Origin: Acidimicrobiia bacterium
Lineage (GTDB): Bacteria > Actinomycetota > Acidimicrobiia > Spongiisociales > UBA5794
Length of the DNA stretch: 64,000 nucleotides
Direction of reading: 5' to 3'
Assembly: GCA_036396535.1 (NCBI GenBank)
Contig: DASWKR010000047.1
Coordinates: 1-64,000 of the forward strand
Made by a program: the position numbers and the translations under genes. Of the stretch, positions 1 through 64,000 are shown piece by piece; within the stretch, counting starts at the first letter, position 1, and each line of letters starts with the position of its first letter. The notes beneath the pieces were generated by a model. The model was not told where the DNA came from. It did no database searches and saw only the letters and a program-made list of their open reading frames with translations.

Positions 1-737
1 ACCCAGGCGTCGTACGTCTCCCGCGCCGTCGCCGCGTTGGCCTTCGGGTGGTACGGAGTCTCGCCGGCGAAGGGCGTCTCTGCGCTTCGCTTCTCCCACG
101 TCGATGGGAGGAACTGAAACAAGCCTGCGGCCCCCGAGTTCGGGTTGAGGGCGAACGGGTCGCCGTTCGACTCGCAGTCGATGATGATCAGGGCGTTGTC
201 GGTCTGACCGATGTCGCCGAAGTTGCGGTCGACGAGGTTGCGCCATGCCTCCTCGTCGCGAGGACCCCGGTAGTTCAACTCGCAGTTGTGCTCCCGCTCG
301 GCCTTGCAGACGTCGCTGTAGAAGCCGCCGAAGGCCTTGTCGCGGCCTGCCTTGCCGAAGAGTCGGTCGTTGCCGTTGCCGCCGCGCAGCACGTCGTCCC
401 CTCTGCCGCCCCGGATCGTGTCGCCACCCTTCTCACCAAAGATGACGTCGTTGCCTGCATTTCCGAAGATCACGTCCTTGCCGGCCCCGCCGCAGATGAC
501 GTCGTTCCCGCCGCGCCCGCGGATGCGGTCGTCGCCTGCTCCCCCATCGATGACGTCGCGCCCCGAGGTGCCATCGATCTCATCGGGACCGGCGGTTCCT
601 CTGATCGTGACGGGGTGGCCGCCGCAGGTCGCCGACGCCGCACCGGCGCCGGCGGGCGTCGCGACGATGAGACCTGTGAGGAGGACGAGAACAGCCACGA
701 GACCTACGCCCCGCGAGCGGCTTTCAGTTGGCGCCAT
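1..737 (-). CDS. Secreted RTX-repeat protein with C-terminal lysozyme/transglycosylase-like domain (partial, 3' end outside window)
   Basis: The reading frame is open from ATG at 737 to the window edge, about 245 codons. Residues 1-35 form a Sec signal peptide (Arg-containing n-region, Val/Leu-rich core, AGA-type cleavage site). Residues about 38-140 are glycine/aspartate nonapeptide repeats of the GGxGxDxIxG type, which in the RTX family bind calcium as a parallel beta-roll. The rest resembles SLT/Rpf-type muramidase domains: IDCESNGDPFALNPNSGAAG, then GLFQFLPSTW, with the Glu of CESNGDP as the likely catalytic acid. It is a tandem paralogue of the next gene. A GATACT box ends 8 nt before the ATG and no Shine-Dalgarno is visible. 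It probably acts on cell-wall peptidoglycan outside the cell. The enzymatic class is inferred from motifs only. Confidence 0.8.
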   Translation of the reverse strand, partial: MAPTESRSRGVGLVAVLVLLTGLIVATPAGAGAASATCGGHPVTIRGTAGPDEIDGTSGRDVIDGGAGDDRIRGRGGNDVICGGAGKDVIFGNAGNDVIFGEKGGDTIRGGRGDDVLRGGNGNDRLFGKAGRDKAFGGFYSDVCKAEREHNCELNYRGPRDEEAWRNLVDRNFGDIGQTDNALIIIDCESNGDPFALNPNSGAAGLFQFLPSTWEKRSAETPFAGETPYHPKANAATARETYDAW

Positions 738-809
738 GCCCCAGGAGTATCGGCAGAAAGCATGCGAACCTTCAAACCGACAATTGGCAGAGCCTGGGGG
801 GCACCAGGG

Positions 810-1670
810 TCAATCGGCGCGCGCCGACTTGTACTTGCAGTCGTACTCGACGATCTTGCAGCGGCAGTTCGTCCACGGATCCCATCCGCCGCCTCCTCGA
901 TCCTCGCTCCACTCGTAGAGGAAGCGCGCCGAGGCCGTGGCCGCCACGGGGTGATATGGCGTCTCGCCTGCCCACCCCGCCCCGTCGCTCGCCCAGTCCC
1001 ACGTATCGGGGATGAACTGGAACAGCCCCTTGGGTCCGTGACCGTCCGGGTTGTACGCGAACGGGTCGCCATTGGATTCGCAGTCGACGATCGTGAGCGC
1101 GTTCGCCGTCTGCCCGATGTCGCCGAAGTACTCATCAACGAGGGCCTCCCACAGTTCCACCGGGCGGGGCCCTCTGTAGTCGAGCTCGCACCTCGACTCA
1201 TCCTCGGCGCGGCACACATCGCTCCACCGTGACCCGCCGGCGAAATCGACACCGCCCCTGCCGAAGATCCGATCATTCCCGCCCCCTCCGAACAGCGAAT
1301 CGTCTTGGCCACCGCCGTAGAGCCGGTCGTGACCATGGTTGCCGTGAACGGTGTCCGCGCCGGGCCCCCCATAGAGCACGTCCTTGCCTTGCCCTCCGTG
1401 AATATCGTCTCGCCCGGCGCCGCCGCAGATGAGGTCGTTGCCTCCGCGGCCCCGGATGACGTCGCGGCCGCCCTTGCCCACCACCACGTCACTGGCCGGG
1501 GTCCCTTCGATCAGGTCGTCGGCAGACGTGCCGACGATCGTGGCAACGACACCATGGCAGAGCTCGACCGCGGCGGACGCCACCCCGATCGGGGAGGCGC
1601 TGAGTGAGCCGATGAGGGCGAGCGAAGCCGCCAAGCGCACTGCTCCGCCGGCTGGGGGCTGACGAGCCAC
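810..1670 (-). CDS. Secreted RTX-repeat protein with lysozyme/transglycosylase-like domain
   Basis: This 286-residue protein is a complete paralogue of the preceding gene. It has a signal peptide (about 1-34), then a module opening with a Cys and GVVATIVGTSADD and ending in GGNDLICGG, then RTX nonapeptides to about residue 155. A linker containing two Cys precedes the catalytic-looking segment IVDCESNGDPFAYNPDG followed by GLFQFIPDTW, the conserved Glu/GLFQ pattern of SLT/Rpf-like muramidases. The C-terminus has three more Cys (NCRCK, YDCKYK), suggesting disulfides in an exported protein. The start is GTG at 1670 with a TACCCT box 7 nt upstream and no Shine-Dalgarno, consistent with a leaderless transcript. 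Likely role: calcium-dependent cell-wall remodelling. The substrate cannot be read from the sequence. Confidence 0.8.
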   Translation of the reverse strand: MARQPPAGGAVRLAASLALIGSLSASPIGVASAAVELCHGVVATIVGTSADDLIEGTPASDVVVGKGGRDVIRGRGGNDLICGGAGRDDIHGGQGKDVLYGGPGADTVHGNHGHDRLYGGGQDDSLFGGGGNDRIFGRGGVDFAGGSRWSDVCRAEDESRCELDYRGPRPVELWEALVDEYFGDIGQTANALTIVDCESNGDPFAYNPDGHGPKGLFQFIPDTWDWASDGAGWAGETPYHPVAATASARFLYEWSEDRGGGGWDPWTNCRCKIVEYDCKYKSARAD

Positions 1671-1713
1671 GGGCCCGAGGGTACCGATGGCACCACGCGA
1701 TCTTCAATCGAGA

Positions 1714-2841
1714 TCAGGCGGCGGTCCGTTCCGCCTGTTCGAGGACCCGGAGCACGTTGTCACCCAGGGTCATCCGGATCTCCTGCTCGGGCCATCCCCG
1801 GCGCAGCAGCTCCTCGGTGACGGCTGGGAAGCACGAGACGTCCTCGAGGCCGGTCGGCGTCGTTTCGATCCCGTCGAAGTCGCTACCGATCCCGACCGAG
1901 GCGACCCCTGCGACCTCGGCGATGTGCTCCAGGTGGTCGACGACGTGGCCGACCGTTCCCGGGTCGAGTTGCATCGCCGTCGCCCGTGCCGCGCTCGCAG
2001 CGGCAAAGCCGGCCTCGTCCTGCGGGTCGAACTCGGCGCGCAGCGCCCGCTCCGCCTCGAACATGTCGAGGGCGGATCGCGCCGTCGACGCCACGACGAA
2101 TGCCGGGCAGAACACGGCCATCACGACGCCTCCGGTCTCGCCGACTGCACGCAGCACGTCGTCCGGGACGTTGCGAGGGTGGTCCGTGACCGCTCGGGCG
2201 CCCGAATGAGAGGCGATCACAGGGACCACGCTGGCGTCGATGGCGTGTCGCATCGTGGCGGCCGACACGTGCGAGATGTCGACGAGCATCCCGAGGCGGT
2301 TCATCTCGCGGACGACCTCCCTGCCGAAGCCGGTCAACCCGCCGTTCGATTCGATGTCGGTTGCCGAGTCGGCCCACTCGATCGTGGAGCCGTGCGTGAG
2401 CGTCATGTAGCGCACCCCCGCTGCGGCGAGTGCTTCGAGCTTGTCGAGGGAGCCTTCTATGGCGTGCCCGCCTTCGGCGCCGATCAGGCTCGCCACCTTG
2501 CGCTCCTCCCGCGCCCTCATGACGTCTGCCGCGGTGGTCGCCGGCGTCAGCCTCCGAGGATCGGCGGCGACCATTGCCTGGACGAGCGAGACCTGCGCCA
2601 TGACCTCATCGAATGGGTCGGGACGCCAGGACGGGACATATACGGACCAGAACTGTCCGCCGACGCCGCCCTCGAGCAACCTGGCGGTGTCCGTGTGGTA
2701 TCCGGCGAGGTGCCGTCGAGGGTCCGCGACGTCGAGACTTCCGCCCGCTCTCACCCGTATCGCCCACGGCAGGTCGTTGTGCCCATCGACGACGGGGAGG
2801 CTGGCGTGGATGTGCTTCGCCTCGGCGGCGAAGTCGGTCAT
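1714..2841 (-). CDS. Membrane dipeptidase (renal-dipeptidase-like, peptidase family M19)
   Basis: This 375-residue protein belongs to the M19 dipeptidase/amidohydrolase superfamily, zinc enzymes that hydrolyse dipeptides (often D-containing) and related amides. Visible motifs are VVDGHNDLPW near the N-terminus (HxD metal ligands), EGGHAIEG (bridging Glu), YMTLTHGSTIEW, VDISHVS and IASHSGARAV (metal His), and IGSDFDGIE near the C-terminus. No signal peptide is seen, so it is probably cytoplasmic. The ATG at 2841 overlaps the stop of the upstream AhpD-like gene (ATGA), so the two are translationally coupled. An in-frame upstream extension exists but is Arg-rich shadow sequence. Why a dipeptidase is coupled to a peroxidase-like protein is not clear from the sequence. 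Confidence 0.9.
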   Translation of the reverse strand: MTDFAAEAKHIHASLPVVDGHNDLPWAIRVRAGGSLDVADPRRHLAGYHTDTARLLEGGVGGQFWSVYVPSWRPDPFDEVMAQVSLVQAMVAADPRRLTPATTAADVMRAREERKVASLIGAEGGHAIEGSLDKLEALAAAGVRYMTLTHGSTIEWADSATDIESNGGLTGFGREVVREMNRLGMLVDISHVSAATMRHAIDASVVPVIASHSGARAVTDHPRNVPDDVLRAVGETGGVVMAVFCPAFVVASTARSALDMFEAERALRAEFDPQDEAGFAAASAARATAMQLDPGTVGHVVDHLEHIAEVAGVASVGIGSDFDGIETTPTGLEDVSCFPAVTEELLRRGWPEQEIRMTLGDNVLRVLEQAERTAA

Positions 2842-3389
2842 CCTCCCGTTCCCCACGTCTCGAGTGTCACGCCGAGCCCGTCCGCCATCCGGTTGACGTA
2901 GGCGTAGTACGAGGTCACCTCGCAGATGTCGAGGATGTCGCGATCCCCGAATCCCTCTCGCCGCAGGTTCCCGATGTCGTCCTCGGTGACGGATGCCGGG
3001 GCGACCGTCAGCTTGACGGCATAGTCGAGCATGGCGCATCTCGCGGCGCTCAAGCCGGCTGTTCGCCAGTCGCTCTCGATGCGTCCGAGCAGGTCGTCGT
3101 CGCGGAGGAGGCGGCGCAGACCGCGCCGGTGATGGACGACTCAGTAGTGACAGTCGTTCACGGAGCTGACGACGAGGGCGATCAGCTCCCTCTCCACCTT
3201 GCGCAGGGTCTTCGTGCCTGCCATCGCCGACCGATAGAGAGCGTCGTGAGCCGCCATGGCTGCCGGGTTCAGGGAGTGGATCTGCATGATGTTATCGACG
3301 CGCCGCGCCTCCGGGTCCTCGACTCGACGGCGCATCTCGGCGAGATCGCCGGACCACTCGTCCTCACGGATCGTCTCGATCCAGGCCAC
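2838..3389 (-). CDS. AhpD-like peroxidase-related protein, predicted selenoprotein (UGA at codon 83 read as Sec)
   Basis: Read straight through the in-frame TGA at 3143-3141, this is one continuous 183-residue protein of the carboxymuconolactone decarboxylase/AhpD superfamily, peroxidase-related branch. The N-terminus AWIETIREDEW and the centre VVSSVNDCHY-U-VVHH match the family pattern NxCxYCxxHH, with Sec83 replacing the second Cys of CxxC and Cys80 kept. The half after the TGA (YAVKLTVAPASVTEDDI, then DILDICEVTSYYAYVNRMAD) is the conserved C-terminal helix region, so both halves are intact. The start is GTG at 3389 with GGAGGT 6 nt upstream. A SECIS-like hairpin follows the UGA. In AhpD the CxxC pair performs thiol-peroxide chemistry, and Sec would raise reactivity. 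The alternative is a simple nonsense pseudogene, which fits the SECIS poorly. selA, selB, selC and selD are not in this window. Confidence 0.86.
3096..3143 (-). promoter_or_regulatory. Bacterial SECIS element after the in-frame UGA
   Basis: Directly after the UGA (3143-3141) comes GTCGTC (3140-3135), which can pair with GACGAC (3101-3096). Inside lies a perfect 6-bp stem CGGCGC (3128-3123)/GCGCCG (3117-3112) closed by the 5-nt loop GGTCT (3122-3118). From memory, the apical GGUCU and its start 18 nt after the UGA match the Escherichia coli fdhF SECIS recognised by SelB. The element lies inside the coding sequence, as in bacteria generally. Confidence 0.82.
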
Positions 3390-3477
3390 GTTGCACCTCC
3401 GCTCCTTGCCGCGGCACGGCCGGACGGTACTGGCCTCGTCCAGGCGGCACCGGTCACCGATGTAGCCTCCCTGCCGA

Positions 3478-4101
3478 ATGCGCCCCGCCGCCGAGCTGCT
3501 GTTGATCGAGAGCGCGGCGCTGCGCATCGCCCTCGCCCCTGTCCCGCCCGACGACTTCGATCGTCCGACCGTCTGCGTCGGCTGGAGCGTTCGGGACGTC
3601 ATCGCCCATTGTGCGGCAGCGCTTACCCGCACGGCATCGGGCGACCTGCACGACTTCTCACCCGAAGCCAATCAATCAGACGTGGACGCCAGAAAGTCGT
3701 GGCAGCTCGAGGAATTGCTCGAAGAGCTCCATCGCGGCTACCAGGACGCCGCGGTCGCCATCGACCGGTCCGGAGGGGCACTCGACGGCGTCGGTCTCGG
3801 TGAGTGGATCCACGGCGGTGACATCCGTGAGGCGCTCGGGCTGCCGGGCGCGTACGTCAGCGAAGGATCCGACCTCGCCGTCCCCCTCCTCGTCGAGCGC
3901 AGCGCCTCCCGCAGCATGCGGAGCGTGGTCGCCACGATCGACGGCGAGGTGCACTCTCTCGGGAGGGACGACGGGACGCCGGCCGCCACGCTCGTGACCG
4001 ATGTGGAGACATTCGTGCGACTCTGCGGAGGACGCAGCCCGAATGGCGCCGGGTTCACATTGGAGGGCGCCGCTCCCGACGACCTCGTGCTGTTCAGCTG
4101 A
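3478..4101 (+). CDS. Maleylpyruvate isomerase family mycothiol-dependent (DinB-like) protein
   Basis: This 207-residue protein has the layout of the actinobacterial maleylpyruvate-isomerase N-terminal/DinB-like family. An N-terminal helical bundle contains GWSVRDVIAHCAAAL, whose His is the usual first metal ligand. A second metal segment is GLGEWIHGGDIREALGLP with conserved His and Asp. The C-terminus is an SCP2-like alpha/beta domain. The family uses mycothiol as cofactor or in thiol-transfer reactions; the substrate here is unknown. It is divergent from the AhpD-like selenoprotein with 88 nt between the starts, so a link to thiol/redox metabolism is plausible but inferred. A TAGCCT box ends 9 nt before the ATG, consistent with leaderless transcription. 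Confidence 0.75.
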   Translation: MRPAAELLLIESAALRIALAPVPPDDFDRPTVCVGWSVRDVIAHCAAALTRTASGDLHDFSPEANQSDVDARKSWQLEELLEELHRGYQDAAVAIDRSGGALDGVGLGEWIHGGDIREALGLPGAYVSEGSDLAVPLLVERSASRSMRSVVATIDGEVHSLGRDDGTPAATLVTDVETFVRLCGGRSPNGAGFTLEGAAPDDLVLFS

Positions 4102-4126
4102 GCTCGCTCGGCGGTGCGGCGCGCCT

Positions 4127-4381
4127 TCAGTGGTTGCGCAACGCCGAGATGAGCCGACGTTTCGACATCTTCGAGCGTCCGCTGATGCCGACGTCCTTCG
4201 CCTTGTCGTACAGCTCGTCCTTCGTCCACTCCTCGTACTTCGCAGCCTTGCCGCCGCGTCTGCCCGCAACGGATGCCGGGGTGTTGGCGATGCGGGCCGC
4301 CTTCTTCTTGCTCATCCCGTCCTCTCGCATCGCCTCGTACCGGTCGTCGTCCTCGACGGTCGGCCTGTCTCGCTTCGGCAT
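4127..4381 (-). CDS. Small basic Rho-N/SAP-like protein (DUF7218 type)
   Basis: This 84-residue, highly charged protein starts MPKRDRPTVEDDDRYEAMRE. It continues with the basic segment MSKKKAARIANTPAS and ends with a helix-extended-loop-helix like the Rho N-terminal/SAP fold (WTKDELYDKAKDVGISG, then SKMSKRRLISALRNH). Such domains bind nucleic acid. Homologues are common small actinobacterial proteins of unknown role. The start at 4381 is preferred over an in-frame ATG 10 codons upstream because GGAGA lies just ahead of it. It is convergent with the maleylpyruvate-isomerase-like gene. Confidence 0.7.
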   Translation of the reverse strand: MPKRDRPTVEDDDRYEAMREDGMSKKKAARIANTPASVAGRRGGKAAKYEEWTKDELYDKAKDVGISGRSKMSKRRLISALRNH

Positions 4382-4488
4382 CGCCTCTCCTCTCTCGAGT
4401 CGCGCCGCCACGTACCCGCCGGCGTCGCACCTGAAACTGGCCGGCGTCGTCCAATGGGCGAGCGAGCGTCACCGCATAGAATCGGTCC

Positions 4489-4896
4489 ATGGGCGCCTGG
4501 GACATCGGGCCCTTCGACAACGACGACGCCGCAGACTGGGTGTGGAAGCTGGACGGGGCCTCCGACTATGCATACGTCGTCGCCGCACTCGCACCAGTAG
4601 CGAGGTGCGACCGAGACGCCCAACTCGCCGCCTGGGATGCCTCCGTCGCCGTTGCCGCTGCAGAGTCGCTGGCCGCCGCCGCACAGCGACCGGGGCCGTG
4701 GCGACTGCCCGAGTCGGTGTGCTCATGGATCGACCGTATCGAGAGGGCGCCGACGCCGGACGAGCGTGAGGTCGCCAGGGCCGCCGTGCAGCGGGCGGGG
4801 ACGGCGCCTTCCGAGCTCCTCGAGATGTGGAACGAGGCGGGCGCCGATGAGTGGCTCGCCGGCCTCGGTGATCTGGACGGGCGGCTCGCTCCCTGA
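4489..4896 (+). CDS. DUF4259 domain protein
   Basis: This 135-residue protein opens with MGAWDIGPFDNDDAADWVW, the diagnostic N-terminus of the DUF4259 family, whose members are small soluble proteins of unknown function. No signal peptide or membrane segment is visible, and the body is Ala-rich and helical. A TAGAAT box (4477-4482) ends 6 nt before the ATG with no Shine-Dalgarno, so the transcript is probably leaderless. It is convergent with the SufR-like regulator gene downstream. Confidence 0.8.
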   Translation: MGAWDIGPFDNDDAADWVWKLDGASDYAYVVAALAPVARCDRDAQLAAWDASVAVAAAESLAAAAQRPGPWRLPESVCSWIDRIERAPTPDEREVARAAVQRAGTAPSELLEMWNEAGADEWLAGLGDLDGRLAP

Positions 4897-4902
4897 TTCC
4901 GG

Positions 4903-5598
4903 TCAGACCTGAGTGATGCAGTCCTCGTCTGCGGTGGCGTGCGGGGTGAGCACTGCGAGAGTGGTCTGGCGGGTGGCTCCGAGCAGCCCGCGCACGATGC
5001 CTTGGTCGAGCCGACAGACCACCTCGGGGTGGTTCGCCGCGGTGTCGCCGAACGGACAGAAGCGGCTGATGATCTGCCTGTCGTCGGTGTTGGCCTCCGC
5101 CTCGAAGCCGACGCCCATCATCGCTCTGGCGACGGCCTGCACGGCCTCGGTGAACCCGGCCTCCTCGGGTAGCCCGATCTCGGCGGCCAGCTCACGTCCA
5201 TATTCCCGGCCCACCTCCTCGGCGACGGCGGCGGCAGTGGTCGGGGAGAGGCGCTCGACGACTCGAACGAGCAACTCGGACAGCAGGTCGTATCGGCGGG
5301 CCGGGAACTGCAGCGACACCTCCTTCGAGGTGACTTCGTAGTGCTTGGCCGGGCGGCCGGCACCCGGTCCCTGCTTTCCAGAGCGCCTGCGGTGCGTCAC
5401 CTGCAGATACCCGTCGTCGACGAGTCGGTCGAGGTGGTGGCGCGCCACGTTCGTGTGGATGGCGAAGAGGGCCGCGATCTCTGATGCGGTGACGGACTCT
5501 GGGGCCTCGCGGACGGAGACGTAGATCCCGCGCCGGGTCGGATCGCCGAGCGAGGCGGCGAGGTCTCCGATCTGCTTGTCGAACAGACTCGTATCCAT
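4903..5598 (-). CDS. SufR-like winged-helix Fe-S-responsive transcriptional regulator
   Basis: This 231-residue protein has an N-terminal winged-helix DNA-binding domain (about 10-95; TASEIAALFAIHTNVARHHL is the recognition region, then the wing YLQVTHRRRSGKQGP). A C-terminal sensor domain carries three Cys: C181 in RFCPFGD, C195 in EVVCRL and C227 in DEDCI. This spacing resembles actinobacterial SufR proteins, where three Cys hold an Fe-S cluster and the holo form represses Fe-S assembly genes. It is divergent from mrp/apbC, an Fe-S carrier gene, with a 92-nt gap containing a perfect inverted repeat. That supports control of mrp and itself. A role at a suf operon elsewhere is possible but not shown. 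Confidence 0.78.
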   Translation of the reverse strand: MDTSLFDKQIGDLAASLGDPTRRGIYVSVREAPESVTASEIAALFAIHTNVARHHLDRLVDDGYLQVTHRRRSGKQGPGAGRPAKHYEVTSKEVSLQFPARRYDLLSELLVRVVERLSPTTAAAVAEEVGREYGRELAAEIGLPEEAGFTEAVQAVARAMMGVGFEAEANTDDRQIISRFCPFGDTAANHPEVVCRLDQGIVRGLLGATRQTTLAVLTPHATADEDCITQV

Positions 5599-5660
5599 GT
5601 CGCGGGCTCCTCATCGGTGGCGGGGCCCGGAAGGGGAGAACCCGACCTCCACTATAGTTT

Positions 5661-5679
5661 CTATCTACTACGCAGATAG
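5661..5679. promoter_or_regulatory. Inverted repeat CTATCT-N7-AGATAG, candidate operator for the SufR-like regulator
   Basis: CTATCT (5661-5666) and AGATAG (5674-5679) form a perfect 6-bp inverted repeat between sufR-like and mrp. It runs into the mrp Shine-Dalgarno (AGGAG, 5678-5682) and lies just after a TATAGT box (5653-5658) that could be the mrp -10. A regulator bound here would block both promoter clearance and translation of mrp. Operator function is inferred from position. Confidence 0.5.
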
Positions 5680-5690
5680 GAGATGCAGTT

Positions 5691-6788
5691 TTGGTAGACG
5701 TCGCTGCGCTCAGGGCTGCCATCGGGGCAGTGGAGGATCCCGAGATCCATCGATCACTCGAAGAGCTGAACATGCTGCGCGATCTGCAGGTCGCCGACGA
5801 CGGTTCCGTCAGCGCCCTCGTCGCGCTGACCATCCCCGGCTGTCCCCTCAAGGACAAGCTGACCGCAGACGTGACCGCCGCAGCCATGGCGGTTCCGGGC
5901 GTCACCCGAGTCGACGTGGAGTTCACCCACATGACGGACGAGGAGCGAGCCGGCCTCGTCGAGCACGTCCGCGGCGCTCCGACCCGTGAGATCACCATCG
6001 GTAGGCCCGGCTCCAACACCAGGGTCATCGCCGTGTCGTCCGGCAAGGGCGGCGTCGGCAAGTCCTCGGTGACCGCCAACCTCGGGGTGGCGCTCGCCAG
6101 GCTCGGCAAGACGGTCGGCATCATCGACGCCGACGTCTGGGGGTTCTCGATTCCGAAGATGCTCGGCGCCGACCGCCAGCCGACCGTGATCGACGAGACG
6201 CTGCTGCCGCCCGAGATTCACGGCGTTCGCATCATGTCGATGGACTACTTCGTGCAGCCCGACCAGGCTGTCATCTGGCGCGGTCCGATGCTCCACAAGG
6301 CGCTCGAGCAGTTCCTCGCAGACGTCCACTGGGGGGACCCGGATTTCCTCCTCATCGACATGCCCCCGGGCACGGGCGACATCGCCATCTCGATGTCGCA
6401 GTTCCTGCCGCGGGCTCAGGCGATCGTTGTCACGACCCCTCAGATCACCGCGCAGCGTGTCGCCAAGCGGGCGGCCCTGATGGCCCGCAAGGTCAACCAG
6501 GAGGTCATCGGCGTCGTCGAGAACATGTCGTGGTTCACGGGCGACGACGGCAAGCGCTACGCGATCTTCGGCGAAGGCGGCGGTCAGTCTCTCGCCGACG
6601 AGCTCGAGGTGCCGCTACTCGGCCAGATCCCACTCGTGCCTGCGCTGCGTGAGGGTGCCGACCGCGGCCAGCCCGCGACGATCGCCGACCCGGGCGGAGA
6701 GGCGACGCTCGCTTTCCAGGACCTCGCCCACGAGGTCGAGGCCCGCAAACCTCGCCTGCGAAGCCACCCGGAGCTCATCGTCCGCTAG
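5691..6788 (+). CDS. mrp: Mrp/ApbC P-loop ATPase, iron-sulfur cluster carrier
   Basis: This 365-residue protein has an N-terminal MIP18/DUF59 domain (about 1-90, with AIGAVEDPEIHRSLEELNM). The Mrp/NBP35 P-loop domain follows, with the deviant Walker A SSGKGGVGKSSVTANL, DADVWGFSIPKMLG, DMPPGTGDIAISMSQ and ENMSWFTGDDG. The CxxC seen after ENMS in many ApbC proteins is absent; as I recall, this is common in actinobacterial Mrp. It should carry and deliver Fe-S clusters in the cytoplasm using ATP. The TTG at 5691 has AGGAG 8 nt upstream. An ATG at 5683 is out of frame and stops at once. It is divergent from the SufR-like regulator, which probably controls it. Confidence 0.9.
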   Translation: MVDVAALRAAIGAVEDPEIHRSLEELNMLRDLQVADDGSVSALVALTIPGCPLKDKLTADVTAAAMAVPGVTRVDVEFTHMTDEERAGLVEHVRGAPTREITIGRPGSNTRVIAVSSGKGGVGKSSVTANLGVALARLGKTVGIIDADVWGFSIPKMLGADRQPTVIDETLLPPEIHGVRIMSMDYFVQPDQAVIWRGPMLHKALEQFLADVHWGDPDFLLIDMPPGTGDIAISMSQFLPRAQAIVVTTPQITAQRVAKRAALMARKVNQEVIGVVENMSWFTGDDGKRYAIFGEGGGQSLADELEVPLLGQIPLVPALREGADRGQPATIADPGGEATLAFQDLAHEVEARKPRLRSHPELIVR

Positions 6789-6797
6789 ATCGAACTT

Positions 6798-6990
6798 CCG
6801 TTCTTGCGTCCCTCCGACGCCTATGTGCGATGTGGGGACGCCGGAACGAGTGACGCCACCCGCCGATCCGTTCTTGCGTCCCTGCGACGCCTATGTGCGA
6901 TGTGGGGACGCCGGAACGGGTGACGCCACCCGCCGATCCGTTCTTGCGTCCCTGCGACGCGTATGTGCGATGTGGGGACGCCGGAACGGG
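6798..6990. repeat. Three tandem copies of a 53-nt imperfect palindrome, period 70 nt
   Basis: Copies occupy 6798-6850, 6868-6920 and 6938-6990, separated by identical 17-nt spacers. Each begins CCGTTCTTGCGTCCC and ends GGGGACGCCGGAACG, arms that are near-complementary, so each can fold into a long hairpin. Copies differ by only one to three bases. A diverged fourth copy lies at 43327-43378. They fill most of the 264-nt gap between mrp and the DUF3107 gene. REP/BIME-like dispersed elements are the closest analogy. Confidence 0.85.
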
Positions 6991-7052
6991 GCGAGACGGG
7001 GGAGGGTGGACCGGCCCCGTGGTAGCTTCCCTCGATCCAACGGAGGACATCC

Positions 7053-7289
7053 ATGGCCGACACCGTGAAGGTGCGCATCGGGGTGCACAGCGCCCGAGAG
7101 CTCGAGCTCGACGTAGAGGACGCCGACGCGACCGTCGCTGCCGTCGAGAAGGCAGTCTCGAACGGCGACGGTCTGGTGTGGATCAAAGACGCCAAGGGCC
7201 ATCGTCACGGGATCGTCGCCGCCCAGATCGCCTTCGTCGAGGTCGAGAGCAAGGACGAGAAGTCCGTCGGATTCGGCGTCGGCGGCTGA
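7053..7289 (+). CDS. DUF3107 family protein
   Basis: This 78-residue protein starts MADTVKVRIGVHSARELELD, the typical N-terminus of the actinobacterial DUF3107 family of small ATP-binding-annotated proteins with no firm function. The C-terminal half contains IAFVEVESKDEKSVGFGVG. GGAGG lies about 6 nt before the ATG. The last 17 codons plus stop are duplicated at 8774-8827. It runs convergently into the RTX gene that starts 2 nt after its stop, so the two 3' ends almost touch. Confidence 0.82.
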   Translation: MADTVKVRIGVHSARELELDVEDADATVAAVEKAVSNGDGLVWIKDAKGHRHGIVAAQIAFVEVESKDEKSVGFGVGG

Positions 7290-7290
7290 G

Positions 7291-8559
7291 CTACTCGCAG
7301 TTCACGACGACCTCGCCGTTGAGGCAGCTGTCGGTGTCTTTGCCGCCGTAGAGGGTGTCCGTGCCCGGTCCCCCGTCGAGGGTGTCGTCGCCCCGGTTCC
7401 CCTTGAGGAGATCGTTCCCGCCGTTGCCCATGATGGTGTCGTCGCCACCCTCACCTCGGAGCACGTCGTTGCCGTCGCTGCCGATCAGGATGTCGCCCGA
7501 GCTCGAGCCGATGAATACCTCGAACCCGCTGAACGTTGCGGTGACATCTCCCGTCACGCTGCCCGCGGCGACGTCGATGGTGGATGCCGCCCGCACGAAG
7601 AGGCGATCCTTGTCGGCACCACCTGCCACGACGTGGCCGTTGCCCTCGATGACGACCTCATCGCGGCCGGGGCCCGCCATGAGCTCGTCGGGCTCGTCCT
7701 GCTGGCAGCAGTTGCTGAGTACGTCCCGGCCGGTTCCCCCATTCAGATGGTCGCTCCCGATTCCGTCGAGGATGGTGTCGGCACCTGGCCCGCCATCGAC
7801 CGTATCGTTGCCCTCCTCGCCCCACATGCGGTCGTGGCCCGAACCACCGAGCATCGTGTCAGCGCCAGTGCCCCCGCGCATGTAGTCGTGCCCGAGCCCA
7901 CCGATGAGCGTGTCCGAGCCCGCCTCGCCTTCGATTCGGTCCCCGGCGCCGCGGCCATCCAGGAAATCGTCGCCGCTCATGCCGACGATGAGGTTCGGCG
8001 CCGCATTCCCGGTGACGTGATCGTCGAATGGCGATCCGTATACGTTTCGTATGGAGTGGATCGTGTCGCTTCCATCACCGGTTGCGGTCCCGGCGGTGAG
8101 ATCGACCACGAGAGGTCCGGCGGCATCCCGGTAGTCGAGGTTGTCGGGCTGGGAGCCCCCGAACAAGTCATCGTTGCCGGGGCCGCCGGTGATCCAATCG
8201 TTGCCCGCTCCGCCGTGGATCTGGTCGGGTCCTGGTCCTCCGTCGAGCTTGTCTCCTCCGCGGTTGCCGAAGATGATGTCGTTTCCGGGCCCGCCGTCGA
8301 TCGTGTCGTTCTGTCCGTTACCGCAGATGAGGTCGTTGCCGCCGAGCCCGCTGATGGTGTCCGGGCCTCCGAGGCCGACGATGACGTCGTCGCCGGGGGT
8401 CCCGTCGAGCATGTCCGGGCCGTCCGTGCCGACGATGGTGGCTTCGAGGCCGCCGCAGGTCGGAAGGGCCTGCGCCACCGCAGGCGAAGCTGCCACGAAG
8501 CCGGCGACCGCGGTGAGGACGAGGAAGAGGACGGATGAGGATCGAGTTCGTGTGAGCAT
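7291..8559 (-). CDS. Secreted RTX (haemolysin-type calcium-binding) repeat protein
   Basis: This 422-residue protein has a Sec signal peptide (about 1-31, ending AVAQA). An entry module opens with Cys (LPTCGGLEATIVGTDGPD) and closes with GLGGNDLICG. Two blocks of RTX nonapeptides follow (about 45-130 and 185-270), separated by the beta-type linker YRDAAGPLVVDLTAGTATG that is usual between RTX blocks. A third block near 355-405 leads to the Cys-containing end DSCLNGEVVVNCE. No catalytic motif is visible. RTX blocks fold on calcium binding outside the cell. No type I secretion gene is nearby and the signal peptide indicates Sec export. It is a close paralogue of the gene at 8828-10042. Function unknown; adhesive or matrix protein is a guess. 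Confidence 0.85.
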   Translation of the reverse strand: MLTRTRSSSVLFLVLTAVAGFVAASPAVAQALPTCGGLEATIVGTDGPDMLDGTPGDDVIVGLGGPDTISGLGGNDLICGNGQNDTIDGGPGNDIIFGNRGGDKLDGGPGPDQIHGGAGNDWITGGPGNDDLFGGSQPDNLDYRDAAGPLVVDLTAGTATGDGSDTIHSIRNVYGSPFDDHVTGNAAPNLIVGMSGDDFLDGRGAGDRIEGEAGSDTLIGGLGHDYMRGGTGADTMLGGSGHDRMWGEEGNDTVDGGPGADTILDGIGSDHLNGGTGRDVLSNCCQQDEPDELMAGPGRDEVVIEGNGHVVAGGADKDRLFVRAASTIDVAAGSVTGDVTATFSGFEVFIGSSSGDILIGSDGNDVLRGEGGDDTIMGNGGNDLLKGNRGDDTLDGGPGTDTLYGGKDTDSCLNGEVVVNCE

Positions 8560-8647
8560 GACTCAATGTCTAGTCGAGAAGGTTCACTAGTCAACCCGGG
8601 GTCGTTCACCTGGACGTCGAACCTGTTCACCTCGGCGCCGACCTGGT

Positions 8648-8773
8648 TCAGTTTCCGGGCACGTTCGAGCAGATGCCGCCACGGCCCGGACCGTACCGGT
8701 CAGAGCATGTCCTGCTTCGCTCGCAGTTGACGACGGTCTCGCCGTTCAGGCAGGTGTCGGTGTCCTGACAACC
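8648..8773 (-). pseudogene. Remnant of an RTX-protein 3' end
   Basis: On the minus strand this stretch reads DLDGCQDTDTCLNGETVVNC, followed by about 20 unrelated residues and a stop at 8650-8648. It matches the C-terminus DTDSCLNGEVVVNCE of the two flanking RTX proteins but has no start and no repeat region. It is best explained as the stump of a third copy left by duplication or recombination. The 88 nt between it and the RTX start at 8559 show nothing else. Confidence 0.65.
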
Positions 8774-8827
8774 GTCGAGGTCGAGAGCAAGGACGAGAAA
8801 TCCGTCGGACTCGGCGTCGGCGGCTAG
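8774..8827 (+). pseudogene. Duplicated 3' fragment of the DUF3107 gene
   Basis: These 18 codons encode VEVESKDEKSVGLGVGG and a stop, nearly identical to the end of the intact DUF3107 gene (7236-7289). The adjacent RTX 3' end is also nearly identical on both sides. There is no start codon or remaining 5' part. It marks the junction of a tandem duplication whose unit included the DUF3107 tail plus an RTX gene. Confidence 0.85.
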
Positions 8828-10042
8828 CTACTCGCAGTTCACGACGACCTCGCCGTTGACGCAGCTGTCGGAGCCGTCCCCGCCGTCGAGGTCGTCGAAC
8901 CCGGCTCCGCCGTCCAGCGCGTCCATCCCCTCGTCGCCAAGTAGCCGATCGTCGCCGCTCTTGCCGAGGATCACGTCGTTTCCCTTGCCGCCGCGCAGGT
9001 CGTTGTCCTCGCCATCGCCGATGATGGTGTCGTCCTCGCGCGATCCCCTGTAGACCTCGAAACCGGAGAACGTACCAACCGCAGCGTCCCGCGTGACGGT
9101 GCCTGCCGCGACGTCCAGGGTGGCGGCCACCACGAGATGCAAGTGGTCGCGACCGGCACCGCCGACGGCGTCGAGCACACCCTGGACGAACACGCGATCG
9201 GGACCGGGTCCGCCAAAGAGCAAGTCGGAGTCGTCGGCGTCCGTGCAGCCTTCGAGCGGACAGTGGTACAGCCTGTCCCGGCCGAGACCGCCGTGGATCT
9301 GATCGCTCCCTTGCTCGGCGTAGATGTGGTCGGGGGCCTTCTCGCCGTAGAGCACGTCATCGCCCTCGCCGCCGAAGATGACATCGCGACCATCCCCGCC
9401 GTGGATCACGTCGGCCCCGTCGCCACCGCCGAGGAGATCACGGCCACCACCACCGTGGATCTCGTCGTCACCTCCGTTGCCGAGAAGAGAGTTCGCGACT
9501 TCGTTGCCGACCATCAAGTCATTGAACGTCGATCCATTGATGACGCGGATCGAGGTGAGTTGATCGACGCCTTCCCCGGTCACGACGCCGATCGTCATAT
9601 CGACTGAGATCGGCCCCGCCGCCTCGCTGTATAGGGCGAAGTCGTAGCCGGTTCCGCCTTTGATGTCGTCGTTGCCGGGTCCTCCCCTGAACTTATCGGA
9701 GTCCCCGCCGCCGTGGAGGTCGTCGTTGCCGGCGTCACCGGAAAGGGTGTCGCCGCCGCGCCCACCGTAGATCGCATCGTTCCCGCCGCCGCCGCTGATG
9801 GTGTCGTACCCGGCGCCTCCACAGATGACGTCGTCACCGCCAAGCCCGCTGATGGTGTCCCACCCACCGAGCCCGACGATCACGTCGCCTCCGGACGTCC
9901 CAACGATGACGTCGCCTCCGGGGGTACCGACGATCGTTGCCTCGACGCCCTTGCACGTCTCGACCTGCGGGAGCGCGACTCCGGCCATGGTCGAGGAGAA
10001 GAGAAGGGCGGCGATCCCGATCAAGATCCAGCGCCTCGACAT
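8828..10042 (-). CDS. Secreted RTX (haemolysin-type calcium-binding) repeat protein, paralogue of the gene at 7291-8559
   Basis: This 404-residue protein begins MSRRWILIGIAALLFSSTMA, a clear signal peptide. It then has the same Cys-bracketed module as its paralogue (ETCKGVEATIVGTPGG to GLGGDDVICGG), RTX nonapeptides, the linker YSEAAGPISVDMTIG, a second RTX block, and the terminal DSCVNGEVVVNCE. A central insert has two Cys (HCPLEGCTDADDSD). The start at 10042 has AGAGGTGA just upstream; an in-frame start 19 codons earlier gives an Arg-rich tail and is rejected. No enzymatic domain is seen. Probably a calcium-folded exported or surface protein of unknown role. Confidence 0.85.
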   Translation of the reverse strand: MSRRWILIGIAALLFSSTMAGVALPQVETCKGVEATIVGTPGGDVIVGTSGGDVIVGLGGWDTISGLGGDDVICGGAGYDTISGGGGNDAIYGGRGGDTLSGDAGNDDLHGGGDSDKFRGGPGNDDIKGGTGYDFALYSEAAGPISVDMTIGVVTGEGVDQLTSIRVINGSTFNDLMVGNEVANSLLGNGGDDEIHGGGGRDLLGGGDGADVIHGGDGRDVIFGGEGDDVLYGEKAPDHIYAEQGSDQIHGGLGRDRLYHCPLEGCTDADDSDLLFGGPGPDRVFVQGVLDAVGGAGRDHLHLVVAATLDVAAGTVTRDAAVGTFSGFEVYRGSREDDTIIGDGEDNDLRGGKGNDVILGKSGDDRLLGDEGMDALDGGAGFDDLDGGDGSDSCVNGEVVVNCE

Positions 10043-10151
10043 ACCGTCACCTCTCTTCGAGATTCTCATCCCATGTCTGCGGCTCGTCACCCGCGCCAAC
10101 GCCGGCTGGCTCGTCGCGGGGTCACCGACAAGCGTACGCCTTCGAGAAGAA

Positions 10152-10179
10152 CGAGAGCCCGGGGATGCCCGGGCTCTCG
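10152..10179 (-). terminator. Intrinsic terminator of whiB
   Basis: A perfect 12-bp stem (CGAGAGCCCGGG with its complement, 4-nt loop) lies 24 nt past the whiB stop. On the minus strand it is followed by TTCTTCT, a short U-rich run. It also separates whiB from the RTX gene downstream on the same strand. Confidence 0.8.
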
Positions 10180-10202
10180 TCGGAGGAGTCTGTGTTGTGC
10201 GC

Positions 10203-10475
10203 TCAGCTCGCCTGACGCTGGCGGCGCCGCTCGGCGAGCCACCGCTTGCGAAGCCTGCGACGGTCGTCCTCGGCGTATCCGCCCCATACGCCTGCTTCCT
10301 GGTTCGTCTCGAGGGCGTATTGCAGGCAGGCCTCCTTGACGCTGCAGATGCTGCAGATGGCGACGGCCTTGGTGATCTGGTGGACGGCCGGTCCGGTCGT
10401 ACCCACGGGGAAGAAGAGGTCCGGGTCGGAGTCTCGACAGGCGCCGAGTTCCCTCCAATCGGTGATGGTCAGCAT
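10203..10475 (-). CDS. WhiB-family Fe-S transcriptional regulator
   Basis: This 90-residue protein has the WhiB signature: four Cys at 13, 41, 44 and 50 (C-x27-CxxC-x5-C) that hold a 4Fe-4S cluster, the GVWGG turn at 62-66, and a basic C-terminal tail (RRRLRKRWLAERRRQRQ) for DNA contact. WhiB proteins are actinobacterial redox/nitric-oxide-sensing regulators that usually bind sigma factor region 4. The subgroup cannot be fixed from sequence alone; the short N-terminus recalls WhiB1/WhiB2 types. A strong Shine-Dalgarno (GGAGGAGG) precedes the ATG. A perfect TGTGA-N6-TCACA site is centred about 68 nt upstream of the start, and a strong hairpin terminator follows the gene. Confidence 0.93.
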   Translation of the reverse strand: MLTITDWRELGACRDSDPDLFFPVGTTGPAVHQITKAVAICSICSVKEACLQYALETNQEAGVWGGYAEDDRRRLRKRWLAERRRQRQAS

Positions 10476-10690
10476 TGGGCCCTCCTCCTCAGGTGGCTTT
10501 CTTGCAGCTCCAGGCGAGCTGGAAACATTGTGAATGTGAAATCTTTCACATGACCGGGCTTAGAAAAAGGGACCCGGTCCCTGCCCGCAGAAGTCTACGG
10601 ATGGGTTGCGCGAATTCAAGCGCTTTTCCCGGAAATTTTCGCGAGGGCTGTCAGCTATCGTCACGGGGCCCCAATCGAACGGTCTCGAAG
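10476..10690. other. Intergenic region between whiB and the YqeY-like gene
   Basis: These 215 nt hold the whiB leader and both divergent promoters. Visible elements are a perfect inverted repeat CAGCTC-N5-GAGCTG (10505-10521), which can form a small hairpin in the whiB leader, and the CRP-type site at 10535-10550. No further gene is evident. Confidence 0.5.
10535..10550. promoter_or_regulatory. CRP/GlxR-type operator TGTGA-N6-TCACA upstream of whiB
   Basis: TGTGAAATCTTTCACA is a perfect match to the CRP-family consensus, within a longer palindrome ATGTGAAA-TC-TTTCACAT (10534-10551). It lies 60 nt upstream of the whiB start. In mycobacteria whiB1 is a known CRP target, which supports the assignment. 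Confidence 0.7.
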
Positions 10691-11143
10691 ATGAGCATCG
10701 CCGAAGAGCTGAGAACAGAGCTACAGGACGCCATGCGTGCAGGCGACAAGCCCCGCGTGAACGTCGTCCGCCAGATCGAGTCGGAAGTCGCCGTGGCGAA
10801 GTCGGCGCCGGGCTTCGGTGGACGGATCGACGACGAGCTGTACCGGGCGACCATCGCCGGGTACGTCAAGAAGATGAGCAAGGCGAAGCATGAGTTCGAG
10901 GCCGCAGGAGACCGCGGCCGGGCCCAGGCGGACAAGCTCGCCTACGAGATCGACTACCTCGCCCGTTGGCTGCCCGAGACCCTCGACGAGGAGGCGACCA
11001 GGTCCCTCGTGCGGTCCGTGATCGCAGAGATGGGCGTCGGCGACGCCAAGCAGGCCGGCCAGGTGATCGGAAAGGTGATGCGCTCGGCGAAGGACCTCGA
11101 CGGCTCGCTCGTCGCCGAGCTGGTGCGTGAGGAGCTCCGATAG
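10691..11143 (+). CDS. GatB/YqeY domain protein
   Basis: This 150-residue protein matches YqeY-type GatB-tail proteins. It starts MSIAEELRTELQDAMRAGDK, has the central helix YVKKMSKAKHEFEAAGD, and ends in the tRNA-binding-like tail (VGDAKQAGQVIGKVMRSAKD, then LVAELVREEL). YqeY resembles the C-terminal helical domain of GatB, the tRNA-dependent amidotransferase subunit, but stands alone here and its role is unproven. Length fits the family (about 150). The start is ATG at 10691 with only a weak ribosome-binding site; in-frame sequence upstream is not protein-like. The DNA ligase gene follows 8 nt downstream. Confidence 0.88.
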   Translation: MSIAEELRTELQDAMRAGDKPRVNVVRQIESEVAVAKSAPGFGGRIDDELYRATIAGYVKKMSKAKHEFEAAGDRGRAQADKLAYEIDYLARWLPETLDEEATRSLVRSVIAEMGVGDAKQAGQVIGKVMRSAKDLDGSLVAELVREELR

Positions 11144-11151
11144 CGGTCGAG

Positions 11152-12096
11152 ATGCCGCAGTACTCCCCGATGCTCGCCACGCCATGGCCCGGGCCGTTCG
11201 CAGACGACGGTTGGGTGTGGGAGGTCAAATGGGACGGAGTGCGTACCCTGCTGACCTGGGACGGTCGTCGGGTGACGCTGCGCAGCCGAGCAGGCAACGA
11301 TGCCACCGACCGCTATCCGGAGCTGGGCGGCACGATCGAGGGTCCGCCGGTGATCATCGACGGCGAGATCGTGGCGCTCGACGACGCCCACCGCCCTTCG
11401 TTCGAGAGGCTGCAGCAACGCATGAACCTTGGATCGCCGCATCTCGTTCGTGAGGCGATGACGGCGGTGCCGGTGAACTTCGTCGCCTTCGACCTCCTCC
11501 ACGCCGATGCCCCGGTCATCGGCGAGCCGATCGAAGCGAGGAAGGAGCGCCTCGCCGCCGTGCAGGTGCGCCAACCCGTGGTCATCGGGGACCGGTTCGA
11601 AGGCGATCCCGCAGCCCTGTGGGACTCCGTGCGGCACCGGGGCATCGAGGGCATCGTCGCCAAGCGGCGCGGCTCCCCGTACCGCCCGGGCGTCCGAAGC
11701 GCCGACTGGCGAAAGGTCACCGTACGCCATCGCCTTCGTGCGGTCGTCGGCGGGTTCACACCCGGCATCGGTGGGCGCGCCGACTCTTTCGGTGGTCTCC
11801 TCGTGGGGCTCTGGCAGCAGGACCGTCTGCGGTGGATCGGATCGGTCGGGACGGGCTTCGACCACGCCGCCCTGCGGGCGATCCGTCACGCCCTCGACGA
11901 CATGGCGAGCGACGCCTCGCCGTTCCACGACGACCCGATGCTGCCGAAGCAGAGAACCTGGGTGGTGCCCCGGCTCGTCGCCATGGTCGAGTTCAAGGAG
12001 TGGACGGCCGGGCCCCGCCTCAGGGCGCCCGTGTTCGTCGGGTTCACCGACGACGACGTCGACGCCGCCACCTGGGAGGTGGAAGGGCCCGGCTGA
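11152..12096 (+). CDS. ATP-dependent DNA ligase (LigD ligase-domain type, stand-alone)
   Basis: This 314-residue protein has the nucleotidyltransferase core of ATP-dependent ligases: motif I EVKWDGVR with the adenylated Lys, RSRAGNDAT, DGEIVALDD (motif III region), FDLLHAD (motif IIIa), GIVAKRRGSPYRPG (motif IV) and DWRKVTVR (motif V). An OB-fold domain follows (WIGSVGTGFD, then ending WTAGPRLRAPVFVGF). The polymerase and nuclease domains of full LigD are absent. With Ku encoded convergently 225 nt downstream, it likely seals double-strand breaks in bacterial NHEJ. Start ATG at 11152 (PQYSPMLATPW). The stop overlaps the ATG of a small downstream ORF. Confidence 0.9.
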   Translation: MPQYSPMLATPWPGPFADDGWVWEVKWDGVRTLLTWDGRRVTLRSRAGNDATDRYPELGGTIEGPPVIIDGEIVALDDAHRPSFERLQQRMNLGSPHLVREAMTAVPVNFVAFDLLHADAPVIGEPIEARKERLAAVQVRQPVVIGDRFEGDPAALWDSVRHRGIEGIVAKRRGSPYRPGVRSADWRKVTVRHRLRAVVGGFTPGIGGRADSFGGLLVGLWQQDRLRWIGSVGTGFDHAALRAIRHALDDMASDASPFHDDPMLPKQRTWVVPRLVAMVEFKEWTAGPRLRAPVFVGFTDDDVDAATWEVEGPG

Positions 12097-12266
12097 TGCG
12101 CGAGATGTCGGAACCCTCGCGAACGCTCGGTCGTCTCAACTCGGCGTATCAGCCGACCGATGAAAGGCTCATGGCGGTCGTGGAGATCCTCATCGCGTGC
12201 ATCACCGTGGCACTCATCGCGTATGGCGAGCGGGTGTCACTCGACCTGGAGCGCCTCGGAGCCTGA
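12096..12266 (+). CDS. Small hypothetical protein with one putative transmembrane helix
   Basis: This 56-residue ORF starts with an ATG whose A is the last base of the ligase stop (TGATG), typical of coupled genes. Residues about 26-44 (MAVVEILIACITVALIAYG) form a plausible single membrane helix, with a polar N-terminus (SEPSRTLGRLNSAYQPTDE) and a charged C-terminus. I do not recognise a family. Overlap with the ligase stop and a likely terminator just downstream argue for a real gene, but length alone cannot prove it. Confidence 0.45.
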   Translation: MREMSEPSRTLGRLNSAYQPTDERLMAVVEILIACITVALIAYGERVSLDLERLGA

Positions 12267-12294
12267 CGGCGTCCCACCACCGGGTCCGACCCTC

Positions 12295-12320
12295 GCCCGA
12301 GGCGGCGGCGGTCGGGCTTT
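12295..12320 (+). terminator. Probable terminator between the ligase operon and ku
   Basis: GCCCGA (12295-12300) pairs with TCGGGC (12312-12317) around a GC-rich loop, followed by TTT. An alternative longer stem uses CCGACC and GGTCGG. It lies between convergent genes (ligase operon and ku) and may serve both. Confidence 0.45.
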
Positions 12321-12321
12321 C

Positions 12322-13104
12322 CTATCCGGCCTTCTTCGCCTTCGTTGCCTCGACGCTTGCCTTGAGCGCCTCCATGAGGTCGACCACGCCGGTGGGCTGA
12401 GGCGCCTCGGGGGCGACGATCTCCTGACCGTCGATCTTCTTCTGGGCGGCCGCTTCCACGGCCTCGCGTGTCTCGTCGTGCCAGGCAGAGGGGTCGAAGC
12501 TGCCGGTGAGGTTGTCCACGATCATCGCGGCCATCTTCACCTCCTCGTCCCGCACCTCGACGCTCTCATCGAGCGTCTCGAACTCGGGCTCCCGGATCTC
12601 GTCCGGCCAGAACATCGTCTCGAGGATGATGACACCGTCCTCGGCTCGTACGGTGGCGAGGTGGGTGCGCTCCCTGATGGCCACCTTGGCGATCCCGATC
12701 ATGTCCTTCTCTTCGAGCGCAGACAGGAGGATCTTGTACGCCTTGACCCCGGTTTTCTCCGGAGCGAGGTAGTACGAGCTCTTGTAGTAGATCGGATCGA
12801 TGTCCGCCTGCGGGACGAACTGAATCACGTCGACGATGCTGCCCGAGCTCCCGCTCACGATCGACTCGAGCTCCTCGGGCGTGAAGACGACGTAGCGGCC
12901 CTTGTCGACCTCGTAGCCCTTGACGATCTCGTCGAATGGGACTTCCTGGCCGTCGGCTTCCGCGACGCGCTTGTAGCGGATCGGGCTGCTGTCACTGTTG
13001 CGTAGCTGCTTGAACTTGGGGCGCCTGTCCTCGGTCGCCGAGTAGAGCCCTACCGGGATCGATACGAGCCCGAATGAGATGGCGCCCTTCCAGATCGGCC
13101 GCAT
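12322..13104 (-). CDS. ku: Ku protein (NHEJ DNA-end binding)
   Basis: This 260-residue protein has the bacterial Ku core, which forms a homodimeric ring on DNA ends and recruits the ligase. Visible features are the N-terminus MRPIWKGAISFGLVSIPVGL, then RYKRVAEADGQEVPFDEIVKGYE, PIYYKSSYYLAPEK and ALEEKDMIGIAKVAIRERTH. A Lys-rich tail (ATKAKKAG) ends the protein, as in many bacterial Ku proteins. A TACACT -10 box (13137-13142, minus strand) and GGAGGA 6 nt before the ATG are visible. It is convergent with the ligase gene, making a compact NHEJ module. Confidence 0.95.
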   Translation of the reverse strand: MRPIWKGAISFGLVSIPVGLYSATEDRRPKFKQLRNSDSSPIRYKRVAEADGQEVPFDEIVKGYEVDKGRYVVFTPEELESIVSGSSGSIVDVIQFVPQADIDPIYYKSSYYLAPEKTGVKAYKILLSALEEKDMIGIAKVAIRERTHLATVRAEDGVIILETMFWPDEIREPEFETLDESVEVRDEEVKMAAMIVDNLTGSFDPSAWHDETREAVEAAAQKKIDGQEIVAPEAPQPTGVVDLMEALKASVEATKAKKAG

Positions 13105-13136
13105 TGCGTGTCCTCCGGGGTCGGTTCGCGAAAACG

Positions 13137-13142
13137 AGTGTA
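13137..13142 (-). promoter_or_regulatory. -10 box of ku
   Basis: TACACT on the minus strand, 32 nt upstream of the ku ATG, matches the actinobacterial TANNNT -10 consensus. Unlike many genes here, ku has a leader with a good Shine-Dalgarno (GGAGGA). Confidence 0.5.
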
Positions 13143-13235
13143 GGAGTGTGCGGGACCGCTACCAATCGCCTCGCCGCCATCGGCAACGCCGTGCGGCGAT
13201 GCGATCGCAGCGATGCCCACCGATACACTCCCGGC

Positions 13236-14006
13236 GTGATCCTCGACCGCCTGCCCCCGCTCGAAGTCGAGGGCACCGCCACGAAGGAGACCGAGCGCGA
13301 GGCCGTCGTGGTGCTCGTCGCCTCGACGGTGCTGCTCGTCGCCTTCTTCTATTGGGGTCGTCCCGGCTTCTTCTTCACGTCCGGCATCGCCGGGTGGGCC
13401 GGAGACGTCGCCTCCGGCGTCGCCCCGGAGGACATCGGCGTCGGGGCGTACCTGTGGTGGGGGCTGGCGTCGCTCGTGCTCCGCGTGGGCGTCCCGCTCG
13501 CCCTCGCCTACTGGCTGCTCCGCCGGCTTCCCGGCGACTACGGCTTTCGGGTTCGCGGAGTGATGCGGCACCTGCCGGTGTACGGCCTCATGTACCTCGT
13601 GATGCTCCCGCTCCTCGTGTGGGCGTCCAGCTTCTCCTCGTTCCTCTCGTATTACCCGTTCTACGACAGGGCGGCCGCGGGCGGGTCGGCCTTCTGGCTG
13701 TACGAACTCGGCTACGCCTTCCAGTTCGTCGGGGTGGAGGCGTTTTTCCGAGGATTCATGACGTTCGGCCTGGCGCGCAGGGTCGGCGCCCTCGCCATCC
13801 CGATCATGACCGTGCCGTACACGATGATCCACTTCACCAAGCCGGTGCCGGAGGCTTTCGCCGCGATCGGCGCCGGCCTGATCCTCGGCTACATGGCGCT
13901 GCGTTCGAGGAGCTGGGTGCCCGGGGTGTTCCTCCACATCGCAGTGGCGCTGACGATGGACCTGCTTGTTCTGGCGAGGACCGGAGCCGTCGGCAACATC
14001 CTCTGA
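13236..14006 (+). CDS. CPBP-family intramembrane (CAAX-like) protease
   Basis: About 256 residues with six or so membrane helices. The CPBP/Abi signature is present: FVGVEAFFRGFMTFGLARR contains the Glu and Arg of the EExxxR-type motif, here reduced to ExxxR. YTMIHFTKPVPEAFAAIG follows with the conserved His, and FLHIAVALTMD near the end carries another His. The family cleaves or processes membrane or peptide substrates; the bacterial target is unknown. The start is GTG at 13236 with a TACACT box (13224-13229) 6 nt upstream, a leaderless arrangement. Lack of the double Glu could mean altered catalysis. Confidence 0.8.
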   Translation: MILDRLPPLEVEGTATKETEREAVVVLVASTVLLVAFFYWGRPGFFFTSGIAGWAGDVASGVAPEDIGVGAYLWWGLASLVLRVGVPLALAYWLLRRLPGDYGFRVRGVMRHLPVYGLMYLVMLPLLVWASSFSSFLSYYPFYDRAAAGGSAFWLYELGYAFQFVGVEAFFRGFMTFGLARRVGALAIPIMTVPYTMIHFTKPVPEAFAAIGAGLILGYMALRSRSWVPGVFLHIAVALTMDLLVLARTGAVGNIL

Positions 14007-14045
14007 TCGTTAGGCTGGCGGCCGTCGTCTTTGGGAGGGGCGCAC

Positions 14046-14390
14046 GTGCGTCACATCATCATCCGAATCCTGATCAACATGCTGGCGCTCTGGATCGCAG
14101 CCGGGATCCTCAGCGGCGTCGAACTCGAAGGCGACTTCTGGAGGATCCTCCTCGTCGCGGCGATCTTCGGAGTCATCAACGCCGTCATCAAACCGGTCGT
14201 GCAGCTGCTGGCACTGCCGCTCATCGTCCTCTCGCTCGGTCTCGTGCTCATCGTGATCAACGCCCTCATGCTGTTGATCACGGACGCCCTCACGACGGCA
14301 CTGGCGATCGAGAACTTCGGCTGGGCCCTGCTCGGTGCGATCGTGATCAGCATCGTCAGCTGGGGCGCCAGCATGCTGATCCCCGAGTAA
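14046..14390 (+). CDS. Phage-holin-family IV-type four-helix membrane protein
   Basis: This 114-residue protein is almost entirely four hydrophobic helices. It matches the widespread 4-TM family annotated as phage holin family protein: MRHIIIRILINMLALWIAAG, FGVINAVIKPVVQLLALP (the conserved N-x-KP segment) and LGLVLIVINALMLLITDAL. Despite the name most members are chromosomal and not in prophages, and no phage gene is nearby. The GTG at 14046 has GGGAGGGG about 6 nt upstream and is preferred to an in-frame TTG at 14031. Confidence 0.8.
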   Translation: MRHIIIRILINMLALWIAAGILSGVELEGDFWRILLVAAIFGVINAVIKPVVQLLALPLIVLSLGLVLIVINALMLLITDALTTALAIENFGWALLGAIVISIVSWGASMLIPE

Positions 14391-14431
14391 CGGCTCGATA
14401 GATCCGGTGCCGGCGGTCGTTGCCCGCCCTC

Positions 14432-14437
14432 TACACT
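14432..14437 (+). promoter_or_regulatory. -10 box for tRNA-Arg
   Basis: TACACT ends 10 nt before the first base of the tRNA, consistent with initiation a few bases ahead of the mature 5' end. Confidence 0.55.
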
Positions 14438-14447
14438 CGCAGGTCGC

Positions 14448-14519
<72 letters not shown>

Positions 14520-14561
14520 CGCGCACCTGCGCCGTCCTCGTCCCCGGCCCCGATTGACCCC

Positions 14562-16325
14562 ATGTCGCTCCTCACCGAACTCAGCGAGATGCTCGGCAAC
14601 GCCTTCGCCGCCGGCGGGCTCGACAGCGCCCTCGGCGACGTCGTGGTCTCGAACCGGCCGGACCTGGCGCAGTTCCAGTGCAATGGGGCTCTTGCCGGCG
14701 CCAAAGCGGTCGGCCGCAGTCCCCGAGACGTCGCCGCCGACGTGGTTGCCGCCATCCCACGAGACGCCCCATTCGCCTCAGTCGAGATCGCCGGACCCGG
14801 GTTCATCAACCTCACCCTCGACGACGCCTTCCTCGGCGCCCACTCCGAGACGAGGCGAGGCGACATCCGTGTCGGCCTCCCCACTCCCGCGCCGCGGCGG
14901 ATCCTGGTCGACTACGGGGGGCCGAACGTCGCCAAGGAGCTCCATGTCGGGCACCTGCGTCCCGCCATCATCGGCGAGAGCGTCAAGAGGGCGCTGCGCT
15001 ACTTGGGACACGACGTCGTCGGTGACGTGCACCTCGGTGACTGGGGTGCCCCGATGGGCCAGCTCATCGCCGAGCTCGAAGAGCGTCACCCGGATCTCCC
15101 GTACTTCGATGCCGCTTCTTCGGGCCCGTATCCGGCCGAGTCGCCGGTGACGACGGCCGAGCTCAACGAGGTCTATCCGGTGGCGTCCCGCAAGGCCAAG
15201 GACGATCCGGAGCGGGCCGCCGCCGCCAGAACGGCGACGGTCGAGCTCCAGGCGGGCCGGCCGGGGTATCGAGCATTGTGGGAGCACATCAGGCGCGTCT
15301 CGATCGATGACATGCGCCGCGTCTACGACATGCTCGAGGTCGTCTTCGAGCTGTGGCATGGCGAGAGCCGGGTTCACGACCGGATCGCGCCGATGATCGA
15401 GCGGCTCGTGAGCTCCGGCGTCGCCGTGGCGAGCGACGGCGCCGTCGTCGTCCACGTTGCCGAGCCGAACGACAACAGGGAGATTCCACCACTCATGCTC
15501 GTCACGTCGGCGGGCGGGTACACCTACGGCACGACCGACCTGGCGACCGTCGACGAGAGGGTGGGCGATCTCGCAGAGGAGGAGGTCGTCTACGTCGTCG
15601 ACGCCCGCCAGTCGCTCCACTTCGAGCAGGTGTTCCGTGCCGCCCGCAAGGGGGGGATCGCCGGACCGGACACCGTCCTCGAGCACGCCCCGTTCGGGAC
15701 GGTCAACGGACCCGGCGGCACGCCGTTGCGAACGAGGGAAGGAGATCTGCCGCTGCTGCGCGACCTCATCGCCGAGGCGATCGCCGGGGCCCGCCGCAGG
15801 CTCGACGACAACGAGCTGGCCCTCGGCTACCCCGGCGCCGAGCGGGACCTCATCGCCGAGCTGGTGGGCGTGGCCGCCTTGAAGTACGGCGACCTGCAGA
15901 ACCACAGGACGAGCGACTACGTCTTCGACCTGGAGCGCTTCTCCGAGCTGCTCGGGAAGACGGGGCCGTACCTCCTCTACGGGGCGGTACGGATCAAGTC
16001 GATCATGCGTGAGGCAGCCGAGCGTGGACTGACGGCTGGTCCGATCCTCGCCGCGGTGCACCCTCGGGACAGGGCGCTCATGCTCGAGCTGGCACGATTC
16101 CCGGAGGTGATCGACCGGGCCGCCGCCCAGCGGGCTCCCAACCACCTCGCCGAATACGCATACGACGTGGTCGCCGCCTTCAGCCGCTTCTACGAGGCGT
16201 GCCACATCCTGCGCGAGGAAGACCCGGCCATCCAGTCGTCGTGGCTCGGGCTCGTGGCGTCGACGCTCGACCACATCGAGACGCTCCTCGACCTGCTGGC
16301 GATCCGCATCCCGGAGCGCATGTGA
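14562..16325 (+). CDS. argS: Arginyl-tRNA synthetase
   Basis: This 587-residue class I aminoacyl-tRNA synthetase attaches Arg to tRNA-Arg. The N-terminal Arg-specific domain (about 1-100) includes EIAGPGFINLTLDD. The catalytic domain begins VDYGGPNVAKELHVGHLRPA, where HVGH is the HIGH motif. FEQVFRAARKGG and GTVNGPGGTPLRTREGD follow, the latter standing at the KMSKS position and lacking a canonical KMSKS, as in many ArgRS. The anticodon-binding helical domain at the C-terminus has YAYDVVAAFSRFYEACHILR and ends in a typical Met. Length is normal. The last bases overlap the GTG of lysA. Confidence 0.97.
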   Translation: MSLLTELSEMLGNAFAAGGLDSALGDVVVSNRPDLAQFQCNGALAGAKAVGRSPRDVAADVVAAIPRDAPFASVEIAGPGFINLTLDDAFLGAHSETRRGDIRVGLPTPAPRRILVDYGGPNVAKELHVGHLRPAIIGESVKRALRYLGHDVVGDVHLGDWGAPMGQLIAELEERHPDLPYFDAASSGPYPAESPVTTAELNEVYPVASRKAKDDPERAAAARTATVELQAGRPGYRALWEHIRRVSIDDMRRVYDMLEVVFELWHGESRVHDRIAPMIERLVSSGVAVASDGAVVVHVAEPNDNREIPPLMLVTSAGGYTYGTTDLATVDERVGDLAEEEVVYVVDARQSLHFEQVFRAARKGGIAGPDTVLEHAPFGTVNGPGGTPLRTREGDLPLLRDLIAEAIAGARRRLDDNELALGYPGAERDLIAELVGVAALKYGDLQNHRTSDYVFDLERFSELLGKTGPYLLYGAVRIKSIMREAAERGLTAGPILAAVHPRDRALMLELARFPEVIDRAAAQRAPNHLAEYAYDVVAAFSRFYEACHILREEDPAIQSSWLGLVASTLDHIETLLDLLAIRIPERM

Positions 16326-17590
16326 CGGCGCTCCCGGCCGCCTTGCTCCCGGACTCGGCTGAGATCGACGCCGACGGGTCGCTGTCGATCGGCGGCTGCG
16401 ACGTCATCGAGCTCGCCGGTGAGTTCGGGACACCGCTCTTCGTGTACGACGAGGACCACCTCAGGGCCCGGTGCCGGGAAGCCGTGGCCGGTTTCGGACC
16501 GGGCGTGGCGTACGCGACGAAGGCGTTCCTGTGCAAGGCGATGGCGACACTCGCCTCCGACGAGGGGATGCACCTCGACGTGGCGACGGGCGGGGAGCTG
16601 CACGTGGCGCTCAGTGCCGGAGTACCTGCCGAGCGGCTCGTGCTCCACGGCAACAACAAGTCTCTCCTCGAGCTGCGCCTCGCACTCGAGGCGGGGGTGG
16701 GGCGCGTCGTCGTGGACTCGTTCGACGAGCTCGACAGGATCGAGGAGCTCGTCGCGGGTGGCGCAGCGGCTCCCAATGTGCTCGTGAGGGTCACCCCCGG
16801 CGTGGAGGCACACACCCACGAGTACCTGCAGACCGGCGTCGCCGACTCGAAGTTCGGCTTCGGTGTCGCTTCGGGCGACGCCGCCGCGGCGCTGAAGCGC
16901 GCCGCCGCCAGCGGGCACATGGAGCTCGTCGGCATCCACGCCCACATCGGCAGCCAGGTGTTCGTGGTCGAGTCCTTCGTGAAGGTCGTCGGCGTGCTGG
17001 CCCCACTCGTGAAGGAGTCGGGTGTCGCCGAGCTCTCGATCGGCGGGGGACTCGGGGTCGCATACGTCACCGGCGAGTCGGCCCCGACCATCACCGAGTG
17101 GGCCGGCTCCGTGAAGGCGGCGTGCCACGACGCCGGCATCGGCGCCACCGTGACTGCCGAGCCCGGCAGGGCGATCGTCGCCCAGGCTGCGATCACCCTC
17201 TACCGGGTCGGGACGATCAAGCGCATCCCGGGGGTTCGCACGTACCTGGCAGTCGACGGCGGGATGAGCGACAACCCGCGGCCGGTCCTGTACGGGAGTG
17301 GATACGAGGCATTCCTGCCGCGGGCCACACAGGCGTCCCGAGACCTCGCGGTTCGCGTCGTCGGCAAGCACTGCGAGTCGGGGGACGTGATCGTCTCCGA
17401 CGCCGCAGTGCCCAGCGACGTGGTGGTCGGCGACGTGCTGGCGACGCCGGTGACCGGAGCGTACGGCCACTCCATGGGCTCGAACTACAACATGGTGCTG
17501 CGCCCCGCAGTCGTCTTCGCACGCCGCGGAGACGCCCGTCTCGTCGTCCGGCGTGAGACCTACGAGGACCTGGTTCGACGCGACGTCTGA
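16322..17590 (+). CDS. lysA: Diaminopimelate decarboxylase
   Basis: This 422-residue PLP enzyme converts meso-diaminopimelate to lysine, the last step of the pathway. Visible features are GTPLFVYDEDHLRARCREA, the PLP-binding Lys in AYATKAFLCKAM (K67), HGNNKS, VDSFDELDRIE, GIHAHIGSQV, the glycine loop SIGGGLGV, EPGRAIVAQ (PLP phosphate and substrate contact), and the active-site Cys region KHCESGDVI plus GAYGHSM near the C-terminus. GTG at 16322 overlaps the argS stop by four bases (GTGA). Hom and thrC follow after an antisense MOSC gene, forming an aspartate-family amino-acid cluster. Confidence 0.96.
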   Translation: MTALPAALLPDSAEIDADGSLSIGGCDVIELAGEFGTPLFVYDEDHLRARCREAVAGFGPGVAYATKAFLCKAMATLASDEGMHLDVATGGELHVALSAGVPAERLVLHGNNKSLLELRLALEAGVGRVVVDSFDELDRIEELVAGGAAAPNVLVRVTPGVEAHTHEYLQTGVADSKFGFGVASGDAAAALKRAAASGHMELVGIHAHIGSQVFVVESFVKVVGVLAPLVKESGVAELSIGGGLGVAYVTGESAPTITEWAGSVKAACHDAGIGATVTAEPGRAIVAQAAITLYRVGTIKRIPGVRTYLAVDGGMSDNPRPVLYGSGYEAFLPRATQASRDLAVRVVGKHCESGDVIVSDAAVPSDVVVGDVLATPVTGAYGHSMGSNYNMVLRPAVVFARRGDARLVVRRETYEDLVRRDV

Positions 17591-17646
17591 CGGCGGGACT
17601 CGGAGGGCGCGGCGCCCATGAGCGGGGTCGAGGGCCGCCGTCGCCG

Positions 17647-18117
17647 CTAGCCGACGATCTCGACCCGGTCGCCCGCCTCGACCATCCCGGCTGTGATCAC
17701 CTTGGCGTACCAGCGGCTCGAGCCCGGGTGACGGTCCTCGGCCATCCGTCTGAAGTCGCCGCCGACGAACCACGCTGCGTTCTTGGAGCACGGCTCGGTG
17801 ACCCCGGTGACCTCCAGCTCGACGTCACGGCCGACCTTCAGTCGGGCTCCGATCCCGATGAGTCCCCAGTCGATGCCCGCCATCGTGAGGTTCTCACCGG
17901 CGCTGCCGGGCTCGATCGGGTGGCCCTCGGCCTGGAGCGCCTCGATGACCTCCAGTGAGTACAGGCAGAGCGCCTGGTCCGGCGACCCGTGGTGGACTCT
18001 GTCTGCCTGGCGATCGCCGACCACTCCGCGGTAGCCGATCTCGGCGATCGGGATGGGGAGCTTGGGGACGCCCCCGTCGGACGTGTTGACCTGGTGAATC
18101 GATCCGAGGCGCGACAT
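17647..18117 (-). CDS. MOSC-domain protein
   Basis: This 156-residue stand-alone MOSC domain (molybdenum cofactor sulfurase C-terminal type) has GVVGDRQADRVHHGSPDQAL, LYSLEVIEALQ, PGSAGENLTMAGIDWGLIGI and VTEPCSKNAAWF, which contains the conserved Cys expected to carry the sulfur or bind the cofactor. The family relates to Moco sulfuration and to YiiM-type molybdoenzymes acting on N-hydroxylated compounds. It sits antisense between lysA and hom. No molybdenum genes are nearby, so its partner is unknown. Confidence 0.88.
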   Translation of the reverse strand: MSRLGSIHQVNTSDGGVPKLPIPIAEIGYRGVVGDRQADRVHHGSPDQALCLYSLEVIEALQAEGHPIEPGSAGENLTMAGIDWGLIGIGARLKVGRDVELEVTGVTEPCSKNAAWFVGGDFRRMAEDRHPGSSRWYAKVITAGMVEAGDRVEIVG

Positions 18118-18231
18118 TGACGGGATCGTAGGGGGAGAGACCCGCCGCAGAGGCGCTCCCGCCGTGCCGGCCGACGGTTGGAAGGCGTCGGGTGCCGGGA
18201 GCCGGCGGGTGCCGCTCTACCATCCCGCCTC

Positions 18232-19521
18232 ATGGAAACAACGGTAGGGATAGGCATCCTCGGAGCAGGGACCGTTGGGGGAACCGTGATACGGCGCCTC
18301 GTGGAGGATGGGGCGGCGATCCGCGCCAAGACCGGGCTCGATCTCCAAGTGAGGCGGGTGGCGGTGCGCGATGCCGCCAAGCGGCGCCAATTCTCGGTCC
18401 CGGACGGGGTGCTCGTCGCCGATCCCTCTGTCGTCGTCGACGATCCGGACGTGCAGCTCGTCGTCGAGGTCATGGGAGGCCGCCACCCTGCCGGGGACCT
18501 CGTGTTGAGGGCACTCGACTCCGGCAAGCCGGTGGTGACGGCCAACAAGGAGTTGATCGCCGCCAGGGGCCCCGAGCTCATCGCCGCCGCCGAGTCGCGC
18601 GGCGTCCCACTTCTGTTCGAGGCGGCGGTTGGAGGCGGCATCCCCATCATCCGGCCGCTCACCGAGACACTGGCGGGCGAGCAGGTCGAGCGAGTGCTCG
18701 GGATCGTCAACGGCACCACGAACTTCATCCTGACGCGCATGGCCGAGGAGGGGCAGGGCTACGAGGATGCCCTCGCAGAAGCCAAGCAGCTCGGTTACGC
18801 CGAGCCGGATCCGACCGCGGACGTCTCTGGTGCCGACGCGGCCGCCAAGGCCGCCATCTTGGCGTCGCTCGCATTCGGGACCTGGGTGGGCATCGGCGAC
18901 GTCCGCTTCGAGGGCATCGAGGACCTGGCGCCCGCCGACTTCACCTTCGCTCGAGGAGCCGGCTTCGCCATCAAGTTGCTCGCGGTGGCGGAGAAGTCCG
19001 CCGACGGCATCTGCGCCAGGGTCCACCCGGCGATGCTCCCCGCCTCGCATCCGCTCGCCGCCATCCGCGGCGCGACGAATGCGATCTTCATCGAAGGCCC
19101 GTCCGTCGGCCAGCTGCTGTTCGCGGGGCCCGGCGCGGGGGGCGAACCGACGGCGACCGCGGTGCTCGGCGACGTCATCGACGCCTCGCGAGAGCTGCTC
19201 GCCGGTGCCCAAGTTGCCCCGCGGATCCAATTCTCGCCCGGCCGACTCATCGACTTCGGTGAGGTCGAGACGCAGTGGTACGTGCGGTTCGAGGTGGACG
19301 ACAAGCCGGGGGTGCTCGCCCAGATCGCAGGCGAGTTCGGCAAGGCGGACGTGTCCATCAAGTCGGTGTGGCAGGACGGGCTCGGCAGCGAGGCCAGGCT
19401 CCTCATCGTCACCCATTCCGCCCCCGAGCATCGGCAGCGCATGGCAGTCGACGCGGTGCGCGGCCTGGCGGCGGTCCGCTCTGTCGGTTCGATCATCCGC
19501 GTCGAGACGCTGGGGGACTGA
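18232..19521 (+). CDS. hom: Homoserine dehydrogenase
   Basis: This 429-residue enzyme reduces aspartate semialdehyde to homoserine. The NAD(P)-binding domain starts GIGILGAGTVGGTVI, followed by EVMGGRHPAGDLVLRAL, VVTANKELIA (catalytic-region Lys), the signature LFEAAVGGGIPIIRPL and GIVNGTTNFILTRM. DPTADVSGADAAAKAAILA carries the catalytic Asp/Lys region. A C-terminal ACT domain (about 350-429; YVRFEVDDKPGVLAQIAGEF) indicates feedback control, usually by threonine. A TACCAT box (18218-18223) lies 8 nt before the ATG, suggesting a leaderless transcript that starts the hom-thrC unit. thrB is not adjacent. Confidence 0.96.
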   Translation: METTVGIGILGAGTVGGTVIRRLVEDGAAIRAKTGLDLQVRRVAVRDAAKRRQFSVPDGVLVADPSVVVDDPDVQLVVEVMGGRHPAGDLVLRALDSGKPVVTANKELIAARGPELIAAAESRGVPLLFEAAVGGGIPIIRPLTETLAGEQVERVLGIVNGTTNFILTRMAEEGQGYEDALAEAKQLGYAEPDPTADVSGADAAAKAAILASLAFGTWVGIGDVRFEGIEDLAPADFTFARGAGFAIKLLAVAEKSADGICARVHPAMLPASHPLAAIRGATNAIFIEGPSVGQLLFAGPGAGGEPTATAVLGDVIDASRELLAGAQVAPRIQFSPGRLIDFGEVETQWYVRFEVDDKPGVLAQIAGEFGKADVSIKSVWQDGLGSEARLLIVTHSAPEHRQRMAVDAVRGLAAVRSVGSIIRVETLGD

Positions 19522-19524
19522 CCG

Positions 19525-20547
19525 GTGCAGTGGCGCGGCCTCATCGAGGCATACCGCGACAGGCTGTCCGTCTCCGACGCCACCCCCGTGGTCACGCTCA
19601 ACGAGGGCAACACCCCTCTCGTCCCGGCCATCCGCCTCTCCGAGATGGTCGACCGCCCGCTGTCATTGAAGTTCGACGGCGCCAACCCGACTGGTTCGTT
19701 CAAGGACAGAGGGATGACCATGGCCGTGTCCAAGGCCCTCGAGGCGGGGGCGACCGCCGTGGCGTGCGCTTCGACCGGCAACACGTCGGCGTCGGCGGCG
19801 GCCTATGCGGCCCGGGCCGGGATCAGATGCATCGTGGTGCTCCCGGCCGGCAAGATCGCCCGGGGCAAGCTCGCCCAAGCCGTCGCCCATGGAGCGACCG
19901 TGGTCCCGATCGACGGCAATTTCGACGATGCCCTGGCGCTCGTGAGACAGCTCACGGAGGAGCACGACGTCGTGCTCGTCAACTCGATCAACCCTCACAG
20001 GATCGAGGGCCAGCAGACAGCGGCCTGGGAGATCATCGACCAGCTCGGGGAGGCACCCGCGGTGCATGCGCTGCCCGTCGGCAATGCAGGCAACATCACC
20101 GCCCATTGGAAGGGCTACCGCGCCGTTGAAGAGGCCCCCGTGATGTGGGGCTTCCAAGCGGCCGGGGCGGCACCCCTCGTCCTGGGAGAGATCGTCGACG
20201 AGCCCGAGACGGTCGCCACCGCCATCCGCATCGGCAACCCGGCGTCATGGGAAGGTGCCATCGCGGCCCGCGACGAGTCCGGCGGGCGCATCGAGGCAGT
20301 CACTGACGAGGAGATCCTCGAGGCGTACCGGCTCGTTGCGTCGACCGAGGGCATCTTCTGCGAGCCGGCTTCTGCCGCCTCGATCGCAGGTGTGCTCAAG
20401 TTCAAGGAGCACCTCCCGGCGGGTCGAGTCGTCTGCACCCTGACGGGCCACGGCCTGAAGGACCCCGACGTCGCGACGGCGACGTTCCCGGACCTTCGGC
20501 CGATCCCACCGCGTCTCGACGCCGTCACCGACTTCGTCGGCCTGTGA
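19525..20547 (+). CDS. thrC: Threonine synthase
   Basis: This 340-residue fold-type II PLP enzyme converts O-phosphohomoserine to threonine. The PLP Lys is K60 in [15 protein letters not shown]. Also visible are [20 protein letters not shown], the glycine-rich phosphate loop [32 protein letters not shown] and [12 protein letters not shown] near the C-terminus. GTG at 19525 lies 3 nt after the hom stop, so the two are co-transcribed. Length fits the short actinobacterial class. It ends convergently with the frameshifted zinc-ribbon gene 3 nt away. Confidence 0.96.
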
Positions 20548-20550
20548 GTC

Positions 20551-20831
20551 TCAGCGGGGCAAGGTCTGCGGGTTGATGGTCCCGGGCGCCCCTTCGTCTT
20601 CGAGCACTTCGACGGCTTCCTCACGGGCGTCGTGCGTCGAGGCGTCGAGCTCGTCGTCTTCGTCGTCCGGGACGTTGTGGTCGCCATCGGGGCGTCTCCG
20701 AAGTCGACGATCGGCTCTCGCGTCGAACCGCACCGGCAGCGGTAATCGTCGGAGCGCCGCCGCCATTCGTCGTGGCCGACGCGACGCCCGCACTCGGGAC
20801 AGACGAGCTGCTCGGGGGTGTGCGCCGTCAC
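20551..20831 (-). pseudogene. Small zinc-ribbon protein gene with a one-base frameshift
   Basis: The GTG at 20831 has AGAGGAGG 7 nt upstream. The first 47 or so codons encode a zinc ribbon (LVCPECGRRVGHDEW, then YRCRCGSTREPIVDFGDAP). After the C4 run at 20692-20689 the original frame becomes low-complexity, while the -1 frame continues with an acidic tail (DGDHNVPDDEDDELDAS, then VEVLEDEGAPG) to a stop at 20551. One extra C in the run would give an intact 93-residue protein. It is either a sequencing/assembly error, a real mutation, or programmed frameshifting. The two CxxC-type pairs suggest zinc binding; function unknown. Confidence 0.6.
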
Positions 20832-20960
20832 CGGGATCCTCCTCTGTCGAGCCCGTCCCATACCCGAGTGGCTGCCGTCCGACACCTGAGAGGATGCCGT
20901 CCAAGTACCGGTCGGATCGCGAATCGCTAAGTCCCGAGCGTCGGTTGGCCGATCCTGTTC

Positions 20961-20988
20961 TTGCGAAGTTCCGGAGCGGAATTACAAT
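20961..20988 (+). promoter_or_regulatory. Probable housekeeping promoter for rho, with a ~150-nt leader
   Basis: TTGCGA (20961-20966), a 16-nt spacer and TACAAT (20983-20988) form a good sigma-70-type promoter in the 316-nt gap before rho (20832-21147). It would give a leader of roughly 150 nt. Long rho leaders are autoregulated in other bacteria. No other gene is seen in this gap. Confidence 0.6.
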
Positions 20989-21147
20989 GCCATCCGGATC
21001 GTTATCCGTTCCCCCACTCCCAGCAGGGCGCGACCCGTCTTGCCGCCGGTCCCGGGGAACTCCACAGGCCCGCAGGATGCCATGTTTCACTTCATGGCGC
21101 CGAGACGGACAGCGGTCACTTCACCGCCGAAAGGGGCATCACTGGAC

Positions 21148-22566
21148 ATGACCACACGAGCCAGACTCCAGGAGCTCGGCCTCGACGAACTGCGCGAGAT
21201 GGCCGACAAGGTCGAAGTCGAACACGACGGATTGCAGAAGTCGAAGCTCATCGCGGCGATCGTCGAGTCGGAGAAGTTCGACGCCACGATGGTGCCCGAA
21301 CCCGCCGAGACCACGAACGGCGAGCCATCGGAGGCGAGCCCCCGCGAGGACGGGGACGACGACGATCAGGACTCCCGCCAGGGTGGGAGCCGCAACCGGC
21401 GCCGCCGGCGCGGCCGCAGCGGGCAGCAGGAGCAGGTCGACGAAGGCGAGCTAGAGGTTCGCGAAGGCATCCTCGACATCCTCCCCGAGGGCTATGGGTT
21501 CCTTCGGTGCACCGGGTACCTGCCGGGGGAGAAGGACGTCTACGTTTCGGCGAACCTCGTGCGCAAGCACCGGCTCCGCAAGGGAGACATCTGCTCCGGC
21601 CCGATTCGCCCCGCCAGGGCCCAGGAGAAGTTCCCTGCGCTCGTGCGGGTCGTGACGGTCAACGGGGTGGATCCCGCAGAGGCGATGGACCGTAGGAAGT
21701 TCGCCAACCTGACGCCGCTGTTCCCAGATCAGCGCCTCCGGCTCGAGGTGGACGGCCAGTCGGGCCACATCCTCCCCAGGATCATCGACCTCATCGCCCC
21801 GATCGGAAAGGGCCAGCGCGGGCTCATCGTCTCGCCGCCGAAGGCCGGCAAGACGACCGTGCTCAAGGAGGTCGCCAACTCGATCACGGCCAACAACCCG
21901 GAGTGCCACCTGATGGTCGTGCTCGTCGACGAGCGGCCGGAAGAGGTCACCGACATGCAGCGCTCGGTGAAGGGCGAGGTCATCTTCTCGACCTTCGACC
22001 GGCCTGCCGAGGAGCACACCCAGGTCTCGGAGCTCGCCATCGAGCGGGCGAAGCGGCTCGTCGAGATGGGCACAGACGTGGTGATCCTGCTGGACTCGAT
22101 CACCCGCCTCGCCAGGGCTCACAACCTGGCGACTCCGGCGAGCGGCCGCATCCTCTCCGGTGGTGTCGACTCAACCGCCCTCTACCCGCCGAAGCGATTC
22201 TTCGGCGCGGCGCGCAACATCGAAGAAGGCGGCAGCCTCACCATCCTGGGTACCGCACTCGTCGAGACCGGATCACGGATGGACGAGGTCATCTTCGAGG
22301 AGTTCAAGGGGACGGGAAACATGGAGCTGCGTCTCGATAGGAAGCTGGCGGACAAGCGGATCTATCCGGCGATCGACATCGAAGCTTCGGGAACACGCCG
22401 AGAGGAGCTGCTGTTCGAGAGGGACGAGCTCCAGGAGGTGTGGAAGCTGCGCAGGGTGCTCCTCGCCCTCGAGTCCGGCGCCGCTCTCGAGCTGCTCATC
22501 GACCGCTTGAAGAGCACGAAGTCGAACGTCGAGTTCCTGCTGAGCGTGGCGAAGAGCGGCCAGTAG
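21148..22566 (+). CDS. rho: Transcription termination factor Rho
   Basis: This 472-residue RNA-dependent ATPase/helicase ends Rho-dependent transcription. The N-terminal Rho-N/SAP helix region ([20 protein letters not shown]) is followed by a charged disordered insert (about 55-100) with an acidic run and the Arg-rich [10 protein letters not shown], typical of actinobacterial Rho. The cold-shock-like RNA-binding domain contains [20 protein letters not shown]. The ATPase core has [20 protein letters not shown] (Walker A), [30 protein letters not shown] (Walker B) and [23 protein letters not shown] at 21148 has AAGGGG about 12 nt upstream, so the exact start is slightly uncertain. Confidence 0.97.
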
Positions 22567-22636
22567 CGGCGGCGCGCTACCGTCCCCGAGCTCGATCTGT
22601 CGAAGAGATCTCTGGAAGAGAAGGGAGCGATCCGCC

Positions 22637-22879
22637 GTGAAGGCCGACATCCATCCGAAGTACATCGAAGCCACGGTCACCTGCTCGTGCGGGAACACGT
22701 TCACGACGCAGTCGACACGGCCTGAGCTCCACGTCGAGCTCTGCAACGAGTGCCACCCGTTCTTCACCGGCAAGCAGAAGCTGGTCGACTCAGGTGGCCG
22801 CGTCGAGCGGTTCCGCAAGCGCTACGCCAAGATGGGCAAGGGCTCCGAGAACAGCGCGGCGGGTGAGTCGGAGGCCTGA
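22637..22879 (+). CDS. rpmE: 50S ribosomal protein L31 (zinc-binding form)
   Basis: This 80-residue protein starts [20 protein letters not shown] and has the zinc-ligand Cys of C+ type L31 (CSCGNTF and [15 protein letters not shown]). The tail is basic and then acidic. GTG start at 22637 with AGGGAG upstream. It lies 70 nt after rho and abuts DUF1385, in the standard actinobacterial order rho-rpmE-DUF1385-prfA. A zinc-bound L31 implies a zinc-independent paralogue could exist elsewhere, but none is in this window. Confidence 0.96.
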
Positions 22880-23827
22880 TTGAGCCGATCACCCGGCGCA
22901 ACCGTCGGAGGCCAGGCGGTCATCGAGGGCGTGATGATGCGAGCCCCGACGGGCTGGGCCGTTGCCGTTCGCCGGCCCGACGGAACCATCGAGGCGAGGA
23001 GCGACGAGCTTCCTCGCCTCACGGCGCGTTCTAGGGCGGCCCGCATCCCGTTCATCCGCGGGGTCATGGTGCTCGGCGAGTCCCTCAGCCTCGGGTTCCG
23101 AGCACTGTCGTGGTCGGCGCAGATGTCGGGAGAGGAGGGCGAGGAGATCACCCGCGGCCAGACGATCGTGACGATGGTGGTCGGCGTCGCCTTCGCCCTC
23201 GCCCTATTCATCCTCGCTCCGGTGCTCGCCGCCGACTTCCTCAAGCGCTTCGTGAACGACTCCTCGCTCGGGTTCGTTGTGCTCGACGGGATCATCAGGC
23301 TGGTGTTGATCGTGATCTACATGCTGCTGATCTCCCGACTGAAGGAGATCCAGCGAGTCTTCATGTACCACGGAGCGGAGCACAAGACGATCCACGCCTA
23401 CGAAGCCGGCGACCCGCTGACGATCGACGCCATCCAGCGATACAGCCCTCGCCACCCTCGGTGCGGGACGTCGTTCATCATCATCGTGGGCATGGTTGCC
23501 TTCGTCGTCTTCCTCACGCTGGCGCCTCTGCCGCTGCTCCCACAGATCGGAGCGAGGATCGTCCTCATCCCGGTGATCGCCGGACTCTCGTACGAGGTCC
23601 TCAAGGCCGCCGCGACCAAGCAGTGGCTCCAATGGGCGAGCCGCCCGGGCATCTGGCTGCAGCGGATCACGACCTCCGAGCCCGAGGAGGACATGGTGCC
23701 CGTGGCCGTGACGAGCCTGCTGGCGGCGCTTTCCGAGGAGGAGCTCGCCGAGGTGCAGCAGCGCGGGCCGCTGGCGGACGGCGCCCTGGCGCCGGCCATG
23801 GCGGCTCGCGGAGCATCCGATGGATGA
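22880..23827 (+). CDS. DUF1385 family membrane protein (YqhQ-like)
   Basis: This 315-residue protein starts GATVGGQAVIEGVMMRAP, the DUF1385 hallmark. Three to five membrane segments follow (VTMVVGVAFALALFILAP, GIIRLVLIVIYMLLISRL, MVAFVVFLTLAPLPLLP), around the conserved soluble stretch FMYHGAEHKTIHAYEAGDPL, then RHPRCGTSFI. Function is unknown; the invariant His/Glu residues suggest metal binding or catalysis at the membrane. TTG start at 22880 directly follows the rpmE stop. The gene overlaps prfA by 8 nt, so it is part of the rho-prfA run. Confidence 0.85.
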   Translation: MSRSPGATVGGQAVIEGVMMRAPTGWAVAVRRPDGTIEARSDELPRLTARSRAARIPFIRGVMVLGESLSLGFRALSWSAQMSGEEGEEITRGQTIVTMVVGVAFALALFILAPVLAADFLKRFVNDSSLGFVVLDGIIRLVLIVIYMLLISRLKEIQRVFMYHGAEHKTIHAYEAGDPLTIDAIQRYSPRHPRCGTSFIIIVGMVAFVVFLTLAPLPLLPQIGARIVLIPVIAGLSYEVLKAAATKQWLQWASRPGIWLQRITTSEPEEDMVPVAVTSLLAALSEEELAEVQQRGPLADGALAPAMAARGASDG

Positions 23828-24911
23828 CACCCTCATCGGCAAGCTCCGAGAGATCGAGCAGGCGTACGACGAGACGCTCGAGCAGATGGCCGACCCTGCC
23901 ACGCTCGGCGACTCCGATCGCTATCGCGAGATCTCGATTCGCCACGCCGAGCTCAAGCCGATAGTCGAGCGCTTCCGGGGCTACCTGGCGGCCGAGGTCG
24001 ACAAGTCAGAGGCGACGGAGATGCTGCGCGACGAGTCGGATCCCGAGATGCGGGAGTACCTCGGTGGGCTGGCAGTTGGACGCGCCGCCGAGCTCGATCG
24101 GCTCGAGGCCGAGCTGAAGCTCATGCTCGTGCCCAAGGATCCGAACGACGACAAGGATGTCATCGTCGAGGTCCGGGCGGCTGCCGGTGGCGACGAGGCG
24201 GCATTGTGGGCAGGCGACCTCCACCGTATGTACGAGCGGTTCGCAGAGCGCCACGGCTGGAAGATCGATCCGATCTACACGTCGCTCACGGGGACGGGCG
24301 GCCTCAAGGAGGCGACGTTCGCGGTCAAGGGACGAGGCGCCTACTCCCGCTTCAAGCACGAGGCGGGGCCGCATCGCGTGCAGAGGGTGCCGAAGACCGA
24401 GTCGCAGGGGAGGGTCCACACGTCCATGGCGACGGTGGCGGTCCTTCCGGAGGTCGAGGAGGTCGAGATCCAGATCTCGGAGAACGATCTCGAGATCGAG
24501 ACCATGCGCTCGCAGGGGCCGGGCGGTCAGTCGGTCAACACGACCGACTCGGCGGTGCGGATCACCCATGTCCCGACCGGTATCGTCGTTTCGTGCCAGG
24601 ACGAGAAGTCTCAGCTCCAGAACAAGCTGAAGGCGATGCGGGTGCTCAGGGCGCGCCTCTACCAGATGGAGCTCGCCGAGAAGATGGGCGAGCGGGCGTC
24701 TGCGCGCAAGGCCCAGGTCGGAAGCGGCGAGCGTTCCGAGAAGATCCGCACGTACAACTACAAGGAGAACCGCGTCACAGATCACCGCGTCGGCCTGACG
24801 GTTCACTCGCTCCCCGAGATTCTCGACGGAGATCTGGAAGAGGTCCACGCTGCCCTCATTGCGCACGAGGCCGCCGAGCGGCTGGCGGAATTCGAGACCG
24901 CCGATGTCTGA
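23820..24911 (+). CDS. prfA: Peptide chain release factor 1
   Basis: This 363-residue class I release factor recognises UAA and UAG. Visible features are the N-terminal coiled helices, AGGDEAALWAGDLHRMYERF, the codon-recognition domain (VPKTESQGRVHTSMATVAVL), the catalytic GGQ in RSQGPGGQSVNTTDSAVR, and the C-terminal QVGSGERSEKIRTYNYKENR with RVTDHRVG typical of RF1. The ATG overlaps the DUF1385 gene, and prmC, which methylates the GGQ Gln, is encoded one gene downstream. UAA/UAG specificity matters here because UGA may encode Sec in this genome. Confidence 0.96.
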   Translation: MDDTLIGKLREIEQAYDETLEQMADPATLGDSDRYREISIRHAELKPIVERFRGYLAAEVDKSEATEMLRDESDPEMREYLGGLAVGRAAELDRLEAELKLMLVPKDPNDDKDVIVEVRAAAGGDEAALWAGDLHRMYERFAERHGWKIDPIYTSLTGTGGLKEATFAVKGRGAYSRFKHEAGPHRVQRVPKTESQGRVHTSMATVAVLPEVEEVEIQISENDLEIETMRSQGPGGQSVNTTDSAVRITHVPTGIVVSCQDEKSQLQNKLKAMRVLRARLYQMELAEKMGERASARKAQVGSGERSEKIRTYNYKENRVTDHRVGLTVHSLPEILDGDLEEVHAALIAHEAAERLAEFETADV

Positions 24912-24924
24912 GGCAGGAGGTCTC

Positions 24925-26049
24925 GTGCTCGACGGCAGGTTGATGTCGACGGTGCTCGTAGCCGTGGCGATGTTCGCCGCGGCCGCCTGCGGCGGAGGAG
25001 GAGGCGACACCACGACCACGACCTCGACACCGCCCCCGGCGACGACGACCACCACCCCGCCGGAGACGACGAGCGAGCCGCCGGAGACGACGGTCCCTGC
25101 GGAGACGACGACGACCGCGGCTGCGGAGACGACGACGACGGCTGCCGAAGGCACCGCAACGGTGCTCATCGCGAGCGTCGGTGCGATGGCCGACACCTGG
25201 GAGGAGACCCTGTTCATCCCGTACGGGGAGGGCGACGATCAACTCGGCACCGCCCCAGGTGGCGAGGGCCTCACCCTCGGCCCCGAGTACGGGACCCAGA
25301 CGGCGGACGGGACGTGGTGGTTCCTCGACGCAGCCAAGCAGCGCATCGCTCGCTACGACGCATCCGGTCAGTTCATGGATGCGCTCCCGGTTCCCGCCGA
25401 CATCCTCGTCGACGGCCAGTACTTCCAATACCAGATCCCGAGCCCGCTCGACGACGGCACCGTCGCCGCCGGGAGCCTCAACACGGGCAGGCTCCTCGTC
25501 GTCGGCCAGCGGGACATGAGCACCGTCCCGCTCGACCGCTCCGTCTCGCTCACGACGACGGACGGAGAGAGCCTCTTCGGCTTCGAGATCGGAACCGACT
25601 CGATCGTCCGGGTGGACCCGGCCACGGGGGCCTCCCAGCCGGTCGATGCGTTCCGCACGAGAGCAGGCACCAGCTACACCTTCGCCATCGAGCGAGGCGA
25701 GGCGACCCGGACGCTGCCGGACACCGGAGTGACGGGGACGATCCTGTTGCGTTGGGCGGACGACCCCGAGTCGATCGTGCTCGGTGGCGTCGAGGTCGAG
25801 AGCGCCCCTGACGGCACGCTCCACGTGCTGTTCTACGGCGTCCCCGAGGTCGACGAGTCCCAGCAGGTGGCCGGGATCTTCTCGATCACACCCGACGGGG
25901 CCGTCTCGGAGGCCGATGCGCTCACGAATCCGTTCACGCCGGCCGATCCGGGCAGCCCGGCCCACCTCGGCGTCGACCTCGTCACCGGGCAGCCATGGTT
26001 CATGGTCGTCGGCACCGATGGTGTGCGGGTGTACCTGCGGACCGGATGA
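24925..26049 (+). CDS. Putative lipoprotein with Thr-rich linker and possible beta-propeller domain
   Basis: A 374-residue exported protein. With GTG at 24925 (AGGAGG 4 nt upstream) the N-terminus is a lipoprotein signal, MSTVLVAVAMFAAAAC, with Cys as the lipidated residue. A long Thr/Pro/Glu-rich linker follows (about 25-75), then a beta-rich domain with propeller-like turns (GTWWFLDAAKQRIARYDASG, GFEIGTDSIVRVDP, GIFSITPDGAVSEADAL). I do not recognise a family. The start could also be ATG at 24904, inside prfA. Its stop overlaps the prmC ATG (ATGA). It is an insertion in the usual prfA-prmC pair; function unknown. Confidence 0.7.
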   Translation: MLDGRLMSTVLVAVAMFAAAACGGGGGDTTTTTSTPPPATTTTTPPETTSEPPETTVPAETTTTAAAETTTTAAEGTATVLIASVGAMADTWEETLFIPYGEGDDQLGTAPGGEGLTLGPEYGTQTADGTWWFLDAAKQRIARYDASGQFMDALPVPADILVDGQYFQYQIPSPLDDGTVAAGSLNTGRLLVVGQRDMSTVPLDRSVSLTTTDGESLFGFEIGTDSIVRVDPATGASQPVDAFRTRAGTSYTFAIERGEATRTLPDTGVTGTILLRWADDPESIVLGGVEVESAPDGTLHVLFYGVPEVDESQQVAGIFSITPDGAVSEADALTNPFTPADPGSPAHLGVDLVTGQPWFMVVGTDGVRVYLRTG

Positions 26050-26876
26050 GCCGCCCCCCCAACACGGTGAAGGTCTCGAGCATGATCGCAGAGAGCGAGC
26101 TTCCGCGGCACGAGGCGGAACGGCTCCTCGTCGCCGTCACCGGGAGGCCGCGGGCTTGGATGATCGGCGATCCCGAGGTGTCGGAGCGGTGGGCGGCGGC
26201 GTTCTTCGAGCTGGCGGACCGCAGGCGGCGGGGCGAGCCGCTCCAGTACCTCGAAGGCACCGTCCAGTTCGGCCCGATCGAGCTGCTCGTCGATCCGAGG
26301 GTCCTCATCCCGCGTCCCGAGACCGAGCAACTCTTCGAGATCGCAATCGACCTCATCAGTGACGTTGCCGCGCCGGTCGTCGTCGATCTGTGCACCGGGA
26401 GCGGCAACGTGGCGCTCGCCATCAAGCACGCCCGTCCCGACAGTGACGTGTATGCCACCGACGTCTCCGCTGAGGCGATCGAGGTGGCGGAGGCGAACGC
26501 CCGCCGTACCGGCCTGCAGGCCGTCTTCCACATCGGAAGCACGTATGACCCCCTCGACCCCGCCCTTCGGGGCGGCGTCGACCTGATAGCCGCCAACCCA
26601 CCGTACGTCGCCGCCGGCGAGGTCGACACTCTTCCGGTCGATGTGCGGGACCACGAGCCGCGCGCCGCCCTCGTGGCCGGCGAGTCGGGCGACGAGGTGC
26701 TCGCCGAGATCGCAGCAGGAGCAGCCGACTGGCTCGCCCCCGGCGGCTGGCTGATCTGCGAGATCAACGAGTACCGAGCCGAGCAGGCGCTCGCCCTCCT
26801 CGCATCGCTCGACACCGCTATCCGGAACGACCTGGCGGGGCGACCGAGGTTCGTGATCGGCCGTCTCATCCCCTGA
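26046..26876 (+). CDS. prmC: Release factor glutamine methyltransferase
   Basis: This 276-residue SAM-dependent methyltransferase modifies the GGQ glutamine of release factors. The N-terminal helical domain includes PRHEAERLLVAVTGRPRAWM and RRRGEPLQYLEGTVQF. PRVLIPRPETEQLFEIAIDL leads into the Rossmann fold with the SAM loop DLCTGSGNVALAIK, and the catalytic NPPY lies in LIAANPPYVAAGEVDTLP. The ATG at 26046 overlaps the stop of the lipoprotein gene. Its natural substrate RF1 is encoded two genes upstream. Confidence 0.95.
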   Translation: MSRPPNTVKVSSMIAESELPRHEAERLLVAVTGRPRAWMIGDPEVSERWAAAFFELADRRRRGEPLQYLEGTVQFGPIELLVDPRVLIPRPETEQLFEIAIDLISDVAAPVVVDLCTGSGNVALAIKHARPDSDVYATDVSAEAIEVAEANARRTGLQAVFHIGSTYDPLDPALRGGVDLIAANPPYVAAGEVDTLPVDVRDHEPRAALVAGESGDEVLAEIAAGAADWLAPGGWLICEINEYRAEQALALLASLDTAIRNDLAGRPRFVIGRLIP

Positions 26877-26986
26877 CCCCCGAGCGTCCGAGTGCTCGAA
26901 GCCGCGCCACGACTCCGGCCGAGGGTTCCCATGCCAACGCCGGAGCACTAGCTTTCCCTAGAAGGTCGAACTCGGAGGAGATGGGT

Positions 26987-27541
26987 GTGAGCATCGACGC
27001 CGCGGTATGGGCACTTCGCGAGGGGGAGATCATCGGGATGCCGACCGACACGGTCTATGGCCTGGCGGTCGACCCGTTCAACGTCGAGGCGATCGAGCGC
27101 CTCTACGAGCTGAAAGGGCGTGAGGGCAACAAGCCGCTCGCCCTGCTGGTCGCCTCGATCGACCAGGCGATGTCGCTGGCCTCGTTCACGGACCAGGCGC
27201 TCGACTTGGCAGACGAGCACTGGCCCGGCGGACTGACGCTCGTGCTCCCGCGCCTGGCGGGGGCACCGGACTGGCTCGGTGACCCTGCCCGCCGCACGAT
27301 CGGATTGCGGTGCCCGAGCCACGATGTCGCTCTCGAGATGCTCGGCACGGTCGGCCCACTGGCGGTGACGTCCGCCAACCTGGCGGGCAGGGTGTCGGCG
27401 ATCAACCACGAGGAAGCGGCTGAGATCTTCGGGGACGATGTCGGCTACTACCTCGAGGGCGAGGCTCCGGGCGGTCAGGCGTCCACCATCATCGACCTGA
27501 CGGAGCCGGCGCCCCTCGTGCTGCGCCGGGGCCCGGTTTGA
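26987..27541 (+). CDS. Threonylcarbamoyl-AMP synthase (Sua5/YrdC/YwlC family)
   Basis: About 184 residues; makes threonylcarbamoyl-AMP for the t6A37 modification of ANN-decoding tRNAs. Motifs are GEIIGMPTDTVYGLAVDPF, LKGREGNKPLALLV (basic nucleotide-binding motif) and VTSANLAGRVSA. It is the short, single-domain type. GTG at 26987 is preferred (GGAGG 8 nt upstream), though an in-frame ATG two codons earlier is possible. It abuts a downstream SDR gene through TTGA overlap. Confidence 0.93.
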   Translation: MSIDAAVWALREGEIIGMPTDTVYGLAVDPFNVEAIERLYELKGREGNKPLALLVASIDQAMSLASFTDQALDLADEHWPGGLTLVLPRLAGAPDWLGDPARRTIGLRCPSHDVALEMLGTVGPLAVTSANLAGRVSAINHEEAAEIFGDDVGYYLEGEAPGGQASTIIDLTEPAPLVLRRGPV

Positions 27542-28248
27542 GCGGGACAGGTCGAGTAGCGATCGTCACTGCCGCCGGCAAGGGGATCGGCGCTGCGGTG
27601 GCGCGCCGCCTCTCGGCGGAGGGATACGACTTGGCGTTGATGTCGGACGGGGGCGGAGCGGAGGACCTCGCCGCCGAGCTCGGCGCCATCGGGGTGAAGG
27701 GGTCCGTCACCGAACCCGCCGACCTCACCGGACTCGTCATGACGACGCTCGATGCACATGGCAGGATCGACGTGGCGGTCAACAACACCGGCCATCCACC
27801 GAAAGGTCCGCTGCTCGGCATCACCGACGAGGAGTGGCACGCCGGGCTCGAGATGGTCCTCCTCAACGTCGTCCGCATGGCCCGGCTGGTCACGCCCATG
27901 ATGCTCGAGCAGCGGCGCGGGTCGATCGTGAACATCTCGACGTTCTCGGCGTTCGAGCCGAGCCCCGAGTTCCCCGTCTCGAGTTCGCTACGCGCCGCCC
28001 TCGCCGGGTTCTGCAAGCTGTACGCCGATGAGCACGCCGCCTCCGGCATTCGCATGAACAACGTGCTGCCGGGGTTCGTCGACAGCTATCCGGAGACCGC
28101 CGAGACCCTCGCCGCCATTCCGGCAGGCAGGTACGCGACGACCGACGAGATCGCGGCGACCGTTGCCTTCCTCGCATCCGACGACGCCGCCTACATCACC
28201 GGCCAGAACCTGCGAGTCGACGGCGGCATCACCCGGTCGATCGGATGA
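27538..28248 (+). CDS. SDR-family oxidoreductase-like protein lacking the canonical Tyr and Lys
   Basis: A 236-residue Rossmann protein of the short-chain dehydrogenase family. VTAAGKGIGAAVARRL is the glycine-rich cofactor loop, VNNTGHPP matches the NNAG motif, and the C-terminal YITGQNLRVDGGITRS is typical of FabG-like SDRs. Where classical members have YxxxK, this one reads VSSSLRAALAG, so Tyr is Ser148 and Lys is Arg152. This suggests a divergent subfamily or non-redox function. The start is TTG overlapping the previous stop (TTGA). Its stop overlaps the FAD oxidoreductase ATG. Confidence 0.8.
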   Translation: MSGTGRVAIVTAAGKGIGAAVARRLSAEGYDLALMSDGGGAEDLAAELGAIGVKGSVTEPADLTGLVMTTLDAHGRIDVAVNNTGHPPKGPLLGITDEEWHAGLEMVLLNVVRMARLVTPMMLEQRRGSIVNISTFSAFEPSPEFPVSSSLRAALAGFCKLYADEHAASGIRMNNVLPGFVDSYPETAETLAAIPAGRYATTDEIAATVAFLASDDAAYITGQNLRVDGGITRSIG

Positions 28249-29414
28249 ACAGCGACGTCGTCATCGTCGGCGGAGGCGTCATGGGGTGCGCCACGGCGTA
28301 CCACCTGCTCCGGCTCGACGCCGGGCTGGCGGTGACCGTCGTCGAGAGGGATTCGACGTATCGGCACGCCTCGACGATGTTGTCCGACGGGAACGTCCGA
28401 GTGCAGTTCAACCTGCCGGAGAACATCGCCATGTCGCAATTCGCCTTCGAAGTGCTCGGCACGTTCGCGGACGACATGGCGGTCGGCGACAGCCGGCCCG
28501 ATCCGGGCGCAAGGCACCAGGGGAACCTGTTCCTCGTCGACGAAGCCGGCCTGGATGCGGCCCACGAGGGGTTGGCCCGGCAGCGAGAGGCGGGATGCGA
28601 GGTCGCATGGCTGAGCGCCGCCGAGATCGCCGAGCGGTTCCCGCCTTACCGCGCCGAAGGGATCGTCGGCGGGACCTTGGGCAGGCTCGACGGCTCGGTC
28701 GACCCGAGCGCCGTCCTCCTCGGGTACCGGCGCAAGGCGGCCGCCATGGGGGCCAGCTTCGTCGAAGGCGACGTCCGCCGCCTCGTCGCGGCGCGGGGTC
28801 GTATCGCCGGCGTCGACCTGGCTTCTGGAGAGCGTCTCAGTGCGCCCGTGGTCGTCAACGGCGCCGGAGCTTGGGCGGCCGCCATCGCCGAGACGGTCGG
28901 CGTCGATCTGCCGGTCGAGCCCGTGATGCGGACGGTGTACGTCGTCGAGACCGCCACCGGCCCCGGGTCGAACCTGCCGAGTGTCTTCCTGCCGGGGGGG
29001 CTGTACGCCATCCCGGAGCACGACGGGACCTTCGTCATGGCATGGTCGCTACCGGACGATCCGGTCGGATACGACTTCACGTTCAGGCGGGACGCCTTCT
29101 ACGAGCGACTGTGGCCCGAGCTCGTTCGGGTCATGCCGGCGTTCGACGAGCTTCGGGTCACCGGGGGCTGGACGGGCCTCTATGCCGTCAACACCCTCGA
29201 CGGGAACGCCATATTGGGGGAGTGGCCCTCTACCCCCGGATTCTTCCTCGCCAATGGGTTCTCCGGCCACGGCTTCCAACAATGCCACGCCGTCGGCCGC
29301 TACCTCGCCGAGCTGATCCTCGAGGCGCCCGTGTCGCTCGACCTCTCCCGTTTCGGCCCTCAGCGGATCCTCGACGAGGTCCCGGTGCACGAGCACGCAG
29401 GCCGGATCATCTGA
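28245..29414 (+). CDS. FAD-dependent oxidoreductase (DAO/sarcosine oxidase-like)
   Basis: A 389-residue protein of the D-amino-acid/sarcosine oxidase superfamily. DVVIVGGGVMGCATAYHLLR is the FAD-binding GxGxxG fold; GTLGRLDGSVDPSAVLLGYR, VVVNGAGAWAAAIAE, WTGLYAVNTLDGNAILGEW and FFLANGFSGHGFQQCHAVG are conserved DAO segments. FOXRED1- and sarcosine-oxidase-like proteins share this layout. The amine substrate is unknown. ATGA overlap with the SDR gene implies joint function, and glyA follows 46 nt later, so glycine/one-carbon metabolism is a reasonable guess. Confidence 0.85.
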   Translation: MNSDVVIVGGGVMGCATAYHLLRLDAGLAVTVVERDSTYRHASTMLSDGNVRVQFNLPENIAMSQFAFEVLGTFADDMAVGDSRPDPGARHQGNLFLVDEAGLDAAHEGLARQREAGCEVAWLSAAEIAERFPPYRAEGIVGGTLGRLDGSVDPSAVLLGYRRKAAAMGASFVEGDVRRLVAARGRIAGVDLASGERLSAPVVVNGAGAWAAAIAETVGVDLPVEPVMRTVYVVETATGPGSNLPSVFLPGGLYAIPEHDGTFVMAWSLPDDPVGYDFTFRRDAFYERLWPELVRVMPAFDELRVTGGWTGLYAVNTLDGNAILGEWPSTPGFFLANGFSGHGFQQCHAVGRYLAELILEAPVSLDLSRFGPQRILDEVPVHEHAGRII

Positions 29415-29460
29415 CGTCGCCGACTACCCTGCGGCTCACACCGTCTCACCCGGGGGGCCC

Positions 29461-30732
29461 ATGTTCGACACCCGCGACATCGCTGACGTCGATCCGCGCC
29501 TCGCAGGGCTGATCGCCCGCGATGCCGACCGTCAGCGGACCAAGATCCAGCTCATCGCATCCGAGAACCTGATCTCCCGGGCGATGATGCAGGCGTCCGG
29601 GTCCGTGCTCAACAACAAGTACTCCGAGGGCTATCCGGGTCGCCGCTACTACGAGGGCTGCCAGATCATCGACGAGGTCGAGCAGCTCGCCATCGACAGG
29701 GCGAAGGAGCTCTTCGGAGCGGAGCACGCCAACGTGCAGGCGCATTCCGGCTCGCAAGCGAACATGGCCGCCTACGCCGCGGTGCTCGATCCTGGTGACA
29801 CGATCCTGGGCATGCGGCTCGATCAGGGCGGTCATCTCACCCACGGCTCTCCCGTCAACTTCTCCGGGGCGCTCTACAACTTCGTGGCGTACGGCGTCGA
29901 CAAGGAGACCGAGACGATCGATCTCGAGGAGGTGCGCAGACTCGCCGTCGAGCATCGCCCGAGGCTCATCGTCGCCGGCTACAGCAACTACTCGCGACTC
30001 ATCGACTGGTCGGCGCTCAGGGAGATCGCAGACGAGGTGGGGGCGCTGCTCATGGTCGACGCGGCCCACATCATCGGGCTCATCGCCGGCAAGGCGCACC
30101 CCAACCCGACGCCGCACGCCCACATCGTCACGGCGACGACGCACAAGGCGCTGCGCGGCCCCCGCGGCGGCCTGATCCTCTCGACCGACCGCTTCGCCAA
30201 GGACGTCGACAAGGCGGTGTTCCCATTTGCGCAAGGCGGCGCCATCAACAGCCAGATCGCAGCCAAGGCCTTGTGCTTCGAGCTGGCGGCGAAGCCGGAC
30301 TTCGAGGCCTACGCCAATCAGATCGTGCGCAACGCCGCCGTCCTCGCCGACACGATCGCCGAGGAGGGCGCCCGCATCGTCAGCGGAGGAACCGAGAACC
30401 ACATGTTCTCGATAGACCTGAGATCGGTCGACGAGGACCTCACCGGCAAGGACGCCGCCCGTCTGCTCGACTCGCTCGGGATCACGCTGAATCGCAACTC
30501 GATCCCGTTCGACCCGCGCTCGCCGTTCATCACGTCAGGGGTCAGGATCGGGACACCATCTGTCACCACCGCCGGCATGAAGCAGGAGCAGATGACGACG
30601 CTCGGCAGCCTCATGGTGGAGATCTTCCGCAAGCGGGAGGACGAGATCGCCCTCAAGCAGCTCGCCGAGCAGGTGGCCGAGCTGGCTGCGACGTTCCCGT
30701 CGTACCCGGCGGGCTTCCCCGGACACGTGTGA
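29461..30732 (+). CDS. glyA: Serine hydroxymethyltransferase
   Basis: This 423-residue fold-type I PLP enzyme interconverts serine and glycine and supplies 5,10-methylene-THF. Motifs are QLIASENLISRAMMQASGS, NNKYSEGYPGRRYYEGC, VQAHSGSQANMAAYAAVL, MVDAAHIIGLIAGK, and the PLP Lys in VTATTHKALRGPRGG. NRNSIPFDPRSPFITSGVRI is the C-terminal signature. Length is normal. GGGGGG lies just before the ATG at 29461. It sits between the DAO gene and the ATP synthase operon, a common actinobacterial order. Confidence 0.97.
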   Translation: MFDTRDIADVDPRLAGLIARDADRQRTKIQLIASENLISRAMMQASGSVLNNKYSEGYPGRRYYEGCQIIDEVEQLAIDRAKELFGAEHANVQAHSGSQANMAAYAAVLDPGDTILGMRLDQGGHLTHGSPVNFSGALYNFVAYGVDKETETIDLEEVRRLAVEHRPRLIVAGYSNYSRLIDWSALREIADEVGALLMVDAAHIIGLIAGKAHPNPTPHAHIVTATTHKALRGPRGGLILSTDRFAKDVDKAVFPFAQGGAINSQIAAKALCFELAAKPDFEAYANQIVRNAAVLADTIAEEGARIVSGGTENHMFSIDLRSVDEDLTGKDAARLLDSLGITLNRNSIPFDPRSPFITSGVRIGTPSVTTAGMKQEQMTTLGSLMVEIFRKREDEIALKQLAEQVAELAATFPSYPAGFPGHV

Positions 30733-30779
30733 CAGGGTTGCGGCACCCCCCGGCCTTGTTGTACAGTCGCATCAGCCGC

Positions 30780-30797
30780 TTGTGAAACTAATCACAA
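30780..30797. promoter_or_regulatory. CRP/GlxR-type operator upstream of the ATP synthase operon
   Basis: TTGTGA-AACTAA-TCACAA is a perfect inverted repeat that contains TGTGA-N6-TCACA, the CRP-family consensus. It is centred 34-35 nt before the GTG of the first atp gene and 11 nt upstream of its TAGCAT box (30808-30813). It would overlap the -35 region, so activator or repressor action are both possible. Confidence 0.7.
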
Positions 30798-30822
30798 TCA
30801 TTGCCGGTAGCATCGAGGGACC

Positions 30823-31110
30823 GTGAGCGACCATCCGGAGAACCGACGGAGGAACGGCAGTGCATCTGTCGTCGGCGAGTGGTCGGCCGGTGGCGACTTC
30901 CTCGGTTCGATACTCGCAGGGTTGCTGATCGGCTTCCTCGCAGACAAGGCGCTCGGCACCGACCCGTGGCTCACGGTGGTGATGATCATCGCCGGCGTGG
31001 CCGTCGGCTTCTGGCGGATGATGGAGTCCGCACGGCAGATCAACCCGGAAGCGCGCACCCTTCCGAGGCCGGCCGGGGCGACCGACCCGACAGGAGACGG
31101 CGAAACATGA
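30823..31110 (+). CDS. AtpZ/AtpI-family small membrane protein
   Basis: This 95-residue protein has two membrane helices (FLGSILAGLLIGFLADKALG and DPWLTVVMIIAGVAVGFWRM) joined by a short loop, the AtpZ-type hairpin found first in many F-ATPase operons. The family helps assemble the c-ring or imports Mg/Ca ions for the complex, depending on the proposal. GTG start at 30823; a TAGCAT box ends 9 nt upstream with no clear Shine-Dalgarno. Its stop overlaps the next gene (ATGA). Confidence 0.8.
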   Translation: MSDHPENRRRNGSASVVGEWSAGGDFLGSILAGLLIGFLADKALGTDPWLTVVMIIAGVAVGFWRMMESARQINPEARTLPRPAGATDPTGDGET

Positions 31111-31583
31111 GTCGGAAGGCGTGGGCCGGCGGCGGCCCGGACGAGGCGGAGTCGATCGAACGGGCCTACCGCTCGCCGAGCCCTCTGCAGACACCGGTGG
31201 AGTCCATCCTCGCCTGGGAGACGGTTCGCCGCGCCGTCGTCGTCGCTCCGGCGGTCGTAGGCGGCGCCCTCCTGTTACGGGGCGGCGCCGGCGCCGTGTC
31301 CGCCGCCGTCGGCGTCACGGTCGTGGTCGCCAACTTCCTGCTCGCAGGGGCCGTCCTGTCGAAGGCGGCGACGGTGTCCCTCCGGGTCTATCATGCGGCC
31401 GCCTTGCTCGGCTTCTTGGTGCGGCTTGGCCTCATCACACTCACGATGCTGCTCTTGGCCGCCGTGTTCGAGGTCGACCGCCCGGCGATGGGCATCGCAG
31501 CAGTCGTCGCATATCTGACACTGCTGACGTGGGAGGCGTGGGCCGTGGTGCGCGGCGCGGAGAGGGAGCTCGAGTGGAACTGA
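31107..31583 (+). CDS. ATP synthase subunit I-like (AtpI) membrane protein
   Basis: A 158-residue protein with a soluble N-terminus (about 1-35) and four hydrophobic helices (VVVAPAVVGGALLLRGGAG, VGVTVVVANFLLAGAVLS, ALLGFLVRLGLITLTMLLLA, GIAAVVAYLTLLTWEAWAV). This is the AtpI/ATP-synt_I topology. Position between AtpZ-like and atpB in an F-ATPase operon supports the call; sequence conservation in this family is poor. It overlaps atpB by 10 nt. Confidence 0.75.
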   Translation: MSRKAWAGGGPDEAESIERAYRSPSPLQTPVESILAWETVRRAVVVAPAVVGGALLLRGGAGAVSAAVGVTVVVANFLLAGAVLSKAATVSLRVYHAAALLGFLVRLGLITLTMLLLAAVFEVDRPAMGIAAVVAYLTLLTWEAWAVVRGAERELEWN

Positions 31584-32389
31584 TCCTGGCCACCAGCGAG
31601 TGCGATACGACGGGTGAGGTGATATGCGCCCCCGCCGACGTCCTCGAGCTGTTCGAGTTCAAGAGGGCGCTCTTCTCCATCGGCCCGTTCCACTTCACGC
31701 GCACCGTCTTCCTCATCTTCCTGGCGATGCTCGTGGTACTGGCACTCTTCTACTTCGGGCTGCGCAGGCAACAACTCGTGCCGACGAAGTTCGGCCTGAT
31801 GGTCGAGTCACTCGTCCAATTCGTCCGCAACGACATCGCGCTCGGGATCATCGGGCCGGAGGGCGCCAAGTACGCCCCGTACCTCCTCACGATCTTCACG
31901 TTCATCCTCGTGGGCAACCTCTTCGAGGTGACGCCGTTCGTGAACTTCCCGATCAATTCCCGCATGGCCATCCCGCTCTTTCTCTCACTCGTCACCTACG
32001 TCATCTTCGTGGTGGTCGGCTTCTCCAAGAACGGTCTTCGGTACGTCGGTGATCTCGTCTGGCCCCGCAGCGTGCCGATCGGCCTGCGGTGGCTCGTCGG
32101 CCTCATCGAGTTCGTGTCAGTGTTCGCGCTGCGCCCCATCACGCTGGCGGTTCGACTCTTCGCCAACATGGTGGCGGGCCACCTCATGCTGACCCTGCTG
32201 CTCGTGTCCGGCTGGATCTTCATGAGCAGCGTCGGCGACATCGGGGTCAGGGCCGGCATCGGCATCCTGTGGTTCGTCTTCGGGCTCGGCATCTTCGTCT
32301 TCGAGATCGTCGTCGCCGTCCTCCAGGCATACATCTTCACGTTGCTCTCAGCGGTGTACGTCCAGTCTTCGGTGCACCCGGAGCATTGA
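31574..32389 (+). CDS. atpB: ATP synthase Fo subunit a
   Basis: This 271-residue integral membrane subunit forms the proton half-channels against the c-ring. Five to six helices are visible, with the essential Arg in RPITLAVRLFANMVAGHLML and the conserved C-terminal helix (VAVLQAYIFTLLSAVYVQSS). LIEFVSVFALRPIT precedes it. GTG at 31574 has GGGAG upstream and overlaps the atpI-like gene. The 44-nt gap to atpE contains AAAGAGAAAGGAAA, giving atpE its own good ribosome site. Confidence 0.95.
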   Translation: MELILATSECDTTGEVICAPADVLELFEFKRALFSIGPFHFTRTVFLIFLAMLVVLALFYFGLRRQQLVPTKFGLMVESLVQFVRNDIALGIIGPEGAKYAPYLLTIFTFILVGNLFEVTPFVNFPINSRMAIPLFLSLVTYVIFVVVGFSKNGLRYVGDLVWPRSVPIGLRWLVGLIEFVSVFALRPITLAVRLFANMVAGHLMLTLLLVSGWIFMSSVGDIGVRAGIGILWFVFGLGIFVFEIVVAVLQAYIFTLLSAVYVQSSVHPEH

Positions 32390-32412
32390 GCGGCACCCGG
32401 ACACGGTTGTAG

Positions 32413-32709
<297 letters not shown>

Positions 32710-32718
32710 GAGGCAGCG

Positions 32719-33276
32719 ATGTTCTTCCTGTCAACCGGGCTCATCCTTGCGGCCGAAGAGGCCGAGGAGGGCGGAGGCATCGACCTGCTTCGTCCCGAGA
32801 CGTCGGAGCTGATCGCCGGGGTCATCGCCGCGGTCATCATCTTCATCGTCGTGCGCCAGCGGGTCTTGCCTGCCGTGAACCGAATCCTCGAGGCGCGCCA
32901 AGCCGCCATCCGGTCTGATCTGGCGGCGGCCGACAAGGCCAAGCTCGAGGCGCAGTCCCTGCTCTCCGACTATCAGGCGCAGCTCGCCGGTGCCCGCCAA
33001 GAGGCCAACCGGATCGTCGAAGAGGCCCGCCAGTCGGCCGAGAAGGTGCGGGCGGACATCGTCGCCAAGGCCGAGCAGGAGGCAACGGCGATCAAGCAAC
33101 GCGCCCAGGCCGACCTGGCAGGGGAGCGGGAGCGGGCCGAGGCGGCCATCCGCCGCGAGGTGGCGAGCTTGTCCCTCGACGTGGCCGAGAAGGTGGTCGG
33201 ATCGAGCCTCGATCGTGACGCCCAGCAGGCCCTCGTCGACCGCTACATCGAGGAGCTGGGGAGCACCAAGAACTGA
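32719..33276 (+). CDS. atpF: ATP synthase Fo subunit b
   Basis: This 185-residue stator subunit has one N-terminal membrane helix (LIAGVIAAVIIFIVV) and a long charged coiled coil (RIVEEARQSAEKVRADIVAK, KQRAQADLAGERERAEAAIR). A short hydrophobic/polar stretch lies before the helix. AGGAGG is just upstream of the ATG. It is separate from delta, unlike the fused form of mycobacteria. TGATG overlap with atpH. Confidence 0.94.
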   Translation: MFFLSTGLILAAEEAEEGGGIDLLRPETSELIAGVIAAVIIFIVVRQRVLPAVNRILEARQAAIRSDLAAADKAKLEAQSLLSDYQAQLAGARQEANRIVEEARQSAEKVRADIVAKAEQEATAIKQRAQADLAGERERAEAAIRREVASLSLDVAEKVVGSSLDRDAQQALVDRYIEELGSTKN

Positions 33277-33818
33277 TGGACGGGATCACCGACTCCGGCG
33301 TCATCGACGGGTACGCCTCCGCCGTGCTCGACGTCGGTCGTGCGGAGGGCAACCCGGACGGGATCACGGACGAGCTGTACAAGATCGCCCGCGCCGTCGA
33401 GGGCTCCGCCGAGCTGCACGACACGCTCGCCGACCCGCGGGTGCCCGTCGAGCGCAAGCAAGCCGTGCTGACGGACGTGCTCGATGGCCGGGCCTCCAGA
33501 GCGTCCATCGCACTCGTCACTCTGCTCGTCGGCGCCGGGCGCACCTCCGACCTCAACCGCATCGCCAAGCGGGCAGTCGATCTCGCCGCCGAGAGCGAGC
33601 GGCTCACCGTGGCCGAGGTGCGCTCAGCCGTCGACCTCGACGCTGCGACGGTCGGACGCCTCGAGGAGACCCTGGCGGCGATGACGGGGAAGCGCATCAG
33701 AGCCAACGTGATCGTCGACCCGTCCCTCGTCGGCGGCATCGTCACGAAGGTCGGTGACATGGTGATCGACGGGTCGGTCCGCAGCCGCCTGCAGGATCTG
33801 AGAGAGGCATGGGGATAG
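33276..33818 (+). CDS. atpH: ATP synthase F1 subunit delta
   Basis: This 180-residue stator protein links b to the top of the alpha/beta hexamer. The N-terminal helical domain (IDGYASAVLDVGRAEGNPD) and the C-terminal signature (NVIVDPSLVGGIVTKVGDMV, DGSVRSRLQDLREAWG) are clear. Start ATG shares its first base with the atpF stop. Three nt separate it from atpA. Confidence 0.94.
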   Translation: MDGITDSGVIDGYASAVLDVGRAEGNPDGITDELYKIARAVEGSAELHDTLADPRVPVERKQAVLTDVLDGRASRASIALVTLLVGAGRTSDLNRIAKRAVDLAAESERLTVAEVRSAVDLDAATVGRLEETLAAMTGKRIRANVIVDPSLVGGIVTKVGDMVIDGSVRSRLQDLREAWG

Positions 33819-33821
33819 CGA

Positions 33822-35423
33822 ATGGCTGAATTGGTACTCGGCGACATCACCGAAGCGCTCCGCAAGAATCTGGAGGGTTGGTCTCCTCGCCTCGAGCAGG
33901 AGATGATCGGCTACGTGACCTCGGTCGGCGACGGCGTCGCACGCGTCGTCGGCCTGCCCGGCGCCATGGCCTCCGAGCTCCTCGAGTTCCCCGGTGGGAT
34001 GATCGGCGTCGCCCTCAACCTCGACGAGGATTCGATCGGAGCGGTGCTCATGGGCGACTCCTCGACGATCGAGGAGGGCGACGAGGTACGGGCGACGGGG
34101 CGGGTGCTGTCGGTTCCCGTCGGCGACGCGCTGCTCGGCCGGGTGATCGACCCGCTCGGCAACCCAGTCGACGGCAAGGGGCCCATCGAAGCCACCGAGA
34201 CACGCCTGCTCGAGACGCAGGCGCCGTCGGTGGTGGAGCGACAGCCCGTCCATGAGCCGTTGCAGACCGGCATCAAGGCGATCGACGCCATGATTCCGAT
34301 CGGACGCGGCCAGCGCCAGCTCATCATCGGCGACCGTCAGACGGGCAAGACGGCGATCGTCGTCGACACGATCATCAACCAGGCGACCGAGAACGTGAAG
34401 TGCGTCTACGTGGCGATCGGCCAGAAGGCGTCGACCGTTGCCGAGGTGCAGTCGGCACTCGATGCGGTCGGGGCCATGGCGTACACCGTGATCGTGAGCG
34501 CCCCCGCCTCGACGGCGGCAGCGCTCCAGATGTACGCCCCGTACGCCGGCTCCGCCATCGGCCAGTATTGGATGTACAAGGGCGAGCACGCCCTCGTCAT
34601 CTTCGACGACCTGTCCAAGCAGGCCGTGGCGTACCGGGAGATCTCGCTCCTGCTGCGCCGCCCTCCGGGGCGTGAGGCGTACCCGGGTGACGTCTTCTAC
34701 CTCCACAGCCGGCTGCTCGAACGCGCCGCCAAGCTCTCCGACGAGCTGGGAGCGGGCTCATTGACGGCGCTGCCGATCATCGAGACCAAAGCGAACGACA
34801 TCTCGGCGTACATCCCGACGAACGTCATCTCCATCACGGACGGGCAGATCTTCCTCGAGTCCGATCTCTTCTTCTCCGGCATCCGGCCCGCCATCAACGC
34901 CGGCATCTCGGTGTCCCGGGTCGGCGGCAACGCCCAGATCAAGGCGATGAAGAAGATCGCCGGTCCGCTGCGCCTCAACCTCGCCCAGTTTCGCGAGCTC
35001 GAAGCCTTCGCCGAGTTCGGCTCGGAGCTCGACTCGGCGTCGCTGGCCCAGCTCGAGCGCGGCCGGCGGGTCGTCGAGACCTTGAAACAGGGCCAGTTCG
35101 CCCCGGTACCCGTGGAGGGGCAGGTGGCTGCGATCTTCGCGGTCACCGAGGGCTACATGGACGACGTCCCGGTCAAGCAGATCAGGGAGTTCGAGCACGA
35201 GTTGCGCGGGTTCTTGGAGTCACGCCACCCGGGGTTGCTGGCGTCGATCCGTGACACCGGCGAGTTGCCGGAGGACGAGTTGCGCAGCGCAATCGATACG
35301 TTCAAGGCGACCGGCCGGGGCGAGACCGCTGCTCCGGCGGCCGTGGCGCCGACCCACGACGTGGCGGAGGCCGGCTCGGACGAGGAACCGTCCGAGGTGC
35401 CGGACGGGGAGGCCGGGGAGTAG
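33822..35423 (+). CDS. atpA: ATP synthase F1 subunit alpha
   Basis: This 533-residue non-catalytic hexamer subunit has the beta-barrel domain, the Walker [36 protein letters not shown] (Walker B), and the signature [20 protein letters not shown]. The C-terminal helical domain ends in an acidic Ala/Glu-rich tail of about 30 residues ([20 protein letters not shown]), which is longer than the standard alpha and recalls the extended C-termini of actinobacterial alpha subunits that regulate ATP hydrolysis. That role is an analogy here. Confidence 0.97.
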
Positions 35424-35426
35424 CCG

Positions 35427-37772
<2,346 letters not shown>

Positions 37773-37773
<1 letters not shown>

Positions 37774-38105
37774 TGGCGGAGCATCCGTACTTCGACGTCG
37801 ACGTCGTGACGCCGGAGGCCGTCGTGTGGACGGGCGAGGCCGACTTCCTGCTGGCGAGGACCACAGAAGGCGAGATGGGGGTGCTGCGGGACCACGAGCC
37901 GACGATGGCTGCGCTGGCAACCGGGGTGGTCGAGATCCAGGGACGGGACGCCTCGCGGACGACCGTCGGGATCCATGGCGGTTTCCTCCAGATCTTCCAC
38001 AACCAGGTGACGCTGCTGACCGACCGTGCCGAGATCAGCGAGAGTCGCGAGGAGGCGCTCAAGGTGGCCGTCGAGTTGCAGGCGGCGGCGGACGAGTCGA
38101 CGTAG
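37773..38105 (+). CDS. atpC: ATP synthase F1 subunit epsilon
   Basis: This 110-residue subunit has the N-terminal beta-sandwich (FDVDVVTPEAVVWTGEADFL, GEMGVLRDHEPTMAALATG) and a short helical end (SREEALKVAVELQAAADEST). It lacks the full second inhibitory helix found in long epsilon proteins, so strong ADP-type inhibition through epsilon is unlikely. It is the last gene of the operon; the next gene starts 103 nt later with no clear terminator. Confidence 0.93.
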
Positions 38106-38208
38106 CGGGGACGGACTCCGCTCTGGGCGTCGTCGCCGGGGGTCGATCCACCGCTCCGACAGCCATCTCGGGAACGTGCGGTCGCAGTGTCGGCGTCTCA
38201 GGGATGTC

Positions 38209-38673
38209 ATGAAGCGCTCACTCGTGGTGATGGCGATCATCCTGGCTGCATGCGGTGCAGCCGACCCCGTTGCGACCGACTCGACATCGACGAGCACGAC
38301 CACGGCCGCTCCACCGCAGACCTTGCCGTCGGACGATCCACGTGTGGACAAGCCGACCGGGTCCGAGGCAAAGCTGGCGTCGCGTCTCATCCAGGCCCTT
38401 CACTTGGCCGAGGCCGGCATGGGCATCGATGAGATCGCGGCCGAGCTCCCCGAGCTCAGATTCGACGACGGCGGGGTCATGATCGAGGTCACCTTCGACG
38501 ATCTCACCGACGTCGAGCGCGCCGCCGCCGTGGCGGTAGGTCTGCACATCACGGGCGACTACCCGGACCTGCGGTTGCTGACCGGGTCGATCTCGCCCAG
38601 CGGCCTCCTGGATCTCGCCGACTTGGACTCCGTCGTCTCGATCGCGGCGGCGCTCGGAGCGACAACGGGCTGA
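38209..38673 (+). CDS. Putative lipoprotein homologous to the subtilase propeptide of the next gene
   Basis: A 154-residue protein with a lipobox (MKRSLVVMAIILAACGAAD), a Thr-rich linker (about 22-42) and one domain of about 100 residues. That domain aligns with residues 45-140 of the following subtilase: SRLIQALHLAEAGMGIDEIA against SHLVAAMDLAAEGTDTAAIQ, VEVTFDD-type strands, and the shared ending GATT. Propeptides of subtilases fold the enzyme and inhibit it, so a stand-alone copy could be a membrane-anchored inhibitor or chaperone. No other family is recognised. Inference from homology and adjacency; 49 nt separate the two genes. Confidence 0.7.
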   Translation: MKRSLVVMAIILAACGAADPVATDSTSTSTTTAAPPQTLPSDDPRVDKPTGSEAKLASRLIQALHLAEAGMGIDEIAAELPELRFDDGGVMIEVTFDDLTDVERAAAVAVGLHITGDYPDLRLLTGSISPSGLLDLADLDSVVSIAAALGATTG

Positions 38674-38722
38674 CCCGATCGCGTATGCTCGGCTGGCGAT
38701 GATCTCGTGAGGGGAAGTCCAC

Positions 38723-41416
38723 ATGCGCCGCCTATTCGTGTTCGTGTCAGTACTGACGCTCGTCAGCGCCGGGTGGGTCGCAGCTCCCGCGGCGACCAGG
38801 CGGCAGGAACCCGTCAAATCGGTCGTGGGAACCTCCCAGGGAGTGAGCGTGTCGAGCCACCTGGTCGCCGCCATGGATCTGGCGGCGGAGGGCACCGATA
38901 CCGCCGCGATCCAAGCGGAAGTCCCCATCGTCACGTTCGTCGACAGCCTCGTTGAGGTCGAGCTGAGATTCGACAGGTTGGATGCGGCGACCGTCGCCGC
39001 CGCCGAAGCTGCCGGACTGCAGGTGACGGGGGCCCACCTCGACGTCGGGTTCCTGAACGGAGCGATTGCCCTTGACGGCATCGCCGACCTCGTCGAGCTC
39101 GAGGGCCTTGCGACGATCCACCCCATGTACGGGGCGACGACGGCGACCGGGTCGGTCGAGAACCAGGCCGACGACTCGATGCGGGCGGCCCAGGCCCGCT
39201 CCCAGTTCGGCGTCGACGGCACGGGCGTGGACATCGGGATTCTGTCCGATTCGTTCGACGGCGCCGGGACGGGCACGGTCAATGGCAGCGGCTGCAACCG
39301 GACGGTCAGCGGCACGTCTTCCCAGACCTCGGGTGACGTCCCCGCCTCGGTTCGGGTCATCCAGGACACCGCCGGCAGCGACGAGGGTCGCGGCATGGCC
39401 GAGCTGATCTCCGACCTGGCCCCGGGCGCCGACCTGAGCTTCCGGACCGCCTTCATCAGCGAGGCCGACTTCGCCCAGGGAATCACCGATCTCGTCGACT
39501 GCGGATCGAACGTCATCGTCGACGACGTGATCTACTTCGCCGAGCCGATGTTCCAGGACGGCGTCGTCGCCCAGGCGGCCCAAGCGGCGGCCGACGCCGG
39601 TGTCCCGTACTTCTCGTCTGCCGGCAACCAGGGCACGTTCGGGGTCACCGACTCCTACGAGGACTTCGGTGACCGTCGTCACGACTTCGGCGGGAACGAC
39701 CGTTTCGCCCGGGTCAGGCTCGACCCCGGCGAAGGCGTTCTGATGATCATGCAGTGGAACGACCCGTTCGACGGCACGCTCGGGGACGGCGCCATCAACG
39801 ACTTCGACATCTACCTCCTCGATGCCGCCGATCCAGCCGCCAATCTCCTGGCGGCCAGCGCCGGCGCCCAGGGCTGCGGGATCGCTGCCGGGACGCAGGC
39901 CGGCGATCCCCTCGAGGGGTTGAGCTACCAGAACACGACCGGATCGCAGCAGGACGTCTTCGTCGTCGTCGACCGCTTCTGCAGCGCCGCCGGCGGTGGC
40001 AACTACTTCCGCATCGCCACCTACGGCCTCACGTCGAGCATCACCTCGCTCGGCTTCGAGGGCGACATCTTCACCGACGCCCAGCAGTACGGCCACGCCG
40101 TGGCCAAGGACGCTCGGTCGGTGGCGGCCGTCTTCTACGGTGAGATCGACGACCCGACCGTGGACCCACCCAACAACCAAACGAACGTCGAGCCCTTCTC
40201 GTCGCTCGGAGGCAACATCCCCATCTACTTCGACGGCAGCGGCAACACCATTCCGGGCGGTCCGGAGTTGCGGCACAAGCCGGAGATCGCGGCCGCCGAC
40301 GGCACGAACACCACGTTCTTCGGATCCGACATCGGGTTCGACGCCGACGCCTTCCCGAACTTCTTCGGGACGTCGGCGGCGGCGCCCCATGCGGCCGCCG
40401 TGGCTGCGCTCCTCCTGGACCGCGCCCCGGACTTCACGCCGGCCGGTGTCTACTTCCAGCTCCAGAACACCGCCATCGACATCGAGACGAACGGGGTGGA
40501 CAACCTCAGCGGCTACGGGTTGGTCGACGCGGTGGACGCTCTGTCCAACCTCCCCGACCTCGAGTGCGACGGGCAGGCGGCGACGATCATCGGAACGGAC
40601 GGCCCGGATGTGATCGACGGAACGTCCGCCAAGGACGTCATCGTGTCTCTGGGCGGTGCCGACATCGTCAACGGCAAGGGTGGCAACGACGTCATCTGCC
40701 TCGGCAACGGGAACGACGTCGGCAACGGCGGCAACGGGAACGACAGGATCTTCGGCCAGAAGGGCAAGGACACCCTTGCGGGAGACGACGATGACGACAA
40801 CCTGATGGGCGGCAGCGGCGTCGACACCGCCGACTACTCCGGTGCCGCCGCCGGCGTCACCGTCAACCTCGCCAATGGCACAGGGAACCAGGGCTCGGAC
40901 ACTCTGGCGTCCATCGAGAACGTCGACGGATCACCCTTCAAGGACACCCTGAAGGGTGACGGTGGCGCCAACGTGCTGCGCGGCATGGGTGGCAACGACA
41001 CCCTCGACGGCAAGGGCGGCGCCGACACGTTGATCGGGTCCGGCGGCAAGGACGACCTCGACGGAGGGAGCGGCAAGGACACGCTGAAAGGCGGCGGCGG
41101 CAACGACACGCTCGACGGCGGCAGCGGCAACGACGAGATCGCGGGTGGCGGTGGCGACGACGTCGGCGACGGTGGAGTGGGCAACGACGAGATGAACGGC
41201 AACTCGGGACGAGACGCCTTCGACGGCGGTGACGGCATGGACACCATCGCCGGGGGCGGCGGGGGCGACACCCTGCGTGGTCAGGCGGGCGCCGACACGC
41301 TGCGCGGGCAGGGTGGCAACGACACCCTCGTCGGCGGCCGTGGCACGGACACCCTGGTGGGCGGGTCGGGGACGGACTCCTGCAACGGCGAGAACGAATC
41401 CGGGTGCGAGTCGTGA
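38723..41416 (+). CDS. Secreted S8-type subtilase with RTX repeats; catalytic His replaced by Glu
   Basis: An 897-residue exported protein. Layout: signal peptide (about 1-23), propeptide-like domain (about 45-140), peptidase domain (about 160-590), then a Cys-bracketed module (LECDGQAATIIGTDGPD to GNDVIC) and RTX nonapeptides to residue 897, ending in two Cys. The peptidase shows Asp176 in GILSDSFDG, the oxyanion Asn in FSSAGNQG, and Ser551 in FFGTSAAAPHAAAVAAL. At the His position it reads SDEGRGMAELISDLAPGAD, with Glu221 instead of the His of HGT. A Ser-Glu-Asp triad occurs in sedolisins, so activity at acid pH is possible. A TATGCT box precedes a short leader with GAGGGG. Confidence 0.87.
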   Translation: MRRLFVFVSVLTLVSAGWVAAPAATRRQEPVKSVVGTSQGVSVSSHLVAAMDLAAEGTDTAAIQAEVPIVTFVDSLVEVELRFDRLDAATVAAAEAAGLQVTGAHLDVGFLNGAIALDGIADLVELEGLATIHPMYGATTATGSVENQADDSMRAAQARSQFGVDGTGVDIGILSDSFDGAGTGTVNGSGCNRTVSGTSSQTSGDVPASVRVIQDTAGSDEGRGMAELISDLAPGADLSFRTAFISEADFAQGITDLVDCGSNVIVDDVIYFAEPMFQDGVVAQAAQAAADAGVPYFSSAGNQGTFGVTDSYEDFGDRRHDFGGNDRFARVRLDPGEGVLMIMQWNDPFDGTLGDGAINDFDIYLLDAADPAANLLAASAGAQGCGIAAGTQAGDPLEGLSYQNTTGSQQDVFVVVDRFCSAAGGGNYFRIATYGLTSSITSLGFEGDIFTDAQQYGHAVAKDARSVAAVFYGEIDDPTVDPPNNQTNVEPFSSLGGNIPIYFDGSGNTIPGGPELRHKPEIAAADGTNTTFFGSDIGFDADAFPNFFGTSAAAPHAAAVAALLLDRAPDFTPAGVYFQLQNTAIDIETNGVDNLSGYGLVDAVDALSNLPDLECDGQAATIIGTDGPDVIDGTSAKDVIVSLGGADIVNGKGGNDVICLGNGNDVGNGGNGNDRIFGQKGKDTLAGDDDDDNLMGGSGVDTADYSGAAAGVTVNLANGTGNQGSDTLASIENVDGSPFKDTLKGDGGANVLRGMGGNDTLDGKGGADTLIGSGGKDDLDGGSGKDTLKGGGGNDTLDGGSGNDEIAGGGGDDVGDGGVGNDEMNGNSGRDAFDGGDGMDTIAGGGGGDTLRGQAGADTLRGQGGNDTLVGGRGTDTLVGGSGTDSCNGENESGCES

Positions 41417-41474
41417 GCTCGTAGGGCACGCCGAGGTGGTGTTCGTCGGGAACGGTCACCGCCGGCCGGGGCCC

Positions 41475-41912
41475 TCATTGCTCGAACGACGCCGCGAAGG
41501 CGTCGACCTGTTGGGGCAGGCCGTTGCCGATGGCGGCCGCCACCACCGGGAAGAACAGCGAGGCGAGCGGACCCTTCGACGTGATGGCGAGCGACACGTC
41601 GAGGCTGGTGTTGCGATCGGCCATGGCGAGTCTGGTGGTGAGCACGCCGGCCACCTCGCTCGAGTCGAGGGCGAGGGCCATCACGGTCGGCCGCTGCGAC
41701 TCGGTGACCACGCTCGTCCCCCGATACGTCGTCGGACCGACGACGGCGCTCCACCGATACCTCAAGAGACGTCCGTGCGCATCGTGCTCGGCGTCCCACA
41801 CGTTCTGCAGCGGCCCGATGAGCTCCCACGTCTCGGCTTCCTGGAGGGTCGCCCACACCACCTCGACGGAGGCGCTCACGGACGCCGCGTGGCTGAACGA
41901 AGCTGAAGGCAT
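41475..41912 (-). CDS. SRPBCC (START/polyketide-cyclase-like) family protein
   Basis: A 145-residue protein with the helix-grip ligand-binding fold. ASVSASVEVVWATLQEAETW is the N-terminal strand and helix typical of SRPBCC, and the long C-terminal helix is SLFFPVVAAAIGNGLPQQVD. No catalytic residues are diagnostic, so the ligand is unknown. The start is ATG at 41912; a TACGCT box lies 9 nt upstream with no Shine-Dalgarno. It points away from the sugar transferase gene upstream and is convergent with the subtilase. Confidence 0.78.
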   Translation of the reverse strand: MPSASFSHAASVSASVEVVWATLQEAETWELIGPLQNVWDAEHDAHGRLLRYRWSAVVGPTTYRGTSVVTESQRPTVMALALDSSEVAGVLTTRLAMADRNTSLDVSLAITSKGPLASLFFPVVAAAIGNGLPQQVDAFAASFEQ

Positions 41913-42027
41913 CGGCCCGGGAGCGTAGTCGCCCCGGTCCGATGCCTTCTCTCTCACCAGGCGCCAGCCCGGCGGCGCCGCCGTGCAGTCTCTTTCCTGC
42001 GGCGTGCGGGTATGCTTCCGCTTGCTC

Positions 42028-43305
42028 ATGCGCAGGAGATTCCTTCTTTCTGTGCTGGCGAGTGATCTGGTCGTCCTGGCATCTGGCATGGTCGCCGCCT
42101 CGCTGGTCACCTTCGACACGCCACTCCCGTGGGGAGCGCGGCCGGGTGCCTCCATTTGGCCCCTGATCGGCCTCACCGCCGGCGGGGTCGTGCTCGGCTC
42201 GTACCTGAGTGCCCGGGCCTCGGTCCTCGGAGTGCCTCGTCCCTCCTATGGCCGCGCCGTGGCGATCACGACCACCGCGGTTGCCACCGTCGCAGTCGGT
42301 CTCGTCCTCTTCCGGGTCTATTGGTCGAGGCCCTTCCTCTTCGAGACGATGGGCGTGTTCCTCGTCGGGGCGCTGGCGCACAGGGCGCTGCGCCGACGCA
42401 AGCCGTGGACCGAGCGGATGATCCTCATCTCCTCGGAGAAAGGCCTCGTCGACGACATGCGCAGCACGCAACACGCAGACGTGATGGCCGTCTACGACCC
42501 GTCCGGAGATCCTCCGACCGAGCACCCGCCGCCGGGCGTGACCCTGACGCTCGACCTGCGTCCCGTTCTCTCGGAGGAGATGGCGCGCTACGTCTCGTCA
42601 TGGAACCTGGCGGGATTTCCGGTGCGGGCACTCGGCAACGTGTACGAGGAGCACACCGGGCGGCTTCCGATCGTCCACCTCGCCGAGGGTTGGGAGCTGA
42701 CGGCTCCGGTCTCGCGGAACAGCTACGCCCCGGTCAAGCGGGTGCTGGACGTCACGTTCGTGCTCGTCACCTCCCCCCTGTGGCTCTTCCTGTGCGGCCT
42801 CATCTGGCTTCTCGTTCGAGTCGACTCGAAGGGCCCGGCGATCTTCCGGCAGGAGCGGGTCGGCCGCGGGGGAGAGACGTTCACGCTGTACAAGTTCCGC
42901 ACGATGGTCGAGGACGCCGACGCCGACGGGCCGCAATTCACGGTCGTCGGCGACTCCAGGCTGACCCGTGCCGGCCGCCTCCTCCGCAAGATCCGGCTCG
43001 ACGAGCTGCCGCAGCTGTTCAACGTCCTCAAGGGCGACCTGAGCCTCGTCGGCCCCCGCCCGGAGCAGCCCGCTTTCGTCGAGCAGTTCGCCGCCGGCAT
43101 TCCCTTCTACCGCTACCGGCATCTCATCCGCCCGGGCGTGACCGGCTGGGCTCAGGTCAACTACGGATATGCCGACGACCAGGCCGACACGGTCGAGAAG
43201 CTGACGTACGACCTCTACTACGTGAAGTTGATGTCGCCGTGGCTCGACCTGCAGATCCTCGGCAAGAGCGTGTGGACGGTGCTCTCCGGCTTCGGGGCGC
43301 AATAG
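42028..43305 (+). CDS. Undecaprenyl-phosphate sugar-phosphate transferase (WbaP/WcaJ type)
   Basis: A 425-residue membrane enzyme that starts polysaccharide synthesis by moving a sugar-1-phosphate from a UDP-sugar to undecaprenyl phosphate. The N-terminal half has about three to four helices and a reduced nucleotide-fold domain. The C-terminal catalytic half is standard: KRVLDVTFVLVTSPLWLFL, FRQERVGRGGETFTLYKFRT, DELPQLFNVLKGDLSLVGPR, then RPGVTGWAQVNYGYADD. Two glycosyltransferase genes follow, making a small exopolysaccharide or glycan cluster. A TATGCT box lies 11 nt before the ATG. Confidence 0.9.
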   Translation: MRRRFLLSVLASDLVVLASGMVAASLVTFDTPLPWGARPGASIWPLIGLTAGGVVLGSYLSARASVLGVPRPSYGRAVAITTTAVATVAVGLVLFRVYWSRPFLFETMGVFLVGALAHRALRRRKPWTERMILISSEKGLVDDMRSTQHADVMAVYDPSGDPPTEHPPPGVTLTLDLRPVLSEEMARYVSSWNLAGFPVRALGNVYEEHTGRLPIVHLAEGWELTAPVSRNSYAPVKRVLDVTFVLVTSPLWLFLCGLIWLLVRVDSKGPAIFRQERVGRGGETFTLYKFRTMVEDADADGPQFTVVGDSRLTRAGRLLRKIRLDELPQLFNVLKGDLSLVGPRPEQPAFVEQFAAGIPFYRYRHLIRPGVTGWAQVNYGYADDQADTVEKLTYDLYYVKLMSPWLDLQILGKSVWTVLSGFGAQ

Positions 43306-43326
43306 CGGCCCGAGCGGGACCGAAGG

Positions 43327-43378
43327 CCGTTCCTGCGTACCCCCGTCGCATGGGTGCGACGCCGGGACGCCGGAACGG
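43327..43378. repeat. Diverged fourth copy of the 53-nt palindromic repeat
   Basis: It begins CCGTTCCTGCGTACC and ends GACGCCGGAACGG, as in the copies at 6798-6990. It has an inner perfect stem GTCGCA-TGGG-TGCGAC. It sits in the 119-nt gap between the sugar transferase and a glycosyltransferase gene, and can form a long hairpin that might act as a terminator. Confidence 0.75.
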
Positions 43379-43424
43379 GGGAGAGATCCCGGATCACCGC
43401 CCCCGGCCTCTAGCCTCTCGTCCG

Positions 43425-44417
43425 ATGGAGTGGCCGGACGTGTCAATCGTCATCCCCGTCCGCAACGAGCGAGACGCGGTCGGCCTTGCCGTGGCGAGCG
43501 CACTCGAGCAGGAGTACCCCGGGAGGCTCGAGGTCGTCGTGGCGGACGGCATGAGCACGGACGGCACCCGCACGCTGCTCGGCGAGCTGTCGAGCGATCG
43601 CCGTCTCAAATGGGTGGACAATCCGGCCGGCTCGACGCCTGCCGCCCTCAACACGGCCATCATCGCCTCGTCAGGGGAGGTCATCGTTCGATGCGATGCC
43701 CACTCGGTGCTCCCGTCCGGCTATGTGAGGCGGGCAGTCGAGCTCCTCGAGGGCACCGGGGCCGACAACGTCGGCGGCATCCAGTTGGCGAGAGGGACGT
43801 CGACGATGCACAGAGCCATCGCCCTCGCCATGAGCACTCCGCTCGGCGTCGGTGACGCCAAGTTCCACATCGGCGGGGCGCCGGGACCGACGGACACCGT
43901 ATACCTCGGCGTCTTCAGGAGGAGCACCTTGGCGAAGGTCGGGCTCTTCGACACGACCTTGGTGCGCAATCAGGACTACGAGCTGAACCACAGGATCCGC
44001 GCCTCGGGCGGCGTGGTCTACTTCCATCCCGATCTGGCGGTCGAGTACTCGCCACGACGCTCACTGGCTGCCCTGGCGAGCCAGTACCGCCAGTACGGGA
44101 CGTGGAAGCGCGAGGTCCTCCGCCGCCACCCCGATTCCCTGCGATGGCGCCAACTGGCGGCTCCCGGGCTCGTCGTTGGGCTGGCCGCCTCGGCTGGTCT
44201 GGCGCTGACACCGGCCCGCCCGCTCTCGCTGGTGGTGCCGGGGCTGTACCTGGCAGCCCTGGCGGCGTCGGCGCTCCTCGAGACGGTGAGACGGGCCGAT
44301 CCGGCCGGCCTGCTGTTGCCGGTGGTCCTGCCGACGATGCACCTGGCGTGGGGCTTCGGCTTCCTGACAGGCCGGCGCACGGAAGGCGAGCCGGCGATCG
44401 CCCGGCTGGAACCGTGA
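43425..44417 (+). CDS. Family 2 glycosyltransferase
   Basis: A 330-residue GT-A fold protein. SIVIPVRNERDAVGLAVASA and VVADGMSTDGTRTLL bind the nucleotide sugar. SGEVIVRCDAHSVLPSGYV carries the metal-binding Asp, here as DAH, the form seen in succinoglycan ExoA-like transferases. NQDYELNHRIRASGGVVYF contains the catalytic acidic residue. Two or three membrane helices occur near the C-terminus (ALTPARPLSLVVPGLYLAAL, LLPVVLPTMHLAWGFGFLTG). A TAGCCT box (43411-43416) lies 8 nt before the ATG. GTGA overlap with the next glycosyltransferase gene. Confidence 0.9.
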   Translation: MEWPDVSIVIPVRNERDAVGLAVASALEQEYPGRLEVVVADGMSTDGTRTLLGELSSDRRLKWVDNPAGSTPAALNTAIIASSGEVIVRCDAHSVLPSGYVRRAVELLEGTGADNVGGIQLARGTSTMHRAIALAMSTPLGVGDAKFHIGGAPGPTDTVYLGVFRRSTLAKVGLFDTTLVRNQDYELNHRIRASGGVVYFHPDLAVEYSPRRSLAALASQYRQYGTWKREVLRRHPDSLRWRQLAAPGLVVGLAASAGLALTPARPLSLVVPGLYLAALAASALLETVRRADPAGLLLPVVLPTMHLAWGFGFLTGRRTEGEPAIARLEP

Positions 44418-45277
44418 GCACTCCCTCGGCGTCGTGGGTCGTCCTCAGCATGGGGGACAGGCCGAGGGAGCTGGCCGCCGCGGTCGAGTCGATCGGGCGG
44501 CAGGCAGACGTCGAGCCGGAGGTCCTCGTGGTCGCCAACGGCGCCGACGTGCCGGCGCCGTCCGGAGCGGGTGTGCTGAGACTCGCCGACAACGCGGGGA
44601 TCCCGGCAGGGCGCAACGCCGGGGTTCGCCACACGACGGGCGACATCGTCTTCTTCCTCGACGACGATGCCTGCTACGCCGACGAGGGTCTGGCGTCTGC
44701 GGTCGTCGCCGCCTTCGCGGCAGCCCCGGACCTCGGAATCGTGTCCCTGCGGCTGCGCGACCCGGCGACGGGTCGCACCGAGCGCAGGCACATCCCCCGT
44801 CTCGGTCGGTCCGATCCCGATCGAAGCTCGGACGTCACGACGTTCCTCGGAGGTGCGAGCGCCGTCCGCCGGAAGGTCTTCGAGGATGTCGGCGGGTTCC
44901 CGGACGAGTTCTTCTACTCACACGAGGAGACGGACTTGGCGTGGCGCGCTCTCGACGCCGGCTGGCGCATCGAGTACCGGGCCGATCTCGAGGTCCTCCA
45001 CCCCGCCCAACGGCCGCAACGGCACGACGAATACCACAGGAGGTCGAGCCGCAACCGCGTGTGGCTGGCGAGGCGGCGGCTCCCATGGGTGGTTGCAGCG
45101 ATCTACGTGGCGGTTTGGAGCGTGATCTCCACCCTGCGTTCGGGGTCGCCGGCGGCCGCCCGAGACGTGTGGAGGGGCATCGGCGAGGGGCTACGGGCCG
45201 ACCCGGGCGCCCGGGTTCCGATGCGGTGGCGCACCGTGTGGCGCATGACGATGCTCGGTCGACCACCGATCATCTGA
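44414..45277 (+). CDS. Family 2 glycosyltransferase (rhamnosyltransferase-like)
   Basis: A 287-residue GT2 protein: WVVLSMGDRPRELAAAVESI, NAGIPAGRNAGVRHTTGDIV, FFLDDDACYADEG with the DDD metal motif, FLGGASAVRRKVFEDVGGF, and EETDLAWRALDAGWRIEY with the catalytic ED-type motif. A C-terminal membrane-anchoring stretch (WVVAAIYVAVWSVISTL) is present. The GTG overlaps the stop of the previous gene. Together with the sugar-phosphate transferase it likely builds a surface glycan of unknown structure. Confidence 0.88.
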   Translation: MSTPSASWVVLSMGDRPRELAAAVESIGRQADVEPEVLVVANGADVPAPSGAGVLRLADNAGIPAGRNAGVRHTTGDIVFFLDDDACYADEGLASAVVAAFAAAPDLGIVSLRLRDPATGRTERRHIPRLGRSDPDRSSDVTTFLGGASAVRRKVFEDVGGFPDEFFYSHEETDLAWRALDAGWRIEYRADLEVLHPAQRPQRHDEYHRRSSRNRVWLARRRLPWVVAAIYVAVWSVISTLRSGSPAAARDVWRGIGEGLRADPGARVPMRWRTVWRMTMLGRPPII

Positions 45278-45300
45278 GCCTCACGTCCCGCCGACGTAAT

Positions 45301-45369
45301 CCACGGACTGTGGTTGAGTGGCTGCCGCGCTCAGGCGCGGGGCGCCAGGCGCCGAAGACTCAGGGGAGG
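45301..45369 (+). promoter_or_regulatory. Structured 5' leader of the M15/FG-GAP gene (candidate cis-regulatory RNA)
   Basis: A helix TGAGT (45315-45319)/ACTCA (45358-45362) can enclose two hairpins: CCGCGC-TCAG-GCGCGG (45325-45340) and GGCG-CCAGG-CGCC (45341-45353). A third small hairpin CCAC-N5-GTGG (45301-45313) lies upstream. The ribosome-binding GGGGAGG (45363-45369) follows directly and touches the ATG. It matches no riboswitch class I know. Confidence 0.4.
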
Positions 45370-48300
45370 ATGAGTATCGGGACCCGAACCGTTGCCGTGA
45401 TCGCATTGCTCGTCGCCTTCGGCGTGGCACCTGCCGGCGCGCAAGACGAGCCACCGCCGACGGACGGACACGGCGCCGGCGATGAGGAGGGCCACGACCA
45501 CGGCGCCGAAGTCGCCTCCCTCACGTCGCCGTTCTTCAACGAGTCGGGGGCGTGCGACGACCCGGCCGGTGTCATCACTCCGGCGTCGACCACGAACTCC
45601 TCTTCGAACCGGTCCCTCCCGCCCGGCCACGAGGTTCGCGGGCCATGGGGCGCATTCTTCGGCAGGGACTACTCGGACGTCGCCGGGTCGATGGTCGACT
45701 GGACCGTTCCGATGAGCGGCGGCATCACGGTCAGGGTCCACCAACGAGCGCTGCCTGCCTTCCAGCGGGTGGCCTCCAACCTCGCAGCAGAGGCAGCCCG
45801 GGGCCGCAACTACACGGCACGCATCGCAGCAACGTGGGTGTGGAGGCGCATCGGGGGCAGCTACCGAATGTCGACCCACTCGTTCGGGACCACCATCGAC
45901 ATCAACTGGGACACCAATCCTTACAGGTCGGACGGCGTCCTGGTCACCGACATGCCCGACTGGTACGTGCAGGCGTGGCGGGACGCCGGGTTCTGCTGGG
46001 GAGGCGACTGGAGCCAGACGAAGGACGCCATGCATTTCTCGTGGAAGGGGCCGGCCGCCACGAAGGGGTACGGTGCCATCCCGGGCCCGTACGCCCCGAA
46101 CACGACAGCCGGTGGCTACACGGACGAGGCCTTCGACGGGCAGGGAGCCTGGGCCTCGACTGCCGCAGGCGCATTGCACACGTTCGCAGACGTCAATCGC
46201 GACGGTGCACCCGACCTCGTCCGCTTGCGTGACTACGGGGACGGCAGCCTGCTCCTCGAGTATGCGAGATCGAGCGGCAGCTTCAGGTACTGCGCCACGT
46301 CACGCCTCTACGCCCACGGAGCCGACGTCGGGACGAAGCGGCTCGTGGCCGACTTCGACGGCGACAGCCGCCCCGACATATGGGTGTTCAAGACGAGCGG
46401 ATCGACCGTCCGAGCCTCCGTCTTCCGGTACGCCAAGGGATACGATACACAGAAGGTGATCTCGAACGATCTGCCGCTGCGGGCCAACGCGGTGTACTTG
46501 GCCGGCGACTACGACCGTGACGGGAAGGTCGACCTCTACGTGATCGGCCGGTCGGGACAGACGAGGATCGAGGTGTGGTCCGGCAAGTCCGGGTACACGA
46601 AGCGCCTCGTCGACACCACGACGGGGCTCGGCGACACCCGCGGGGCGGCGTGGCACTTCGACCTCGGTGACCACGACCTCGACGGTCGTCCCGACCTCTA
46701 CGCCATCCAAGCCGGGGCAGATGTGCGGCTCCGGATAGTCACGGACGACGGCGGCTATTCGGGATCGGCCGTGACGAGGACGACCGGTGCTCCCGCCGAT
46801 CCCTCCGGCGCGTATGGCATCGGCGACTACGACGGTGACGGCCGGTCGGACCTGCTGTCGATGACCTCGAGCGGGAGGGTCACGGTCCACGTCGGAGCCG
46901 ACCAGGCGGCGGCGAGCACGTTCTGGTTCAAGACACCGGACAGCACGTGCGCCGCATTCGGAGCCGCCCTGGCGGGCGACGTCGACGGCGATCGCTACGT
47001 CGACCTGGCGGTCGGGGCACCGGGGGAGGACTTGGGGGACATCGTCAACGGTGGCGTCGTGAACCTCATGTACGGGGGAGGGTCGGGACCGAGCACCGCC
47101 ACGGACGAGCTGTGGTACCAGGACTCGCCGGGCGTCGAGGGGCCATCCGAGCGCGGTGACCGCTTCGGCGCCGCCATCGCAGGGGGCGACTTCAACGGGG
47201 ACGGCTACGGCGATCTCGCCTTCGGCGCCCCGGGAGACGGCGTCGGTTCCATAGCGGGAGGGGGAGTCGTCAACGTGCTCTACGGCTCGGCCGGCGGGCT
47301 GACCGCCACCGGGAGCGTCATGATCCACCAGGGCATCGCCGGCGTGAACGGGAAGCCGAGGCGCAACGAGGCCTTCGGATCGTCGCTGGCGGCAGGCGAC
47401 TTCGACGGCGACGGTTACCGCGATCTGGCGATCGGGATACCGCGGGACAAGATCGGAGGCCGGCGCGTCGGCTCGGTCGAGGTCATCTACGGTGGGCGCA
47501 ACGGGCTGCGGCTCCGCACGTCCGAGGTCTGGAGCCAGGCGACCGACGGCGTCAAGGGCAAACCCCAGAGTGGCGACCGGTTCGGCGCGGCGCTGGCGTC
47601 GGGCGACATCGACCGCGACGGCCGCGACGACCTCGTTGCCGGCGTGCCGGGCGAGGACAGGCTCGGCGCACGCAACGCGGGCGCATTCCACGTCGTCTAC
47701 GGCACGAAGAGGGGCCTGTCGCCCGCCGGTGATCAAAGGATCGATCGGGCGACCGCCGGAGTGGCCGGCGATCCGGCGGCTCGGTCGAACTTCGGATCGG
47801 CGGTTGCCGCAGCCGACTTCGACGGGGACGGGCACGCAGACGTGGCCGTCGGTGCCCCGGGCGACCTCGACGGTACCGGACGGGTCGCCTTGTTCCTCGG
47901 CGCCAAGAGCGGGATCGTCACTGCCGGCAGCCGACTCCACTCGCAGGGCAGCGGTGGTGTCGAAGGGTCTCCGGAGCCGGGCGACCGGTTTGGGGCGGCG
48001 GTGGCCGCCGGCGACTTCGACGATGACGGCTTCTCGGACCTCGCCATCGGGGTCCCGAAGGAGGACATCGGTTCGACGTCGGACGCCGGTGCGGTCAATG
48101 TGCTGATGGGCACCACCGGAGGGCCGGCGGCTCCCGGCTCCGATCTCTGGGCCCAGGGCACCAACCTGCGCAACACCGCCGAGCCGAAGGACCGGTTCGG
48201 TCGGTTCGTCGCCACCGGCGACCTCGATGGGGACGGGTTCGCCGAGCTCATCGTCGGTGTGCCCGGGGAGGACGTCGGCGTCAAGAACGCAGGGGCGGTT

Positions 48301-48420
48301 GCGATCGTCTACGGAAGCGCCGCCGGGTTGACGTCGTCGGGCAACCAGCTGTGGCATCAGGACACGCCGGGCGTCGAGGGCACGGCCGAGAGAGGCGACG
48401 GCCTCGGGAGGCTGATGTAG
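45370..48420 (+). CDS. Secreted D-Ala-D-Ala carboxypeptidase-like (M15) protein fused to FG-GAP/VCBS repeats
   Basis: A 1016-residue exported protein. It has a signal peptide (about 1-25, ending APAGAQ) and a His/Asp-rich stretch (DGHGAGDEEGHDHGAE). An M15/VanY-like peptidase domain (about 75-240) carries the zinc ligands in STHSFGTTIDIN and DAMHFSWKG. About a dozen calcium-binding FG-GAP/VCBS repeats follow: five of the ADFDGDSRPD type, then seven longer ones such as GDVDGDRYVDLAVGAPGED, which would make a seven-bladed integrin-like propeller. It probably trims peptidoglycan stem peptides while the repeats bind a surface partner. The ATG is immediately after GGGGAGG, an unusually short spacing; no better start is seen. 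Confidence 0.87.
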   Translation: MSIGTRTVAVIALLVAFGVAPAGAQDEPPPTDGHGAGDEEGHDHGAEVASLTSPFFNESGACDDPAGVITPASTTNSSSNRSLPPGHEVRGPWGAFFGRDYSDVAGSMVDWTVPMSGGITVRVHQRALPAFQRVASNLAAEAARGRNYTARIAATWVWRRIGGSYRMSTHSFGTTIDINWDTNPYRSDGVLVTDMPDWYVQAWRDAGFCWGGDWSQTKDAMHFSWKGPAATKGYGAIPGPYAPNTTAGGYTDEAFDGQGAWASTAAGALHTFADVNRDGAPDLVRLRDYGDGSLLLEYARSSGSFRYCATSRLYAHGADVGTKRLVADFDGDSRPDIWVFKTSGSTVRASVFRYAKGYDTQKVISNDLPLRANAVYLAGDYDRDGKVDLYVIGRSGQTRIEVWSGKSGYTKRLVDTTTGLGDTRGAAWHFDLGDHDLDGRPDLYAIQAGADVRLRIVTDDGGYSGSAVTRTTGAPADPSGAYGIGDYDGDGRSDLLSMTSSGRVTVHVGADQAAASTFWFKTPDSTCAAFGAALAGDVDGDRYVDLAVGAPGEDLGDIVNGGVVNLMYGGGSGPSTATDELWYQDSPGVEGPSERGDRFGAAIAGGDFNGDGYGDLAFGAPGDGVGSIAGGGVVNVLYGSAGGLTATGSVMIHQGIAGVNGKPRRNEAFGSSLAAGDFDGDGYRDLAIGIPRDKIGGRRVGSVEVIYGGRNGLRLRTSEVWSQATDGVKGKPQSGDRFGAALASGDIDRDGRDDLVAGVPGEDRLGARNAGAFHVVYGTKRGLSPAGDQRIDRATAGVAGDPAARSNFGSAVAAADFDGDGHADVAVGAPGDLDGTGRVALFLGAKSGIVTAGSRLHSQGSGGVEGSPEPGDRFGAAVAAGDFDDDGFSDLAIGVPKEDIGSTSDAGAVNVLMGTTGGPAAPGSDLWAQGTNLRNTAEPKDRFGRFVATGDLDGDGFAELIVGVPGEDVGVKNAGAVAIVYGSAAGLTSSGNQLWHQDTPGVEGTAERGDGLGRLM

Positions 48421-48471
48421 GGCATGCCGCCGGTCACTGCGTCCCAACGACGCGGCAGATGACGCCCGGTG

Positions 48472-49506
48472 TCAGTCCCAGTCGAGGACTGCGGGCAACC
48501 TGCCTGCCTCGCGGAGCGAACCGACGATGCCGAGCGGGAAGAACAGCAGGGCAACCAGGAGGATGCCGCCCGTCACGGCGATGTTGAGGGCCGTCGCCCC
48601 GAACTGCACCACCGAGAATTCGTTGATCGCATTGATGAGGACGGCGCCGATCACGGGACCGGCGACTGTGCCTCTCCCGCCGATGATGGCCATGAGCACC
48701 ATCTGCGCTGCCAGCCCGATCTCGAAGAAGGTCGTGGGCCGCAGATACGACAGGGAGTACGCAAAGATGGCACCCGCCATCCCGATGAAGAGACCGCTCA
48801 TGGCGAAGGCGATCACCTTGTACCACCTGGTGTTGATCCCGGCGACCTCAGCCTTCGTCTCGTCCTGGGAGAGCGCTCGCAACCCGAGCCCGAACTTCGA
48901 ATGGGCGACTCGGTAGGACAGGTACACGGATCCGATGGCCAGGATGGCCATCGCGTAGTAGAAGGGGACCTTGAGCCACTGGACCGACAGCTGTGGGAGC
49001 GGCAGGCTGAGACCGCTCCCGCCGCCGGCGGTCTCCCAGTTGTCGAACCACAGGCCGACGAGGAGCAGCAGGGCGATCGTCGAGATGATGAACGCCGGTC
49101 CTCGGGCTCGGAGCGTGATCAACCCGAAGACCAATCCGACGAGCACCGCGATGATCCCAGCTATCACGGCCGTCATGAACGGATTCCACTTCCAGTATGC
49201 GAGTGCCATGCCGGATGCGTAGCCACCGATCCCGAAGAACACGTTGTGGCCGAGCGAGATGTAACCGGCAAATCCGCCGATGATGTTCCAGCTCGACGTG
49301 ATGGCGATCCACATCAGCGTGATGAGGCCCAACTGGAGCACGTAGTTGTACGATCCGATGATCGGTCGGGCCAGGGGCAGTGCCAGCACGGCGATGACCA
49401 CGACGAGCAGGAACCGTCTCCTGGCGGCGTCTGGCCGCAGTCGTTTGGTCGTGTCCGGCTCCACGGAGTCGAAACCGATCCGCTGCGTGATCCCCGTTCG
49501 TGCCAT
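48472..49506 (-). CDS. livM: Branched-chain amino acid-type ABC transporter permease LivM
   Basis: A 344-residue permease with about 9-10 membrane helices. Conserved segments are LITLMWIAITSSWNIIGGFA, GYISLGHNVFFGIGGYASG, LRALSQDETKAEVAGIN (the EAA-like loop that contacts the ATPases) and IIGGRGTVAGPVIGAVLIN. The ATG overlaps the livH stop (TGATG). It is the last gene of the liv operon. The convergent M15/FG-GAP gene ends 51 nt away with no clear terminator between. Confidence 0.93.
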   Translation of the reverse strand: MARTGITQRIGFDSVEPDTTKRLRPDAARRRFLLVVVIAVLALPLARPIIGSYNYVLQLGLITLMWIAITSSWNIIGGFAGYISLGHNVFFGIGGYASGMALAYWKWNPFMTAVIAGIIAVLVGLVFGLITLRARGPAFIISTIALLLLVGLWFDNWETAGGGSGLSLPLPQLSVQWLKVPFYYAMAILAIGSVYLSYRVAHSKFGLGLRALSQDETKAEVAGINTRWYKVIAFAMSGLFIGMAGAIFAYSLSYLRPTTFFEIGLAAQMVLMAIIGGRGTVAGPVIGAVLINAINEFSVVQFGATALNIAVTGGILLVALLFFPLGIVGSLREAGRLPAVLDWD

Positions 49507-50381
49507 CAGATGCGCACCGCCTTCCCGAAGAGGCCCTGTGGTCGGACCATGATGATGAGGAACAGGGCCAGGTAGAACGTGATCGGTGACCAGGTCGGCC
49601 CGAACTGGTCGGTCACGAAGGCGGCCGCCACAGAGAGGATCACCGCGCCGATGACTGCACCCTTCAGGCTGCCCAGCCCGCCGAGCACGATCAGCGAGAG
49701 GAGCAACGCCACCCACTGCCAGTGTCGCGACGGGAAGAACGGGAACAGGTAGCTGAGCATGGATCCCGAGGCGCCGGCCAGCGCCATCCCGAGTCCGAAC
49801 GAGAGCGCCGAGATGCGTCGGACGTTCACCCCGACGATCTGGGCGGCGCTGCGGTTCTGCATGGTGGCCCGCACAGCCGTGCCGATCCTGCTGAACGTGA
49901 GATACGCCCAGAGCACGAGCAACAGCACCACGCTGACGACGAGGGCCAACAGCTGACCCTTCGGGATGAACAGGTCTCCGATGAACACAGATTGGGTTGC
50001 GTAGCCGGGTCTCGTCGAGCGGAAGATCCCGGTGAAGAAGAAGGTGAGAAGGCCCTCGATGATCAGGGCGAGGCCGAACGTCATCAGGACCGTCATCTCG
50101 CCAAAACGCGGGCTCCCCTCGATCCTCGGGAACAGGGCGAGGTAGACGCCGACCCCGATGGCGAACATGACGGGCATGGTGATGGCGATCGACAGGAGCG
50201 GATCGATGCCGGCCTTGTCGAACGCGAAGAAGGCGATGTAGGCCGCACCGATGATGAAGGCGGCGTGCGCCAGGTTGACGATCCGCATGACCCCGAAGAG
50301 CAGGGTGAGCCCCGAAGCCATGAGCGCGTAGACGCCACCGAGCAACAGCCCGAGCACCAGGACTTGGAGGAAGTCACTCAA
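49506..50381 (-). CDS. livH: Branched-chain amino acid-type ABC transporter permease LivH
   Basis: A 291-residue permease with about 8 helices. It begins with a hydrophobic LQVLVLGLLLGGVYALMASG, then LTLLFGVMRIVNLAHAAFI (the LivH hallmark), RATMQNRSAAQIVGVNVRRI (ATPase-contact loop) and LGGLGSLKGAVIGAVILS. The start is taken as TTG at 50381, overlapping the livF stop (TTGA) with GGAGGGG 5 nt upstream; an in-frame upstream stretch is livF shadow. Confidence 0.93.
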   Translation of the reverse strand: MSDFLQVLVLGLLLGGVYALMASGLTLLFGVMRIVNLAHAAFIIGAAYIAFFAFDKAGIDPLLSIAITMPVMFAIGVGVYLALFPRIEGSPRFGEMTVLMTFGLALIIEGLLTFFFTGIFRSTRPGYATQSVFIGDLFIPKGQLLALVVSVVLLLVLWAYLTFSRIGTAVRATMQNRSAAQIVGVNVRRISALSFGLGMALAGASGSMLSYLFPFFPSRHWQWVALLLSLIVLGGLGSLKGAVIGAVILSVAAAFVTDQFGPTWSPITFYLALFLIIMVRPQGLFGKAVRI

Positions 50382-51112
50382 GCCGACCCCTCCTTCCCGG
50401 CTATCTGGCTGCCCAGGTACAGCTCTCGGATCCGCGGGTCGTCGAGGATGCTCTCGGCAGGGCCCTCGAACCGCTTCGTGCCCAGATCGAGCACGACGCC
50501 CCAATCCGAGGCCTGCAAGCCCCGGTAGGCGTTCTGTTCGACGAGGATCACGGTGATGCCGAGATCGGACAGTTCCCTGATCGTGTCGAAGATCTGATCG
50601 GCCATGAGAGGCGCCAGGCCGAGGCTCGGCTCGTCGATCATCATGACCTTCGGTTGGACCATGAGCGCTCTGCCGAGGGTCACCATCTGCTGCTCGCCGC
50701 CGGAGAGGGTGCCGGCCAGCTGACCATGGCGCTCCCCGAGCACGGGGAACAACCGGTACACCGTCGCCAGGCGCTCGTTGACGAGGCCCTTGTCCTTGAT
50801 GGTGAACCCCCCCATGACCAGGTTCTCCTTGACCGACATCGACGGGAACACGGTGCGCTCCTGGGGGACGTAGCTGATGCCGACCTCGAGGAGCTGGTCG
50901 GGTCGGAGCCCACCCACAGAACGGCCCTCGAACCGCACATCTCCCGAGCGCGGCGCGATGATGCCGCAGATCAACCTGAGCAGCGTCGACTTGCCGGCGC
51001 CATTGGGCCCGATGATGCAGTAGCGCCTACCGAGCTCCACGGTCAGCGAGATGTCGTTGAGGATGTCGGGTCCGTGCCCGTACCCCGCCGTCGCCTCGAC
51101 GACTTCGAGCAT
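50378..51112 (-). CDS. livF: Branched-chain amino acid-type ABC transporter ATPase LivF
   Basis: A 244-residue ATPase: Walker A IGPNGAGKSTLLRLI, Q-loop VPQERTVFPSMSVKENL, signature LSGGEQQMVTLGRALM, Walker B VMMIDEPSLGLAP, and the switch-region ILVEQNAYRGLQ. It powers the LivHM pore together with LivG. The ATG overlaps the livG stop and its stop overlaps livH. Confidence 0.95.
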   Translation of the reverse strand: MLEVVEATAGYGHGPDILNDISLTVELGRRYCIIGPNGAGKSTLLRLICGIIAPRSGDVRFEGRSVGGLRPDQLLEVGISYVPQERTVFPSMSVKENLVMGGFTIKDKGLVNERLATVYRLFPVLGERHGQLAGTLSGGEQQMVTLGRALMVQPKVMMIDEPSLGLAPLMADQIFDTIRELSDLGITVILVEQNAYRGLQASDWGVVLDLGTKRFEGPAESILDDPRIRELYLGSQIAGKEGSA

Positions 51113-51849
51113 CAGGTCCTCCCCAGGTAGGCGTCGAGGACGATGTCGTCGCTCTGGATCACCTCCGGGGTGCCTTGGGCGAGCACCTCACCGTGTGCCA
51201 TGACGATGACCCAGTCGCTGAGCTGCATCACCACGTTCATGTTGTGCTCCACGACGAGGAAGCTCATGCCGCGCCTGTTGAGGTCGCGTATCCGATCGAT
51301 GATCCGCTCCAGGAGCGCAGGGTTGACGCCACCGGCCGGCTCGTCCAGGAGGATCAGCTTCGGCTCCGACATGAGAACGGAGGCAAACTCGAGGAGCTTC
51401 TTCTGTCCGTACGACAGCTTCTTGGCGCTGGTGTGCGCCAGGGCCGTGATACCGACGAACTCGAGCAACTCCATCGCCCTGTCCCGTTCCCGCGCGAGGA
51501 TCCGATTGCCGAGCAGGCTGCGAATTCCCGAGGCGGGAGAGCTCACGACCATGTTCTCGAGAGCCGTCATCTCCCCGAGGTCGCGGGTGATCTGGAACGT
51601 GCGGCTCATGCCCTTCCTGGTGAGTTGGTGAGGAAGCATCCCTGTCACGTCTTCGCCGTCGAACGTGACCGAGCCGCCGTCGGCGGCAACGATCCCGTTG
51701 ATGAGATCGAAGGCTGTGGTCTTGCCCGCCCCATTCGGTCCGATCAGCGATGTGATGGTGCCCAGCTGCACCTCGAAGGAGCACCGGGAGAGAGCCTGCA
51801 GTCCGCCGTAAGCCTTGCTCAGCTCACGTGCCTCGAGTAGGGCTGTCAC
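51112..51849 (-). CDS. livG: Branched-chain amino acid-type ABC transporter ATPase LivG
   Basis: A 245-residue ATPase: ELSKAYGGLQALSRCSFEV, Walker A IGPNGAGKTTAFDLINGI, GMSRTFQITRDLGEMTALEN, signature LSYGQKKLLEFASVLM, Walker B LILLDEPAGGVNP and VVEHNMNVVM. Start GTG at 51849 is chosen by alignment with LivG proteins; a longer in-frame start adds 19 unconserved residues and would reach into the hairpin after livJ. The Shine-Dalgarno is weak, so translation may be limited relative to livJ. Confidence 0.93.
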   Translation of the reverse strand: MTALLEARELSKAYGGLQALSRCSFEVQLGTITSLIGPNGAGKTTAFDLINGIVAADGGSVTFDGEDVTGMLPHQLTRKGMSRTFQITRDLGEMTALENMVVSSPASGIRSLLGNRILARERDRAMELLEFVGITALAHTSAKKLSYGQKKLLEFASVLMSEPKLILLDEPAGGVNPALLERIIDRIRDLNRRGMSFLVVEHNMNVVMQLSDWVIVMAHGEVLAQGTPEVIQSDDIVLDAYLGRT

Positions 51850-51887
51850 CTGTCGCGTTGCCTCCGTTGTCGCCCGGCACGATACGA

Positions 51888-51917
51888 GAGGGGGCCGGGC
51901 ATCCACCCGGCCCCCTC
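51888..51917 (-). terminator. Strong hairpin between livJ and livG (terminator/attenuator)
   Basis: A perfect 12-bp stem GAGGGGGCCGGG/CCCGGCCCCCTC with a 6-nt loop lies 8 nt past the livJ stop. No U-run follows on the minus strand, so it may act as partial terminator or mRNA-stabilising end that raises the binding protein over the membrane components. Confidence 0.6.
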
Positions 51918-51924
51918 GATCGGC

Positions 51925-53280
51925 TCAGAACTCAGGCTTGGGATAGATCATGTCCACGGAGCCTTCGATGGCCGGGAACACGGTCTTCAGCTCTCCGTCC
52001 TGCCACTGGGTGAGGACGTGTGCCCGATCGATCGGCAGCCCCTTCTCGTCCCAGTTGAACTCGCCGAGCACCGTCTTGACGGGATCGTCTGCAGTGCGGG
52101 TCTGGAAGAACTCACGAAGCGCGTCCTGATCCGTCCCTCCCGTTGCGATGATGGCCTGCTCCATGCCTTGGCACACCGCGAACGGGATCGCCTCGTCCTC
52201 GTCCGGGGCCCGGCCGTGCACCGCCGTGAAGTCGGCGATGAAGTCGGCGTTGCCGTATGGCTCGCCTGCGAGCAGGCTGTCGAAGTTCACGTCCGTCGTC
52301 CACGAGGTGTGGATGATGATGCCGTTGGCGGAATCGCCGACGGTGTCGCGGAACTCGGATTGTGCGCCCTGCGACATGTAGAGCAGCTTCGGCTGGTAGC
52401 CGATCGTATTGAAGGCGTCGACCACCGAGACGGCTTCCTCGACCGAGGCGGTCCCGACGAAGACGATGTCGGCGTCGGCCGCCTGGATCGTGTTCGCCAG
52501 GTTGATCCAGTCGTTGAACTCGCCAACCGGCCATGCCTGCTCGACGACGGCTTCGATGCCGGCCTCGGCCAACCACCCGGGGGAGAGGTCGAGCACGACG
52601 TCCGTGTCCGGGATCGGGACCAGGTCGCCGACCAGCCCTGCCGAGATGGCGATGGCGAAGAAGTCGTCCGCATTGATGACGGCGGCAGTTGTCGGGAACT
52701 CGTCCTCAGGGATCAGCCCCTGGTCCCGGTAGTACTCGAGAGCACGGATCGGGGTTGCTCCGATGATCTCCGCAGTTCCCTGCTGGAAATAGAAGAGGTT
52801 CTCGAAGCCGCGCTCCCATATGCGACCGGCACCGCCTGAGGGCACCGGATAGACCCATCCGTTCTGCTCCGCCACGGTCGATGTCGGGAAAGTGAGCGCG
52901 CTCGAGAACGTGCCGAAGAGGACGTCGACGTTGCCCGTGCTGATGAAGCGCTCGTACTGCGTGACCGCAGTCTGCGTGTCCGACCTGCTGTCCTCGACGA
53001 GGAGCTCGACCGGTCGGCCGAGAAGGCCGCCGCGCTCGTTGATCAGATCGACGCACAGTTGGAATCCGTCGCGGTGCTTGATGGCTGGGACGGAGAACTC
53101 ACCAGTCAACGGCAATGACGTGCCGATGACGAGGGGGTCGCCGCTCGGCTCACCACCCGCATCGGCGGTCGTGCTCGGCGCTTCCGTTCCACCGGCAGTC
53201 GTCGTGGTGTCGCCATCGCCTCCCCCGCACGCGGCAACGATCATGGTGAACGCTGCGAGCCAGATGATCGCTCTTCTCAT
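51925..53280 (-). CDS. livJ: ABC transporter substrate-binding lipoprotein (LivJ/LivK type)
   Basis: A 451-residue type I periplasmic-binding-fold protein. The lipobox is in IIWLAAFTMIVAACGGG, followed by a Thr-rich linker. The binding domain starts LVIGTSLPLTGEFSVPAIKH, with LINERGGLLGRPVELLVEDS, VDVLFGTFSSALTFPTSTVA, ALEYYRDQGLIPED, and DIVFVGTASVEEAVSVVDAF. This family carries leucine/isoleucine/valine but also amides, urea or aromatic compounds; the ligand cannot be read. AAGGAG lies 7 nt before the ATG at 53280. It is the first gene of the liv operon. Confidence 0.92.
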   Translation of the reverse strand: MRRAIIWLAAFTMIVAACGGGDGDTTTTAGGTEAPSTTADAGGEPSGDPLVIGTSLPLTGEFSVPAIKHRDGFQLCVDLINERGGLLGRPVELLVEDSRSDTQTAVTQYERFISTGNVDVLFGTFSSALTFPTSTVAEQNGWVYPVPSGGAGRIWERGFENLFYFQQGTAEIIGATPIRALEYYRDQGLIPEDEFPTTAAVINADDFFAIAISAGLVGDLVPIPDTDVVLDLSPGWLAEAGIEAVVEQAWPVGEFNDWINLANTIQAADADIVFVGTASVEEAVSVVDAFNTIGYQPKLLYMSQGAQSEFRDTVGDSANGIIIHTSWTTDVNFDSLLAGEPYGNADFIADFTAVHGRAPDEDEAIPFAVCQGMEQAIIATGGTDQDALREFFQTRTADDPVKTVLGEFNWDEKGLPIDRAHVLTQWQDGELKTVFPAIEGSVDMIYPKPEF

Positions 53281-53483
53281 GGATCGGCTCCTTGTGTTCT
53301 GTGGCTTCTCGCCCAATCGGTGGCACCACCACCCTCGTGCTGCTGCAATCGATTGTGGCGACCACCGCCGAGTGTAACGATCCCGGCGCCCCGCCGCCCG
53401 GCCAATTCGCTGATCCGGCCGGGCGGCGCGAGTACGGTACGGGCCGTGCCGGCCGTGTCGCAGGGATTCGCAGGGAGTGAGCC

Positions 53484-54272
53484 ATGAGTGGAACGCTGGA
53501 AGGCAAGGTGGCCGTCGTCACCGGAGCCAGCAAGGGGATCGGGCGGGCCATCGCCGGGCGCTTGGCTGACGAGGGTGCCGACTGCGTGCTGGCCGCTCGT
53601 TCTGCCGTCGACCTGGAAATGGCGGCGTCCGAGATCAGGGCGCACTCCGGGCGCCGCGTCGCGGTCGTGCCGGTCGACCTGCGGACGGCAGAGGGGTGTG
53701 CAGCCCTCCACGACGCCGCCACATCGGCGTTCGACCGCGTCGACGTGCTCGTGAACTGTGCCGGGGCGACCAAGCCGGGAGGTCTCCTCGACGTCGACGA
53801 CGACACGTGGGAGGACGGCTTCGCTCTCAAGTTCTTCGGCACGGTGCGAGTCTGTCGCCTCTTCTGGCCCGACCTGGCCGCTTCCCACGGCACCGTCGTG
53901 AACGTCGTCGGCGGGCTCGCCAGGACGCCGGCACCCGACATCCTCGTCGGGGGAGCGGTCAACGCGGCCCTCGCCAACTTCACGAAAGCCCTGGCCGGCC
54001 AGGGGCTGCGCGACGATGTGAACGTCAACGCAGTCCACCCGGGGCAGACGATGACGGAGCGGTTCGAGATGCTCCTCACCAAGCGGGCCGAAGCGGCGGG
54101 CGTGACCCGCGACGAGTTCTTGGACCAGACGACCCAACGTCAAGGCGTGCGCAGGCTGGGGCGCCCCGAGGACGTCGCCGGGCTCGTCGCCTTCCTCTGC
54201 ACGCCCGAAGCGCGTCACATCCAGGGCGTTTCTGTCGCCGTCGACGGCGGGGGTACGTCAGGGCTGTTCTGA
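53484..54272 (+). CDS. SDR-family protein with the catalytic tetrad lost
   Basis: A 262-residue protein with a clear SDR Rossmann start (KVAVVTGASKGIGRAIAGRL), NCAGATKPGG (NNAG-type) and the C-terminal GVSVAVDGGGTSG. At the active site it reads NVVGGLARTPAPDILVGGAV followed by NAALANFTKALAG; the Ser, Tyr and Lys of the S-Y-K triad are replaced by Gly, Gly and Asn. It may bind NAD(P) or a ligand without classical oxidoreductase chemistry. AGGGAG precedes the ATG. It overlaps the convergent SnoaL-like gene by 15 nt. Confidence 0.8.
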   Translation: MSGTLEGKVAVVTGASKGIGRAIAGRLADEGADCVLAARSAVDLEMAASEIRAHSGRRVAVVPVDLRTAEGCAALHDAATSAFDRVDVLVNCAGATKPGGLLDVDDDTWEDGFALKFFGTVRVCRLFWPDLAASHGTVVNVVGGLARTPAPDILVGGAVNAALANFTKALAGQGLRDDVNVNAVHPGQTMTERFEMLLTKRAEAAGVTRDEFLDQTTQRQGVRRLGRPEDVAGLVAFLCTPEARHIQGVSVAVDGGGTSGLF

Positions 54273-54740
54273 GGCGCTCGTCCCCAGCGGAGGGGCGACG
54301 CCGAGTTGGCGGAGCATGCCGAGCTCGTCGCCGAAGTACCACGCCTCGGCGATCCTCTCGCCCTCCAAGCGCCACAGCGCCGCCTCGACGACGTCGACCC
54401 GTTTCCCGGTGGCGGGGATCCCGTAGATCGTCCCGGTGTGTGTGCCGACGATGCGGAACACCCCCCAGACCTTGTCGTCCTTGGCGGTCAGCTCGAGCAG
54501 GATGTTCTCCCTGTCCTCCATCGAGGCATCGTCGAAGCCTGCCGACCCCTCCATGCCGAACAGCTCGCCGATGTGGCTGAAGCCTGCCCGGTGTCGCACG
54601 AAGTCACGGGACAGGAACGGCGCCCGCTCCGACACCCTGGCGGCCCTGTACCTGGTGACGAGGTCGAGGTTCGCCGCCTCCTGCTCGGTGCAGCTGCACG
54701 AGGTGTCGCCGAACATCGAGACATGCGAGTGGTCGATCAT
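54258..54740 (-). CDS. SnoaL-like/NTF2-fold (ester cyclase-type) protein
   Basis: A 160-residue protein with the SnoaL-like alpha+beta barrel pattern: YRAARVSERAPFLSRDFVRH at the N-terminus, DKVWGVFRIVGTHTGTIYG, then VEAALWRLEGERIAEAWYF. Such proteins are ester cyclases, isomerases or simple binding proteins; no catalytic residues mark the role. Its 3' end overlaps the convergent SDR gene. Confidence 0.7.
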   Translation of the reverse strand: MIDHSHVSMFGDTSCSCTEQEAANLDLVTRYRAARVSERAPFLSRDFVRHRAGFSHIGELFGMEGSAGFDDASMEDRENILLELTAKDDKVWGVFRIVGTHTGTIYGIPATGKRVDVVEAALWRLEGERIAEAWYFGDELGMLRQLGVAPPLGTSASEQP

Positions 54741-54770
54741 CGGAGGCCGAGGATACGCCGCGCTGGTCCA

Positions 54771-55289
54771 TCACCCGTCGAGCGATCGCGCCGCCTCGAG
54801 CCAGGCGTCGGCGAGCCCGGCGAACGGCTCGTGGCCGCCCTCGAGGGCTTGGGCGACCTGGGCGGCAGTCGTCCGAGCCCTCGCCACCACGTCATCCGGG
54901 TATCCGAGCGTCACCTGGTGCTCGAGGAACTCGTCCTCGTCCTCGACGAACACGTCGCCTCGTTGCGTGCAGACCACATCGAGGTCGAGGTCGATCATCG
55001 TCACGGTGTCCCCGCTCCACTCGGCCGGGGTGATGATATCGACGTACACCCGATGCGATGCCCCGTCGTTGAAGATGGCGGTCCACCATCGGTCCCGTGG
55101 GACCACCTTGACGGTCAGGTACCCGAAGCGCTTCGGAGGCTCTTGTGCGCGCCTTGCCACCGTCCCGGCCGGCGCCCACAGCCAGATGCCGTGCTCGTCT
55201 TCGCCGAGCCGGCGCATCCTGAACTGCCAGTGGATCGTGTCGGGCCACTTGCGAAAGTCGACGTGAACCTCGCCGTCGCCGAGGATCAC
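54771..55289 (-). CDS. DUF402 domain protein
   Basis: A 172-residue protein of the DUF402 (FomD-like phosphatase/diphosphatase) superfamily. It has HWQFRMRRLGEDEHGIWLWA, RDRWWTAIFND, YVDIITPAEW and MIDLDLDVVCTQRGDVFVED, where the Asp/Glu residues match the metal-binding set of the family, and the C-terminal helix DDVVARARTTAAQVAQALE. Members act on nucleoside diphosphates or phosphonate intermediates; the exact substrate here is unknown. GTG at 55289 overlaps the pdxH stop (GTGA), so the pair is coupled. Confidence 0.8.
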   Translation of the reverse strand: MILGDGEVHVDFRKWPDTIHWQFRMRRLGEDEHGIWLWAPAGTVARRAQEPPKRFGYLTVKVVPRDRWWTAIFNDGASHRVYVDIITPAEWSGDTVTMIDLDLDVVCTQRGDVFVEDEDEFLEHQVTLGYPDDVVARARTTAAQVAQALEGGHEPFAGLADAWLEAARSLDG

Positions 55290-55915
55290 GGCGCCAGCCG
55301 CCTTGCCGACCAGATGCCGCCGTCGCGCCGGTATTCGATGCGGTCGTGGAGTCGGTTGCGGCGGCCCTGCCAGAACTCGATGCGCCGCGGGACGATCCGG
55401 TATCCCCCCCAATCCGCAGGGCGAGGCACGGCACCGGGGTGGCGGGCCTCGAGGTCGGCGACGCGCCGCTCCAACTCGGCCCGCGACGACAATCCTCTGC
55501 TCTGATCCGAGGCGGCCGCCGCGATCTGGGCACCGCGGGGCCTGGTTGCCCAGTAGGCGTCCGACATGGCGTCGTCGACCCGCTCCACAGGACCCGCGAA
55601 ACGCACCTGCCGGTGGATGGTGACCCACGTGAGCGACCCGGCGGCGTGCGGGTTCTGCTCGAGCTCGTCGCCCTTGCGCGAACGGTAGTTCGAGTAGAAC
55701 ACGAAGCCGGTGTCGACCTCCTTGAGGAGCACCGTACGAACGGACGGCTTGCCGGTGGCATCGGCCGTGGCAAGGCTCATCGCGTTGGCTTGCGGCACGG
55801 CGGCGTCGATCGCCTCCTGCAGCCATCCGGCGGCGGCGGCGACGGGGTCGGCACCGAGCTCGCTCGCCTCCAGGCCCGGCGTGTCGTAGTCGTCGTGGAG
55901 GTCTTCGAGGTTCAC
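55286..55915 (-). CDS. pdxH: Pyridoxamine 5'-phosphate oxidase
   Basis: A 209-residue FMN enzyme that oxidises PNP/PMP to pyridoxal 5'-phosphate. Motifs are AMSLATADATGKPSVRTVLL, FVFYSNYRSRKGDELEQNP (FMN and phosphate contacts), VTIHRQVRFAGPVERVDD, SDAYWATRPRGAQIAAAASD, and the C-terminal signature PADWGGYRIVPRRIEFWQ then GRRNRLHDRIEYRR. Start GTG at 55915. It supplies the cofactor of LysA, ThrC and GlyA in this window. It is divergent from typA, 44 nt apart. Confidence 0.96.
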   Translation of the reverse strand: MNLEDLHDDYDTPGLEASELGADPVAAAAGWLQEAIDAAVPQANAMSLATADATGKPSVRTVLLKEVDTGFVFYSNYRSRKGDELEQNPHAAGSLTWVTIHRQVRFAGPVERVDDAMSDAYWATRPRGAQIAAAASDQSRGLSSRAELERRVADLEARHPGAVPRPADWGGYRIVPRRIEFWQGRRNRLHDRIEYRRDGGIWSARRLAP

Positions 55916-55959
55916 CAGCGCATTCTGGCCGTCCGGGAGGCGAGTAGCCTTGCGATCCC

Positions 55960-57780
55960 ATGCCGGGATCCTCCTCTGTCCGCAATGTGGCGCTGATCGC
56001 GCACGTCGACCACGGCAAGACGACCCTCGTCGACGCCATGCTGCGCGCCACCGGCGTCTTCGCCGCTCACGAGGTGCTGACGGAGCGCGTCATGGATTCG
56101 GGCGACCAGGAGCGGGAGCGAGGCATCACGATCCTGGCGAAGGCCGCCTCGATCGAGTGGGGCGGCGTGCGCATCAATCTCGTCGACACCCCTGGTCACG
56201 CCGACTTCGGGGGCGAGGTCGAGCGGGCACTCGCCATGGTCGACGGGGTGCTCCTGCTCATCGACGCCGCCGAGGGACCGATGCCGCAGACCCGATACGT
56301 TCTGTCCAAGGCGCTCGCCCGCGGCCTTCCTGCCGTGGTCGTCATCAACAAGGTCGACCGGCAGGACGCCAGGCTCGACGAGGTCGCCGACGAGGTCTAT
56401 GAGCTCTTCTTCGACCTGGACGCCGCCGACCACCACATCGACTTCCCGATCGTCTCGTCGATCGCCAGGTTCGGGCGTGCCATGCGGGGCTTGGGGATTC
56501 CCCCCGAGACGGCCGACCTCTCGGCCATCCTCGACGCCATCATCGAGACGATTCCGGCGCCTGCGGGCGACCCGGACGCTCCGCTGCAGGCGATCGTCAC
56601 CAACCTCGACGCCTCCGACTACCTCGGACGTCTCGCCATCGGGCGCGTCCACAACGGCACACTCCGCGCAGGGCGCCAGGTAGGGCTCGTCCGCGCCGAC
56701 GGTTCCGTCATCAGGAAACGGCTCGTATCGCTGCTCGGGTTCTCTGGGTTGGACCGCGTCGACGTGGCGGAGCGCGCCGCCGGCGACCTGTTCGTCGTCG
56801 CCGGATTCCCGGAGGTCGAGATCGGCGACACGCTCGCCGAGCCGGACGATCCAAGGCCGCTCCCTCGCCTCGAGGTCGACGAGCCGGTGTTGCGGATGAC
56901 GTTCGGCGTCAGCACGTCTCCGATGGCCGGCAGGTCGGGCCACCTGCTCACGTCACGTCAGATCAGAGGGCGGCTCGACCGCGAGGTGCTCGGCAACGTG
57001 TCGATCCGCATCGAGGAGACGGCCAGCCCAGACGTGATCGAAGTCGCCGGTCGAGGTGAGCTGCAGCTCGCCGTGCTCATCGAGTCGATGCGCCGAGAGG
57101 GCTTCGAATTGCAGGTGAGCAGGCCCGAGGTCGTCGTCCGCGACGTCGACGGCACCCGCCACGAGCCGCGAGAGCGAGCGCTCATCGACGTCCCGGACGA
57201 GTTCGTCGGCTCGGTGACGCAGGCAGTCGCCGCGCGAAGAGGAAGCGTCGCCGGCATGTACCCGGGCGATCGCAACAGGACGATCGTCACGGCGGTCGGA
57301 CCGGCGAGGGGGCTCATCGGGCTCCGGTCGCAGCTCATGACGGCCACGCGAGGCACCGCCCTGATTCACCAGCACCATGACGGTTGGATGCCATGGGCGG
57401 GTGAGATCCCAGGGCGCGGTGGAGGCGCCATGGTCGCCGATAGGGCGGGCACCGCCACCGGTTTCGCCCTCGACAACCTGCAGAAGCGGGGCGAGCTCTT
57501 CGTGGGGCCCGGAGACCCGGTCTACGAGGGCATGGTGATCGGCGAGAACTCCCGCCCAGGCGAGATGCAGGCGAACCCGACGAAAGGCAAGCAGCTCACC
57601 AACGTGAGAGCCGTCGGCTCGGACGATGCGATCAAGCTCAAACCGCCGCGTCGCTTGACGCTCGAGACGGCCATCGAGTGGATCGAGGAAGACGAGCTCG
57701 TCGAGGTGACCCCGGATGCCGTGCGGGTGCGAAAGCGCCGGCTCACCGAGCAAGAGCGCCGTCTCGCCAGGAAAGGGTGA
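55960..57780 (+). CDS. typA: Ribosome-associated translational GTPase TypA/BipA
   Basis: A 606-residue GTPase of the elongation-factor class. [20 protein letters not shown] (P-loop), [14 protein letters not shown] (switch I), [20 protein letters not shown] (G3) and [20 protein letters not shown] (G4) are followed by domain II, the domain III/V region ([20 protein letters not shown]), and the TypA-specific C-terminus ending in [20 protein letters not shown]. It binds the ribosome and aids 50S assembly and stress adaptation. A TAGCCT box (55945-55950) lies 9 nt before the ATG. Confidence 0.96.
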
Positions 57781-57816
57781 CCCGGCGGGCGGTCGATAGC
57801 CCTGCCGCCACTCCGT

Positions 57817-58827
57817 CTAGTTCACAGTCCAGGTGCCTGCCGAGCGGATGAGAGAGCCGAGGTCCCCTGGGCCGCGCTTCGCCTGGGCATCGATGAGCTG
57901 CTGCTGCATCGACGAGCTGTATGTGTCCCGCTCCACGTCGCGGAAGATCCCGACCGGGGTCGGTCCGTGCGGTCCGTGTGACAGCCTGCTGAGTGCGAAG
58001 GCGGAGCTCGGGTCCTCGACGGTCGGGTTGTGGACGTGGATCGCACCGATCCCGACGTCGGCGACGTTGACGATCCTCGCTCCCTCCGCGGCCAGGACCA
58101 CGCCACGCTCGTTGTCCGGGCCGAACACGATCGGCTTGCCCGCCTCGAGGTTGATCCGGTTGATGTCACGCTCCGGGCGCCCGGTGAGCTCGATGAACGC
58201 CTTGTCGTTGAACACGTTGCAGTTCTGGTAGATCTCGACGAATGCCGCGCCCGGATGGTCGTACGCCGCCTGCAGCATCTCGGTGGTGTGGGGCCGATCC
58301 ATGTCGACGGACCTGGCCACGAACGTCGCCTCGGCGCCGATCGCAAGGCTGATCGGGTTGAATGGACGCTCGATCGAGCCCATCGGGCTCGTCTTGGTGC
58401 GCTTGCCGACCTCGCTCGTCGGCGAGTACTGACCCTTGGTCAGGCCGTATATCTGGTTGTTGAAGAGGAGCACCTTGATGTTGACGTTGCGCCGCATCGC
58501 ATGGATCAGGTGGTTGCCGCCGATCGACAACGCATCGCCGTCGCCGGTCACGACCCACACGGTGAGCTCGGGGTTGGCGGTCGCCACGCCGCTTGCGATC
58601 GCGGGTGCGCGCCCATGGATCGAGTGCATCCCGTACGTCTCCATGTAGTACGGGAAGCGGGCGGCGCACCCGATGCCGGAGACGAAGACGTGCTTCTCCC
58701 TGTCGACCCCCAGGCCTGCCAGGAAGTTCTGCACCGAAGCGAGGATCGTGTAGTCCCCGCAGCCGGGACACCACCGGACCTCCTGATCCGTTTGGAAGTC
58801 GCTTCTCTCGTACTTCGTCGCCGTCAT
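57817..58827 (-). CDS. korB: 2-oxoacid:ferredoxin oxidoreductase subunit beta
   Basis: A 336-residue TPP-binding beta subunit. VRWCPGCGDYTILASVQNFL carries the CPGC cluster motif, GIGCAARFPYYMETYGMHSI holds the third Cys, and WVVTGDGDALSIGGNHLIHA is the TPP/metal site. NNQIYGLTKGQYSPTSEVGK and QNCNVFNDKAF (fourth Cys) follow. It decarboxylates 2-oxoglutarate (or another 2-oxoacid) to the acyl-CoA and reduces ferredoxin. The ATG overlaps the korA stop (ATGA). Confidence 0.93.
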   Translation of the reverse strand: MTATKYERSDFQTDQEVRWCPGCGDYTILASVQNFLAGLGVDREKHVFVSGIGCAARFPYYMETYGMHSIHGRAPAIASGVATANPELTVWVVTGDGDALSIGGNHLIHAMRRNVNIKVLLFNNQIYGLTKGQYSPTSEVGKRTKTSPMGSIERPFNPISLAIGAEATFVARSVDMDRPHTTEMLQAAYDHPGAAFVEIYQNCNVFNDKAFIELTGRPERDINRINLEAGKPIVFGPDNERGVVLAAEGARIVNVADVGIGAIHVHNPTVEDPSSAFALSRLSHGPHGPTPVGIFRDVERDTYSSSMQQQLIDAQAKRGPGDLGSLIRSAGTWTVN

Positions 58828-60710
58828 GCTGCGCCCTTCGCTTCCACGATCTCGATGATCCTCGCCGCCACCTCTGCCGTCTTGAACGGAAGTCCCTGGA
58901 TCTTCCCCAGCGTGATCGTCGGCACGAGGTACTCGCTGCGGAGCACCTTGGAGAGCTGGCCGCGGTTCAGCTCGGGGACGAGAACCGAGTCGTATCGGTT
59001 CAGCAACTCTCCGAGGTTCGGAGGGAACGGGGACAGGTGCCTCAGGTGGATGTGTCCCACCTTGGCGCCGGTCTTGCGGACGTTGTTCACGGCGGCCCTG
59101 ACCGCCGAGTACGTCGAGCCCCACGACACCGCCGCCAGGCCGGACTCGTCGCCTTCGGCGACCGCGAGATCGATGTCCGCCGCGATGCGGCGCAACTTCT
59201 CCTCGCGCAGCTCGGTCATCCGCTCGTGGTTCTCTGGGCTGTACGAGACGTTGCCGGTGAGGTCGGCGTGCTCGAGGCCGCCGATGCGGTGCTCGAGGCC
59301 CGCCGTCCCTGGGATCGCCCAAGAACGCGCCATGGTCTGGCCGTCGCGGGAATACGGCAGGAACTTGCCGTCCTCCCCCTTCGGGGCAGACTCCACCGTG
59401 GCGAACAAGGCCGCGAAGTCGGGGATGGCGTCGACGTCGGGCAGCCGCCACGGCTCAGAGCTGTTGGCGATGTACCCGTCGGACATCAGGATCACCGGAG
59501 TCATGTACTTGACGGCGATCCGGCAAGCCTCGATGGCGGTGTCGAACGCATCGGCCGGAGAGCGGGCGGAGACGACCGGCAGCGGTGCCTCACCGTGCCG
59601 CCCGTACAGGGCGACCATCAGGTCGGATTGCTCGGTCTTCGTCGGCATCCCGGTGGAAGGTCCCGCTCGCTGCACGTCGACGACGATGAGCGGGAGCTCG
59701 ACCTGGAAGGCGAGGCTGATCGTCTCGCTCTTCAGGGCTACGCCCGGTCCGGACGTCCCGGTCGCGCCGAGGTGGCCCGCGAACGACGCGCCGAGGGCGA
59801 CACCGACGGCGGCGATCTCGTCCTCTGCCTGGAACGTGCGCACGCCGAAGTTCTTGTGACGGGCCAGCTCCTCGAGGATCGTCGAGGCAGGAGTGATCGG
59901 ATACGAGCCGTAGAAGAGCGGCAGCTTGGCCGCCTGAGCACCGGCGATCAGGCCCCATGCCAACGCCTGGTTCCCCGTCACGTTGGTGTACTCGCCGGCC
60001 GGAAGGGCGGCGGGGGCGACCTCGTACGTGTGGTGGAACTCCTCGGTCGTGATGCCGAAGTTGTATCCCGCTCTGAAGGCGGCGATGTTGGCGGCGCCTA
60101 CCGGGCTGTCGGCGAACCTCGAGTTCACCCAGTCGATGACCGGTTCCGTGGGACGGTTGAACATCCAGCAGATGAGACCGAGGGCGAAGAAGTTCTTGGA
60201 CCGGAGTGTCTCCCGCCCCTTGACGCCGGTCGTCTCGACCGCCGTCTTGGTCAGCTCCTCCATCGGAGCAGTCAAGAGGTGGTACCCGTCGAGCGATCCG
60301 TCCTCGAGCGGGTTCGCTCCGTATCCGGCCTTGGCCAGGTTGCGCTCGACGAAGGCGTCGGTGTTGGCGAGGATGAGGCCCCCCGGCTTCAAGTCTCCGA
60401 GGTTGGCACGCAGCGCAGCCGGGTTCATGGCGACCAGCACCTCAGGCTCGTCACCGGGCGTGAGGATGTCCCAGTCGGCGATGTGCACCTGAAACGACGA
60501 GACACCGGGCAGGGTGCCGGCAGGTGCCCGGATCTCGGCCGGGAAGTTCGGAAGCGTCGCCAGGTCGTTCCCGAAGAGCGCACTCGCCTCGGCGAATCGT
60601 GTGCCGGTCAGCTGCATCCCATCGCCAGAGTCACCGGCGAACCGGATGACGATGTGGTCTCGCTTCTCACGCTGTTCTGGCCGCGGCGGGGCCAGGGTGT
60701 TGTCTGCCAC
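58824..60710 (-). CDS. korA: 2-oxoacid:ferredoxin oxidoreductase subunit alpha (fused gamma-alpha)
   Basis: A 628-residue fused subunit. The N-terminal gamma domain (HIVIRFAGDSGDGMQLTGTR, FPAEIRAPAGTLPGVSSFQV) is followed by the alpha pyrimidine-binding domain with YGSYPITPASTILEELARHK, QAEDEIAAVGVALGASFAG and ATGTSGPGVALKSETI. The C-terminal domain ends in SVLVPELNRGQLSKVLRSEY. The gamma-alpha fusion is the usual actinobacterial type and replaces or backs up the NAD-linked 2-oxoglutarate dehydrogenase. GTG at 60710 has AGGAG 7 nt upstream; an in-frame GTG at 60728 is less likely. Confidence 0.93.
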   Translation of the reverse strand: MADNTLAPPRPEQREKRDHIVIRFAGDSGDGMQLTGTRFAEASALFGNDLATLPNFPAEIRAPAGTLPGVSSFQVHIADWDILTPGDEPEVLVAMNPAALRANLGDLKPGGLILANTDAFVERNLAKAGYGANPLEDGSLDGYHLLTAPMEELTKTAVETTGVKGRETLRSKNFFALGLICWMFNRPTEPVIDWVNSRFADSPVGAANIAAFRAGYNFGITTEEFHHTYEVAPAALPAGEYTNVTGNQALAWGLIAGAQAAKLPLFYGSYPITPASTILEELARHKNFGVRTFQAEDEIAAVGVALGASFAGHLGATGTSGPGVALKSETISLAFQVELPLIVVDVQRAGPSTGMPTKTEQSDLMVALYGRHGEAPLPVVSARSPADAFDTAIEACRIAVKYMTPVILMSDGYIANSSEPWRLPDVDAIPDFAALFATVESAPKGEDGKFLPYSRDGQTMARSWAIPGTAGLEHRIGGLEHADLTGNVSYSPENHERMTELREEKLRRIAADIDLAVAEGDESGLAAVSWGSTYSAVRAAVNNVRKTGAKVGHIHLRHLSPFPPNLGELLNRYDSVLVPELNRGQLSKVLRSEYLVPTITLGKIQGLPFKTAEVAARIIEIVEAKGAA

Positions 60711-60895
60711 CGTCCTACTCCTGATCACGACCGCGCCTCGGCGGCCTCCTCGATCTGCTTGCTAAGTACGACCTGCCCTGCGGCGAAATCGTTTCCCGGC
60801 CACAGCCCAGCTCTGCTCCGCAGTCTATTGGGCTCCGACCCTTGACTATGCACAATGCTCTTCTTCTCTGCCATGGGCTGAAAGTCCCGAAAGTC

Positions 60896-62275
60896 TCATT
60901 CGGCCCACACCGGCGGTTTGCGCGCCTTGACGACACCGGCCTGCTCGAGGCCGAGCCCGATGTCGAGCAACCTCGCCTCCGACCAGGCAGGCCCGACGAC
61001 CTGGATGCTCGGCGGCGGGGCGCCGTCGCGATCGAGCGGCAGGGCGATGGCGGGCAATCCGGCGTGGTTGATGACGGAGGTGAATGCGGAGAGCGGGCCG
61101 CGGTACGGCACGGTCGAGCCTGCCACGTCGATCTCGGGCACCCCGATGGGCTTGCGGAGTGCGGCGACCGTCGGCGTCACCAACACGTCGCAGCGTGCCA
61201 GGGCACGCCTGAAGGCGTTGGCGATTCGGGCTCGCCAGGCCAGGCCCGCCACGTAGCGGGCTCCGGTGTGGCTCATGGCGATCTCCAGCCGCTCCCGCAC
61301 CTCCGGCCCGTATCGATCGGGCGCTTGCGAGAACCGCTCCCGGTGCACCTCGGCCGCCTCGAAGTACATGGCGTCGAGCAGCTTGCCGGGCACTTCGAGT
61401 GCCGGCTCGTCGAGGTGCACGACCGTCGCCCCCCGCTCGGCGAGTCGCTCGATCGCCCATTCGAACCCTGTAGCGACGGGATCCGTCACCGGCTGGTCGA
61501 CCAACGGGTGTGGGATGCCGACCGTGAGCGATCCGATGTCGGCCGCTCCCTCGGACCGATCGACGTCGACCGGGACGGACCACACGTCCGCCGGATCGTG
61601 CTCGGCGATGACCTCGTACGCCGCGGCGGCATCAGCCACCGTCCTCGCCAGGGGTCCGACCGTGTCGATCGACGCCACGAGCGGGAACACCCCGCGGATC
61701 GATCCGCGGCCGTGGGTGACCTTGAGGCCGACGATGCCGCACAGCGCAGCCGGGACCCGGACGGAGCCTCCGGTGTCGGTACCGAGCGCGATCGGTACCG
61801 TCCCGGCCGCTACCGCTGCCGCGGACCCGCCGGACGAGCCTCCCGGCGACAGCGAAGGATCCCACGGATTGTGGACCGGGCCGTGCCAGTGGTTCTCGCT
61901 GGAGAAACCGAAGGCGAACTCATGCAAGCCGGTTCTCCCTGCGACCACCGCACCCGCCTGCTCCAGCGCCCGGATGCACGGCGCCGTGATCGTGGGGGTC
62001 TTGGGAGGGAAGGAGGCTCCCAGTGTGTTGGGCCAGCCGGCGTGGTCGATGAGGTCCTTCACACCCACGGCGACGCCCGCCAGAGGGAGCGGCTCGCCTG
62101 CGTCGACGCGCTCGTCGACGCTCCTCGCCGCCGCCATCGAGCGCTCCGGGTCGAGGTGGGTGTACGCATTCAACGTCACCTCGACGGCGGCGATACGGTC
62201 GAGAGCACGCTGGATGAGGCCGCTCGCCGGCGAGTCGTCGCGGGCGACCGCAGTGACGGTGTCCCCTGCGTCCAT
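60896..62275 (-). CDS. Amidase signature-family hydrolase
   Basis: A 459-residue protein of the amidase family (GatA-like). VGVKDLIDHAGWPNTLGA carries the catalytic Lys. LSPGGSSGGSAAAVAAGTVP carries the cis-Ser and nucleophilic Ser region, and GTDTGGSVRVPAALCGIVGL is the signature core. RARIANAFRRALARCDVLVT and the C-terminal INHAGLPAIALPL are also typical. The amide substrate is unknown; GatA itself is less likely, since no gatB or gatC is adjacent. The ATG shares a base with the upstream stop (TGATG). Confidence 0.9.
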   Translation of the reverse strand: MDAGDTVTAVARDDSPASGLIQRALDRIAAVEVTLNAYTHLDPERSMAAARSVDERVDAGEPLPLAGVAVGVKDLIDHAGWPNTLGASFPPKTPTITAPCIRALEQAGAVVAGRTGLHEFAFGFSSENHWHGPVHNPWDPSLSPGGSSGGSAAAVAAGTVPIALGTDTGGSVRVPAALCGIVGLKVTHGRGSIRGVFPLVASIDTVGPLARTVADAAAAYEVIAEHDPADVWSVPVDVDRSEGAADIGSLTVGIPHPLVDQPVTDPVATGFEWAIERLAERGATVVHLDEPALEVPGKLLDAMYFEAAEVHRERFSQAPDRYGPEVRERLEIAMSHTGARYVAGLAWRARIANAFRRALARCDVLVTPTVAALRKPIGVPEIDVAGSTVPYRGPLSAFTSVINHAGLPAIALPLDRDGAPPPSIQVVGPAWSEARLLDIGLGLEQAGVVKARKPPVWAE

Positions 62276-63360
62276 CACTGAGACCAGGTGACCGATTGCT
62301 GCTGCGGGAAGACGTTGATCCAGAGCCGGCCGGCCGGCAGCACCATCGGGTCGCCCGAGGGAAGCGTCAGCTCGAAGCGCTCCTCGATGGTCTCTCTCGC
62401 CCACGTGCCTTCGACCACGATGCCGTCGTGGAACAAGAGGGCGGCGCCCGAGCCGAGCGTTTCGAGGGCGGGCACGGGCGTCCCGCTGCCAGCCGGGCTC
62501 GCCGTGTACCGGTTCGCTTCCAGCACGACGATGACGTCGGCGTTGATCTGAGAAGCGCTGCCGTCCTCGGTGACCGTCATGTGGCGGCTGTCATCGTTGA
62601 AGCGGAAATATCGGAACCCGTTCCACTCCCAGCGGACCACCGGCCGGTCCGACCAGTCGAGGAGGATCTCGCTTGCCATCTCGTCGCTCGTCGACGGCTC
62701 CCCGAAGTCGAAGATCGGTGCCGGCGGCGTGTCCTCCCAGCCGCGCCTGTCGGCGGTCTCCCGCATGGTCTCGACATTGCCGTAGAGGTTGTGCGGGGCG
62801 CGCCTGCCGCCGATGCGGAACGTCGACACCTGATCGTCCCCGATGATGTGGACGCCTGCCGACACGAACCGGCTGGCGACCCAGTCCTGCATCCCGGACA
62901 CTTGCGCCGGAGCACCGATGAACTTCAAGAGCGTGGGGTCTGTCGGCCTGCCCGAGCGGATCGGGCCGACGTACGTAGGCGAGGTCTGATGGAACAACCC
63001 GATGAAACGCGTGAGCCCGCCCTCGACGAGCAGCTCGTAGACGGCTTGGGCGTTCACCAGCCCGCTCTGCGGCCGTGCGTTCCAATGGTTGTCGATCTTG
63101 ACGGCGACGACCCGCTGCTCGAGCGAGTCGACGTCGTACACCGGCATCCCGTTGAGCGGCGAGTACGCCACCTCGACCGGCGCGGGAGCGATGGTCGAAG
63201 TGGTAGTGGTGGTGGGTGCGGCTGTCGTGCTGGCCGGCGGGGCGCTGGTGGTCGTGGCGGGCGGCAACGTGGTGCTGGTGGTTGTCTCTGTGGAGCGACT
63301 GCAGCCCGTGGCGATCAGCGTGACCGCGACCAGTGCGCCCAGCGCACTTCGGGAGTTCAC
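62275..63360 (-). CDS. DUF3048 domain lipoprotein (YerB-like)
   Basis: A 361-residue exported protein. The lipobox is in ALGALVAVTLIATGCSRS, then a Thr/Ala-rich linker to about residue 65. The DUF3048 domain starts SPLNGMPVYDVDSLEQRVVA, with KIDNHWNARPQSGLVNAQAV, YELLVEGGLTRFIGLFH and PTYVGPIRSGRPTDPTLL. The C-terminal DUF3048_C part has VRWEWNGFRYFRFNDDSRH and ends with LPAGRLWINVFPQQQSVTW. Function of the family is unknown. GTG at 63360 has a TACACT box 7 nt upstream, so it is probably leaderless; it is coupled to the amidase. Confidence 0.88.
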   Translation of the reverse strand: MNSRSALGALVAVTLIATGCSRSTETTTSTTLPPATTTSAPPASTTAAPTTTTTSTIAPAPVEVAYSPLNGMPVYDVDSLEQRVVAVKIDNHWNARPQSGLVNAQAVYELLVEGGLTRFIGLFHQTSPTYVGPIRSGRPTDPTLLKFIGAPAQVSGMQDWVASRFVSAGVHIIGDDQVSTFRIGGRRAPHNLYGNVETMRETADRRGWEDTPPAPIFDFGEPSTSDEMASEILLDWSDRPVVRWEWNGFRYFRFNDDSRHMTVTEDGSASQINADVIVVLEANRYTASPAGSGTPVPALETLGSGAALLFHDGIVVEGTWARETIEERFELTLPSGDPMVLPAGRLWINVFPQQQSVTWSQ

Positions 63361-63447
63361 GGCGCGGAGTGTAGGAGTCATCCTGGACAACATCGGCATT
63401 AGCGTCGACGCGATGAGGAATACGATGCCCACCCGGGAGGATGCCGT

Positions 63448-64000
63448 GTGACGGACCGAGCTTCGTTCGTCGCCGAGGAGCTCTCCGCCCTCGCCGACCC
63501 GGGCAAGGCGGCCGGCATGGCGGCCTACATGAAGGCCGACATGCCGTTCTACGGGGTCCAGAAGCCGGCCCGTTCGGTGGTGTTGCGCGCCATGATCGAG
63601 CGCTTCCCCGTCGAGAGTCGGGAAGAGTACGAGGAGGCGGTCCTCGACCTGTGGGCGCTGCCGCACCGCGAGGAGAAGTACCTGGCGATCGGTTTGGCGA
63701 CTCATCACGGACGGTTCGTCACACCGTCGAGCATGCCGCTCTACCGGAGACTCATCGTCGAGGGAGCATGGTGGGACTTCGTCGACGAGGTCGCGGTCCG
63801 GCTGGTGGGCCGGGTGCTGCGCGACCATCGCCGGCAGCTCACCGCCCCCATCCGGACGTGGGCCGCCGACGCCGACATGTGGATCCGCCGCGCCGCCATC
63901 ATCAGCCAGGTCGGGCACAAGGACCAGACCGATCCGGTCCTCCTCTTCGAGCTGTGCGAGACCTGCGCCCACGAACGCGAGTTCTTCATCCGCAAGGCCA
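63448..64000 (+). CDS. DNA alkylation repair protein (AlkD-like HEAT-repeat glycosylase), partial at the window edge
   Basis: The open frame from GTG at 63448 runs past the window end (184 codons seen). It opens TDRASFVAEELSALADPGKA and has AAYMKADMPFYGVQKPARS, the hallmark N-terminus of AlkD/AlkC-type DNA alkylation repair enzymes, then YLAIGLATHHGRF and WDFVDEVAVRLVGRVLRDH. DMWIRRAAIISQVGHKDQTD carries the conserved W-x-R-R-A motif of HEAT-like helices. These enzymes remove N3- and N7-alkylated purines. GGGAGG lies 7 nt before the GTG; TACGAT at 63421-63426 may be the -10. Divergent from the DUF3048 gene. Confidence 0.85.
   Translation, partial: MTDRASFVAEELSALADPGKAAGMAAYMKADMPFYGVQKPARSVVLRAMIERFPVESREEYEEAVLDLWALPHREEKYLAIGLATHHGRFVTPSSMPLYRRLIVEGAWWDFVDEVAVRLVGRVLRDHRRQLTAPIRTWAADADMWIRRAAIISQVGHKDQTDPVLLFELCETCAHEREFFIRKA

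What the first reader, a model, noticed from the sequence alone, without database searches (positions are those of the whole stretch)
2838..3389. Predicted selenoprotein: AhpD-like CxxU protein in an operon with a dipeptidase
Seen: one frame runs from a GTG with a strong GGAGGT site through a single in-frame TGA to the end of a complete peroxidase-related (AhpD/CMD superfamily) protein. The TGA falls exactly where homologues have the second Cys of NxCxYCxxHH, giving NDCHY-U-VVHH, and both halves are intact. The following gene is coupled by ATGA. Known: Sec often replaces redox Cys in CxxC proteins, and Sec-containing AhpD-like proteins have been predicted before. Inferred: this organism decodes UGA as Sec here. 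The M19-dipeptidase partnership is, to my knowledge, undescribed.
Basis: partly seen in the sequence, partly recalled or inferred. Interest (0 to 1): 0.93.

Follow-up and report, generated by a model that had tools for sequence, protein, structure and literature searches.

The report
Selenocysteine AhpD-like redox protein gene
A bacterium of the class Acidimicrobiia reads an internal "stop" codon in this small antioxidant-type gene as selenocysteine, the rare 21st amino acid; the gene is real and conserved in dozens of relatives, but it belongs to a selenoprotein family that is already catalogued.

Summary
In detail: on the minus strand, 3389→2838, a TIGR01926 (peroxidase-related, AhpD/CMD superfamily) gene has one in-frame TGA (3141-3143) where homologues carry the second Cys of CxxC; its stop overlaps the ATG of an M19 dipeptidase gene (ATGA). 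The selenocysteine reading is strongly supported by three lines of evidence. (1) The same genome encodes SelA, SelB, SelD (itself with Sec) and tRNA-Sec(UCA). (2) In a 51-member clade from many genera, 50 keep TGA at this codon (one has TTA). (3) A hairpin with a GGUCU loop starts 12 nt after the UGA and is under selection at synonymous sites: 53/53 sequences keep pair 18-30 through G-C, C-G, A-U, U-A and G-U forms. The protein is a new member of the known CxxU 'AhpD-like' selenoprotein family (Sargasso Sea 2005; TIGR01926 entry in a 2026 review). The dipeptidase link is real but restricted to one taxonomic family (13 genomes). The more conserved partner is an upstream winged-helix regulator with SufR-like cysteines (24 genomes), between mrp (Fe-S carrier) and often acnA (aconitase). 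A second, distinct Sec AhpD-like gene lies elsewhere in the genome. Biochemical function is inferred, not shown.

The parts
2838..3389 (-). Sec-containing AhpD-like (TIGR01926) gene, GTG start, 183 residues with U83
   Evidence: TIGR01926 135.9 bits, cut-off 81.8; CMD PF02627; PDB 2pfx, E 3e-29
3141..3143 (-). UGA codon for selenocysteine, residue 83 (second position of CxxC, C80-H-Y-U83)
3112..3128 (-). SECIS hairpin core CGGCGC-GGUCU-GCGCCG, stem starting 12 nt and apical loop 18 nt after the UGA
   Evidence: invariant synonymous codons and compensatory synonymous changes
3395..3400 (-). Shine-Dalgarno-like GGAGGT upstream of the GTG start
   Evidence: sequence
1714..2841 (-). M19 (renal/membrane dipeptidase family) gene, start overlaps the selenoprotein stop by ATGA
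   Evidence: (PF01244 E 2.5e-105)
4903..5598 (-). HTH_20 regulator with SufR-like C-terminal cysteines; in most relatives of the family it lies upstream of the selenoprotein gene, often directly; here three genes intervene
5691..6788 (+). Mrp/ApbC-type Fe-S carrier gene, divergent from the HTH gene; conserved flank of the locus

Best explanation
The gene encodes a selenoprotein. SelB with Sec-tRNA(UCA) reads the UGA at 3141-3143 as selenocysteine, directed by the hairpin 13-29 nt downstream of the codon (supported by comparative evidence, not by protein data). The product is an all-helical AhpD-like thiol/selenol oxidoreductase: Cys80 and Sec83 form the redox pair, with Glu68, Tyr82 and His87 in the proton-relay positions known from AhpD (positions tested here; chemistry inferred). 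Sec83 occupies the position of Cys133 of M. tuberculosis AhpD. It is most likely a peroxide or disulfide reductase that cycles through a selenenylsulfide (inferred). In this bacterial family it sits in a locus flanked by mrp and often acnA, usually after a regulator with Fe-S-sensor-like cysteines, so it probably protects or reports on Fe-S/oxidative status (inferred, weak). The translationally coupled M19 dipeptidase is a lineage-specific addition whose functional link is unknown; turnover of a thiol-containing dipeptide is a guess. The confidence below is for the selenoprotein and AhpD-type redox identity, not for the Fe-S or dipeptidase links.
For: Sec machinery: SelA 418 bits, SelB 293.6 bits, 327.8 with the rest of its frame, its gene next to selA, SelD 393.5 bits with its own Sec in HGAGUACK, tRNA-Sec 72.7 bits against a gathering score of 47, anticodon UCA. 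TGA conserved in 50 of 51 rows of a clade with SH-aLRT 98 and in two further families of the phylum. SECIS: 53 distinct sequences, 97% of stem cells paired against 18-58% for slid registers; pair 18-30, third positions of two Arg codons, paired in 53/53 with five pair types, 0 of 100000 shuffles as good; pair 21-27 keeps U-A with CGT/CTA in one sequence; loop GGUCU 51, GGGCU 2. Codons CGC-GGT-CTG nearly invariant against 33%, 22% and 33% elsewhere in the same genes. Active-site residues E68, C80, Y82, H87 invariant; the five-residue relay is described in PMC3141380. selA found in 83 of 99 relatives.
Against: No protein or labelling data. The thermodynamic z-score of the hairpin alone is about zero, not unexpected for a short hairpin in GC-rich DNA, so the case rests on covariation. 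Shuffle counts ignore relatedness of the sequences. One orthologue (G028, L032/L087) has TTA at the site with the hairpin intact. The Fe-S/regulator link is synteny in one family only and could be inherited gene order.
Confidence: 0.93

Rival explanations
1. The TGA is a true stop: the gene is a recent pseudogene or the TGA is a sequencing/assembly error, and the ATGA-coupled dipeptidase is simply downstream.
For: The window comes from a draft genome in 94 contigs; TGA is also the normal stop of this gene.
Against: Independent genomes share TGA at this exact codon while the protein on both sides is conserved; the downstream hairpin evolves with compensatory synonymous changes.
Confidence: 0.02
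2. The UGA is read through by another route (TGA reassigned to an ordinary amino acid in this lineage, or nonsense suppression) rather than as selenocysteine.
For: The reading frame is open if TGA is a sense codon.
Against: TGA still ends this gene; complete selA, selB, selC and selD are present; the position is a redox Cys in homologues and the SECIS hairpin is conserved.
Confidence: 0.02
3. The selenoprotein and the M19 dipeptidase form a dedicated functional pair, for example a pathway that handles a thiol- or selenol-containing dipeptide, and the coupling in the window is the core of the system. (Not exclusive of the best explanation.)
For: Close coupling in 13 genomes of five genera; M19 metal-ligand motifs (HND, E, H, H) look intact by eye in the translation.
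Against: At least 11 orthologues in the same family, and all examined outside it, lack M19; the HTH gene is the more frequent neighbour.
Confidence: 0.15

Closest known systems
AhpD-like selenoprotein, CxxU, TIGR01926 (Sargasso Sea PMC1088965; GOS AhpD-like 1/2 PMC2398784; listed in PMC13188914)
   Same: Same family model (TIGR01926 in the 2026 review), same CxxU motif with Sec as the second residue, bacterial SECIS just downstream
   Different: This clade is fixed for Sec in the sample (no Cys member found), has HH after the motif, and has a regulator or M19 gene context not found in the parts of those papers that were read
M. tuberculosis AhpD (Cys130/Cys133)
   Same: CxxC helical hairpin and the Glu, Cys, Cys, His relay positions
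   Different: Sec in place of Cys133, Tyr in place of His132; only 21.5 bits against the AhpD model TIGR00777 (cut-off 191.95), so not AhpD proper
NF041238 AhpD_rel_CFYUT (seleno)protein
   Same: Related AhpD-type Sec protein family, 44.4 bits
   Different: Far below that family's cut-off of 175 bits
SufR (TIGR02702) for the upstream HTH gene
   Same: Winged-helix domain and C-terminal cysteines; the relative in L080 matches at 26 bits
   Different: Far below the cut-off of 178.8 bits; the window's own protein gives no TIGR02702 match; not a member

Membership tests
TIGR01926 peroxidase-related enzyme | score above curated cut-off (81.8 bits), near full-length | tested here: met
   135.9 bits, residues 3-174 on positions 2-173 of 178
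AhpD-like CxxU selenoprotein | in-frame TGA at a site where homologues have Cys | tested here: met
   19 Cys homologues have TGC/TGT at the site aligned to residue 83; TGA here
AhpD-like CxxU selenoprotein | bacterial SECIS hairpin just after the UGA, G in a small apical loop | tested here: met
   loop GGUCU 18 nt after UGA, covarying stem; criterion from PMC1088965
AhpD-like CxxU selenoprotein | Sec synthesis and decoding genes in the genome | tested here: met
AhpD-like CxxU selenoprotein | selenium in the purified protein | not testable with these tools
   needs 75Se labelling or mass spectrometry
AhpD-type redox active site | Glu, Cys, Cys/Sec, His relay residues | tested here: met
   E68, C80, H87 invariant in 51 rows; residue 83 is TGA in 50 and Leu in one (roles from PMC3141380)
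AhpD-type redox active site | peroxidase or disulfide reductase activity | not testable with these tools
   needs enzyme assay
AhpD proper (TIGR00777) | score above curated cut-off (191.95 bits) | tested here: not met
   21.5 bits
Peptidase M19 | Pfam PF01244 above gathering score | tested here: met
   352.6 bits, cut-off 26
SufR (TIGR02702), for the HTH gene | score above curated cut-off | tested here: not met
   26 of 178.8 bits in L080, no match for the window protein

The most novel reading that the evidence does not exclude
A Sec-only AhpD-like subfamily of Actinomycetota that works as the redox partner or effector of a cysteine-bearing (possibly Fe-S-sensing) HTH regulator beside mrp and aconitase, with a coupled M19 dipeptidase added in one lineage to process a thiol or selenol dipeptide: a selenium-dependent arm of Fe-S or thiol homeostasis that has not been described.
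Probability: 0.2. Interest if true: 0.6.

Novelty: new member of a known kind. Interest (0 to 1): 0.4.

Why it matters
It confirms, with strong comparative evidence, selenocysteine use in Acidimicrobiia, a group for which the searched papers hold almost nothing on selenoproteins, and shows that a gene caller that treats every TGA as a stop would cut this protein at residue 82. The clade appears fixed for Sec, which is useful for asking when Sec cannot go back to Cys. The neighbourhood gives testable ideas on what the uncharacterised peroxidase-related family does.

Tried and rejected
Pseudogene or sequencing error: rejected by conservation. Reassigned TGA: rejected, since TGA ends this gene and the Sec genes are complete. 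Thermodynamic z-score as SECIS evidence: uninformative, replaced by covariation. M19 as the main conserved partner: rejected, as the HTH gene is more widespread within the family. Other Sec genes in the window: a scan for TGA codons with coding-like sequence on both sides gave six others, which by eye look like ordinary gene ends followed by in-frame sequence; none shows a CxxU-type context (not tested by homology). Translations made on the wrong strand or frame were discarded. The simple gene calls contain shadow ORFs; the neighbour counts rest on tblastn instead. One deep-learning selenoprotein paper was checked for AhpD or Actinobacteria and had nothing. No structure prediction was run: the fold is clear from the sequence match to 2pfx.

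Full report
Observation. On the minus strand the frame starts at a GTG (3389) behind GGAGGT and runs to the TGA at 2840-2838, with one internal TGA at 3143-3141, codon 83. The motif is NDCHY-U-VVHH. The gene's stop shares ATGA with the start of an M19 dipeptidase gene, 1714-2841 (-). The protein scores 135.9 bits against TIGR01926 (cut-off 81.8) and matches PDB 2pfx at E 3e-29.

Selenocysteine machinery. The window lies in a 3.13 Mb, 96% complete draft genome. Titles of near relatives place it in Acidimicrobiia (inference). That genome has SelA (418 bits), SelB encoded beside it, SelD whose own TGA sits in HGAGUACK, the usual Sec site of SelD (the usual site is from my own knowledge), and tRNA-Sec with anticodon UCA. 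selA is found in 83 of 99 relatives.

Conservation. Among 99 relatives, full-length orthologues at 55-73% identity have exactly one TGA each, with one exception. In a tree of 88 proteins the window's clade of 51 (SH-aLRT 98) has 50 TGA and one TTA; Cys homologues and a second Sec group fall outside it. In a sample of 346 genomes of the phylum, two further families carry it, again with TGA. E68, C80, Y82, H86 and H87 are invariant. The E, C, C and H positions are the relay residues of AhpD (PMC3141380), with Sec here in the place of Cys133.

SECIS. Counting the UGA as 1-3, positions 16-21 pair with 27-32 around the loop GGUCU (22-26). In 53 distinct sequences 97% of the stem cells pair, against 18-58% when the 3' arm is slid by 1-3 nt. 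Pair 18-30 joins third positions of two Arg codons and is kept in all 53 through GC 37, CG 11, AU 2, GU 2, UA 1; none of 100000 shuffles does as well (the shuffle ignores relatedness). The codons CGC-GGT-CTG under the hairpin are nearly invariant, against 33%, 22% and 33% in the rest of the same genes. The folding z-score is near zero, so the argument is covariation and synonymous constraint, not stability.

Neighbourhood. In the same taxonomic family the order is mrp (-), HTH (+), selenoprotein (+), sometimes M19 (+), and in many acnA (-), written in the direction of the selenoprotein. The HTH gene is found upstream of 24 orthologues, with a gap of -1 to 66 nt in 14 of them. In the window three genes (a maleylpyruvate-isomerase-type protein, a DUF7218 protein and a DUF4259 protein) lie between them. 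M19 follows directly in 13 genomes, and is absent in at least 11 of the family with enough sequence downstream and in all examined outside it. The HTH protein has one invariant Cys (24 of 24) and two further ones in 17 and 16 of 24; it is not a member of TIGR02702 SufR. Fe-S or redox regulation is therefore a hypothesis.

Known or new. AhpD-like CxxU selenoproteins were predicted in the Sargasso Sea and GOS sets, and the 2026 review lists an AhpD-like TIGR01926 CxxU entry. This is a new member of that kind. No paper in the searched library holds AhpD, dipeptidase and selenoprotein together; most subscription papers are not held, so absence there is weak evidence of novelty.

Confidence. Selenoprotein: about 0.97 (SECIS, machinery and conservation). 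Redox enzyme of AhpD type: about 0.85 by homology. Specific substrate, regulator link and dipeptidase link: unproven; I put a dedicated M19 partnership at 0.15 and the regulator/Fe-S module at about 0.2-0.3.

Noticed in passing
G000:C72:52600-53058 (L070): A second Sec AhpD-like gene in the same genome, about 41% identical, with a different SECIS-like hairpin (GACCUC-AGGUUG-GAGGUC); relatives keep TGA and the stem, with a compensated form (GAUCUC/GAGAUC) in L123.
   Followed up: partly
L087 (G028:C116), same gene as L032: The one orthologue without TGA has TTA (Leu) while the SECIS hairpin is intact; no selA was found in that genome, which is only 79% complete. Either a recent mutation, perhaps after loss of Sec, or an assembly error.
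   Followed up: partly
   Followed up: partly
L010 reverse strand (G000:C35:175508-176434): SelD of this genome is itself a selenoprotein (HGAGUACK).
   Followed up: yes
L128 (G097:C21): A further Sec AhpD-like sequence that falls among Cys homologues in the tree, with another possible hairpin (GGAGCC...GGCUCC): possibly a separate gain of Sec; long branch, place unsure.
   Followed up: no
window 810-1670, 7291-8559, 8828-10099 (-): Several predicted proteins rich in GGxGxD-type repeats (RTX/calcium-binding repeat look) lie near the locus.
   Followed up: no

What the first reader, a model, noticed from the sequence alone, without database searches (positions are those of the whole stretch)
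3096..3143. SECIS hairpin with the fdhF-type GGUCU apical loop at the fdhF distance
Seen: after the UGA, stem CGGCGC/GCGCCG with loop GGTCT starting exactly 18 nt downstream, and a lower stem GTCGTC/GACGAC that begins right after the UGA. Known: the E. coli fdhF SECIS has a GGUCU-containing apical loop at the same distance, which SelB binds. This coincidence of loop sequence, spacing and position beside a Cys-equivalent UGA is hard to explain by chance.
Basis: partly seen in the sequence, partly recalled or inferred. Interest (0 to 1): 0.85.

Follow-up and report, generated by a model that had tools for sequence, protein, structure and literature searches.

The report
Selenocysteine insertion hairpin in AhpD-like gene
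The hairpin just after an in-frame UGA is a genuine signal that makes this bacterium insert the rare amino acid selenocysteine into an AhpD-like antioxidant protein; it is well conserved but belongs to a kind already known.

Summary
On the minus strand, UGA (3143..3141) is codon 83 of a 183-aa AhpD-like protein (CxxU motif, TIGR01926). After 18 nt comes CGGCGC-GGTCT-GCGCCG. E. coli fdhF has GGTCT at the same 18-nt spacing, checked on an E. coli genome. The hairpin is not chance or codon constraint. Of 82 orthologue sequences, 81 have UGA. All 82 keep a hairpin of at least 5 bp with a GGKCT loop (80 GGTCT, 2 GGGCT). The synonymous pair +15/+27 changes at least 15 times on a tree (GC, CG, GT, AT, TA) without ever breaking. 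Synonymous constraint in codons -20..+24 peaks exactly at the loop. Distant Cys homologues lack the hairpin at that place. The genome has selA, selB, selC and selD. Its other selenoproteins found here (FdhA, SelD, a second AhpD-like protein) carry (G/A)GU(C/U) loops at spacings 18, 32 and 24-25 nt. The lower stem is present in this sequence but not conserved, and the E. coli bulged U is absent. It is a textbook bacterial SECIS in a known selenoprotein family: a new, very well supported member of a known kind.

The parts
2838..3389 (-). AhpD-like selenoprotein CDS: GTG start 3389..3387, 183 aa plus stop, Sec at codon 83 (NDCHYU, CxxU)
   Evidence: translation with TGA=U; TIGR01926 135.9 bits over cut-off 81.8 and TIGR00778; Pfam CMD PF02627
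3141..3143 (-). Sec codon UGA
   Evidence: TGA in 81 of 82 distinct orthologue sequences
3123..3128 (-). SECIS apical stem 5' arm CGGCGC (+13..+18)
   Evidence: pairs kept with synonymous covariation
3118..3122 (-). SECIS apical loop GGTCT (+19..+23), presumed SelB contact
   Evidence: GGTCT in 80 of 82 orthologues, GGGCT in 2; same loop and spacing in FdhA of the genome and E. coli fdhF
3112..3117 (-). SECIS apical stem 3' arm GCGCCG (+24..+29)
3135..3140 (-). putative lower stem, 5' side GTCGTC (+1..+6); not conserved
3096..3101 (-). putative lower stem, 3' side GACGAC (+40..+45); not conserved
3394..3400 (-). likely Shine-Dalgarno GGAGGTG before the GTG start
   Evidence: sequence
1714..2841 (-). 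downstream M19 dipeptidase; its ATG overlaps the selenoprotein's stop (ATGA); a recurrent but not universal neighbour
   Evidence: PF01244; next to the AhpD-like gene in several orthologous loci

Best explanation
The hairpin is a functional bacterial SECIS element. When the ribosome reaches UGA codon 83, the 17-nt apical stem-loop, with its GGUCU loop 18 nt downstream, is bound by the C-terminal winged helices of SelB carrying GTP and Sec-tRNA(Sec). Selenocysteine is inserted instead of terminating, giving an AhpD-like CxxU redox enzyme, probably a peroxidase. Shown here: conserved UGA; conserved and covarying hairpin; synonymous constraint at the loop; complete Sec machinery; a SelB whose C-terminus aligns with E. 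coli SelB; and related loops in the other selenoprotein genes found. Inferred: SelB binding, actual Sec insertion, and enzymatic function.
For: UGA in 81 of 82 orthologue sequences. The loop codon is GGT in 80/82 and GGG in 2, although GGC is the commonest Gly codon of these genes; synonymous-constraint G statistics of 131, 197 and 153 at codons +6..+8 are the highest of codons -20..+24. Pair +15/+27 (both third codon positions) is GC 57, CG 12, GT 7, AT 4, TA 2 with no mismatch, and needs at least 15 changes on the tree, while the loop T (+21) needs 2 and most other third positions tested need 12-29. All 82 have at least 5 bp around the loop at offset 17-19; median pair probability is 0.98-1.00. 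The genome has SelB and SelA, tRNA-Sec and SelD. FdhA, SelD and the second AhpD-like gene have in-frame UGA with (G/A)GU(C/U) loops, and relatives agree. SelB aligns with ribosome-bound E. coli SelB over residues 3-597 (5lzb). It meets all four criteria of the published bSECIS model (PMC13188914).
Against: No readthrough, protein or selenium data. Folding of 60 nt or more favours another structure in this one gene. The lower stem is not conserved. The stem lacks the E. coli bulged U. One orthologue (L055) has TTA instead of TGA with the hairpin intact, probably a sequence error or recent mutation, since that genome has tRNA-Sec. By independent pairs on well-supported branches the covariation test has too few contrasts for significance.
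Confidence: 0.96

Rival explanations
1. The palindrome is a by-product of coding a conserved RRGLRR peptide with GC-rich Arg codons and has no RNA function.
For: RRGLRR is nearly invariant among orthologues and CGN codons readily form palindromes in GC-rich DNA.
Against: Third positions are not free: GGT 80/82, CTG 80/82, CGC 75/82 at the loop and closing pair; +15/+27 covaries. Distant Cys homologues do not have RRGLRR, and a Cys-SelD of the same order (L215) lacks the SelD hairpin that Sec-SelDs carry.
Confidence: 0.02
2. The UGA is a true stop or sequencing error (two separate ORFs or a pseudogene).
For: Single draft assembly; one orthologue has a sense codon there.
Against: UGA at the same codon in 81 of 82 orthologue sequences from many genomes, in the Cys position of the CxxC motif, with an open frame of about 100 codons behind it.
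Confidence: 0.01
3. The hairpin works by another route, e.g. a readthrough or pausing signal that lets a near-cognate tRNA read UGA without selenium.
For: Stem-loops after stop codons can stimulate readthrough in general (background knowledge).
Against: Full Sec machinery in the genome and an fdhF-like loop at the fdhF spacing.
Confidence: 0.01

Closest known systems
E. coli fdhF SECIS
   Same: GGUCU apical loop at exactly 18 nt after UGA, in the coding region (checked)
   Different: Uninterrupted 6-bp upper stem without the bulged U; no conserved lower stem; a different protein family
AhpD-like CxxU selenoproteins (TIGR01926 in PMC13188914; AhpD-like 1 in PMC2398784; also Sargasso Sea set PMC1088965)
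   Same: Same NCBIfam family and same CxxU motif with Sec at the second position
   Different: The class-wide set analysed here, with its loop conservation and covariation, was not found described in the library searched
bSECIS consensus model (as given in PMC13188914)
   Same: Loop 3-9 nt, stem 4-16 bp, G in the first two loop positions, 16-37 nt spacing, MFE at or below -7.5 kcal/mol all met
   Different: Nothing; this lineage uses a narrower version, mostly GGU(C/U)

Membership tests
bacterial SECIS (bSECIS model, PMC13188914) | 3-9 nt apical loop on a 4-16 bp upper stem | tested here: met
   5-nt loop, 6 bp
bacterial SECIS (bSECIS model, PMC13188914) | G in one of the first two loop positions | tested here: met
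   GGTCT; both G invariant in the aligned orthologues
bacterial SECIS (bSECIS model, PMC13188914) | 16-37 nt between UGA and loop | tested here: met
   18 nt
bacterial SECIS (bSECIS model, PMC13188914) | MFE at or below -7.5 kcal/mol | tested here: met
   -10.7 kcal/mol for the 17-nt hairpin
bacterial SECIS (bSECIS model, PMC13188914) | Sec-decoding genome (selA, selB, selC, selD) | tested here: met
bacterial SECIS (bSECIS model, PMC13188914) | SelB binding and Sec insertion in vivo | not testable with these tools
   needs experiment
E. coli fdhF-type SECIS | GGUCU loop at 18 nt | tested here: met
   compared with an E. coli fdhF
E. coli fdhF-type SECIS | bulged U in the upper stem (background knowledge) | tested here: not met
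   stem paired without a bulge in the window and in the orthologues
E. coli fdhF-type SECIS | lower stem next to the UGA | tested here: not met
   can pair in the window, but mostly mismatched in orthologues
AhpD-like CxxU selenoprotein (TIGR01926) | profile match over the cut-off and CxxU motif | tested here: met
   135.9 bits against 81.8; NDCHYU
AhpD-like CxxU selenoprotein (TIGR01926) | peroxidase or other redox activity | not testable with these tools
   needs assay

The most novel reading that the evidence does not exclude
In this bacterial class SelB reads a near-fixed (G/A)GU(C/U) loop without the bulged U, while the spacing from UGA varies from 18 to about 33 nt between selenoprotein genes of one genome. 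The four genes would be a natural test of which SECIS feature SelB actually needs.
Probability: 0.45. Interest if true: 0.4.

Novelty: new member of a known kind. Interest (0 to 1): 0.3.

Why it matters
It adds a well-supported selenoprotein that standard gene callers truncate at UGA, in a class (apparently Acidimicrobiia, by the titles of related records) where the library searched held no selenoprotein study. It also gives a large natural alignment (82 sequences) showing which SECIS positions are constrained: the loop and six pairs, not the lower stem.

Tried and rejected
Folding of the 63 nt after the UGA gave a different MFE structure and z = +0.49; this reflects length and GC content, and shorter stretches and orthologues give the hairpin. 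Rfam gathering search gave nothing at the locus. Another UGA plus a strong 12-bp hairpin in the window (51927, minus strand) was rejected as a SECIS: it follows the normal end of an ABC substrate-binding protein gene and lies in the gap before the ATPase gene. The SelB search at E <= 1e-40 also rings for EF-Tu, so presence of SelB in every relative was not claimed.

Full report
What is there. The minus-strand frame from GTG 3389 to the stop at 2838 reads as a 183-aa protein if UGA 3143..3141 is sense. It is an AhpD-like protein (TIGR01926, 135.9 bits over a cut-off of 81.8; AhpD core TIGR00778; Pfam CMD), and the UGA is the second position of the CxxC-type motif (NDCHYU). Its closest solved relatives are AhpD-type peroxidase-related proteins, e.g. 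2pfx and 3c1l. The stop overlaps the start of an M19 dipeptidase (ATGA), which also lies next to the gene in several orthologous loci.

The hairpin. After the UGA come 12 nt, then CGGCGC-GGTCT-GCGCCG (17 nt). GGTCT begins after 18 nt, as in E. coli fdhF, read from an E. coli genome: TGA CACGGCCCATCGGTTGCA GGTCT GCACC. Chance is excluded: about 0.001 such structures were expected in the window. A pattern scan of the genome found nine places with UGA-N15-SSS-GGTCT-SSS; one is this gene and another is FdhA.

Conservation. Searches of named genomes and of 395 genomes of the class gave 82 distinct orthologue sequences. 81 have UGA; one (L055) has TTA but keeps the hairpin, and its genome has tRNA-Sec. 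The loop is GGTCT in 80 and GGGCT in 2. Codons +6, +7 and +8 are CGC 75/82, GGT 80/82 and CTG 80/82, and carry the strongest synonymous constraint of codons -20..+24. Pair +15/+27, both third positions of Arg codons in most sequences, is GC, CG, GT, AT or TA with no mismatch. On a tree built without the SECIS codons it changes at least 15 times; the loop T (+21) changes twice, most other third positions tested 12-29 times. A stricter independent-pairs count has too few supported contrasts to be significant by itself. The claimed lower stem is not kept, in line with the statement that the minimal SECIS is a 17-nt upper stem-loop (PMC11431864).

Not codon constraint. Distant Cys homologues code AHGAILR-like residues and have no G-loop hairpin at +19. 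In SelD, nearly all relatives with UGA have the hairpin around the loop at +33..+37, while the Cys-SelD L215 lacks it.

The genome decodes Sec. SelB and SelA are adjacent (C22), tRNA-Sec is on C35 (72.7 bits), SelD on C35. SelB aligns with ribosome-bound E. coli SelB (5lzb) over residues 3-597, including the C-terminal winged helix. Further selenoprotein genes found: FdhA (GGTCT, 18 nt), SelD (AGTCT, 32 nt; relatives mostly GGTCC/GGTTC) and a second AhpD-like protein (AGGTTG, 24 nt; relatives often CGGTCG). So this genome does not use a clearly different SECIS elsewhere; it uses the same kind of loop at different spacings.

Known or new. The bSECIS model criteria (PMC13188914) are all met, and the AhpD-like CxxU selenoprotein of TIGR01926 is in the same review's table and in earlier marine surveys. 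It is therefore a new, unusually well-documented member of a known kind. Differences from E. coli fdhF are the missing bulged U and missing conserved lower stem.

What is inferred. SelB binding, Sec insertion and peroxidase function rest on family knowledge and conservation; nothing here measures them.

Noticed in passing
L070, second AhpD-like gene of the genome (contig C72): A second AhpD-like CxxU selenoprotein with a different SECIS spacing: GACCTC-AGGTTG-GAGGTC, 24 nt after UGA.
   Followed up: partly
L078, L079, L080 (about 1-Mb genomes of the same class, family code f12): Small genomes keep tRNA-Sec and an AhpD-like UGA gene whose CTCCGGTCGGAG hairpin stays GC-rich in AT-rich surroundings; the library held no paper with both Actinomarina and selenocysteine (the identity of f12 is my guess).
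   Followed up: partly
L055: Orthologue with TTA (Leu) in place of UGA but an intact SECIS hairpin (CGT-CGC-GGTCTG-CGA); sequence error or very recent loss of Sec.
   Followed up: partly
window 3-737, 810-1670, 7291-8559, 8828-10099 (minus strand): Four ORFs with calcium-binding RTX-like GGxGxD repeats; the first two end in a lysozyme/transglycosylase-like ESNGDPFA...GLFQF stretch (by eye).
   Followed up: no
window 6797-6990: Intergenic tandem array, 70-bp unit, 2.8 copies, 97% identical, just after an Mrp-like ATPase gene.
   Followed up: no
window 51882-51927 (minus strand): Strong 12-bp GC-rich hairpin right after the stop of an ABC substrate-binding protein gene and before its ATPase gene; looks like an attenuator or terminator without a T-run.
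   Followed up: partly
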